Below, one piece after another: positions 1-35,392 of a DNA stretch of 35,392 bases. Both the position numbers and the translations under genes were made by a program. Positions within the stretch are counted from its first letter, which is position 1; the number at the start of each line of letters is the position of its first letter. This DNA is from Nitrospirota bacterium (GTDB lineage Bacteria > Nitrospirota > Nitrospiria > Nitrospirales > Nitrospiraceae). The notes beneath the pieces are model-generated. The model worked only from the letters and a program-made list of their open reading frames with translations, ran no database searches and had not been told where the DNA came from. Location of the stretch: NCBI GenBank assembly GCA_030682135.1, contig JAUXQT010000018.1, positions 1 to 35,392 on the forward strand. The letters run 5' to 3'.

Positions 1-964
1 TGAGGAGGAGATTGAGCAGGACCTGCTTGATCTGTTGTCGATCCAGCATGACACGAGGCAGGTCAGACGCCAACTCTTTTTCAATCTTGATCCCACGGCT
101 GTCCGCCTTCACGTCGATGAAATAGAGACAGGAGGCGACAATATCGTTGAAATCCTCGTCCGTCAGCTTGGGTTCCATGTATCGGGCGTAGTCGAGAATT
201 TCCTGGATCAATCGCTCGATCCGATACACATCGTCGAGCACGACTTTGCTGAATTCCTGAATAAATTGCGGGTCGTCTTTTCGTTCAGGCGCCAGCTGGA
301 TAAAGGTTTTAATCGAGGTGAGGGGATTTCTGATTTCATGAGCGAAGCCACCGGCGATCGTCTCAAGAGATTTCAGCCGATCGGTCCGCTTCATCAGTGT
401 GTGTGAGCGATGCAGATCTTCGTACAGCACAATGGTGTCGAGTGCATTGGTGGCCGTTTGTGACAGCGCGGCGAGCATGGCCTTGTCGAGCGCCTGTTCC
501 GTCGTGTGAGGGACTGCTGCGCCGAGGACGGTGAAGGCAATGAGACGGCTTTTGTTGAGATGCGGCACGATGCGGGAGGCCTGCATCGACTTCATCGCCC
601 TGCGCGCGTCGGCTCCGAAGTCGGTGCCTTGGAGGTCAGTGGCCGAGTCGGCCTGTACCATGATCTTGTTGGTGGTGAGCAGGTGATGAGGCAAGGGATG
701 GCTCACGGCCAACGTTGAAGGAATACCGGCTGGGGCATCCGAACCAACGATGTTGGCGCGGCGATAACATTCATGTTCGCGATCCAGGACGAAGAGCGCC
801 CCATGGGTCGTCGCTCCTGCGCGACAGAGCTCTTGGATAATGCGATTGCCGATGGTCGGCAGATCGGTCATCGTGCCTAGGTCTGACGCAAACTGTGTGA
901 CGATAGTTAAGAGCTCATTGGAGGACGACGCGGAGAAGTCGGTATTCGGTGGGCGTGACGTCAT
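1..964 (-). CDS. GAF-domain sensor histidine kinase, C-terminus beyond the window
   Basis: Reverse-strand reading from the ATG at 964 stays open to the window edge for about 321 codons, so the kinase is partial. Residues 20-170 look like a GAF sensory domain. An H-box with the order GGFAHEIRNPLTS lies near residue 207, where the His would be the autophosphorylation site. A dimerisation helix and the start of the ATPase domain (DRQQIKQVLLNLL) run into the edge. There is no membrane segment, so it is probably a cytoplasmic sensor. It lies 115 nt downstream of the large receiver/PAS/PilZ gene on the same strand, so the two may be co-transcribed. The signal sensed cannot be told. The family call is firm and the partner regulator is not visible. 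Confidence 0.88.
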   Translation of the reverse strand, partial: MTSRPPNTDFSASSSNELLTIVTQFASDLGTMTDLPTIGNRIIQELCRAGATTHGALFVLDREHECYRRANIVGSDAPAGIPSTLAVSHPLPHHLLTTNKIMVQADSATDLQGTDFGADARRAMKSMQASRIVPHLNKSRLIAFTVLGAAVPHTTEQALDKAMLAALSQTATNALDTIVLYEDLHRSHTLMKRTDRLKSLETIAGGFAHEIRNPLTSIKTFIQLAPERKDDPQFIQEFSKVVLDDVYRIERLIQEILDYARYMEPKLTDEDFNDIVASCLYFIDVKADSRGIKIEKELASDLPRVMLDRQQIKQVLLNLLL

Positions 965-1079
965 AACGAAGAGGGCGCACTGCGGTGCCGCGTGAGAGCC
1001 ATAGGGACAAGTATATTGCGCATGAATGGTCTACGTGTTCAAAGATGTACAGGCGGGAGTATACACGGCACGGGTACGT

Positions 1080-4000
1080 TCAGCTAGCGGATTTACTTTT
1101 TTCGATGACGGCGAAGAGGCCTTGCCCGTCGAACGCAGGCAGGATGCGGGGCGTGCGGATGCCGGCTTGCTGGAGAAATGAGGTGAGCGACGGGCGGTCG
1201 AAGGTGTGCAGCAATCCATGCCGGATGGCCTCACGGAGCCGACCCAGGTAATGAAGCAGGATCTGGGGTTGCGGATTAAATTCATCCTGATTCGCGCTAT
1301 GCAGGTGGCGGCGATAGAGCACCGAGAGGTCGGTCTCAGGCTGGAAGACTGTGAGAACGAGGCGCCCCTTGGGGTGAAGCACGCGGTACAACTCACGGAT
1401 CGTGACCAGCGGAGAGGGAACGAATAACAGTGACAGATTGCAGACGATGCGATGAAGCGAGTCATTTTTGAAGGGCAGGCCCTGCGTCCAATCCGTATGT
1501 ACCCATTCAGCCGTCAGAGGCGGGTGGATGGTGAGCGTGCCTGCGAAGTCACTGTCGAGTTCCCGATGCAACGCACGAAGACTCTGTCGTGCCTGCGTCA
1601 GCGATTCGTGAGAATGCCCCAAGCCGATGACATGAACGGGACGTTCCGGACTCCATCCGCGCTGGCGTGAGCGGTAGGCTTGGTTCACCATTGTGGCTCG
1701 GACTAAATCGCCATGGCCGACCCCCACGTCCATGAGCATGGAGCCCGGTTCTAGCGGGCTGAGCAGCCGGTAGAGGTCGTCCAAGAGCTTCCAGTATTCG
1801 TGCAGATTCCCCAGCTGGGTCAGCTGCTGCAGGTGTGCGACCCTCAGGGCTTCGCGCGTAATCTGCGAAAGGTTGTGGCGAAGACGGGTACGTTCCAGCT
1901 CGATGCGTTGTTGACGGGCCAGCATGCCGCGGGCCTGTAGGCTGAATTCAGCCGAAACGGCTGGCAGCGAGATGGCGGTTGCGATCTGCTCCAGGATCTG
2001 TCGGAAGGCCAGCGGGTGTTGCTCATTGAGTGGGAGCTCCTGGCCGGTCAGCGGAGTGGGAACCGTTGCGAGGCGGGTATGGGCTCCCAACGCCGTGAGA
2101 AATGCCTGCGGGAGATCCGCCGGAGGCAGGGGCCCGAAGGGAGGGCCAGGAATCGTGAGAATGGCCGATGGTGAACGAAGGAGGCGCAGATCCGCAAGTG
2201 TGGAGGCGAGGTCTGTGAAGTGGCCTGCCACGATATCGCCGACAAAGCGATCGATATTGACGTTGAGACCGAGCAGGTTGGCGATGCCACGCCGGAGTCC
2301 GTATCGGTGGTCGGCCACGAGATCATGGCCATGGACCGACATCAGCATGGCCTGAATATCGACAACCGGATTGATCAGGAGGAGGAGATCGAGGGGGCGT
2401 GATTGTATCGCCGTCTTGAGTGCGACCCGCGCAGACAGATCGCTGGCCATCACGATTAGAGGCGCGGTGGGCCAGGTATGTTGCACAAATTCCACGACTT
2501 TCAGGAGGTCGGCTTGCATGCTCCGTAACGTCGTCTGTTGCAGCTCGCCGTCGCTGAGCCCGACATGATTGGTGTGGTCGTACCGCAAGACCCGGAGCCG
2601 GTGGTGTGCGAGGTAGTAGGACAAGGTGCTGGCATCCAACGAGGTCTGGCCGTAGCCGGGAGCGATAATGACGACCGGTGTGTTCGGTGCGAGTGACGGG
2701 CGCAGATGGTCGTCGGTGATCATGATCGCCTGGCCGCGTGGATTCCGGCATTCTCGCGGAATACTGATGACCGACGGTTGTTGCGAGGAGGAATCAGGCT
2801 CGCCAGGGGATGTCAGATGTTGCCGGACGACACGGTTCACTTCCCGCTCTGCATAGGGAGTGAGCCCGTGAAAACGGAGTCCGACCAGCAGGGCGGGGTT
2901 GGCGTCCTGGGCCGGAAACTCTTTTGGCGCAGTGCGATCCGGGGCTACCCAGATGATCTTTGCGGGCAGCGCGGAATCCGGGGCTCCCGGTTCATGGGCG
3001 CCAGGATGATGCGGGGTCTGTGCCGAGGCGAAGTGCAGTGTGGCGAGGCCCTGTAAGAGTTCAGGTGCCGCATTGAGATGAATGCAGACTCCGTCGCGGC
3101 TGAGGTTTGTCGTGAGCGCTCCAAGGCGATGTGTCTTGCCGGCCGGATCTGTGACATCCAGCCGGACAGGGAGCTGCAGGGCGACCCGGACGGCTTCGCG
3201 GGGGTTGTAGTCGCCCTGTTCGGTCTCGATCGGCTGATTCGGGAGATTCAGCGTGGCTGGCGGTTCTGCCGCAAGCAGCACTTCAAGGGAGAAGGGCAAC
3301 GCTTGCTCCTGAACCGCTTGGATCAGTGACCCCAAGACGGCAGCCTCTTCTCGTTTGGGGGTATCGAATTCGATGACAAGATGGGAAACCGGGGTTCCAG
3401 AAGAGAGCGTGATGGGCCGCTCTTCCGTCCTCCCTTGCAGTTCGAGGATTCCCACCGAAGTTTTCAGTACGACATAGGCATCTTGTGGCGCCACGCTGGG
3501 GAAGTCCTTGGGGAGCGTGATGCAGGTGCCGCCGAGGCTCAGATTCGTAATGGTGCCATCCCACGTCGTTGCTCCGACGGTAATCGTGGCCGGCAGGGCC
3601 GTTGTTGTTCGCGCGTTGTGCCGTCGTTCCTGTTGAGGCTTTCCCTTGGCGGTTGTCGGAGCAGGTGCCGCTGCGCCTCGCGTTGTTTCGGGAGCGCGTG
3701 AGGGAGAGGCGGCAGCGACGGTATCCGGCAGCGGGAATCTCTCGAACGGTGGTCGTGAAGCGGCTGGCAGACGGAGGATGATACGAAGGGGGCCCTGCAT
3801 CGGCGCCGACACATCCAAGATGCCACCGAGTTCGCGGACGAGTCGATACGACTCGAGGAGATCACTCGATGGAGATGCCGGAGCTGTGGATTCAGTCGGC
3901 CACACCATGTCCGATTCAAGCAGTTCCATTTCGACCTCGGTCGGCGGAGCGAGGGCAAAGAGGGCGGGGGCCTCTGCCGAGATGGCGGTCGACCCGACTG

Positions 4001-5267
4001 CGCGCGTGATGACGAGGATTCGATGCAGACGGCCGACGGTCAAGAGGTAGGTCTGCGCGTAGTGCAACAGTTGATGCGCGAGCGTCGCGAGCTGCATGCG
4101 ATTGCCGGCGAGGGGAGGAAGGTGAGCTGAAAGTTGCCGCATGATGCCTGCGCCATCCACGATCGAGGGGTCGGTGGACGTGAGCGCATCGTCAAGGACG
4201 TCGTTGATCGTATGTCCTATCTCGACGGCTTCTCGCTCGTGCAGAGCCTGTGTCAATTGTGCGCCAAGTTTCGTGGCTTCTGCGGCATGGCTGACGAGAG
4301 TTTCGGCTTGGTCGTCCAGCCGTGCGTCGCGAATGGAGGCAAGAAGTCGTTGGGAGTCGATCAATAGTGATGCCAGTGGTTCGTCCAGTTGTTGCGTCAA
4401 CAGTGTGGCTCGCTGGGCCAGCGCTAGCAATTCATCGGTACGCCGGAGTTCTTGGCGAAGTTGATGAATTGTGTCGTCTTGTTGCTTGGGTTGGGAGAGG
4501 TCTCGGATCAGTCCCACGGTGCCGAGAAATCGGCGGAGGGGGTCATAGAGTCCTCTGGCGTTCACTTCCGCTGTGAGGGTCAGTGTCCTGTTATCCTGCG
4601 TGGGCTTTCCTTGAAAGGTCAACTCGGCATGGCTGGTGCCTCGCGCTCCGGAACGGCGTTCGTTAAGGCGGTACCGGGCTACCGACTCCTGGTCCGGAGG
4701 CACGAGGGTGGTGTAGGGCAATCCGATGAGTTCATCGGGCGAGTAGCCCAAGAGCGTGACGATGCCAGGACTGACGGTCACAAAACAGCCGCTGGCATCC
4801 AATTCATAGACGATGTCGCTGAGTGACTCAATGAGCCGACGATAACGTTCCTGTGCATGGTCCAGTGCGATACGCAGGTCGCTTTTCTCGATGGCTTCTT
4901 TGGCACAGAAGAGCAGTTCGGTCAGAAAAGCTGGAGAAGTCTTTGCGAGGAAAAAATCGACGTCGGCCTTGAGCGCTTGAATCGCCGCGGTTGAATCGGT
5001 GCGGTCGCTCAGTAACAGAATGGCGGTGTACGGTGCGCGGCGCTTCATGTCTGTGGGAAGGGAGGTGCGGTCCCCGGCGAGGCATTGTTCGTCGATCAGG
5101 ATGAGGGTCCATTCCTGTGGGGACGTCCAGGCACGGGCTTCTTCGGCAGAATAGGCGACATCCACGCGGCAACCGGGAAAGAATCCGCGCAGACTGATGG
5201 TGACGAGTTTAATGGATTCAGCATGTTCGCTGACAATCAAGATGGTGATCGGCTCGCTCTGCGGCAT
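1080..5267 (-). CDS. Multidomain receiver-PAS-degenerate kinase-PilZ-PilZ-hydrolase-methyltransferase protein
   Basis: About 1395 residues in one open frame. The order is: receiver domain (about 7-121, Asp near 59 in LILIDE, Lys near 109); PAS domain (about 141-257); a kinase-like stretch (about 280-502) that has LDEPLASLL where the His-box should be and only a relic of the ATPase end (LVRELGGILDVS); PilZ 1 (about 547-655, RHNAR then NLSLGG); PilZ 2 (about 688-820, REAVR then NLSRDG); an alpha/beta hydrolase domain resembling LuxD acyltransferase (about 840-1100, Ser near 945 in SDLSAR); a linker helix; and a class I SAM methyltransferase (about 1172-1395, DVGVGHGD). Both PilZ domains keep the RxxxR and NxSxxG motifs that bind c-di-GMP in this family. 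An in-frame TTG lies just before the chosen ATG; AGGGA precedes it. Substrates of the catalytic domains are unknown. Confidence 0.85.
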   Translation of the reverse strand: MPQSEPITILIVSEHAESIKLVTISLRGFFPGCRVDVAYSAEEARAWTSPQEWTLILIDEQCLAGDRTSLPTDMKRRAPYTAILLLSDRTDSTAAIQALKADVDFFLAKTSPAFLTELLFCAKEAIEKSDLRIALDHAQERYRRLIESLSDIVYELDASGCFVTVSPGIVTLLGYSPDELIGLPYTTLVPPDQESVARYRLNERRSGARGTSHAELTFQGKPTQDNRTLTLTAEVNARGLYDPLRRFLGTVGLIRDLSQPKQQDDTIHQLRQELRRTDELLALAQRATLLTQQLDEPLASLLIDSQRLLASIRDARLDDQAETLVSHAAEATKLGAQLTQALHEREAVEIGHTINDVLDDALTSTDPSIVDGAGIMRQLSAHLPPLAGNRMQLATLAHQLLHYAQTYLLTVGRLHRILVITRAVGSTAISAEAPALFALAPPTEVEMELLESDMVWPTESTAPASPSSDLLESYRLVRELGGILDVSAPMQGPLRIILRLPAASRPPFERFPLPDTVAAASPSRAPETTRGAAAPAPTTAKGKPQQERRHNARTTTALPATITVGATTWDGTITNLSLGGTCITLPKDFPSVAPQDAYVVLKTSVGILELQGRTEERPITLSSGTPVSHLVIEFDTPKREEAAVLGSLIQAVQEQALPFSLEVLLAAEPPATLNLPNQPIETEQGDYNPREAVRVALQLPVRLDVTDPAGKTHRLGALTTNLSRDGVCIHLNAAPELLQGLATLHFASAQTPHHPGAHEPGAPDSALPAKIIWVAPDRTAPKEFPAQDANPALLVGLRFHGLTPYAEREVNRVVRQHLTSPGEPDSSSQQPSVISIPRECRNPRGQAIMITDDHLRPSLAPNTPVVIIAPGYGQTSLDASTLSYYLAHHRLRVLRYDHTNHVGLSDGELQQTTLRSMQADLLKVVEFVQHTWPTAPLIVMASDLSARVALKTAIQSRPLDLLLLINPVVDIQAMLMSVHGHDLVADHRYGLRRGIANLLGLNVNIDRFVGDIVAGHFTDLASTLADLRLLRSPSAILTIPGPPFGPLPPADLPQAFLTALGAHTRLATVPTPLTGQELPLNEQHPLAFRQILEQIATAISLPAVSAEFSLQARGMLARQQRIELERTRLRHNLSQITREALRVAHLQQLTQLGNLHEYWKLLDDLYRLLSPLEPGSMLMDVGVGHGDLVRATMVNQAYRSRQRGWSPERPVHVIGLGHSHESLTQARQSLRALHRELDSDFAGTLTIHPPLTAEWVHTDWTQGLPFKNDSLHRIVCNLSLLFVPSPLVTIRELYRVLHPKGRLVLTVFQPETDLSVLYRRHLHSANQDEFNPQPQILLHYLGRLREAIRHGLLHTFDRPSLTSFLQQAGIRTPRILPAFDGQGLFAVIEKSKSAS

Positions 5268-5613
5268 CAAGCTATCCCTATGCGTCTGAGAAACTCGAAC
5301 AAGTCCCGCCCCAGTGCGATCTCACCACGCCTGCTCATCTCGTGAATCTGAGACAAGCCTGCCCCCTGCGTTCCGTCCTGCAATGTATTCGGGGCACACC
5401 TCTGGGAGTGACGATGTGAATAACATAGGCGGAGGTGGGAAACCCAGTCTCCATGCGATGAAATGGGTTGTTTCTTTGGTAGGGGGGCGCCTCAGGGCCT
5501 TCCAGGGCGAACAAAATTGAACGGAATTCGAGGGGGAGTCGGTGAGGGTGCAGAAGAGAACGTCTCGGTACCCGCCACAGGTTATGCGGCGGGTACTGGG
5601 GGATGCATCGTTG
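5268..5613. other. Intergenic stretch without a gene
   Basis: This 346-nt gap separates two minus-strand genes. It should hold the promoter of the large multidomain gene at its left side and the transcript end of the copper-protein gene at its right side. Apart from the hairpin at 5568-5596 I see no convincing RNA, operator or small gene. Short open frames here have no recognisable sequence. Confidence 0.5.
5568..5596 (-). terminator. Hairpin downstream of the copper-protein gene
   Basis: GTACCCGCC at 5568-5576 pairs perfectly with GGCGGGTAC at 5588-5596, a 9-bp stem with an 11-nt loop, 17 nt past the stop of the minus-strand gene ending at 5614. No clear U-run follows on the minus strand. 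It may be a weak intrinsic terminator or a 3' stabilising hairpin. Confidence 0.45.
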
Positions 5614-6615
5614 TTATTTGGTAAGAGAAGTGTGGCCTGTTGCGGGACAGGCGCCAGGGGTCATGTAGAGCAAAGAGTTTCCCATCCCATGTTGAGCTGT
5701 GTCTTTCTGCAAGGGATGGTGATGGACCATGACCATTTCATAGTCATCGGCCTTGGTGACGGGAAACCCCTGAGGATCTTTATAGACTTGATGCGGCTGA
5801 AACTCGAGAAACGTTCCGTCCTGAGTGACGTCGGGAACTGTCCTCAGCAGAGTCTGTTTCTTCGTGATGTTGTCCAGTCCGATCATGAGGAGTTCGTCAT
5901 GCCCGTGGGGGTAGGCGAACTTCACACAGCCATCCATCCTGAACTTGAGCGGCGCCTTGTGGACCTGGACTCCGGTCGTGATCTCAATCCCTTCATCTGT
6001 CTGGTCCGGACCTCGCTGGGAGAATTTGCTGAAACAGACAATATTGACACCCACCTGGTACACGTCCATGTCTTTGATGGGGGCGCCTTCGGGCGCCATA
6101 TACATGGTGAAGCTGGCCATCACATCCTTGGTGATCGGCGCGCCATGATAAAAGGCGACAATCGACATGAGGTGATCGTCCTTGGCAAGTTTGACTCCGT
6201 AGCCGTCAGGGAAACGCGTCTCGGTCATTTCCAGCCCTGCGCCCGCGAAGAACAAGGGTTCGCCTTCGCAGGAGACGCTTGGCTTGCTGTTGTTGAGCAT
6301 CAGGACGTGATGGAGAAAGTTCTTGGGGAGGGGTTTCCCCTCTTTGGTGAAGACGGCCGTTTTGTACCCCACCATATACATATCTTTGGGCAGCTGAAAG
6401 TGATGTTTAGGCATCGAAGCCGCCAGGTCTCCGTCGTGACCGGCCGGTAGATCGATGGGACCGAATGTGAGTGTGACGGTATTGGTCCCGTAGGTCACGG
6501 TCGTCGTGGTCTGGTTGGACAGGGTCGGGACTGCATGATGGTCGTGGCCGCCGTCTGCAAGGACCGTGGTGACCGAACAGATGACGGCGAACAGTGTGAG
6601 CAATGCCTGACGCAT
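5614..6615 (-). CDS. Exported PHM-like (copper type II monooxygenase fold) protein
   Basis: The start is the ATG at 6615, preceded by GGGAGG at good spacing and opening a clear signal peptide (MRQALLTLFAVICSVTTVLA). The 333-residue product is His- and Met-rich. It has HH at 102-103 in FLHHVLML, His157 in AFYHG, HGH at 237-239, HHH at 298-300 and Met at 311 and 318. This order (HH, single His, HxH, Met) resembles the copper ligands of peptidylglycine alpha-hydroxylating monooxygenase and related two-domain jelly-roll proteins. The product would be periplasmic. Substrate and activity are unknown, and a purely copper-binding role is possible. The DUF4440-type gene lies 77 nt upstream on the same strand, so the two may be co-transcribed. 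Confidence 0.6.
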   Translation of the reverse strand: MRQALLTLFAVICSVTTVLADGGHDHHAVPTLSNQTTTTVTYGTNTVTLTFGPIDLPAGHDGDLAASMPKHHFQLPKDMYMVGYKTAVFTKEGKPLPKNFLHHVLMLNNSKPSVSCEGEPLFFAGAGLEMTETRFPDGYGVKLAKDDHLMSIVAFYHGAPITKDVMASFTMYMAPEGAPIKDMDVYQVGVNIVCFSKFSQRGPDQTDEGIEITTGVQVHKAPLKFRMDGCVKFAYPHGHDELLMIGLDNITKKQTLLRTVPDVTQDGTFLEFQPHQVYKDPQGFPVTKADDYEMVMVHHHPLQKDTAQHGMGNSLLYMTPGACPATGHTSLTK

Positions 6616-6692
6616 AGAGCCTCCCAAGAAAAAGAAATGGTCGCGCGAGCCTTTGCGGCGACGTTCGAACGTCTGTGTCTGGCGCGCAGATG

Positions 6693-7580
6693 TCATCTGG
6701 TCGAAGGCGGCGGGGTCAGACGTTTCCAGACATAGGTTCCGCCATGTTCGCGAGGGGGTATGTTCTTTTGTGTGCCGACTCGTGAGTACCACCATACGCC
6801 TTTGGCTTGGCGGCCATCCTCTGAGAGCAACACCTCAAAGCCCCCTTCACGATCGTTGCCAGTCTGAAGCCAGGTGCCTTGCCACAGTCGGTCCGCATAC
6901 TTAGTCGTGGTGAAGCGGCCCTCATGCTGGGTGTAGGGTCCGTTGCCGGCCTTATCCAGCGTGGCTTTGTAGCTCTTGTTGTCTTCGACTTCCAGGATAT
7001 CCCATTCCCCGCTCAAGTCGGGGGCCACCGCCGGGCTGTTCGATGTCGCCACTGCCTTGGGTGCCGAAGATTTTGGCCGATCGTCGACGGGCATCGCGCC
7101 GCTGGCATTGCGAAGGGATTCATGCCAGGAGAGGAGGATCCACTGGCCGTTTCGACGCTCCAGCACTCCGGTCTCTCGCAACGGCAGCACGGCTCGTTGC
7201 TGGTCCGCTCCATGTCCGAGGATGCGCACATAATCCAGTTCCATGGTGTACCAGCCGATATCGCCCTTCGACCAGACCTTGAGTTCGGAGATGGGAAGGT
7301 CGAGCGATGCGACTTTGGCGAACTCTTCCTTGATGTCCCGTTCCAACTCCGCCCACCCCACATATTTCCGTCCACCGATGGTGTAGCTGGTGATGTCGGC
7401 GTCGTGCGCCATCAGTCTGGACATTCCGGGCAAATCTTTCTCGGCATTGGCGCGCACGAGCGTACGGACTGCTGTTTCGAGCGCGGCGTTGTCCGATGTG
7501 GCGCCCACAGCGGCGGGAACCCAGCAGGCACTTCCAATGGTCATATAGACGATGAGACGAACCAGTGCGGACACTTGCAT
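6693..7580 (-). CDS. Exported NTF2-like (SnoaL/DUF4440-type) protein
   Basis: 295 residues. A signal peptide covers about 1-27 (hydrophobic LIVYMTIGSACWVPAAVGA). Residues about 32-155 form an NTF2-like alpha-plus-beta cone domain, with helix ALETAVRTLVRANAEKDL, the region ITSYTIGGRKYVGW and strands ending WILLSWHESL. A Ser/Ala/Pro linker leads to a second beta-rich domain (about 185-288) beginning SGEWDILEVEDN that I do not recognise. NTF2-like domains of this group serve as small enzymes or ligand-binding modules, so no reaction can be assigned. GGAG precedes the ATG at 7580. It is probably transcribed with the downstream copper-protein gene. Confidence 0.65.
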   Translation of the reverse strand: MQVSALVRLIVYMTIGSACWVPAAVGATSDNAALETAVRTLVRANAEKDLPGMSRLMAHDADITSYTIGGRKYVGWAELERDIKEEFAKVASLDLPISELKVWSKGDIGWYTMELDYVRILGHGADQQRAVLPLRETGVLERRNGQWILLSWHESLRNASGAMPVDDRPKSSAPKAVATSNSPAVAPDLSGEWDILEVEDNKSYKATLDKAGNGPYTQHEGRFTTTKYADRLWQGTWLQTGNDREGGFEVLLSEDGRQAKGVWWYSRVGTQKNIPPREHGGTYVWKRLTPPPSTR

Positions 7581-7673
7581 GATGATTCTCCAGTCGGGTT
7601 CACAAGGGAAACGGGAGGGAAGATTGTCTGGCTAGAGGTTGAAGCTACAGGGCCGATAGAAACTTGTCAATGT

Positions 7674-8450
7674 TTACGTTCCTGTTGTGGGCGGCATGCA
7701 GGCCACAACGATGACAGTTACATTATCGATTCCCCCTCGGCTCAGGGCCTGCTCGATCAGGTCGTGGCAGGCGCGCTGGGGATCCCCGTTGGCGCGAGAA
7801 AGGATCAAGGCGATGGCGGCGTCCTCCAACATTTTCGTGAGCCCGTCGCTGCAGAGCACAAGTAGATCGTGCGGCGCGACGGGTATCGAGGTCAGCTCCG
7901 GTTGCATGTTGACGCCCATTCCTAGGCCTTTGGTCAGGACATGCCGCTCAGGATGGACGAGCGCCGTAGCCGCATCGATCAAGCCGTGTTGCACAAGCGT
8001 CTCGACAAGGGTGTGATCGAGGGTCAACTGCGTGAGTTGTCCCGTCCGGTAGAGATAGGCGCGGCTATCTCCCAAATGGGCGAGGTGGGCGATTGGCGTC
8101 GATGTCGGTGTGATGGCCAAGGCGACGAACGTCGTGCCCATTCCTTGTAAGGCGGGCTTCGACCGCATGAGCTCATGGATTTGCCGGTTGGCGCTCGTCG
8201 CGAGGTCTGACAGAAACTCTGGGGCGGCATGTGGGTGCTCTGAGAGCCAGGCCGTTTGTTCGCGAGCCCGTTGTGTGGCCACAGTCACGGCGGTATGGGC
8301 CGCGAGATCTCCTGCCGGATGACTGCTCATTCCATCGGCCACGATCCAGACACCGCAATCATTCAGGAGGGCCAGCGCATCCTGGTTCGAGGTCCGAACA
8401 GACCCCGTCTCAGTTCGACCGACCCCGATCCATGGCTGAGGTTCTGTCAC
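7674..8450 (-). CDS. PP2C-family serine/threonine phosphatase
   Basis: 258 residues with the PP2C metal-binding motifs in order: VRTSNQD, VADGMSSH, GMGTTFVAL, HLGDSRAYLYR, LLVLCSDGLTKML and GGIDNVT. The acidic residues that hold the two Mn/Mg ions are present. It should dephosphorylate phospho-Ser/Thr proteins in the cytoplasm, opposing a Hanks-type kinase not seen here. I chose the GTG at 8450 because it overlaps the stop of the upstream exonuclease gene as GTGA, the classic layout of translational coupling. A longer frame upstream exists but only reads the exonuclease gene out of frame. The length fits the small bacterial Stp/PrpC type without extra domains. Confidence 0.9.
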   Translation of the reverse strand: MTEPQPWIGVGRTETGSVRTSNQDALALLNDCGVWIVADGMSSHPAGDLAAHTAVTVATQRAREQTAWLSEHPHAAPEFLSDLATSANRQIHELMRSKPALQGMGTTFVALAITPTSTPIAHLAHLGDSRAYLYRTGQLTQLTLDHTLVETLVQHGLIDAATALVHPERHVLTKGLGMGVNMQPELTSIPVAPHDLLVLCSDGLTKMLEDAAIALILSRANGDPQRACHDLIEQALSRGGIDNVTVIVVACMPPTTGT

Positions 8451-9253
8451 GGAGCGACCTCGGCAGGTTCTTGGAGACGGTTCGGCGGGAATCCCAAGGA
8501 AGCCGGGCCGAACGTTGCGACCATCTGGTCGTAGAGGATGGCTGCAAGCGGTTCCAGGTTGATGGTATCGGCTGCGTTGTATCGCAGCAAGAGATTGCGC
8601 GCGGCCGCATCTCCAGCGCACCATTGGTGCCAGAGGCGAACCGCTTCCCATCCGTCGAGTCCCACCACATCGGTCTCGCGCGCAATCTGCAATTCCTGTT
8701 CGATGTGTTTTAGCCCGCCCTGCATGCCGAGCCGGCGCGCGGCAAAACAGAGATCGAAGTGCGGCTTTTTGAAATTCAACCGGGGGAACTTGGCCTGCAA
8801 ATAGGGAATGTCGAACCCGCTGCCGAAGAACGTAATGAAGAGGTCGGTCTGTTCCAGCTCTGCATGCAAGCGGTCTTCTGTGAGCGTTTCCCCACGGACC
8901 AGGCTCGTCATCAGTCCGTTGCGATAGAGGCCGACGACCGTCACGTGCCCTTCGCGCGCCGACAGCCCTGTCGTTTCGATGTCGAGATAGAGTGTCCGCG
9001 GGCGAAACGTGTTGAAGAGGCGCCAATGCTCACGGCTCTTCAGGCAGGTGCCGAAGAAGGTCGCATCGCCTGCATCCAGATGCGTTTGCGCCTGGGTGAG
9101 TTCCCGGTCGTACCATTCTTTTTTAGCCGAAGAGATACCGGGCAGGGTTGCAGATCGTAGGAACGACCCCCAGTTCATAATGCCTTCCTGCCAGAGACGA
9201 CGCTCGGAGTTGTGGCCGATACCTTTGAGCAGGACGAAGGATGAGGTGAGCAT
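8447..9253 (-). CDS. RNase H-fold (DnaQ-like, YprB-type) exonuclease
   Basis: 268 residues from the ATG at 9253. The opening LTSSFVLLKGIGHNSERRLW matches the usual start of YprB-type proteins, so I prefer it to the GTG at 9283. Conserved acids are in place: DIETTGLS (DxE), FFGSGFDIPYLQ (Asp) and YNAADTINL (Asp), the DEDD set that binds two metals in DnaQ-like 3'-5' exonucleases. The protein lacks the C-terminal TPR half of some YprB homologues. The substrate is unknown. It is read with the PP2C phosphatase gene downstream (4-nt overlap). It is divergent from the cyclophilin-like gene at 9360. Confidence 0.82.
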   Translation of the reverse strand: MLTSSFVLLKGIGHNSERRLWQEGIMNWGSFLRSATLPGISSAKKEWYDRELTQAQTHLDAGDATFFGTCLKSREHWRLFNTFRPRTLYLDIETTGLSAREGHVTVVGLYRNGLMTSLVRGETLTEDRLHAELEQTDLFITFFGSGFDIPYLQAKFPRLNFKKPHFDLCFAARRLGMQGGLKHIEQELQIARETDVVGLDGWEAVRLWHQWCAGDAAARNLLLRYNAADTINLEPLAAILYDQMVATFGPASLGFPPNRLQEPAEVAP

Positions 9254-9359
9254 ATAATCGCAGGATTGTAGCCTTGATTTCACCGAATAAACAAGCTAAA
9301 GTCCGCGTCCTGAGCGGGTTTTCATCTTAGAGGCGCCGGGCGGCGCCGATTGGAACACA
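9254..9359. promoter_or_regulatory. Divergent intergenic region
   Basis: These 106 nt must hold promoters for the exonuclease/phosphatase pair (minus) and the cyclophilin-like/DUF507 set (plus). A GGCGCC-GGGC-GGCGCC hairpin (9332-9347) lies 13 nt before the plus-strand ATG and would fall in the leader. I cannot define -35 and -10 boxes with confidence. Confidence 0.35.
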
Positions 9360-9743
9360 ATGGCTGATTTCCCCAACAAAATTCGCATCACGGTCGGCTC
9401 GGTCCGGCTCGATGCGGAACTGAAGTCGACGAAGACCGCGTTGGAAGTGTACGGCGCCTTGCCGGTCGAGAGTCCGGTCAACACCTGGGGCGAAGAGTTC
9501 TACTTCAAGCTGGCCGGGGTCAAGGACCATCGAGAGACGGCGACGAACCAAGTAAAAGTCGGCGATGTCGCCTTCTGGGGCGCAGGACAAGTCCTGGCTA
9601 TTTTCTTCGGCCGGACCCCGATGAGCATGGGGCAGGATCCCGTCCCGGCCGACCGGGTCAATGTGATCGGCCGCATTGTCGGCGATGCCTCGGTCTTGCG
9701 TAACGTGATGGACCAGCCGAACATCCGAATCGAAAAAATCTAG
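9360..9743 (+). CDS. Cyclophilin-like fold protein (DUF369/TM1367 type)
   Basis: 127 residues. The pattern IRITVGSVRLDAEL, TALEVYGALPVESPVNTWG, VKVGDVAFWGAGQVLAIFFG, TPMSMG and PVNVIGRIVGD is that of the Cyclophil_like family, a small beta-barrel with the cyclophilin fold but without the classic PPIase active-site residues. The biochemical role of the family is not established. It stands 2 nt before the first DUF507 gene, so the two are surely co-transcribed. Confidence 0.8.
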   Translation: MADFPNKIRITVGSVRLDAELKSTKTALEVYGALPVESPVNTWGEEFYFKLAGVKDHRETATNQVKVGDVAFWGAGQVLAIFFGRTPMSMGQDPVPADRVNVIGRIVGDASVLRNVMDQPNIRIEKI

Positions 9744-9745
9744 CC

Positions 9746-10027
9746 ATGAGACTATCTAAAGAGCGCGTGCGTCACATCTCAGAGTCGGTGGCCGCCCGGC
9801 TACAGCAAGAGGGGCAACTGACGATTGTCGGGGATCGCAAGGCATTCGTCGAGCAGATCGACCATGCGATTCTCGAGGAACTGTCGGTCGAAGACCGCCT
9901 GAACGCCGAAGTACGGCAGATGCTGAAAGCCTACGAGCAAGACATCGAGCGAGGGCAAGTGGATTTTCAGCGGATGTTCACCATGGTTAAGACGAAGCTG
10001 GCGCGAGAGCGGGGCATTATCTTGTGA
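9746..10027 (+). CDS. DUF507 family protein (first copy)
   Basis: 93 residues, helical and charged: starts MRLSKERVRHISESVAARL and ends RMFTMVKTKLARERGIIL, the typical DUF507 pattern. It starts 2 nt after the cyclophilin-like stop. The family has no known function and often occurs as adjacent paralogues, as here. No signal peptide or membrane segment. Confidence 0.85.
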   Translation: MRLSKERVRHISESVAARLQQEGQLTIVGDRKAFVEQIDHAILEELSVEDRLNAEVRQMLKAYEQDIERGQVDFQRMFTMVKTKLARERGIIL

Positions 10028-10120
10028 TGAGTGATCGGTGATCAGTGATGAGGTGGGATAGCAGGAAGTTGTGAAGCCCTCATCACTCGTCACGCATCAC
10101 CCATCACGCGAGGAACAGGC
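10028..10120 (+). repeat. Imperfect inverted repeat between the DUF507 genes
   Basis: Heptamer-like GTGATGAGTGATC units on the left (about 10024-10052) are complementary to CCTCATCACTCGTCAC-type units on the right (about 10078-10108), giving an imperfect hairpin of about 30 bp. Similar GTGCTGAGT arms occur near 22405-22530. It may attenuate transcription between the two paralogues or stabilise mRNA. Confidence 0.6.
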
Positions 10121-10396
10121 ATGTTGAGCGAAGAAAAAATCAGCCATCTCTCCCACATCATTCTTCAAGCGGTGAAGAAAAGCCCGCTCGTGACGGTCGG
10201 GGCTGACGACGGGAAGGTCCTCAAAGAGATTAAGAAGGTGCTGGCAGCCGAATTGGCGCAAGAGGCAGAGATCGATCGAAAAGTTCGGGCCAAGTTGGCC
10301 TCCTATTCCCGCGGAATCGTCGAGGGCAGTGGGGAATGGGACGTGCTCTATCGAAAAACGTTTGAAGAAGAATCGCGGAAACATACAAAGGGGTGA
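10121..10396 (+). CDS. DUF507 family protein (second copy)
   Basis: 91 residues beginning MLSEEKISHLSHIILQAVKK and ending YRKTFEEESRKHTKG. It aligns along its length with the preceding DUF507 protein (MRLSKERVRHIS versus MLSEEKISHLS), so it is a diverged tandem paralogue. Function unknown; a paired or heteromeric role is an inference from the tandem arrangement. The next gene starts 8 nt after the stop. Confidence 0.85.
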   Translation: MLSEEKISHLSHIILQAVKKSPLVTVGADDGKVLKEIKKVLAAELAQEAEIDRKVRAKLASYSRGIVEGSGEWDVLYRKTFEEESRKHTKG

Positions 10397-10403
10397 GGTG
10401 CCG

Positions 10404-10859
10404 ATGAAATCTGTATCCGCCATGAAATACCTCTCCCTCCTCGGAGTGGTTCTGTTGCTGCTCGGTTCTGTGGCCTGTGCCAAGGCCAAGGCGAAGCCCC
10501 TGGTTCCGTTGGCGCTGGAGTCCGGAGTCAAGCCGCAAGCCGTGAGCCTGACCGAACAGGGCACGCAGGCCTACCAATCCAGGCAGTTCGACGAGGCGAA
10601 AAAATACTTTTCACAAGCGATGGATCTGGCGCCTCAATCGGGGCCCGCACATTACAACTATGCCTTGGCCCTCAATGCCCTGGGCGATACGGAGCAAGCG
10701 CGACAACAGTTTTTAGAGGCGGCGAACCTGGCTCCCGGCGATAAAGTCATCTGGGATTCGCCTGCGCTCCGTCCCTTCGGCAGCCCGGAGGGTCCGAAAG
10801 TGCATAAGGAACATCCGGTCGGGACCAGCAGGCCTGGCATCGGAAGCGGCCCGCGATAA
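10404..10859 (+). CDS. TPR-containing lipoprotein
   Basis: 151 residues from the ATG at 10404, preceded by a GGGGTGAGG ribosome-binding stretch. The N-terminus has Lys then a hydrophobic core and lipobox LLGSVAC, so it is lipidated at Cys near residue 24. Two TPR units follow (about 50-118: QGTQAYQSRQFDEAKKYFSQ and NYALALNALGDTEQARQQF), then a Pro/Gly-rich tail. TPRs bind partner proteins; the partner is unknown. It lies in the same run as the DUF507 genes and just before the peroxiredoxin. Confidence 0.8.
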   Translation: MKSVSAMKYLSLLGVVLLLLGSVACAKAKAKPLVPLALESGVKPQAVSLTEQGTQAYQSRQFDEAKKYFSQAMDLAPQSGPAHYNYALALNALGDTEQARQQFLEAANLAPGDKVIWDSPALRPFGSPEGPKVHKEHPVGTSRPGIGSGPR

Positions 10860-10887
10860 TTCGCAGATGCAGAGGGAGTGAACAAAG

Positions 10888-11355
10888 ATGGCAACAGAAC
10901 TAGAAGTTGGGAAGAAAGCTCCGGCGTTTTCGCTCCCCGATCAATCGGGAGAGTCGGTCAGCCTGAAGGATTTTGCCGGCAAGCAGGTGGTTCTCTATTT
11001 TTATCCCAAAGACGATACACCGGGTTGCACCAAGGAATCGTGCGACTTTCGCGATGCCATCACGCCGATCAAGAAGGCGGGGGCCGTCGTGCTCGGTCTG
11101 AGTTTTGACGGCCAGGCGTCCCATCAGAAGTTCATCAAGAAGTTTACGCTGCCGTTCCCGTTGCTCAGCGACGAGGAGAAAGTCGTCGCAACCGCCTACG
11201 GGGTCTATAAAGAAAAAAGCATGTACGGCAAGAAATATATGGGCATCGAGCGCAGCACCTTTGTGATCGACCAGGCCGGTAAGTTGAAAGCCATTTTTCG
11301 CAAGGTTAAGGTTGAGGGACATGTGGATGAGGTGCTGGCAGTCCTCAAGGCATAA
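10888..11355 (+). CDS. bcp: Thiol peroxidase of the Bcp/PrxQ type
   Basis: 155 residues. FYPKDDTPGCTKESCDFRD carries the peroxidatic Cys47 and the resolving Cys52 five residues later, the hallmark of 2-Cys Bcp/PrxQ enzymes. These reduce H2O2 and organic hydroperoxides with electrons from thioredoxin in the cytoplasm. The length is normal for the family. A GGAG ribosome-binding site precedes the start (AGAGGGAGTGAACAAAG). An R-type hairpin follows 9 nt after the stop. Confidence 0.95.
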   Translation: MATELEVGKKAPAFSLPDQSGESVSLKDFAGKQVVLYFYPKDDTPGCTKESCDFRDAITPIKKAGAVVLGLSFDGQASHQKFIKKFTLPFPLLSDEEKVVATAYGVYKEKSMYGKKYMGIERSTFVIDQAGKLKAIFRKVKVEGHVDEVLAVLKA

Positions 11356-11364
11356 CCTCCTGGC

Positions 11365-11485
11365 AGGATGCTGAAAAAGCCCGCCAGCGTCGTTCTCGCA
11401 TCGCTCAGATCCTCAACGTACCCCTGAGGGTACGCTTCCGGTCTTCACTTGCTGCGGCCTTGCTGACGGACTTTTTGAGCATCCT
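11365..11485 (+). repeat. R-family hairpin repeat, copy 1
   Basis: About 121 nt. Ends AGGATGCTGAAAAAG and CTTTTTGAGCATCCT pair as an outer stem. A middle stem and an apical stem (CGTACCC-CTGA-GGGTACG) nest inside. It sits 9 nt after the bcp stop in the gene's orientation, so it would form a large hairpin at the mRNA 3' end. Confidence 0.85.
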
Positions 11486-11572
11486 GCGTGGTTCTCTCCT
11501 ATTGTCCGAAATGAGCGAATCATGAGTTTCCATCCTGCCACAACGGTTTTTTCGCAGCTTGCCAGATGACAT

Positions 11573-12403
11573 ATGAAGGCTAAGCGTATTCCCCCCTGCA
11601 AAGTCGGTGTTATTACCCTTCTCCTCTTCTTGACCGCGACCGCTAGCCTCTTGGGGGCAGAGCCGGTTCCCGGAATCCTGACGGTTCACGATAGTCTCAC
11701 GTCGCCTAATCAGCCCGCGACCATTGAGGCGACATTCACGCAGAAGGGTCTCCCGACTGGGACCGGTCTCGGAGGCGAGCCTATCGAGCTGGTCATCGCC
11801 GGGAATGTTGTGGCAACCGCGACGACCGGTGGCGATGGGCGTGCGGTCCTGTCCTATACCCCGAAAGCTAAAGGGGCGCTTCCCTTCACTGTGCGTGTCG
11901 GAACCACGTCGAGTCTTGCTGGAGTCGAAGCCGGCGCGAATCTCATTGTGTGGGAACGTCGCGGCCCGATGATGGCGGTGGAAATGACAGCCCTCATGGA
12001 GGATGCCGTCAGTCGGCGCCCGATGCCGGACGCCGCAGAAGAACTCGCGAAGCTCACGCAGTTTTACTACAACGTGCTCTATGTCGTGACGCAGGATAAG
12101 ACGGTGGCAACATACGACCAGGTGAATGAGCAGGCGAGACAATGGCTCAAGGAACAGAAGTTCCCGGTCGGACATATTCTTGTGCTGCCGGCAGGCCCGG
12201 AGGGGTTTGGAGCGAAGCTGGACGAACTGCATGCGGCTGGCTGGAAGACGCTCAAAGTAGGAGTGGGGCGCACAAAGGCCTTTGCCGAAGCGTTTCTGCA
12301 GCGGCGTCTCAGCGCCGTGATGGTGCCGGAGCCGGCCAAAGGCGAGGCGCCGCGCAAGGCGAAGGTGGTGAAGGAGTGGAAGGACGTGCGGAAGAAGATG
12401 TAG
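11573..12403 (+). CDS. Exported protein of unknown function, beta-sandwich N-terminus
   Basis: 276 residues with a signal peptide (VGVITLLLFLTATASLLGAEP). Residues about 32-130 look like an Ig-like beta sandwich (PATIEATFTQKGLPTGTGLGGEPI, DGRAVLSYTPKAKGALPFTVRVG). The C-terminal half (about 165-260) has a pattern seen at the end of HAD-like LNS2/APP1 proteins (VNEQARQWLKEQKFPVGHILVLP, LKVGVGRTKAFAEAFLQ), but the catalytic DxD of HAD enzymes is not evident, so I do not assign phosphatase activity. Probably periplasmic. The P1 hairpin starts at its stop codon. Confidence 0.55.
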   Translation: MKAKRIPPCKVGVITLLLFLTATASLLGAEPVPGILTVHDSLTSPNQPATIEATFTQKGLPTGTGLGGEPIELVIAGNVVATATTGGDGRAVLSYTPKAKGALPFTVRVGTTSSLAGVEAGANLIVWERRGPMMAVEMTALMEDAVSRRPMPDAAEELAKLTQFYYNVLYVVTQDKTVATYDQVNEQARQWLKEQKFPVGHILVLPAGPEGFGAKLDELHAAGWKTLKVGVGRTKAFAEAFLQRRLSAVMVPEPAKGEAPRKAKVVKEWKDVRKKM

Positions 12404-12495
12404 CGGATAACCGGTTGCCCTTCTTGCTCGCGCAACGCGCGGCCTCAGAAGGCCCTCGTTGAACGCGCGCAGTAAAGGGCAACCCGGTCACCCGC
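12403..12495 (+). repeat. P-family hairpin, copy P1
   Basis: Conserved core with TTGCTCGCGCAACGCGC and CGTTGAACGCGCGCAGT around a GGCCT-CAGA-AGGCC tip. It is flanked by its own complementary arms (12403-12422 with 12475-12495; AACCGGTTGCCCTT against AAGGGCAACCCGGT). It starts on the stop codon of the preceding gene. Confidence 0.85.
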
Positions 12496-12524
12496 TTTGA
12501 GGGGACGAAGGAACAGGAAGTCTA

Positions 12525-12614
12525 GCGGCTAGAAGGCTCCCCTTGCTCGCAGAACGCGCACGATAGGAATGTGCTCGTTCGATGCGCGCAGTGAAGGACA
12601 GTCCAGTCACCCGC
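12525..12614 (+). repeat. P-family hairpin, copy P2
   Basis: Core variant with a GCAC/GTGC tip stem in place of GGCC/GGCC, and GAACG pairing with CGTTC. The arms (12525-12543, 12594-12614) pair less well than in P1 or P3 but share the outer GCGG/CCCGC ends with P1. Confidence 0.75.
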
Positions 12615-12624
12615 TTGATGAGAT

Positions 12625-12659
12625 GTCTTCCACTCTGGTGAGGGAGTAAAGTGGAAGAC
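12625..12659 (+). repeat. Small stem-loop between P2 and P3
   Basis: GTCTTCCACT at 12625-12634 pairs perfectly with AGTGGAAGAC at 12650-12659 (10 bp). No T-run follows. The stretch 12660-12719 holds nothing I recognise. Confidence 0.6.
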
Positions 12660-12719
12660 GAAGGATGGAAAGTATTGGAGAGGCATTCACGTTGGTTCTG
12701 CGCTCAAGGAATAGAGGAG

Positions 12720-12817
12720 GGGATGGGGGCTGATTGATCTTCTGTGCTCGCGCAACGCGCGGCCTCGGAAGGCCCTCGTTGGACGCGCGCAGTGGAAGAT
12801 CAATCAGCCCCCATCCC
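12720..12817 (+). repeat. P-family hairpin, copy P3, with perfect 23-bp arms
   Basis: The arms 12720-12742 and 12795-12817 are perfect reverse complements over 23 nt and unrelated to the arms of the other P copies. The core is of the CAACG/CGTTG type with a GGCCT-CGGA-AGGCC tip. A tail containing GAGCTTGGAGGGATCAT follows (12823-12850) and recurs after other P copies. Confidence 0.9.
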
Positions 12818-12854
12818 TGAAGAGATACCGAGCGAGCTTGGAGGGATCATTTAG

Positions 12855-12953
12855 GGAAGGTCTGATTAATTCCCATTTTCGATCAGCCGACCTTCAAAAC
12901 ACAGGGAATTCGACGAGGTCTGTACCTGGAATTGTGAATTAATCAGACCTTCC
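12855..12953. mobile_element. IS5-group-like MITE with TTAG target duplication
   Basis: A 99-bp element with perfect 18-bp terminal inverted repeats (GGAAGGTCTGATTAATTC at 12855-12872 and its complement at 12936-12953). It is flanked on both sides by TTAG (12851-12854 and 12954-12957). TTAG fits the YTAR target preference of the IS5 group. The interior has no coding capacity, so it would have been moved by a full-length relative elsewhere. It lies 113 nt before the mrr start. Confidence 0.85.
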
Positions 12954-13066
12954 TTAGATGGATGACGGTCGCTCGATGCCCGCAGCATGGATAGAAAACA
13001 AGAGCTCCGCATCTTATGCGGATCAGCCCAATTATTGTTAGCTGACACCAACAGAAGAAAACAAAC

Positions 13067-13975
13067 ATGGCAATACCTGATTACCAATCAATCATGCTTC
13101 CACTTCTCCGTTTTGCTGCGGATGGAAATGAACATTCCCTCCGGGAAGCAATCGAGGGTTTGTCTGAAAAGTTCGGGCTTACAGAAATAGAAAAGAGTGA
13201 GCTATTGCCGAGCGGGCAACAACCAAGATTCGATAACCGTGTTGCCTGGTCGCGCTCTTATATGAGCAAGGCTGCTTTGTTAGAGTCCACGCGGCGAGGA
13301 CATTTCCGTATAACCCAACGCGGCCGAGAGGTTCTGTCCAAGAATCCCACCGAAATCAATGTGAGGTTTTTGGATCAATTCCCCGAGTTCGTAGAGTTCA
13401 GAGGAAAGCATCGAGAACGGGAAGAAATCACAGAAACTGCCGAAACCGAAACCCTTCAAACACCCGGTGAGCTTCTGGAGACCGCATATCAGAAACTGCG
13501 AGAAGATCTCACGGCTGAGCTTCTGAAATTTGTAAGGGAGTGTTCCCCGTCTTTCTTCGAGCGCCTCGTCATCGACGTCCTCGTGAAAATGGGTTATGGC
13601 GGTTCCCGAAAGGAAGCCGGTAAAGCCATTGGCCGCAGTGGCGATGAAGGTATTGACGGCATCATTAACGAAGATCGTCTTGGCCTCGATGTCATTTATG
13701 TTCAAGCCAAACGGTGGCAGGCTACGGTTGGGCGCCCTGAAATCCAGAAGTTCGCAGGAGCCCTGCAAGGACACCGTGCGAAAAAAGGAGTCTTCATCAC
13801 TACTTCCGACTTCAGTCGAGAAGCTGGGGAGTATGTGGCGAAAATCGATTCGAAGATTGTGCTTATAGATGGTGAGCAGCTAGCCCAACTCATGATTGAT
13901 CATAATGTTGGAGTTACTCCCATCACATCGTATGAAACGAAGAAAGTTGACAGTGATTACTTTATTGAAGGGTAG
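13067..13975 (+). CDS. mrr: Mrr-type restriction endonuclease
   Basis: 302 residues. The N-terminal winged-helix Mrr_N domain (about 1-90: YQSIMLPLLRFAADGNEHSLREA, ITQRGREVL) is followed by a coil-prone Glu/Thr-rich linker and a PD-(D/E)xK nuclease domain. That domain starts FFERLVIDVLVKMGYGG and has GDEGIDGII...VIYVQAKRW, whose Asp and QAK triad are the catalytic residues. Mrr is a type IV enzyme cutting DNA with methylated bases. The length is that of E. coli Mrr. It is flanked by a MITE and toxin-antitoxin remnants and is less GC-rich than the housekeeping genes nearby, which suggests acquisition by transfer. Confidence 0.92.
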   Translation: MAIPDYQSIMLPLLRFAADGNEHSLREAIEGLSEKFGLTEIEKSELLPSGQQPRFDNRVAWSRSYMSKAALLESTRRGHFRITQRGREVLSKNPTEINVRFLDQFPEFVEFRGKHREREEITETAETETLQTPGELLETAYQKLREDLTAELLKFVRECSPSFFERLVIDVLVKMGYGGSRKEAGKAIGRSGDEGIDGIINEDRLGLDVIYVQAKRWQATVGRPEIQKFAGALQGHRAKKGVFITTSDFSREAGEYVAKIDSKIVLIDGEQLAQLMIDHNVGVTPITSYETKKVDSDYFIEG

Positions 13976-14192
13976 GAGAAATAAACGGGGGCATTCTGAG
14001 TTTTTTCGGGTGACCATGCGAGATGTGTGGGAAAAAACCAGCATGTCCAGATATATCCTTCTCTAATAAGGCGTTGCAGTAGACCGCCAGGAATGTTCCT
14101 CCATGCTGTCGTGGTGGGCGGCGGTTGAATGGTCGCGGTAGATTTCATCGAATATCGCTGGTACAGTTTCAGTGACCGGTATGGAGGTGGGT
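13976..14192. other. Intergenic stretch after mrr
   Basis: About 217 nt with no gene I can support. Short open frames occur on both strands but none resembles a known family. Together with the broken antitoxin and terminal-repeat remnant that follow, it looks like decayed accessory DNA. Confidence 0.4.
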
Positions 14193-14261
14193 ATGCCTCA
14201 ATCAGCAAAAGCCATTTTGCATCAGGCCCTTGAACTCCCGTCCAATGGCAGTGCGGCGTGA
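14193..14261 (+). pseudogene. Truncated addiction-module antitoxin remnant
   Basis: The ATG at 14193 follows a good GGAGG site and reads MPQSAKAILHQALELPSNGS then AA and a stop, 22 residues. The start matches the opening of the short helical addiction-module antitoxins (TIGR02574 type), which normally run to about 70 residues. The frame stops immediately before an IS-type terminal sequence at 14264, so insertion or decay has cut it. Confidence 0.6.
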
Positions 14262-14263
14262 GT

Positions 14264-14281
14264 GGAAGGTCTGATTAAATC
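14264..14281 (+). mobile_element. Orphan IS/MITE terminal repeat
   Basis: GGAAGGTCTGATTAAATC matches the terminal repeat of the MITE at 12855 in 17 of 18 positions. No partner end is visible nearby. It sits just after the point where the antitoxin remnant ends, so it may mark the scar of an insertion and imprecise deletion. Confidence 0.6.
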
Positions 14282-14369
14282 TAATCCCGCGTTTGATGGT
14301 AATGTGGCTCAAGGCGATCCTCACGCAGAACCGTGGCGTCCTGCCCAGCAACAATAAGGAGTATGTGAG

Positions 14370-14600
14370 ATGGCTATGAACGATGAGCAACTCGATGCCG
14401 AGATCATGAAGCTTGACCTGGATGCGAGGGCGCGTCTTGCGGAGAAGCTTATCTTGAGTTTGGACGCGCCATCGGACAAAGAAAACCTACACTTGTGGGT
14501 TGTCGAAGCGGAACGAAGGCTCAGAGACTTGCGTGGGGGACGAGCCAACGAGATTTCTGCTGAGGAAATGTTCCGCCAGGCTCGGCAAACCATCTCATGA
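14370..14600 (+). CDS. Addiction-module antitoxin (TIGR02574-like)
   Basis: 76 residues: EQLDAEIMKLDLDARARLAE then KLILSLD and a Glu/Arg-rich tail (VEAERRLRDLRGG). This is the short helical antitoxin usually paired with ParE/RelE toxins. The stop overlaps the toxin start as ATGA. The antitoxin would bind and neutralise the toxin and repress the operon. Intact by length. The gene just upstream is a broken homologue, so the locus has held more than one such module. Confidence 0.82.
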   Translation: MAMNDEQLDAEIMKLDLDARARLAEKLILSLDAPSDKENLHLWVVEAERRLRDLRGGRANEISAEEMFRQARQTIS

Positions 14601-14890
14601 GGATAGTGACCTTTCATGAGGAGGCCAGTGCTGAGGTCAACGAAGCGACAAAATACTACGAAGAAAGAGTGCCTGGACTTGGTTTGTTGTTTCTTGTCGC
14701 ACTCGAAGAGGCGGTTAAAAAGGTACTGGCCAATCCTGAGGCATTTCAACTCGTCGGCAGCGAGACCAGGCACAAACTTATCAGGCGCTTCCCCTACAGC
14801 CTCCTGTATGTGATTGAGTCGGACCGGATTCGTGTGCTTGCGGTCGCGCATCAGAAGCGTCGGCCAGGATATTGGGGGAACCGGCTGTAG
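14597..14890 (+). CDS. ParE/RelE-family toxin
   Basis: 97 residues: VTFHEEASAEVNEATKYYEE, then PGLGLLFLVALEEAVKKVLANPEAF, RRFPYSLLYVIESDRIRVLAVAHQKRRPGYW. This is the complete RelE/ParE fold with the typical C-terminal basic end. Whether it cuts mRNA or poisons gyrase cannot be told from sequence. It is translated through a 4-nt overlap with its antitoxin. Confidence 0.88.
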   Translation: MRIVTFHEEASAEVNEATKYYEERVPGLGLLFLVALEEAVKKVLANPEAFQLVGSETRHKLIRRFPYSLLYVIESDRIRVLAVAHQKRRPGYWGNRL

Positions 14891-14937
14891 GAGTGCAGGG
14901 AAGGCTAGACCCTCGGCTGATGAGGAGGTCGCACTAT

Positions 14938-15042
14938 ATGAAAGCTAAAATGTTCGATAAACAGTTTGATGATGGTGGTGACATTACTGCTTCGCTGGAG
15001 TTATCCAAAGTAAAGAGAGTGTGCCGGGGCAAACGCGCGTGA
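14938..15042 (+). pseudogene. Truncated CopG/BrnA-like antitoxin
   Basis: GAGGAGG precedes the ATG at 14938. The frame reads MKAKMFDKQFDDGGDITASL then ELSKVKRVCRGKRA and stops at 34 residues. The opening matches BrnA/CopG-type antitoxins (MKAKxFDxxFDxGxDIT...LDLS), which continue into a ribbon-helix-helix domain missing here. No partner toxin is visible. A degraded antitoxin. Confidence 0.65.
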
Positions 15043-15081
15043 ATAACCACGTGATATACTGATTGTTTGCAAGGAAGCACT

Positions 15082-15279
15082 ATGCGTTATCGCATCGCCG
15101 TTCACCAGTCGGAAGAAGGCTTTTCCGTGTCAGTGCCCGGTTTGCCTGGATGTTGGTCGCAGGGCGCTACCGATGTTGAGGCGGTTGAGAGCATTAAGGA
15201 TGCGATCAGTGATTATCTTGCCGTAGTCGAAGAGCAGCTCCGCGGCGAAGAGATTCGCGAGATTGAAGTCGCCGTCTGA
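15082..15279 (+). CDS. hicB: HicB-family antitoxin
   Basis: 65 residues from the ATG at 15082 after AAGGAAG: MRYRIAVHQSEEGFSVSVPG, LPGCWSQGATDVEAVESIKD, AISDYLAVVEEQ. This is the partial-RNase-H HicB fold without a DNA-binding tail, about the length of the short HicB type. The cognate hicA follows only as a fragment, so the antitoxin appears orphaned. Confidence 0.85.
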   Translation: MRYRIAVHQSEEGFSVSVPGLPGCWSQGATDVEAVESIKDAISDYLAVVEEQLRGEEIREIEVAV

Positions 15280-15281
15280 TC

Positions 15282-15341
15282 GTGTCAAAGATTCCTGGCG
15301 TCATTCATATCGACTACGAGGCCATTCAAGCCCCTGCGTAG
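15282..15341 (+). pseudogene. Truncated HicA toxin remnant
   Basis: Two nt after the hicB stop, the GTG at 15282 opens the frame (M/V)SKIPGVIHIDYEAIQAPA and stops after 19 residues. SKIPGV is the usual start of HicA, which should continue through the double-stranded-RNA-binding fold with its catalytic His. That part is gone, so the toxin is inactive. Confidence 0.65.
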
Positions 15342-15350
15342 GGGCTTGAC
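15329..15350 (+). terminator. Hairpin at the end of the hicB/hicA remnant
   Basis: AAGCCCCT-GCGT-AGGGGCTT is an 8-bp perfect stem overlapping the remnant's stop. No strong T-run follows. It may end the accessory transcripts before radA. Confidence 0.5.
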
Positions 15351-15481
15351 GGTTCCCTGGTTAATTGTCACGACGAACCGTTATGAATAATGCGGGCTGA
15401 CGCAACTCCCGTATCTTCCATTCACCTCCCTCTATCCTTTACTATAAGTCTCGGGTTCCCCTCTTACGAAGGCTCCTCTGA

Positions 15482-16843
15482 ATGAAAGTGAAAACGAGTT
15501 TTTCCTGCCAGGCTTGCGGCCATCAATCGCCGCGATGGCTTGGTCGCTGTCCTGATTGCAGCGGCTGGAATACCATGAAGGAAGAACGGCAGGCGCCGAC
15601 CGGGAAGGGGCGGCCTGCTGCGATGAAGATTGCCCAGGCGAAGGCGACGCCGATTGCCGAGATCGAAGTCGTCGGTGAGGATCGTCGGCTGACGAATATC
15701 GGTGAATTCGACCGGGTGCTGGGCGGGGGAGTCATTCCTGGCTCGGTCATCCTGATCGGCGGCGATCCTGGCATCGGGAAGACGACTCTGCTGCTCCAGG
15801 CGCTCCCGCGTCTGTCTTCGAAGGAAGAACCGGTGCTGTATGTCTCAGGAGAGGAATCTCCGAGGCAGATCAAGATGCGGGGGCAGCGGCTCGGCATCGA
15901 GCATCCGAATCTGCTTATCCTCGCGGAAACGTCCCTCGAACAGATCCTCAAGGCCGTGCAGGAAATCCAGCCTGCTGCCGTGGTCGTCGACTCGATTCAA
16001 ACGGTCTATACGGAACAGATCACCTCTGCGCCAGGCAGCATCAGTCAGGTGCAGGAGGTTGCGGGGCAGTTGATGTGGTACGCGAAGCGCAGCAATGTAC
16101 CGGTGTTCATCATCGGGCATGTGACGAAGGAAGGCGCGATTGCCGGGCCGCGGCTGCTGGAGCACATCGTGGACACGGTGCTGTATTTCGAAGGGGACAA
16201 GGGCCATAGTTTTCGGATCCTCCGCGCCGTGAAGAATCGTTTTGGCTCGACTAACGAGATCGGCGTGTTCGAAATGAAAGACACAGGTCTGGAGGAAGTG
16301 AGTAATCCCTCCGAGTTATTTTTGGCGGAACGGTCCCAACGCACCACGGGATCGGTAGTGGTCTCGAGTCTCGAAGGGTCGCGGCCGATCCTGGTGGAAC
16401 TGCAAGCCTTGGTGTCGTCCACGAGTTATGCGATGCCGAAACGCATGGCAAACGGGGTGGAACAGAATCGAGTCTCGCTCCTGCTGGCGGTCATGGAGAA
16501 ACGGCTAGGCATGCATCTGTCCGGACAGGACGTCTATGTCAACGTCGTCGGGGGGATGCATATCGATGAGCCGGCCATCGATTTGGGTATCGTGGCGGCG
16601 GTCACCTCGAGTTTGCGTGAAGTGCCGATTGAGCCGGGTCTGTTAGTATTGGGTGAAGTGGGACTCGGCGGTGAAGTGCGTGCGATCAGCCAGGCGGAAA
16701 TGCGGATTCGTGAAGCGGCAAAAATGGGCTTCACCCGGTGTCTGTTGCCGGAGCGGAACTTGGCCAAGCTGGAGCCGATCAATGGGATCGAGTTGATCGG
16801 GATCAAGGAAGTGGGAGAGGCGTTAGATGTGGTGCTGGCATAA
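15482..16843 (+). CDS. radA: DNA repair protein RadA
   Basis: 453 residues, the usual length. Four Cys (9, 12, 23, 26) form the N-terminal zinc finger CxxC...CPDC. Walker A is GGDPGIGKTT (93-102), the RadA-specific KNRFG motif is at about 251-255, and a Lon-like domain fills the C-terminus (NVVGGMHIDEPAIDLGIVAA, GEVGLGGEVRAI). RadA is a DnaB-like hexameric helicase that promotes branch migration and processing of recombination intermediates in the cytoplasm. It starts the housekeeping block and follows a 140-nt gap after the toxin-antitoxin cluster. Confidence 0.97.
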   Translation: MKVKTSFSCQACGHQSPRWLGRCPDCSGWNTMKEERQAPTGKGRPAAMKIAQAKATPIAEIEVVGEDRRLTNIGEFDRVLGGGVIPGSVILIGGDPGIGKTTLLLQALPRLSSKEEPVLYVSGEESPRQIKMRGQRLGIEHPNLLILAETSLEQILKAVQEIQPAAVVVDSIQTVYTEQITSAPGSISQVQEVAGQLMWYAKRSNVPVFIIGHVTKEGAIAGPRLLEHIVDTVLYFEGDKGHSFRILRAVKNRFGSTNEIGVFEMKDTGLEEVSNPSELFLAERSQRTTGSVVVSSLEGSRPILVELQALVSSTSYAMPKRMANGVEQNRVSLLLAVMEKRLGMHLSGQDVYVNVVGGMHIDEPAIDLGIVAAVTSSLREVPIEPGLLVLGEVGLGGEVRAISQAEMRIREAAKMGFTRCLLPERNLAKLEPINGIELIGIKEVGEALDVVLA

Positions 16844-17831
16844 AAGTGGAACAGATGGGCGCGCCGTTGTGCAGGCGCAACGAGTACGGTCTCACCCGCC
16901 GACTCCCGTTGCCCCAAGGCGGATCGATTACCTCGTCGGCTGTGCTCGTTGGACGAACAGCGTCGAGACTGAACTGAGAGGCCCATTCACGCGAGGAGCC
17001 GGTGTCAGGGCAGAGAAGCGCGGGCGTCGCTGGGGATTATTGCTGCTCTGTTGCCTCATTGTCCCTCTGTTCTCCAACTGCGCGGCTGTCCCGCCGCGCG
17101 AAGAAGTCGGGTTCAAGCAGGCGACGGTGGAGGAGTTGACGGCGGTATTGAGTCAGAGGGAAGCCGCGATTCAGACGATGAAGGGGCTCTTCAGCGCGAA
17201 GGTGCGGGGCGGGATCATTCCGATCGCGTCGCGGATAGAGGGGGCCTTGTATTACCGTCGTCCGGACGCCATGCGCCTGCGCGGATTCACCGCGATCGGC
17301 AGCGAACTCTTCGAATTCGTGCAGACAGGCGATCAGTATACGTTACGGTTGCCGACGATGCGCCGTGTGCTCTCCGGTAGTCCCTCCGATATGAGCGAGA
17401 TGGGCAAGCTGGCCAGGCCCTTTCAATTGAGCGTCTGGGCGATGGGTGGTCTGTTGGGTACCGGCATGATCGGGAAGGACGAGACGGCTGTCCTGGTGGT
17501 TGACGGGGATCGTGACCGGCTGGATGTGACCGGTCCTTCGTCCAACGGCGTACAAGTCATGCGCCGGAGGCTCTGGTTTGAACGGCAGACATGGCTGGTC
17601 GTGCGGGAAGATCGGCTCACGGAGTCCGGTGCCGTGGAAGCCACGATTCAGTACGAGGACTTCCGTGCGATCGGCGAGGGTGACACGACTGGTGCGGCAA
17701 GCGCAGGGCGGTTGCTGAGACCCTTTAAGATTTCGCTGGAAGATGGCAACGGGAAGGGAAGCGTACAGGTTACGTTTCACGAGATGATTCCGAATCAGCC
17801 GCTTCCCGCATCCGATCTCCCGCAGTTTTAA
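16827..17831 (+). CDS. Outer-membrane lipoprotein (LolB/DUF4292-like)
   Basis: A LolA/LolB-like half-barrel protein: AAIQTMKGLFSAKVRGG, GALYYRRPDAMRLRGFTAIG, SELFEFVQTGDQYTLRLP, then repeated strands to FHEMIPNQPLP. The lipobox LFSNC follows a hydrophobic run (WGLLLLCCLIVPLFSNC), so the mature protein is lipidated. The start is uncertain. The ATG at 16827 overlaps radA by 17 nt with GGGAGAGG before it, but puts about 70 residues ahead of the lipobox. A GTG at 16869 or a later non-ATG start is possible. Such proteins move lipids or lipoproteins to the outer membrane. An R-type hairpin begins 1 nt after the stop. Confidence 0.72.
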   Translation: MWCWHKSGTDGRAVVQAQRVRSHPPTPVAPRRIDYLVGCARWTNSVETELRGPFTRGAGVRAEKRGRRWGLLLLCCLIVPLFSNCAAVPPREEVGFKQATVEELTAVLSQREAAIQTMKGLFSAKVRGGIIPIASRIEGALYYRRPDAMRLRGFTAIGSELFEFVQTGDQYTLRLPTMRRVLSGSPSDMSEMGKLARPFQLSVWAMGGLLGTGMIGKDETAVLVVDGDRDRLDVTGPSSNGVQVMRRRLWFERQTWLVVREDRLTESGAVEATIQYEDFRAIGEGDTTGAASAGRLLRPFKISLEDGNGKGSVQVTFHEMIPNQPLPASDLPQF

Positions 17832-17832
17832 C

Positions 17833-17954
17833 AGGATGCTGAAACAGTCCACCAGCGTCGTTCTCGGCTTATCGAAATCCTCAACGTACCCAGAGGGTAC
17901 GCCTCCGGTTTCGACTCGCCTGCGGCCTTGCTGGACGAACTGTTTGAGCATCCT
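17833..17954 (+). repeat. R-family hairpin repeat, copy 2
   Basis: About 122 nt. The outer stem has GAAACAGT pairing with ACTGTTT (compare AAAACGT/ACGTTTT in copy 4), the middle stem GAAATC/GGTTTC, and the tip CGTACCC-AGA-GGGTACG. It begins 1 nt after the lipoprotein stop. Confidence 0.88.
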
Positions 17955-17995
17955 GCTAGACGTAAACTAGCCTTTTTGTAGAACGGGTAGAAGCG

Positions 17996-18775
17996 ATGAA
18001 GGTTTTAGCGGTGGAAACGGCCACGTCGTGGCAGAGTGTGGCGATTCTCGAAGACTCGCGCGTCCTGGCCTGTCACGAGCAGGATGCGGCCGGGTCGCAT
18101 GCCAAACTGCTGTTGCCGACGATCGACCGGTTGTTTCGGGAGACGGGACTCTCGCTCAAGCAATTGGACGGCCTTGTTGTGTCGATCGGTCCTGGGTCCT
18201 TTACAGGACTTCGTGTCGGCCTCGCGACACTCCTCGGGTTCCGGACGATCAGTCAGCTGCCGTTGGCGATCGTGCCGACACTTGAAGGCCTGGCCTGGAA
18301 TCTGAGTGGCAGCTCGGCGCTCCTCTGTCCCGTGCTCAATAGCCGGCGCGGAGAACTCTACTGGGCACAGTTTCGCTGGACCGGCGAGGGACGGCTGGAA
18401 CGAGTGGTCCCAGAGCAGGTGGGCACGCCCGCCATGTTGGGGAGCAGCCTCACAGAGTCGGCGCTCCTCTTTGGAGAAGGCTGGACGACGGAAGCTCCGG
18501 CTATTCGCGCCTCGATATCGCATACGATGACGGTGACTGAAGCGCCCGAGGCTGCCATGAAACCTTCAGCCGTCTCGATTGGCTTGGCGGGCATCGAGCG
18601 GCTCCGGCGCGGCGAACGGGCAGGAATCGGTATCAGTCCGCTCTATGTGCAGCGCACGGCAGCGGAACTGAAGTATGAAGAATCCGGCGGCATTTCCCCG
18701 GTGGTGCTACGTCAACAACGCGTCGCGAAAAAAATGACGGCGCGTGCGGGTACGCAAAAAGGCCGTCGTTCGTGA
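17996..18775 (+). CDS. tsaB: TsaB, tRNA threonylcarbamoyladenosine biosynthesis subunit
   Basis: 259 residues. MKVLAVETATSWQSVAI, the GSHAKLLLPTIDRLF segment and the strongly conserved VVSIGPGSFTGLRVGLAT identify TsaB, an ASKHA-fold protein that dimerises with TsaD. Together with TsaE it transfers the threonylcarbamoyl group to A37 of ANN-decoding tRNAs. The rimI homologue follows, the common bacterial pairing. The stop codon lies within a long inverted repeat. Confidence 0.95.
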   Translation: MKVLAVETATSWQSVAILEDSRVLACHEQDAAGSHAKLLLPTIDRLFRETGLSLKQLDGLVVSIGPGSFTGLRVGLATLLGFRTISQLPLAIVPTLEGLAWNLSGSSALLCPVLNSRRGELYWAQFRWTGEGRLERVVPEQVGTPAMLGSSLTESALLFGEGWTTEAPAIRASISHTMTVTEAPEAAMKPSAVSIGLAGIERLRRGERAGIGISPLYVQRTAAELKYEESGGISPVVLRQQRVAKKMTARAGTQKGRRS

Positions 18776-18931
18776 AGCGTGAAGCGTATCTGGTGGGGGA
18801 GAAGAGCGTATGGCTGATAGCAAAGACGACCGTTCTCTATGCCTGACCATACGCTATTAGCTATACGGCATATGCTCTTTTCCTTGGATGAGTTGCGAAC
18901 GACGCTTCACGAGGAACGCTTCACGGTTTTT
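18771..18931 (+). terminator. Nested inverted repeats with a T-run after tsaB
   Basis: The outer arms CGTGAAGCGTGAAGCG (18771-18786) and CGCTTCACGAGGAACGCTTCACG-type sequence (18903-18925) pair, with GTTTTTG directly after. An inner imperfect pair, AAGAGCGTATGGC...TAGC with GCTA...GCATATGCTCTTTT, nests inside. This is the best terminator-like signal in the plus-strand block. The inner part resembles a repeat at 23480-23517. Confidence 0.65.
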
Positions 18932-18975
18932 GTGCTGATGGGCGTTTGTCGCATTCTGCCAGAGGAGGCGTGACG

Positions 18976-19509
18976 ATGGGTGAATGGGTGATCGAGCCGG
19001 CGACCGCCGAGGCGCTGCCGGACATTCTCCAAATTGAAGAAGCTTGCTTCTCTGCCCCCTGGACGCGCAAAATGTTGGAGGCGGAACTGAGCGGCAACCC
19101 CTTCGCACATTTTTTGTTGGCTAAGCGGGTGCTGCCAGGCGATGTGAGTTCTGCCACGATTATCGGGTATCTCTGTTTCTGGGTCGTCTTTGAGGAAGTA
19201 CGGCTGATGAACCTGGCGGTCATCGAGTCGATGCGGCACAAAGGCATCGCACGAGCCTTGGTGTCACGGGCGTTAGAGCTCGGGGCTGCACAGACGGCCT
19301 CGCGTGCCCTGCTTGAAGTGCGGGCCTCGAACCAGGCCGCGCATGCACTCTACCGAAGTCTTGGATTTCGCGACGTGTCGACCCGGCCAACCTACTACAG
19401 CAATCCCATAGAAGATGCGTTACTGATGGAACTGGATCCGATTGTGTCGGCGCCTATCCGATTGGCGCAAGAGTCCGATCATGAGGGGGGATATACCAGG
19501 CCGCTGTAG
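18976..19509 (+). CDS. rimI: Ribosomal protein S18 alanine N-acetyltransferase RimI
   Basis: 177 residues of GNAT fold: IEEACFSAPWTRKMLEAEL, the acetyl-CoA loop MRHKGIARALV, and LEVRASNQAAHALYRSLGF, which is the RimI signature near the C-terminus. RimI acetylates the N-terminal Ala of S18. The ATG at 18976 has GAGGAGG at proper spacing. The C-terminus runs about 25 residues longer than E. coli RimI. Adjacency to tsaB supports the assignment. Confidence 0.88.
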   Translation: MGEWVIEPATAEALPDILQIEEACFSAPWTRKMLEAELSGNPFAHFLLAKRVLPGDVSSATIIGYLCFWVVFEEVRLMNLAVIESMRHKGIARALVSRALELGAAQTASRALLEVRASNQAAHALYRSLGFRDVSTRPTYYSNPIEDALLMELDPIVSAPIRLAQESDHEGGYTRPL

Positions 19510-19534
19510 TCATTTCATAACCAGGAGGTGCGAC

Positions 19535-19777
19535 ATGCTGACAGACAGTATGATTGCGGAGCAACTGCGCCGGTCCAGCCACGAATTTCGTTCCGTGGAA
19601 GAGGCACACCATCGGTTAGATCTGGAATTGATCGATCTGCAAAAGCGGCATGTCCTGACTCCGGCCGAGGAACAATCGAAGAGGCATCTGCAAAAAGAGA
19701 AATTGGCGAAGAAAGACAAGATGGCCGAGCTGATGCGTGTCTATCGAGAGCACGATTTGCAGGCCGCTCCACGTTGA
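19535..19777 (+). CDS. DUF465 (YdcH-type) small helical protein
   Basis: 80 residues with an AGGAGG site 8 nt before the ATG at 19535. The pattern SHEFRSVEEAHHRLDLELID and KRHVLTPAEEQSKRHLQKEK then LAKKDKMAELM is the alpha-hairpin of DUF465. These proteins form small coiled-coil hairpins; their role is unknown. It lies between rimI and tatC on the same strand with short gaps. Confidence 0.85.
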   Translation: MLTDSMIAEQLRRSSHEFRSVEEAHHRLDLELIDLQKRHVLTPAEEQSKRHLQKEKLAKKDKMAELMRVYREHDLQAAPR

Positions 19778-19825
19778 GGAGCATCGTTGTGGGGCTGAGA
19801 TCAGCCAGCAACCGGAACCGGAGTC

Positions 19826-20599
19826 ATGGCACAGATCCTCAATCCCCTGGCCGCACATATCCAGACGATCAAGAAGCGGCTGATCATCATCGGGGCCACG
19901 ATGCTTGTGGCCCTGATGGTGTCGTTTGCCTTTTCCAGCGAGATGGTCGCCTGGTTGAACCGTCCGTTTCCCAACCAGCTGGTCTTCTACGGACCAACTG
20001 AAGCCCTGTTCGCCTCGATCAAAGTGTCCTTTCTGGCAGCGCTCCTGGCGAGCCTGCCGGTCATCTTCTATCAATGCTGGAAGTTTATTGAACCGGCGCT
20101 GCTCCCCAAGGAGCAGCGCTGGGGCTTTCCGCTGTTCGCACTGGCCGGGGCGTTGTTTGCGCTCGGATTGGTCTTTTGCAATCTCGTCATCCTCCCGCTG
20201 GTCATCGACTTTTTCGTCAGCTTCGGCATGGATCACGACGTCACCCCGCTCTTGAGCGTGGGGACCTATATCGATTTCAACGTGAAGTTTCTGCTGATCT
20301 TCGGTTGCGCGTTTGAGTTGCCTTTGGTGCTCTCCATCCTGGCGCGGCTCGGCGTGGTGACCGGGGCGACGCTCGCGAAGTACCGGAAGCATGCGATCAT
20401 GGCCGCCTTGATCCTGTCGGCCGTCGTCACGCCCGATGCGACCCTCTTTACCATGCTCTTGATGGCCGTCCCCTTGATGGTGTTGTATGAGATAGGCATT
20501 CTTGGCGCACGGATCTTTGGACGGGGAGGCCCGACCGAAGTCAGCTTGCCGCTCGATCCTGATTTGCCGATAGGACCGGCTGGCCATCGTGTCCGCTAG
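19826..20599 (+). CDS. tatC: Sec-independent translocase subunit TatC
   Basis: 257 residues, six membrane segments. Conserved pieces include HIQTIKKRLI at the N-terminus, FYGPTEALFASIKVS, the GALFALGLVFCNLVILP turn, FLLIFGCAFELPLVLSIL and KYRKHAIMAALILSAVVTPDA. TatC is the inner-membrane receptor for twin-arginine signal peptides and works with TatA/TatB, which are not in this window. An R-type repeat follows directly. Confidence 0.96.
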   Translation: MAQILNPLAAHIQTIKKRLIIIGATMLVALMVSFAFSSEMVAWLNRPFPNQLVFYGPTEALFASIKVSFLAALLASLPVIFYQCWKFIEPALLPKEQRWGFPLFALAGALFALGLVFCNLVILPLVIDFFVSFGMDHDVTPLLSVGTYIDFNVKFLLIFGCAFELPLVLSILARLGVVTGATLAKYRKHAIMAALILSAVVTPDATLFTMLLMAVPLMVLYEIGILGARIFGRGGPTEVSLPLDPDLPIGPAGHRVR

Positions 20600-20600
20600 C

Positions 20601-20734
20601 AGGATGCTGACAGGATGCTGAAACAGTCCGCCAGCGTCGTTCTCGGCTCATCGAAATCCTCAACGTACCCCTGAGGGTACGCCTCCGGTTTCGCTTCGCC
20701 TGCGGCCTTGCTGGACGGCCATTTTGAGCATCCT
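20601..20734 (+). repeat. R-family hairpin repeat, copy 3, with duplicated 5' end
   Basis: The main unit is 20612-20734. The first 10 nt (AGGATGCTGA) are duplicated at 20601. Middle stem GAAATC/GGTTTC, tip CGTACCC-CTGA-GGGTACG. It begins 1 nt after the tatC stop. The outer stem is imperfect here (AAACAGTCC against GGCCATTTT). Confidence 0.88.
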
Positions 20735-20839
20735 GCAGCGAAGGAAGCCGCTGTGTTATACAGAGTAAGTTCGGCGTATTTTGCGTGTGGGACGAGTCTT
20801 TCGCGGTCTGCTAGAGCACATCATGTGGGAAGGACTGAG

Positions 20840-21868
20840 ATGAATCGTTTTGAAATCAGGCTGGCTGTCATTCTGTTGTGCCTAGGTACCGCTATGTTGG
20901 GCGTTGCGGAGCCTGGTCTGGCTCAGATCCAGCAGCCTGTTCAAGAGCTGACCAGCATTCAGGCCCTCACGTCTGTCGGGAGCGATCTGGTCTATGCCGG
21001 TTCGTTCGGCCATGGCCTCTTCCGCAGCGAGGATCGCGGTGCGACCTGGACGAGATCGGGCCAGGGCGTGACCGATCCGTTCATTCTGACCTTGACCACG
21101 GGGAAAGACGGCGCGATCTATGCGGGCACCTTCCGTGGCGGGGTCTTTCGCTCGCGCGACCATGGCAAGAGTTGGCAGACGGTCAATACCGGGCTCAAGC
21201 ATCTCGAAATCAAATCGCTCTTGTCGGCGGGGGACACGTTGTATGCCGGGACGAGTGGCGGGGCCTATCGGCTGAGCGCAAAAGGCGATCGTTGGTCGGC
21301 GGTGACGACGGGCTTGGACGACATCCTGGTGCATACGTTGGCCCTCTCGTCCGATGGAACGCTGTTTGCAGGCACCTCAGGAAAAGGGGTCTTGCGATTT
21401 AAGGCGCAATCGACCGGCTGGGTGCGTCAGCAACAAGGGCTCAAAGATCATGAAGGCATGACCGAAAACTTCATTCGCGTGCTGACGGTCGATTCCGAGG
21501 GGAACATCTATGCAGGCACGTTCGACGGCGGAGTCTTTCGCAGCGGCGATGGAGGCCTGACCTGGCAGCCCATTAGCAGGGCCTTGCCGAACGACTCCAT
21601 CCGCGGAATTCTCTTCAATAGCCGGGGGCTTTTTGTGGCCACGGGCCATGGTATTTTCAAGACGGTCGATAAGGGCCGCCAGTGGGTGCCGCTCAACAAG
21701 GGATTGACGAGCATGTCGGTCCAGGTGTTGATCGAGTCCGGCGCCGGAGTCCTCTATGCCGGGACGAGCGAAGGAGCCTTCCGGAGCGACGACGACGGAC
21801 GGACGTGGAGTTCCATCAATCAGGGCCTTGAGGGAGGGGAGTCACCGGCCCCCTTCAGTTTTCGCTAA
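20840..21868 (+). CDS. Exported BNR/Asp-box beta-propeller protein
   Basis: 342 residues from the ATG at 20840 after GGGAAGGA. Signal peptide MNRFEIRLAVILLCLGTAML...GLAQ. At least six repeats of the type LYAGTxGxGVFRSxDGGxTW follow (FRSEDRGATW, FRSRDHGKSW, FRSGDGGLTW, FKTVDKGRQW, FRSDDDGRTW), the Asp-box blades of sialidase/VPS10/Ycf48-like propellers. No catalytic residues can be named. Probably a periplasmic binding or assembly protein. The upstream 100 nt after the R repeat should contain its promoter. Confidence 0.8.
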   Translation: MNRFEIRLAVILLCLGTAMLGVAEPGLAQIQQPVQELTSIQALTSVGSDLVYAGSFGHGLFRSEDRGATWTRSGQGVTDPFILTLTTGKDGAIYAGTFRGGVFRSRDHGKSWQTVNTGLKHLEIKSLLSAGDTLYAGTSGGAYRLSAKGDRWSAVTTGLDDILVHTLALSSDGTLFAGTSGKGVLRFKAQSTGWVRQQQGLKDHEGMTENFIRVLTVDSEGNIYAGTFDGGVFRSGDGGLTWQPISRALPNDSIRGILFNSRGLFVATGHGIFKTVDKGRQWVPLNKGLTSMSVQVLIESGAGVLYAGTSEGAFRSDDDGRTWSSINQGLEGGESPAPFSFR

Positions 21869-21886
21869 CCAAGAAAGGAAGAGACG

Positions 21887-22396
21887 ATGTCAGAGCCGAC
21901 AGAGAAGACGCGAGCCACCATTACCGTCAGCAGCAAGGGAGTCCAGCTGGGCGAGATCGTCCTGAAGTTTTTTCACGATGTGGCGCCAGGCCACGTGAAG
22001 AACTTCACGAAGTTGGCCCAAGAAGGCTTCTATAACAACACGACCTTTCATCGAGTCATTCCCGGCTTCATGATCCAGGGCGGCGATCCCAACAGCAAGA
22101 ATCCAGACCGTGCGTCGCACGGCATGGGCGGGCCTGGGTATCAGATCAAGGCCGAGTTCAACAGCAAGCCGCACAAGCGCGGGGTCCTCTCCATGGCGCG
22201 TTCGAACGAACCGGACAGCGCGGGTTCGCAGTTTTTCATTTGCGTGGCGGATGCGAACTTTCTCGATTGGCAGTACACCGCATTCGGCGAAGTGGTCAGC
22301 GGATTGGACGTCGTGGATAAGGTGGTCGGCATGAAGCGCGACGGGCGGGACAATCCGCTGGAGCGTGTCGAGATGACGGTCGCGATTACGGATTAA
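21887..22396 (+). CDS. ppiB: Cyclophilin-type peptidyl-prolyl isomerase
   Basis: 169 residues with the full cyclophilin set: FHRVIPGFMIQGGDP (catalytic Arg in FHR), GVLSMARSNEPDSAGSQFFI, and FGEVVSGLDVVDK. It catalyses cis-trans isomerisation of prolyl bonds. There is no signal peptide, so it is the cytoplasmic form. It is 18 nt after the propeller gene and so likely co-transcribed. Confidence 0.93.
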   Translation: MSEPTEKTRATITVSSKGVQLGEIVLKFFHDVAPGHVKNFTKLAQEGFYNNTTFHRVIPGFMIQGGDPNSKNPDRASHGMGGPGYQIKAEFNSKPHKRGVLSMARSNEPDSAGSQFFICVADANFLDWQYTAFGEVVSGLDVVDKVVGMKRDGRDNPLERVEMTVAITD

Positions 22397-22404
22397 AGTC
22401 CTGG

Positions 22405-22533
22405 GTGCTGAGTTATGAGTGCTGAGTATGAGTGTAGAGAACAGACAAGCCCACGAATGCTGAAAGATACGTGGCTTCAGACCCGACAATGGGTTCGGAG
22501 TGTGCTGTCCCACTCAGCACTCAGCACTCAGCT
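22405..22533 (+). repeat. Inverted GTGCTGAGT / ACTCAGCAC repeat spanning a gene start
   Basis: GTGCTGAGT-type units at about 22405-22438 are complementary to CACTCAGCACTCAGC units at about 22508-22530. They enclose the start codon and signal-peptide codons of the lipoprotein gene. In the mRNA this would fold over the translation start. Related to the GTGATGAGT arms at 10028. Confidence 0.65.
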
Positions 22534-23191
22534 CGCAGCACTGCTGCTTCTCTCCGGATGTGCCATTCCCATCGTGCCCTATCGCGCGATCTATGAAGAT
22601 CCGGTCAATTACGTCCGGCTTGAACGGGACGAGACGGTCCTTCCGGAATGGCCACCCAGCGCGCACGACCATCCGAAGTCGATGCGCTACGAAGATCTGG
22701 CTCGCGTCCTCGGCGGCATCTCGGTTAAAGAACATCGGATCTGGTTACAGAAGTGGACGCAGGGCGAAGCGCCGCTGATGCCGGCGTTTCGCCCCGACGA
22801 GGTCATGCTCTTATCGCGGCAGATCGCCGAGGCCCTGGCCGTCGCGCAACCGGACGAACGTGTGACGTTTTATCTCAGCCAGCCGCAAACCTCCGCGAAG
22901 CGCATCGTCACATCTGGCGGCCTCTATCTTCACGGGACGGAGTTACATTTCATCCTGGGAAATTGGCAGATCGTCTACGGCATTCCAACCTATGGGATGA
23001 TTTACGATCGGCGCTACCCCATGCGCCCGACCGCCGCGAAGGGGTTCGAGCTCTTCTTCGATCCGAGCGAGGCCACAGTCGTCCAGCGGCACAGTTTTAT
23101 CGATACGCTGTTGGCCAACACGAAGGATGAGTTTGTGATTGATTTGACGAAGGTCAACTCCGGCCCCATTGCCTCCCTAGCCACTCCTTAG
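22457..23191 (+). CDS. Lipoprotein of unknown function
   Basis: 244 residues from the ATG at 22457; an earlier ATG at 22415 is also in frame. The lipobox LLLLSGC is followed by a Tyr/Pro-rich start (AIPIVPYRAIYEDP) and a beta-rich body (VTFYLSQPQTSAKRIVTSGG, LYLHGTELHFILGNWQIVYG). I do not recognise a family. The N-terminal stretch SVLSHSALSTQLAALL is encoded partly by CACTCAGCACTCAGC units that are the right arm of an inverted repeat, so the signal peptide region seems to have been built from repeat DNA. An R hairpin starts 1 nt after the stop. Confidence 0.65.
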   Translation: MLKDTWLQTRQWVRSVLSHSALSTQLAALLLLSGCAIPIVPYRAIYEDPVNYVRLERDETVLPEWPPSAHDHPKSMRYEDLARVLGGISVKEHRIWLQKWTQGEAPLMPAFRPDEVMLLSRQIAEALAVAQPDERVTFYLSQPQTSAKRIVTSGGLYLHGTELHFILGNWQIVYGIPTYGMIYDRRYPMRPTAAKGFELFFDPSEATVVQRHSFIDTLLANTKDEFVIDLTKVNSGPIASLATP

Positions 23192-23192
23192 C

Positions 23193-23315
23193 AGGCTGCT
23201 GAAAACGTCCGCCAGCTTCGTTCTCGGCTCATCGCCATCCTCAACGTACCCCTGAGGGTACGCCTCCGGTGGCGATTCGCCTGCGGCCTTGCTGGACGAA
23301 CGTTTTGAGCAGCCT
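23193..23315 (+). repeat. R-family hairpin repeat, copy 4
   Basis: Outer ends AGGCTGCTG/GAGCAGCCT replace the AGGATGCTG/GAGCATCCT of other copies. Then AAAACGT/ACGTTTT, middle stem GCCATC/GGTGGC, and tip CGTACCC-CTGA-GGGTACG. Changes are matched on both sides of each stem. It begins 1 nt after the lipoprotein stop. Confidence 0.88.
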
Positions 23316-23388
23316 GCGGGACTATTTGTCTGTCGGGCGGATGTGAGCCGTGGAAGTGCTAGAAGACCATCGCTCGTATCTCGTAGGG

Positions 23389-23517
23389 GGTAAGAGTCTA
23401 TGTCTCCTCACAGAAAGAAACCGAACTTTCTTTGTGCGTGCTGTTGGACATAGATTATCAGCTCTTACCATCTATTCCCTGCTATCAGCTATACGCCATA
23501 CGCTATATGCTCTTTTC
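23389..23517. repeat. Inverted repeats in the convergent gap before tolC
   Basis: GGTAAGAG (23389) pairs with CTCTTACC (23462-23469), CTATGTC with GACATAG inside it, and CACAGAAAG with CTTTCTTTGTG near the tip. Next to it, CAGCTATACGCCATACGC followed by TATATGCTCTTTT (23487-23517) resembles the inner arm of the repeat after tsaB. The hairpin lies between two converging transcripts and may stop both. Nothing else is seen in 23316-23533. Confidence 0.6.
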
Positions 23518-23533
23518 TGAGGAGCGCCGTCCG

Positions 23534-24898
23534 CTACCGCATCGTCGAATCGGCTTCCAGCTGGCCCCGGCCTCCTGCCGAATAGGCGAGGGTGACTTCG
23601 GCAATCTTATAGTCGAACTGTGATTCTGCCAGTCTGGTCTGCGCCGCCGTGACGGCGACTTCCGATTGCGTCACTTCCACCACCGTGCCGAGACCGAGCT
23701 TGTAACGTTGTTTCGCCAGTTGCAGCGATTCCTGCGCCGTCTTGACCTGTTCCTCCGCCAGCTTGATCTGTTGCACAAAGGTGATGGTATCCAGGTAGGC
23801 GTTGGTGACTTGCTGCGTGAGCGCCTGCTCGACGTTCGTGGTCGCCGCATCCGAGGCGTTTCGCTGCGCGCGCGCCTCATGCACTTGGTTCTCGATCAGA
23901 AACCCCGTGAAGAGCGGCATCGACACCAGGGCTCCCGCCGTCCACCAGCCTCCCGTCTGCTGATTCTGCCTGGCATCGAAGGGCTCGAAGGTGCCTCCGC
24001 TGGCCAGCGCCGAGATCGTCGGGAGGTATTGCTGCTTCGTGGCGCGCAACTTCGCTTCCGCCGAGGCTGTTTGTTCTTTGAGCCGTTGGAGCTCTGGATG
24101 GGACAGGCTCTCGCCGATCAACGTGTCCAATGGGCGAGTCGGTTTGACGTCGATGGCCAGGTCTTCCAGCACATAATCGTCTTGGCCCGCCACGCCCATG
24201 GCCCGATTGAGGTCTGCATAGCTGGACTTCAAATCGTTCCGGCTGCGAATCAAGAACGACTCGGCATTGACGAGTTCGACCCGCACGAGGTTCCAATCCA
24301 GCTTGGATTTGAGTTGCTGGCGATAGAGCGCCTCGATCTGGCCTGCGATCAGGCCCCGTTCACGCACGGTTTCCTCCGCAATCTGCACCAGCTTGCGCCG
24401 TTTGAGGCTGTTCAGATAGGTGCGTTGCACATTCAAGACCACCAAGGCCCTCCGCGCATTCACGTCCTGCCCCTGTGCCCGTTCGGCCAGTTGTGAGGAT
24501 TCGACCAGATTGCTGGTCACTCCGAAATCGTAGATACGTTGGTTGGCGATCACACCAGCGGCGAAGATGCTTTGGTTCTGCTGGAGCAGGGCGCCGCCGA
24601 CCAGAAAGCGAGGATTGGTGCGTCCCGCTCCGGCCGTGGTGTCGGCGTTCGCATAGACTTGCGGATAATAGAGCGAACGGGTTTGTTCCGTTCTCGCTTC
24701 GGAAGCTTTCAGGTTGGCGTTACCCTCTTGGACTGCCGGGTGATTTTGCAACGCCGTCTCGACGGCGCTCTGCAAGGCGAGGAAGCTCCCGCGGGGGGGC
24801 GGCTCAGATGCGCGCGACAGCGGCTGTGCCGAGGCGGGGTTACTGAGCGCGGCGAGGATGGTGATGGCGACCAGGCTGCTGGTGATCGTGCGATGCAT
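23534..24898 (-). CDS. TolC-family outer-membrane channel protein
   Basis: 454 residues from the ATG at 24898, which has GAGGAGG before it and opens a signal peptide (MHRTITSSLVAITILAALSN). Two outer-membrane-efflux-protein repeats show the long helices and FxxNQR-like turns: ALQNHPAVQEGNANLKASEA, QLKSKLDWNLVRVELVNAES, then AKLRATKQQYLPTISALASG and SLQLAKQRYKLGLGTVVEVT. It forms the outer-membrane exit of the RND pump encoded upstream in the same operon; the gap to the adaptor gene is 37 nt. Confidence 0.92.
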   Translation of the reverse strand: MHRTITSSLVAITILAALSNPASAQPLSRASEPPPRGSFLALQSAVETALQNHPAVQEGNANLKASEARTEQTRSLYYPQVYANADTTAGAGRTNPRFLVGGALLQQNQSIFAAGVIANQRIYDFGVTSNLVESSQLAERAQGQDVNARRALVVLNVQRTYLNSLKRRKLVQIAEETVRERGLIAGQIEALYRQQLKSKLDWNLVRVELVNAESFLIRSRNDLKSSYADLNRAMGVAGQDDYVLEDLAIDVKPTRPLDTLIGESLSHPELQRLKEQTASAEAKLRATKQQYLPTISALASGGTFEPFDARQNQQTGGWWTAGALVSMPLFTGFLIENQVHEARAQRNASDAATTNVEQALTQQVTNAYLDTITFVQQIKLAEEQVKTAQESLQLAKQRYKLGLGTVVEVTQSEVAVTAAQTRLAESQFDYKIAEVTLAYSAGGRGQLEADSTMR

Positions 24899-24935
24899 GG
24901 GACCTCCTCTAGTCATGTCGATAGGTCTGTGAGCG

Positions 24936-26168
24936 TTATTTGGGGTTCGTTGGCAGAGCCCTGTCTGTATTCGCTGACGTCGGGCCGGATGCGCCAGGCG
25001 ACCGTCGCTCGAATTTCTGCTGGGCCGGTTTCCCCTCCGGCAGGTTGAATGGCGCAGGAGAAACGAGCGAACGATCCAGCAGTTTGCGCTTGCCGACGAC
25101 GACGACCTCTTCATCGCCCGACAGGCCGGAGGTAATCTCGATCCAGCGGCCATCGCTGATGCCCGTCTGCACCGGGACCGATTTCGCGCGGCTGGCTTCG
25201 ACGATGAACAGGGATTTCCCTTTGGGTCCGCTGATCACGGCTTGCGGCGGCAGCACGAGCGCATCGGGAATCTCCCGCAGTCCGAGAGAGACTTCCACGA
25301 AGGTGCCGGGGCGGAGCGCATGGTCCGGGTTCGGCAGGTCGATCTCGACGAGCAGGCTGCGTGTCGAGGGATCGAGCGCCAGGGTCGAACGGGTGACGGT
25401 GCCGGTGAAGGAGCGGCCCTCCAATCCCTTCACGATCACGCTGGCCTTGGTGATGCCGGGCTGCACCCAGGGCGAATCGTCCTGCGGCACGTTCGTATAG
25501 ACGCGCACCGTATCGAGATCCATGATGGTAAAGAGCGGAATGGCTCCTGCCGATGAGGCCGTGGCGACCTGGATCAGCGCGCCGGGATCGGCAAAACGGG
25601 CCGTGATGATGCCGGCATAGGGCGCGCGGACTTTCGTATAGTCGCGCAGCGCGGCCCGCTGTTCCATCAGATGTTTGGCTCCCTGGGTGGCCGCCTCCGC
25701 GACATCGACATCCTGCTTGGCGATCACGTCCGGCGATTCCTTCCAGACTTTGGCCAGCCGTTCCGACGTCAGCCGTTTGATGTGGTAGTCGGACTGGGCC
25801 TGGTGGTACTGCTCCTCCACTTCCGGCGCATCGATGATCGCCAGGATCTGATCCTTCTTGACCGTATCGCCCTTATCCGGACCGATCCATTTCAAATAAC
25901 CCGACACCTTTGCGTAGAGCGTCGTTTGATAGAGCGGCGAGATATTCGCCGGCAGGGTGACGGTATAGACCAACAGGCGTCTGGTCGGTTTTGTCACCTG
26001 CACATCCACCGGCTGGTTGTCGGTTTGCGCCAGGGTTTCGGTCGCGTCCTGGCTGGAACCGGCAGGGGTTGTGGCGCCGGATGAGGCCTTCTTCGCAGGC
26101 TCCTCTTTATCACAGCCGGTCAGGACCAGCAGCAGGGCAGCGACGATGCAGACTGAACGGTTCGACAT
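24936..26168 (-). CDS. RND efflux membrane-fusion (periplasmic adaptor) lipoprotein
   Basis: 410 residues from the ATG at 26168 after GAGGAG. Lipobox LLVLTGC. Barrel-sandwich halves: TTLYAKVSGYLKWIGPDKGD and YTKVRAPYAGIITARFADPG, around an alpha-hairpin (YHQAQSDYHIKRLTSERLAK). A beta-barrel and membrane-proximal domain follow (STRSLLVEIDLPNPDHALRP, LPPQAVISGPKGKSLFIV). The family links the RND pump to TolC. The gene starts 4 nt after the pump gene ends, so all are in one operon. Confidence 0.93.
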   Translation of the reverse strand: MSNRSVCIVAALLLVLTGCDKEEPAKKASSGATTPAGSSQDATETLAQTDNQPVDVQVTKPTRRLLVYTVTLPANISPLYQTTLYAKVSGYLKWIGPDKGDTVKKDQILAIIDAPEVEEQYHQAQSDYHIKRLTSERLAKVWKESPDVIAKQDVDVAEAATQGAKHLMEQRAALRDYTKVRAPYAGIITARFADPGALIQVATASSAGAIPLFTIMDLDTVRVYTNVPQDDSPWVQPGITKASVIVKGLEGRSFTGTVTRSTLALDPSTRSLLVEIDLPNPDHALRPGTFVEVSLGLREIPDALVLPPQAVISGPKGKSLFIVEASRAKSVPVQTGISDGRWIEITSGLSGDEEVVVVGKRKLLDRSLVSPAPFNLPEGKPAQQKFERRSPGASGPTSANTDRALPTNPK

Positions 26169-26172
26169 GGTC

Positions 26173-29100
26173 CTAGATCTCCTCAGCAGAAGCGGGCGGG
26201 GTCGTTGGCAATTCATGGATGTGCACGCGTCGTCCCAAGACCAGCACATGCATCACCGGCACCACGAGCAATGTCATGACGGTGGAAACGGCGAGGCCTC
26301 CGACGACCGCGCGGGCCAGGGGCACCATCGTCTCGTTGCCTTCGCCGAAGCCCAGCGCCAGCGGCAGCAGACCGAGGATCGTCGCGAGGGCCGTCATCAC
26401 GATCGGGCGAATGCGGCTGGTCCCGGCCTGGAATACGGCCTCCTCCGCGGTGGCGCCGGCGCGCACCCGGCGGTTGGCCGAATCGACCAGCAAAATACTG
26501 TTGGAGACCACGATGCCCATCATCATGAGGGTGCCGATCATCGATTCCACGTTGACCGAGGTATCGGTCAGCAAGAGCAACAGCACCGTGCCGATCCAGC
26601 CCAGCGGCACCGCCACCAGGATGATGAGAGGATCGACCAGGGAGCGGAAGAGTCCCACCATCACGAGATAGATCAGCAGCACGGCCAACGGTAGCGCGAA
26701 GGCAAAGTTGTTGATGGCGCCTCGCATGTTGGCGACCTCGCCACGGAGCTGCAGGGTCACGTCCTTTGGGAGCTGGATGCTCGCCAGGACTGCTTCAATG
26801 TCTTTGGCGACATGGCCCAGGTCGTTGCCGACCGGAGTGATCAAGACGTCGATCAACCGCGACAGGTCGTAATGGTCCACGGAGTCCGGGCCGGTCTTGA
26901 AGGAGAGGGACGCCACATCCCGGAGGAGCACGGGCGGTCCTCTCCGTTCATCGCCTGAGGCATAGTTGCCGCTCGACAGCTCCATCTGCCGTCCGGCGAA
27001 GGGGGTGTTCTGGAGCGCCATCGTCGAGCCGCTCGCGCCGGTCGAGGTCAGCGAAGACATGGACCGTAGTTGTGTGCGGGCGCCGATGATCGGGATGTTG
27101 AGCAGGTCCTCGGTGCTGGTCAGGGACTGTTCCGGATACTGAGCGAGAAGGAAATAGCCGTTGGCGGTCTTCGGGTCGAGCCAGAAATTAGGGCTGAGCG
27201 CGATGTTCGAGCTGATGCCGGTGATCACGTCGATGATCACGCGATCCTGCGCGATGCCGAAATATGCGGCCTTGGTGCGATCCACGTCGATGTGCATCTC
27301 CGGGTAACTCTTGCCCTGCTTGATCCGCACATCCACCGTATTCGGCACCTGCGCGACTTTCTGCTGAATCTCTTCCGCCACCGACCGGATGATGTCCAGC
27401 GTCGGTCCCTTCACTTGAATATCGATCGGCGCGCGCAGTCCGAAGTTCAGCACATCGCTGATGATGCCGCCGGTCTGAAAGGCCACTTCGACGCCGGGCA
27501 AGTCTTGGTGCAGCCTGGTTCGTAGCTTGGCGATGTAGTCGTCCGTGCGGCCTTCGTGGCCGGTCACGAGGTTCACCAGGAGAAAGGCCTTGTGGTTGCC
27601 GGTGTTCGGCGCGAAGCGGGCCGCATCGCCGTAATAGAGACCGGCGTTGGAGATGACTTCTTCGAGGTCGCCTTTCGGGATGGTCTCCTGCACCAGCTTC
27701 TCGATCTGCGCGATAATCGCCGTGGTCTTTTCGATCCGCGACCCTTCCGGCGCCGAAATGTGCATGGTGAAATTGCCGGCATCGATCCGCGGGAAGAACT
27801 CCGTATGGAGGCGGGGGACCAGGAGGAGGGCGGTGCCGATGAGGGCCAGGAGGGCCAGACCGATCACGACCGGCTTGAAGCGCAGGCCCGTCCGCAACAG
27901 GGGGACATAGAGAGCCAGGACAAAGCGGAACCAGCCGGTGGAGGCAGAACTTTCTTCCGTGCCGTCCCCGCCATGGCCCTTCGAGTAAAAGTACGCGAGG
28001 AGCACCGGCGTCACGGACATCGAGACTGCATAGTCGGCGAGCATGGCAAAGGCCACGGTCATCGCGAGCGGCACGAAGAGAAATTTGATGATGCCGGTGA
28101 AAAACATGATGGGGAGGTACACGATCAGGATACAGATCGTGGCGACCAGAATCGGCAGCGTCAGCTCGGTCGCGCTGTCTTCCGCAGCCGAGCGGCCGTC
28201 TTTGCCCATCTCCAAATGGCGATGGAGGTTTTCCTGCACCACGATGTTGTTGTCCAGCAGGGTGCCGATCACGAGGGCCAAGCCGCCGAGCGTCATGATG
28301 TTCACGCTCTGGCCGGTTAAATAGAGCGCGACGAGGGCCGAGGTGAGCGAAAGGGGAATCGCTAGCCCGACGACGAGTGCCGCCTTCATGCTGCTAAGAA
28401 AGAAATAGATCATCAGGCCTGCCAGTACAGCCCCCAGCAGCCCTTCTTTCTGCAGATTGGCAATCGCCTGCCGGATGTAGAGGGATTGGTCGTAGATGAA
28501 TTTGACCGTGGTGCCGGCGGGAATCTCCGTCAGCTTCGAGAGCTTGGCGCGGATGCCGTCCGTCACTTCCAGCGTATTGGCCCCCTCCTGCCTCGTGATG
28601 GGGAGGTAGGTGGCCTCGCGCCCGTTCACCCGCACGACCGAGGTTTGGATCGCAGCGCTATCAGCCGCCGTGCCGATATCGCGCACGAAGATCGGTGTGC
28701 CGTTGACGATCTTGATGGGGATGTCGTTGATCTTGTCGACCGCCTCGATGAGGCTGTTCGAATAGACGTAGTAGTCCAGATCGCCGATCTTCATGTTGCC
28801 GGCCGGGATGATGGCGCTCTGAGAATTGACGGCCTTGACGACGTCGGAGGGGGACACGTCGCGGGCCATCATCCGCTGTTGATCCAGGAAGACGGTGATC
28901 TGCCGGACTTTCCCGCCCAGCGGGGGGCCGAAGGAAATGCCGGGGATCGTGGCGATCTGCTGACGGATATTGAAGTAGGCGAGGTCGCGAATTTCCTTGG
29001 GACCCAGCGTTTCGCTGCTCACTGAGAGCAGCCCCACCGGCAGGCTCGACACGCCGAACTTATAGACGGAGGGCGGATAGACGCCGGGCGGGAGCAGACG

Positions 29101-29445
29101 GATGATGCTGTAGGCCAGGCTGGTCAGTTCGGATTGAGCCGAGTCGATGCTGTATTCAGGCTGGAAGAAGACCTTGATGTAGCTCATCCCGGCGAGGGAC
29201 TGGGATTCGATATGTTCCACGTAGCTCGCCTCGACGAACCTCTGCTCCATCTTGAGCGTGATCGCCCCTTCCATCTCGGTGGGGCTCAAGCCCCGGTAGA
29301 AGGTTGTGACGAGGATGGTCGGGATCTTGATCTCGGGGAAGATGTCCACCCGCATCTTTTGATAGGACACGCCCCCGAGCACGAGCATGATCATGCAGAG
29401 GGCAAAGACGGCGTAGGGGTTTTTGAGCGAGGCGCGAGTCAGCAT
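26173..29445 (-). CDS. RND-family inner-membrane efflux transporter
   Basis: 1090 residues with two repeats of one membrane helix, a large periplasmic loop and five more helices. Landmarks are VDIFPEIKIPTILVTTFYRG near the N-terminus, TLGGLALVIGTLLDNNIVVQ and ENLHRHLE in TM4, ALIGTALLLVPRLHTEFFP, and the second-half MGIVVSNSILLVDSANRR. The TM4 proton-relay position that is often DD reads DN here, as in several hydrophobe/amphiphile subgroups. It exports substrates with the adaptor and TolC genes downstream. Its start overlaps the response-regulator gene by 7 nt. Substrate unknown. Confidence 0.93.
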   Translation of the reverse strand: MLTRASLKNPYAVFALCMIMLVLGGVSYQKMRVDIFPEIKIPTILVTTFYRGLSPTEMEGAITLKMEQRFVEASYVEHIESQSLAGMSYIKVFFQPEYSIDSAQSELTSLAYSIIRLLPPGVYPPSVYKFGVSSLPVGLLSVSSETLGPKEIRDLAYFNIRQQIATIPGISFGPPLGGKVRQITVFLDQQRMMARDVSPSDVVKAVNSQSAIIPAGNMKIGDLDYYVYSNSLIEAVDKINDIPIKIVNGTPIFVRDIGTAADSAAIQTSVVRVNGREATYLPITRQEGANTLEVTDGIRAKLSKLTEIPAGTTVKFIYDQSLYIRQAIANLQKEGLLGAVLAGLMIYFFLSSMKAALVVGLAIPLSLTSALVALYLTGQSVNIMTLGGLALVIGTLLDNNIVVQENLHRHLEMGKDGRSAAEDSATELTLPILVATICILIVYLPIMFFTGIIKFLFVPLAMTVAFAMLADYAVSMSVTPVLLAYFYSKGHGGDGTEESSASTGWFRFVLALYVPLLRTGLRFKPVVIGLALLALIGTALLLVPRLHTEFFPRIDAGNFTMHISAPEGSRIEKTTAIIAQIEKLVQETIPKGDLEEVISNAGLYYGDAARFAPNTGNHKAFLLVNLVTGHEGRTDDYIAKLRTRLHQDLPGVEVAFQTGGIISDVLNFGLRAPIDIQVKGPTLDIIRSVAEEIQQKVAQVPNTVDVRIKQGKSYPEMHIDVDRTKAAYFGIAQDRVIIDVITGISSNIALSPNFWLDPKTANGYFLLAQYPEQSLTSTEDLLNIPIIGARTQLRSMSSLTSTGASGSTMALQNTPFAGRQMELSSGNYASGDERRGPPVLLRDVASLSFKTGPDSVDHYDLSRLIDVLITPVGNDLGHVAKDIEAVLASIQLPKDVTLQLRGEVANMRGAINNFAFALPLAVLLIYLVMVGLFRSLVDPLIILVAVPLGWIGTVLLLLLTDTSVNVESMIGTLMMMGIVVSNSILLVDSANRRVRAGATAEEAVFQAGTSRIRPIVMTALATILGLLPLALGFGEGNETMVPLARAVVGGLAVSTVMTLLVVPVMHVLVLGRRVHIHELPTTPPASAEEI

Positions 29446-30146
29446 GGGGTTCCGATCATAGAAAAAACGCGGTTTCTATCTATCCAGTATCGGCAGATAT
29501 CGTGAATACATTGAACGAGTTCGGCAAAGATCCCTGGTTTTACCACATAACCGTTCGCGCCGCTCGCATAACAGCGGGCGAGGTCATGCTGGTCGTCCGA
29601 GGTGGTGAAGATAATAGTGGGGATCGTGGCAAATCGGGGGTCGGATCGGAGTCGCTTCAGGAAGTCGCAGCCGTCCTGGCCGCGGAGATTCAGATCCAAG
29701 AGAATGAGGGAGGGGAGGGAGTGAGGGAGGCCTGATCGGTCTCCTGTGCTCGCGGAACGCGCGGCCTCAGAAGGCCCTCGTTCGACGCGCGCAGTGGGAG
29801 ACCGATTCAGGCCCCCCTCCGGGATGGAGATAGAGATAGAAGAGGGCGAGGCGGCTGGCATGGTCTCTGTGTTCGCTGAAGGCACGGAGTGGACGACGCC
29901 CGCGTGGTCCTGTGCTCGCGCAACGCGCGGTCGAAGACTCCCCTCGTTGGACGCGCGCAATGGGACCACTGCAGGCGCCGCCCACGGGCTTTCAAGAAAG
30001 TGGAAAGCATCTTCCGCGTCTTGCTCGGTATGGAGCGCGACATCGAGACTGGTTTGGGCGAGTGCGAGGCGGAACAGTTCGCATTCGCCTGGGCTGTCTT
30101 CGATCAAGAGCATGGAGGGATGCGTCACCATTATAGGAGGGGACAT
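29439..30146 (-). CDS. CheY/Rcp1-like response regulator with a 90-residue repeat-encoded insert
   Basis: 235 residues, although a stand-alone receiver of this type has about 140. The halves are clear: MLLIEDSPGECELFRLALAQ to AFHFLES (residues 12-53), and LPSLILLDLNLRGQDGCDFL to ICRYW (144-221), with phosphoacceptor Asp151, Thr181 and Lys203. Residues about 54-143 are an insert encoded by 29718-29987, which contains the P5 and P4 hairpin repeats read in frame without a stop (PTARVERGPSEAARSASTGD). It falls in the variable loop between helix 2 and strand 3. There is no output domain, so the protein would act by contact. It is the first gene of the RND operon and overlaps the pump gene by 7 nt. 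Confidence 0.85.
   Translation of the reverse strand: MSPPIMVTHPSMLLIEDSPGECELFRLALAQTSLDVALHTEQDAEDAFHFLESPWAAPAVVPLRASNEGSLRPRVARAQDHAGVVHSVPSANTETMPAASPSSISISIPEGGLNRSPTARVERGPSEAARSASTGDRSGLPHSLPSLILLDLNLRGQDGCDFLKRLRSDPRFATIPTIIFTTSDDQHDLARCYASGANGYVVKPGIFAELVQCIHDICRYWIDRNRVFSMIGTPC
29723..29819 (+). repeat. P-family hairpin, copy P4 (inside a coding region)
   Basis: Arms 29723-29744 and 29797-29819 pair (GGCCTGA, CGGTCTCC against GGAGACCG, TCAGGCC). The core has GGAACG/CGTTCGA and a GGCCT-CAGA-AGGCC tip. It lies in the response regulator gene and is translated on the minus strand. Confidence 0.88.
29889..29985 (+). repeat. P-family hairpin, copy P5 (inside a coding region)
   Basis: Arms 29889-29910 and 29962-29985 pair (CGTGGTCC against GGGACCAC, with GACGCC/GGCGCC further out). 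The core has CAACG/CGTTG and a GGTC/GACT-type tip. It is the second P copy within the response regulator gene, 69 nt from P4. Confidence 0.85.
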
Positions 30147-30320
30147 CAGCAGGGATTGTGCCGGGCTCGAAGAATCGGATGGTCTAACGGGAATACTTAG
30201 TTATAACGGTGAGTTGAATGGCTAGCGTCGTGCGAACGACGAACGACGAGATACGAGCGACGAGTTGAAAGATGGGGAGAAATTCCAGAGGGGGATGGAA
30301 AAATTCCAGAGAGGAAAAGA
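30147..30320. promoter_or_regulatory. Upstream region of the RND operon
   Basis: The promoter of the minus-strand response regulator/RND operon should lie here. The right part has CGACGA-rich tandem units (30225-30265) and a duplicated ATTCCAGAG (about 30284 and 30305). I cannot name an operator or clear -35/-10 boxes. Confidence 0.35.
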
Positions 30321-30677
30321 GCGGGTCCTGGCGCTGACCAGCCCAGCCGGCTTCGCACCCCGCCCGGTGTGGGAGGACGGGGGGCGGCCAGGTGACCTCC
30401 TTGCTCGCAGAACGCGCACAATGAAACTGTGCTCGTCCGATGCGCGCAGTCGAGGGCAACCTTGGCCACTCCCCCTATAGAGTGGTAGATGGAATTGAAA
30501 GCTCCTCGTTCGACACACGCGGTTGGAGACCAATCGACCCACCCCTTATGGGGAAGTAGGAGCCAGCTTGGTGGGAACATTGAAAGAGGCTGGGCTCCTA
30601 GGTCAGCGCCACCTGCTGGGAAATCATCTCGCCCTAGGGGGAGAGGAGAGAAACGAGCAAGCTTGAAAGGAGCATCG
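30321..30677 (+). repeat. D1, left member of a long direct repeat
   Basis: It begins GCGGGTCCTG and ends with GAGCAAGCTTGAAAGGAGCA. It matches 32011-32293 (D2) closely in its first 55 nt and its last 150 nt. In between it carries a full P hairpin (P6) and a second right half of a P core (about 30506-30545). Open frames crossing it show no protein family and are rejected. Confidence 0.8.
30377..30476 (+). repeat. P-family hairpin, copy P6
   Basis: Core variant like P2 (GCAC...GTGC tip, AGAACGCGC). Arms about 30377-30400 and 30452-30476 are imperfectly complementary (GGGGGCGGCCAGG against CCTTGGCCACTCCCCC). Contained in D1. Confidence 0.78.
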
Positions 30678-30683
30678 TAGTAG

Positions 30684-30708
30684 CCTGATCGGTCCCCTGT
30701 GCTCACGG
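30684..30708 (+). repeat. Left half of a split P hairpin
   Basis: The 25 nt match the left arm and left core of P4 (CCTGATCGGTC, CCTGTGCTC, CGG) at 23 of 25 positions and then stop abruptly. The matching right half is at 31928-31970, and T1 starts within 12 nt. See the cassette finding. Confidence 0.75.
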
Positions 30709-30719
30709 CTGGTCTGTTA

Positions 30720-30808
30720 GGTTGGCTGGTCGTTCTGGTCTATCTGGTTCTTTCAGTCGGATGTCCAGTCCGACCAACCAGACAAACCAGATAGACCAGA
30801 TAAACCAA
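30720..30808 (+). repeat. T repeat, left copy (T1)
   Basis: GGTTGGCTGGTC...GGTCTATCTGGTT on the left pairs with AACCAGATAGACC on the right. The centre is TTTCAGTCGGATGTCC and the right side is a run of ACCAGATAGACCAGATAAACC-like 10-mers. It is in direct orientation with T2 at 31832. Confidence 0.8.
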
Positions 30809-30854
30809 AGCGTGGTCGCTTGTCACATTGGTGGAAAAAAGAGACAATGCATCG

Positions 30855-31394
30855 ATGGCTTCCGTGCGGATCAGATCAGGTCATGCTCCCCGATGCATTG
30901 TAATTGCCGGGCCGAACGGCGCTGGTAAGACCACCTTTGCCAGAGAGTTCCTTCCTCGTGAGGGGGGCGTGATACATTTTGTGAATGCCGACCTTATTGC
31001 GAGCGGACTTTCACCCCTTCGTCCGGAATTGGCTGCGAGACGTGGGGGTAGGCTTGTTCTCACAGAATTGAGCCGGTTGGTGAAGGCCCGCCAGGATTTT
31101 GCGTTTGAAAGTACCCTGAGCGGGCGGACATACCTTCCGTTGCTGAAACAGTGGAAGGCTAGCGGGTATCGTATCGAGCTGGTGTTTCTGTCGCTGCCCT
31201 CAGTGGAGCTGGCACTCCAGCGTATTGCGGCGCGTGTACGTCAGGGAGGGCATGATGTCCCGCGCGCTGATGTGGTGCGCCGTTTCAACAGAAGCTGGAG
31301 AAACTTTCAGCTCATCTATCGGGAGTTGGCAGACATGTGGGCGTTGTACGATAATGCTGGAGAGGCGCCACGATTACTGGAGGAAGGGCCATGA
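30855..31394 (+). CDS. Zeta-toxin-like P-loop kinase (COG4185 type)
   Basis: 179 residues from the ATG at 30855; GTG at 30831 and TTG at 30828 are in-frame alternatives. RCIVIAGPNGAGKTTFAREF is the Walker A (19-27). HFVNADLIASGL and FAFESTLSGRTYLPLLKQWK are the zeta/PezT-type substrate-side motifs, and the C-terminus has the Arg-rich LALQRIAARVRQGGHDVP lid with RRFNRSWRNF. Zeta toxins phosphorylate UDP-N-acetylglucosamine in the cytoplasm; this short relative is inferred to be a kinase of unknown substrate. Its stop overlaps the next start as ATGA. It is the main cargo of a T-flanked segment. Confidence 0.82.
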   Translation: MASVRIRSGHAPRCIVIAGPNGAGKTTFAREFLPREGGVIHFVNADLIASGLSPLRPELAARRGGRLVLTELSRLVKARQDFAFESTLSGRTYLPLLKQWKASGYRIELVFLSLPSVELALQRIAARVRQGGHDVPRADVVRRFNRSWRNFQLIYRELADMWALYDNAGEAPRLLEEGP

Positions 31395-31549
31395 AGACAG
31401 CGGACAGCAAAACGAAGAGCCAATCTTTCGCCCGGGGCGTGGGGAGTGCGTTGCGGCGAGCAGCGAAGGTCGCCAGAAAAACGGCACGAGCGTTTCATAC
31501 CCCTATTTATGTGTGGGAGAACGGGAAGGTCGTGGCGAAGAAACCCTGA
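31391..31549 (+). CDS. Small partner protein of the zeta-like kinase, putative antitoxin
   Basis: 52 residues: a basic helix (VGSALRRAAKVARKTARAFH) then TPIYVWENGKVVAKKP. The ATG at 31391 overlaps the kinase stop by 4 nt, a typical toxin-antitoxin coupling. I recognise the TPIYVWENGKVV ending as commonly encoded beside such kinases, but an antitoxin role is an inference. It is too small for routine gene callers. An R repeat follows 26 nt after the stop. Confidence 0.7.
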   Translation: MKTADSKTKSQSFARGVGSALRRAAKVARKTARAFHTPIYVWENGKVVAKKP

Positions 31550-31575
31550 TGCCTGTGTCGTACGGCACGCCTAGC

Positions 31576-31694
31576 AGGATGCTGAAAAAGTCCGCCAGCG
31601 GCGTTCTCGCTTTACGAAGAGGCTCAACGTACAACCTGTACGCCTCGCCTCTTCGCTCGCTGCGGCCTTGCTGGACGGCCTTTTTGAGCATCCT
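31576..31694 (+). repeat. R-family hairpin repeat, copy 5 (most diverged)
   Basis: Outer stem AGGATGCTGAAAAAG/CTTTTTGAGCATCCT. The middle stem CGAAGAGGC/GCCTCTTCG is perfect although unlike any other copy. The tip CGTACA-ACC-TGTACG replaces CGTACCC/GGGTACG. It lies in the orientation of the zeta-like pair. A short fragment of similar end sequence (TTTTTCCGCAGCCTGCT) is near 31758-31774. Confidence 0.88.
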
Positions 31695-31831
31695 GTGGTT
31701 ATTCAGGTCATGATGCCACTCAAAGCATGTTGGCCGTTTTTTCGCATACATCGAGTTTTTCCGCAGCCTGCTAAGTAATGAGCGATCAGCGGCCCGCGTG
31801 TGATTGCGCTCACCATTCACCGGCTCTCCTC

Positions 31832-31925
31832 CGGTTGGTCTTTTCGGCCTATCTGCTTCCTTCAGTCGAATGTCCGATCCGACCAACCAGACAAACCAGA
31901 TAGACGAGATAGACCAGATAAACCA
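31832..31925 (+). repeat. T repeat, right copy (T2)
   Basis: GGTTGGTC, TTCAGTCGAATGTCC, CCGACCAACCAGACAAACC and AGATAGACCAGATAAACC follow in the same order as T1. There is one extra 10-mer unit, and the left arm is more diverged. It ends 2 nt before the right half of the split P hairpin. Confidence 0.8.
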
Positions 31926-31927
31926 GT

Positions 31928-32006
31928 CTCCGTTTGACGCGTGCAGTTGGAGACCAATCAGCCCGCCCTCCTAGGTGAGGTACGAGCAAGCTTGGAGGGA
32001 GCATTC
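31928..32006 (+). repeat. Right half of the split P hairpin plus tail
   Basis: CCGTTTGACGCGTGCAG corresponds to the right core of P (CTCGTTCGACGCGCGCAG). TTGGAGACCAATCAGCCC is the right arm, complementary to the left half at 30684. The tail TACGAGCAAGCTTGGAGG (about 31981-31998) also follows P3 and P7. Confidence 0.75.
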
Positions 32007-32010
32007 TTAT

Positions 32011-32293
32011 GCGGGTCCTGTCGCTGACCAGCCCAGCCGGCTTCGCACCCCGCCCGGTGTAGGAGGGAGGGGGTGGCCCGTTAGTCTCCTTTGCTCACGG
32101 AACGCGCGGCCTCAGAAGGCCCTCGTTCGACGCGCGCAGTTGGAGACCAATCGGCCCACCCCGTATAGGGAAGTACGAGCAGGCTTGGTGGGAGCATTGA
32201 AAGCGGCTGGGCTCCCAGGTCAGTGCCACCCGCTGGGAGATCATCTCGCCTTAGGGGGAGGGGAGAAACGAGCAAGCTTGGAAGGAGCATTGG
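32011..32293 (+). repeat. D2, right member of the long direct repeat, with P7
   Basis: It carries the same opening (GCGGGTCCTGTCGCTGACCA) and ending (CGAGCAAGCTTGGAAGGAGC) as D1 at 30321. A complete P hairpin (P7) is inside. A long open frame joins this DNA to the downstream nuclease gene, but the protein-like part begins only at 32404. Confidence 0.8.
32070..32162 (+). repeat. P-family hairpin, copy P7
   Basis: Arms 32070-32089 and 32142-32162 pair (GGGGTGG, TAGTCTCC against GGAGACCA, CCACCCC). Core with GGAACG/CGTTCGA and tip GGCCT-CAGA-AGGCC. The tail TACGAGCAGGCTTGGTGG follows. Confidence 0.88.
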
Positions 32294-32346
32294 ATGCTGC
32301 TTGGCGAGGGCCAAGCCGAGCTATCGCGGTCTACCTTTTTAGTGGG

Positions 32347-32375
32347 TTGACACTAGTGACATCGAGTCGTAGCCT
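32347..32375 (+). promoter_or_regulatory. Candidate promoter of the Gabija-like operon
   Basis: A perfect -35 TTGACA (32347-32352), a 17-nt spacer and a weak -10 TAGCCT (32370-32375), placing transcription start near 32382, about 22 nt before the ATG. The spacing is ideal but the -10 is poor, so this is a candidate only. No Shine-Dalgarno is seen before the ATG. Confidence 0.4.
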
Positions 32376-32403
32376 GTGCCAAACCATTTTGAGTGTTACA
32401 TCT

Positions 32404-34227
32404 ATGCGTATTTCTAGGATTCAGATTCAAAACTTTCGGAACTTCGCCAAGCTGGATGTGTCGCTTGGTACACATGCGGTCATTGTAGGTGAAAATAAAA
32501 TTGGTAAATCAAACCTACTGCACGCGCTACGTTTGATTCTTGACCCTTCATTGCCGGATTCTGCGCGAAGGCTACGGGAAGAAGACTTTTGGGATGGATT
32601 GGAGAGACCCCTCGGTAAGGATGATCGCATCACGATTTCTGTTGATGTGGCTGACTTTGAGGACGATGAGAGTCAGCTCGCACTTCTTTCAGAGCATTTG
32701 ATCAATCCAAAGCCAATGGTTTCTCAGCTTACTTATGTCTGGCAACCTATGCCAACTTTGCTTGGTGCCCCGAAGAAGGAGGCTGACTATGAATTTTTGG
32801 TGTATGGCGGGGTCCGACCAGAAAAGCAGATCAGCTATGAATTGCGTAGGCGTTTGCCGATGGAGCTAATGCCAGCACTTCGAGATTGTGAGGGCGATCT
32901 CGCTCGGTGGACACGCTCACCACTTCGTCCTTTGTTGGACAAGGCGGCAGCAGAGATTGATCGTGGTGAGCTTGAGAAGCTCGCAAAAGCTGTTGATAAA
33001 TCGACCGACAAGTTGACCGAGCTAGAAGAAGTGAAATCAGTTGCTCTATCTATCAAGGAGAAACTCATTGCAATGGTCGGTTCTGCGCAATCATTGGAAA
33101 CGGTTCTTCGTTTCTCCCCGACTGACTCAACCAAATTAGTTCGGGCACTTCGAATTTTCATCGATGGCGGTCGCCGTGGTATTGCTGACGCAAGTCTTGG
33201 TTCCGCCAATGTGCTGTACCTAGCGTTGAAGAGTTTGGAATATGACCTACTCGTCGAGGATGGAGACCGCGACCACACATTTCTGGCAATTGAGGAGCCT
33301 GAGGCACATCTCCATCCAACTCTCCAGAGGCTCATCTTTCGAAACTACCTACGGGTTCGTGGTGGGGAAGAAGGCAAGGGCGTGGATCATACTGCAACGA
33401 TTTTGATGACAACTCATTCGCCTCATATCGCCAGCGTAACGCCTCTGAAAGATTTTCTACTCTTGCGTTTGAATAAGGATGGTAATGCGACTGAGGCAGT
33501 ATCAACGGCTTGTATTGCTTTAGAGGATGATGAGGTGGCAGATCTCGAACGGTACATTGATGTAAATCGAGGTGAACTCCTCTTTGCCAAAGGCGTGATC
33601 TTAGTAGAGGGTGATGCCGAAAAGTTTCTAGTTCCCGTGTTGGCCAAAAACCAAGGCTACGACCTTGATGAGCTTGGCATTTCCGTCTGTTCGATTTCCG
33701 GGACTAACTTCTACCCATATCTCACGCTATTGGGCCCGAAAAATTTGGATATGCCTGTCGTGGCATTGACTGATTTTGATCCTCGAAAGCCGAAAGATGA
33801 TGGTACTCCCAAGAAGCCTCTTGGACCAGGGCGTGTTGTGAACGAGATGATGAGAGCATTGCTTGATGAGAAGACCTGCGAGGAGAATGATTTTGAGTCG
33901 TTGCTGAAGATGGCCCCGAAAAACGGAATATTCATGGGCTCACATACCTTTGAGGTGGACTTGTTCGAGTCCGGTCTAAAACATGAGTTGTCTAAAGCAA
34001 TGGATGATGTCATTGAAAATAAGGCAATGAAGGAAAGGGTAAATGGCTGGGCTAAAGATCTGAAATCTTTTGACGTCGAATCATTTCTCAATGACATCGA
34101 GCATGTGGGCAAAGGGCGAGTTGCCCAGCGTCTCGCTAGTGTCCTTGCGGAGTCTGGAACAAGTTCGTGCCCTAGCTATGTCGCTCATGCTCTTAAATAT
34201 GTCTGCGAAAAATGCAAGCGGGATTAA
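32404..34227 (+). CDS. gajA: GajA-like OLD-family nuclease (ATPase plus TOPRIM) of a Gabija-type system
   Basis: 607 residues. MRISRIQIQNFRNFAKLDVS and Walker A GENKIGKS (29-36) open an ABC-type ATPase. The signature/Walker B region reads LAIEEPEAHLHP near 293, followed by TTHSPHIASV. A TOPRIM nuclease domain begins ILVEGDAEKFLVP near 398 and has VALTDFDPRKP near 454, giving the Glu and DxD-type metal site. GajA of Gabija is 578 residues with the same order and cuts DNA when nucleotide pools fall in infection. The helicase gene overlaps its end by 29 nt. Less GC-rich than the housekeeping block, suggesting transfer. I start at 32404 because upstream codons only translate repeat DNA. Confidence 0.85.
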   Translation: MRISRIQIQNFRNFAKLDVSLGTHAVIVGENKIGKSNLLHALRLILDPSLPDSARRLREEDFWDGLERPLGKDDRITISVDVADFEDDESQLALLSEHLINPKPMVSQLTYVWQPMPTLLGAPKKEADYEFLVYGGVRPEKQISYELRRRLPMELMPALRDCEGDLARWTRSPLRPLLDKAAAEIDRGELEKLAKAVDKSTDKLTELEEVKSVALSIKEKLIAMVGSAQSLETVLRFSPTDSTKLVRALRIFIDGGRRGIADASLGSANVLYLALKSLEYDLLVEDGDRDHTFLAIEEPEAHLHPTLQRLIFRNYLRVRGGEEGKGVDHTATILMTTHSPHIASVTPLKDFLLLRLNKDGNATEAVSTACIALEDDEVADLERYIDVNRGELLFAKGVILVEGDAEKFLVPVLAKNQGYDLDELGISVCSISGTNFYPYLTLLGPKNLDMPVVALTDFDPRKPKDDGTPKKPLGPGRVVNEMMRALLDEKTCEENDFESLLKMAPKNGIFMGSHTFEVDLFESGLKHELSKAMDDVIENKAMKERVNGWAKDLKSFDVESFLNDIEHVGKGRVAQRLASVLAESGTSSCPSYVAHALKYVCEKCKRD

Positions 34228-35317
34228 ACCTGCATATATTTCGGCTGCAGAGCAGCTTCGCAAGAATGCCAAGCAGTGGCAGGCGTACAACTCTGTCGGT
34301 AACTGCGTTATTCTCGCCGGTCCTGGAAGTGGTAAGACAAAGACTCTTGCCATCAAGCTTGCCCGAATATTAGCTGAAGACGTCCAGCCGCCTCGTGGGA
34401 TTGCCTGTATTACGTACAATAATCAGTGCGCACGTGAACTGAGGCGCCGGTTGTCGAAATTGGGTGTCGAAGATGGCGGTAGAGTGTCGATCGGAACGCT
34501 TCACTCATTTTGCTTGCAGCACATCATTTCACCATATGCCCATCTCACACCATTGCCCAAGAAGTTTCCGATAAATGTGGCTTCAATAGACGAAGTCGAT
34601 CGGCTCCGCGATCAAGCTTTACGTATGACCATAGGTGACGAACGTTGGACGGCGAGATTTGACAGGTATCGGCGAGACCACTTGGATAGAAACACTCCTG
34701 AATGGAATTCTGATGATGGAGATGCCGCGCGTGCCATTGAACAATATGAATTTCTCCTGGACGAGCTAGGCCTGATTGATTTTGACGGAATGGTCTTAAT
34801 CGGACTGCATCTCGTTCAGAACTATAGCTGGATTCGAAAGGCGCTGGCTGCTCGTTTTTCAGTGCTGGTTGTTGACGAGTATCAAGATCTAGGACATGCC
34901 TTGGATCGAATCGTTCAAAGTCTTTGCTTTGATGCAGGAATAAGACTTGTGGCAGTCGGGGACCCAGATCAGTCCATCTATGGTTTCACTGGTGCGGATC
35001 CATCGCTCCTCCGTAATCTTGCCGCAAGGAAAGATGTCGAGATGGTGCAGCTGCAAATGAATTATCGTTGCGGGGCTGCGATCATCGAAGCATCAGAGGT
35101 CGCGCTTGGTGAGGAGCGTGGATTTGAGTCGGCAATAGATGAGCCAGGGGCCATATATTTTCATGAGCGGCCGAAAGGCAGTGAGGATCAGGCCGACTTC
35201 ATTTGTCGAACGCTCATACCTGAGGCGCTCAAACGTAGAGCAGGTCGCAAGCAGAGGTGGCTCCGGTTGGTTGGACAGCCTAGGCCATTTCTTAAGTGGT
35301 GCCTGGCGAATTACTGA
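34199..35317 (+). pseudogene. gajB: GajB-like UvrD/PcrA-family helicase, 3' end lost to an IS element
   Basis: The frame from the ATG at 34199 gives 372 residues, whereas GajB has about 494. Present are Walker A GPGSGKTKT (41-49), the Ia region ACITYNNQCARELRRRL, GTLHSFC, motif II VVDEYQDL (about 223-230), motif III GDPDQSIYGFTGA (about 253-265) and motif IV LQMNYR. Motifs V and VI and the 2B end are missing. The last 20 or so residues (from about 35258) no longer look like a helicase and are read from IS DNA. The helicase partner is therefore probably inactive, and with it the defence pair. The 29-nt overlap with gajA shows the original operon. Confidence 0.82.
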
Positions 35318-35392
35318 CTACGCGGCGGTCTGCCGTGTTGTCAGATGGTCATAGTACACCTGGTCGGGCGTCTGGCCGTCAAGCGCCTGATG
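35258..35392 (-). mobile_element. End of an IS3-family insertion sequence, continuing past the window
   Basis: From about 35258 (TGGCTCCGGTTGGTTGGACA) the DNA departs from the helicase frame. The minus strand then encodes a transposase C-terminus, so the element enters from the right with its end at or near 35258. The other end and any target duplication lie outside the window. The exact border is an estimate. Confidence 0.7.
35318..35392 (-). CDS. IS3-family transposase (OrfB, rve integrase), C-terminal end only
   Basis: Minus-strand frame with 24 residues visible, HQALDGQTPDQVYYDHL then TTRQTAA and a TAG stop. HQAL(D/G)GxTPxxVY is the conserved C-terminal motif of IS3-family DDE integrases, just after the catalytic Glu region. 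The gene continues to the right of the window. The short distance (about 60 nt) from stop to the element end is normal for the family. Confidence 0.78.
   Translation of the reverse strand, partial: HQALDGQTPDQVYYDHLTTRQTAA

Follow-up and report, generated by a model that had tools for sequence, protein, structure and literature searches.

A LuxD-like domain without its catalytic triad in a Nitrospirota multidomain protein, a candidate c-di-GMP-gated regulator of a soluble kinase

A single protein of 1395 residues, encoded in a Nitrospirota genome, joins receiver-like, PAS, kinase-derived, paired PilZ, LuxD-like hydrolase, and methyltransferase domains (Table 1; "the window" denotes the whole stretch of DNA analyzed, 35,392 nucleotides of contig JAUXQT010000018.1). 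Its hydrolase domain has lost all catalytic residues exactly where the membrane sensor has disappeared from the adjacent kinase; hence, the protein looks like a c-di-GMP-sensing regulator rather than an enzyme. From sequence comparisons, its ancestor appears to have been an active fatty-acyl hydrolase/methyltransferase whose partner was a membrane sensor kinase. We propose, with confidence evenly poised between acceptance and doubt, that it is a pseudo-synthase turned regulator of a soluble kinase, gated by c-di-GMP and its PAS domain. A first-pass annotation of this DNA had called every domain correctly and in the right order and had pointed to c-di-GMP, a link that our results support, but its central claim, that phosphorylation and c-di-GMP tune catalytically active ends, did not survive. 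Our literature search, which was not exhaustive, found no description of a REC-PAS-pseudokinase-PilZ-PilZ-LuxD-methyltransferase architecture.

The open reading frame is a real gene. It runs on the minus strand from an ATG at 5267 to a stop codon ending at 1080, and this start is backed by the orthologues, in one of which an in-frame stop immediately precedes the initial MPQSEP; an AGGGAT-like ribosome-site motif upstream of the start is also kept among them. Colinear full-length orthologues (62-95 % identity) occur in about 20 of 32 congeneric genomes, the remainder being interrupted by contig ends, and the gene is under purifying selection. The dN/dS values of the hydrolase (0.07-0.28), the best-conserved portion of the protein, and of the methyltransferase (as low as 0.02-0.17) are the lowest of all domains, mostly 0.05-0.2 as against about 0.3-1.15 in the linker. 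As the most constrained domains, these two are not junk. A candidate sigma54 promoter (TGGGACTGGGCTTGCT at -46) matches at 10/12 positions in several congeners and at only 9/12 in the window, a score equalled by 14 % of shuffles, and we do not claim it.

Table 1. Features of the 1395-residue gene and its neighbors in the window
Feature	Residues	Position	Strand	Basis or remark
Whole gene	1395 aa	1080..5267	minus	REC-like, PAS, pseudokinase, PilZ, PilZ, pseudo-LuxD hydrolase, eroded methyltransferase
Receiver-like domain	5-118	4914..5255	minus	Pfam Response_reg 1.9e-6, just under cut-off; alignments
PAS domain	140-256	4500..4850	minus	Pfam 2.8e-12; NCBIfam sensory_box 9.1e-13
Histidine-kinase relic (DHp + ATPase)	270-504	3756..4460	minus	hhalign to downstream kinase
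PilZ1	547-660	3288..3629	minus	Pfam; motif alignment
PilZ2	688-830	2778..3206	minus	Pfam; motif alignment
LuxD-like alpha/beta-hydrolase, triad lost	850-1105	1953..2720	minus	Pfam; LuxD alignment; 1tht structural match
Asp943, nucleophile-elbow position (ASDLS)	943	2439..2441	minus	Ser in LuxD and short relatives
Class I SAM methyltransferase	~1160-1390	1098..1790	minus	Pfam Methyltransf_11 6.9e-7, above cut-off
Soluble GAF-like/HisKA/HATPase kinase	first 321	2..964	minus	truncated at contig end
Upstream neighbor	393 aa	5614..6795	minus	conserved synteny; no Pfam match
Upstream neighbor, SnoaL-like domain		6693..7580	minus	conserved synteny
Upstream neighbor, PP2C-type phosphatase		7674..8516	minus	conserved synteny

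LuxD is the myristoyl-ACP thioesterase/acyltransferase of luminous bacteria (PDB 1tht; PF02273, NF052253). The hydrolase domain has its alpha/beta-hydrolase fold, as seen both in sequence (Pfam Acyl_transf_2, 2.2e-14) and in a structure model of the protein built on 10 sequences (mean pLDDT 74), whose hydrolase part finds LuxD as its best PDB match (Foldseek E 1.8e-13; VIA-align Z 22.8, 279 aligned, 3.9 A). It is no LuxD equivalog, scoring 52 bits against the 420 that the NCBIfam model requires. In the model fragment, strand 112-117 leads through the nucleophile elbow into helix 119-130; the loops near the positions of the missing acid and His are weakly modeled, and the triad was therefore assessed by alignment and not by distances. 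The Ser, Asp, and His of LuxD align exactly with those of shorter relatives, which also share its AxSxx elbow, and are missing from the long forms. In the window protein, the Ser is replaced by Asp943 and there is neither acid nor His; not one of the three residues is retained in any orthologue with the kinase relic. The "Ser near 945" of the first-pass annotation corresponds to S945, which follows the nucleophile position by two residues. Loss of the catalytic residues, which that annotation had named as a refutation of its reading, is what we observe in the hydrolase. The protein further differs from LuxD in its fusion to a methyltransferase and signaling domains, and luxC and luxE were not seen beside this hydrolase-methyltransferase family in the loci read.

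The shorter relatives, found across Nitrospirota, consist of the LuxD-like hydrolase and the methyltransferase, with a full Ser-Asp-His triad and SAM motif; their genes immediately precede that of a histidine kinase whose N-terminal sensor combines a membrane (HisKA_7TM) and a GAF part. At 25 of 29 triad-intact loci, the kinase follows directly. Two of the remaining four run into the end of their contig, a third is frameshifted, and the fourth (L101) has no kinase. All 25 are membrane kinases (706-1009 aa, 3-12 predicted TM segments), whereas the kinases adjacent to triad-lost genes are 420-487 aa long with 0-1 predicted TM segments, and this pairing holds even in genomes with both copies. The membrane domain is thus absent at 45/45 triad-lost loci against 0/25 triad-intact ones, counts that are not independent evidence, since intact and lost forms are separated by one branch of the tree (support 100/99) and the correlation reflects essentially one evolutionary transition. 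Fusion by itself did not kill the enzyme, as one protein with fused REC and PAS domains (L089) has an intact triad. An apparent 1641-aa protein joining the synthase to the membrane kinase (L092) was discarded because its junction reads out of frame, indicating a frameshift. In a search of named genomes, the hydrolase and methyltransferase occurred together only in Nitrospirota among the matches listed; good hydrolase-only matches among these were LuxD of luminous bacteria alone, and a wider distribution is possible.

The position of the intact short forms next to a membrane kinase suggests an acyl-signal synthase/receptor pair, and domain logic together with synteny suggests that they are signal synthases. 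The signal molecule invoked by the first-pass annotation is in this sense revived for the triad-intact relatives, though not for the window protein. An acyl chain would be released and then methylated (or a related product made), and the resulting signal would be read by the membrane kinase, on the model of PhcB/PhcS with 3-OH fatty-acid methyl esters. The Phc quorum-sensing system of Ralstonia comprises the methyltransferase PhcB and the sensor kinase PhcS (PMC11960443). The short forms may work in a like manner, with a methyltransferase gene adjoining a sensor kinase at those 25 of 29 loci and possibly a fatty-acid methyl-ester signal. They differ in bearing a fused thioesterase-like domain, which PhcB is not known to have, and the window protein differs in being degenerate. 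A FabF-type ketosynthase adjoins the short form in two genomes only. Alternatively, the short relatives could be housekeeping lipid or cofactor enzymes, such as a BioC/BioH-like methyl-ester pair, with the kinase controlling that metabolism and the window protein a degenerate sensor of it. BioC is indeed among their weak methyltransferase matches (3e-13, far under the cut-off), and none of the five genomes tested has a gene that exceeds the cut-off for BioC. Nevertheless, many methyltransferases of these genomes score better against BioC than this family does, the hydrolase resembles LuxD (E 1e-30; 1tht E 1e-38) and gives no match to BioH, and the gene adjoins a sensor kinase, with no biotin genes seen beside it. 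Nothing above cut-offs supports a BioC/BioH fusion, and we regard the housekeeping alternative as improbable.

The methyltransferase domain has a Rossmann fold matching Coq5, RebM, and others, and motif I (GxGxG; DVGVGHG in the window), as expected of class I enzymes; the acidic ribose-binding residue at the end of beta2, Asp in the short forms and Glu in many congeners, is Gly in the window (VIGLG). The SAM pocket, whose completeness the first-pass annotation had left to be checked, is hence intact in its glycine motif and defective in its acid. The retained GxGxG and low dN/dS mean that SAM binding is possible. One could therefore envisage that the methyltransferase alone is alive and regulated by c-di-GMP, with the dead hydrolase as its substrate-docking module. 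A complete SAM motif indeed persists in several triad-lost relatives (L073, L074, L088), and another protein (L093) joins REC, PAS, and PilZ domains to a motif-intact methyltransferase without the hydrolase. Against this, the beta2 acid is replaced by Gly in the window's clade and in others, and the SAM motif is damaged in most triad-lost lineages, congeners included, at positions that differ between lineages, with GxGxG itself broken in two congeners (L027/L030). A lone active methyltransferase thus seems to us a poor prospect. Even less can be said for a new hydrolase chemistry with Asp943 as nucleophile: the Asp is invariant among triad-lost sequences, beyond the expectation of neutral decay, save in L086/L087, which lost the triad by another route (Gly at the elbow) and adjoin no kinase, but the haloalkane dehalogenases and epoxide hydrolases that use this strategy need a His base and an acid, and these two sites are freely variable in the present sequences (G/S/P/I/T and others).

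The receiver-like domain of the window keeps the phospho-acceptor Asp, Lys109, and Ser, with Ser-Glu for the Asp-Asp pocket; in some orthologues Lys or Ser/Thr is gone as well. The relic is homologous to the histidine kinase next door by profile-profile alignment (hhalign probability 98.8 %, E 7.5e-17), although the Pfam search recovered no HisKA or HATPase family. Consistent with the first-pass description of a relic lacking its His-box, the phospho-His of HEIRNPL is Gln292 (Q292QLDEPL), and alignment with the true kinase reveals no N/G boxes in the ATP-binding part. DivL is a pseudo-histidine kinase with a DHp-like core without the phospho-His. The relic resembles such proteins in this core and departs from them in its His-to-Gln replacement, its ATPase part without N/G boxes, and its placement between PAS and PilZ. 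Both PilZ domains (Pfam 8e-13) display, as first annotated, intact RxxxR and NxSxxG motifs (RHNAR/NLSLGG and REAVR/NLSRDG). Those of PilZ2 do not vary across the genus, while the motif Ser of PilZ1 is missing from some congeners. The protein has the sequence hallmarks of a PilZ receptor, and c-di-GMP binding is predicted. As first envisaged, both C-terminal enzymes, the acyl hydrolase/transferase and the methyltransferase, would be active and under the control of phosphorylation and c-di-GMP. This is barely credible: every domain is recognizable, the PilZ motifs are intact, and both C-terminal domains are under strong purifying selection, yet the triad is missing from every relic-bearing orthologue, the methyltransferase is eroded, and the receiver acid pocket is lost.

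Downstream of this gene and the kinase, the operon also includes genes for an NtrC-type regulator and for a c-di-GMP phosphodiesterase of REC-HD-GYP architecture. The rest of the kinase lies on another contig of the same genome (C25), which shares 141 identical bases with the window end and carries the regulator at 469-1893 and the REC-HD-GYP gene at 2117-3256; the HD and HHExxDGxGYP motifs were read in a 95.5 % identical copy from a congener (L095). Together with PilZ2, this phosphodiesterase supports the link to c-di-GMP. A kinase operon including REC-HD-GYP recalls the Rpf/DSF system (RpfC-RpfG), from which it differs in that the crotonase-type synthase RpfF was not seen in the operon and the kinase, of GAF-HisKA type, has a pseudo-LuxD as its neighbor. 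A GAF-HisKA kinase adjoining an NtrC-type regulator likewise recalls PrsK/PrsR of exosortase systems (TIGR02916/TIGR02915); here, the family kinases (1e-30 to 1e-42, 107-143 bits) fall far under the 300-bit cut-off, the regulator scores 436 against 502.6, and exosortase genes were not seen in the loci read.

In the window's lineage, then, the synthase-like protein has lost its triad and carries REC-PAS-pseudokinase-PilZ, and its partner kinase is without a membrane sensor. On the pseudo-synthase reading, the protein would make nothing; instead, its dead LuxD/methyltransferase module would bind another protein or a ligand of acyl or SAM origin, PilZ2 would bind c-di-GMP, and PAS would sense an additional cue. 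The pseudo-DHp might then touch the soluble kinase and set phospho-flow to the sigma54-type regulator and the HD-GYP enzyme, which would feed back on c-di-GMP. Arguing for this reading are the triad loss, the kinase-type switch, the constrained dead domains, the invariant PilZ2, the pseudokinase-kinase homology, the operon, and the ketosynthase neighbors. We count against it the single transition, the kinase-less L086/L087, the fused yet intact L089, the possible SAM binding, the derivation of the short-form signal role from domain logic and synteny, and the restriction of the ketosynthase to two genomes.

A bolder and rather doubtful extension is that Nitrospirota have an acyl-signal system not yet described, composed of a LuxD-like thioesterase-methyltransferase synthase and a 7TM-GAF kinase, and that one lineage turned a synthase copy into a receptor inside the cell, gated by c-di-GMP, for molecules of this same kind, so that the dead enzyme took over reception from the membrane kinase. 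The quorum sensing described so far for Nitrospirales uses acyl-homoserine lactones (PMC12342949). If true, our proposal would place beside it another, acyl-derived system, whose synthase and receptor genes form a clear pair and which could be tested directly in those cultivated members that bear the short form. The window's lineage would offer a natural comparison of an enzyme before and after its conversion to a regulator, with its partner kinase altered at the same step, and a pseudo-synthase regulator tied to c-di-GMP through PilZ and HD-GYP.

The 1395-residue protein of the window is a multidomain fusion, and Pfam and NCBIfam recover the domain order proposed in the first-pass annotation: receiver-like and PAS domains, then a pair of PilZ domains, a LuxD-type hydrolase and, last, a class I methyltransferase. 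The region between the PAS and PilZ domains gave no match to any kinase family on its own. In profile-profile comparison, it aligns with the DHp-ATPase core of the adjacent kinase (probability 98.8 %, E 7.5e-17), with a Gln at the position of the phospho-His, confirming the suspected kinase relic and the loss of its phosphorylatable residue. About 20 of 32 congeneric genomes have a full-length colinear orthologue (62-95 % identity), and further orthologues are cut by contig ends; on this evidence, the fusion is genuine and did not arise recently. Upstream of the gene lies a sigma54-like GG-N10-GC element at -46, which is kept in several congeners and is weaker in the window. The synteny of a 393-residue neighbor is conserved; it has no Pfam match, and its congener copy has no NCBIfam match.

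LuxD enzymes release fatty acids from acyl-ACP by means of a Ser-Asp-His triad, the positions of which were set here by alignment to the LuxD genes of Photobacterium, Photodesmus and Photorhabdus. In this alignment, the nucleophile elbow of the window protein reads A-S-D-L-S, with Asp943 occupying the Ser position; in the structure model this residue sits in the turn between strand and helix. Neither the acid after the next-to-last strand nor the His after the last strand is present. The same is true of all orthologues with the kinase relic, and the sequence contradicts the live hydrolase originally envisaged. These orthologues vary freely at the acid and His positions, and Asp943 is invariant throughout the triad-lost sequences save for two divergent relatives with Gly. 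The methyltransferase keeps the DVGVGHG motif of its SAM site but has Gly at the end of beta2, where the short relatives described below have Asp and many congeners Glu; other triad-lost lineages have GxGxG broken at differing positions. By itself, the methyltransferase of the window protein may still be able to bind SAM. The receiver retains the phospho-acceptor Asp and Lys109, but its Asp-Asp pocket has become Ser-Glu. The ligand motifs that are intact in the window protein are those of its PilZ domains, in both copies as first reported, and those of the second PilZ domain are invariant in the genus. Purifying selection is seen on all domains, with the tightest constraint on the hydrolase and methyltransferase.

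A phylum-wide search found the C-terminal hydrolase-methyltransferase half in 91 of 395 genomes, with both domains present in nearly all. These relatives fall into two kinds. The short forms (547-1062 residues) range from a bare hydrolase-methyltransferase pair to versions with PilZ domains, and retain the Ser, Asp and His of the triad, GxGxG and the beta2 acid. The long forms, to which the window protein belongs, have about 1200-1430 residues, carry the REC-PAS module and have lost the triad. In a maximum-likelihood tree, one branch divides triad-intact from triad-lost sequences (100/99). One locus, L089, encodes a 1187-residue protein that has REC-PAS fused yet its triad intact, and in another, L091, REC-PAS-PilZ is a separate upstream gene; the fusion therefore looks to have arisen stepwise. 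A FabF-type ketosynthase adjoins two of the short forms. One further relative combines REC-PAS-PilZ with a methyltransferase whose motif is intact and has no hydrolase. A single 1641-residue frame joining a short form to a 7TM kinase was set aside as a frameshift at the methyltransferase end.

The two kinds of relatives also differ in the sensor kinase directly downstream. That of the short forms has 706-1009 residues with HisKA_7TM, GAF, HisKA and HATPase domains; that of the long forms has 420-487 residues, keeps its His, N and G boxes intact and has no membrane domain. Over the 70 loci in which a kinase was found, the membrane kinase accompanies 25 of 25 triad-intact versus 0 of 45 triad-lost loci, including genomes with one copy of each. 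A single change on the tree suffices for this split, which therefore represents one evolutionary event observed repeatedly rather than 70 independent ones. The window copy of the kinase is cut at base 2 by the contig end. Another contig of the same genome, which overlaps that end of the window by 141 identical bases, carries its remainder. Next come an NtrC-type regulator and a REC-HD-GYP protein; in a congener's version of the latter (95.5 % identical), the HD and HHExxDGxGYP motifs are intact.

Elsewhere, the window encodes a Gabija anti-phage pair, GajA (PADLOC E 5e-222) and GajB (E 5e-145), the match of the latter ending about halfway along the profile, near the contig end. It also encodes a type IV restriction endonuclease of the Mrr type (Mrr_N and Mrr_cat) and a Zeta-toxin-like protein with a P-loop kinase fold and no defense-family match.

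Coordinates of the features discussed
Sequence	Feature	Position	Strand
Window	1395-residue frame, numbered from its Met	ATG 5267 to stop ending at 1080	-
Window	sigma54-like element	5268-5313	
Window	393-residue neighbor	5614-6795	-
Window	Mrr-type endonuclease	13067-13975	+
Window	P-loop kinase fold	30828-31394	+
Window	GajA	31975-34227	+
Window	GajB	34070-35317	+
L093 (genome G170)	REC-PAS-PilZ-methyltransferase	4697-6913	-
L092 (genome G315)	1641-residue frame (rejected)	4883-9808	+

The quorum sensing described in Nitrospirales involves acyl-homoserine lactones (PMC12342949). In the PhcB/PhcS system, methyl 3-hydroxy fatty acids are made and sensed (PMC11960443), and the short forms resemble it in logic, having a fused methyltransferase and an adjoining membrane kinase. 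By this analogy, we infer that a short form and its membrane kinase might constitute an acyl-signal pair in the manner of PhcB/PhcS. A literature search of incomplete coverage found no published description of the architecture of the window protein. Pseudoenzymes and synthase/receptor pairs are already known; what is new is how they are combined here, together with a change of partner kinase in that same step. The best-supported reading of the window protein is that it regulates the soluble kinase without being catalytic itself and takes c-di-GMP as one of its inputs.
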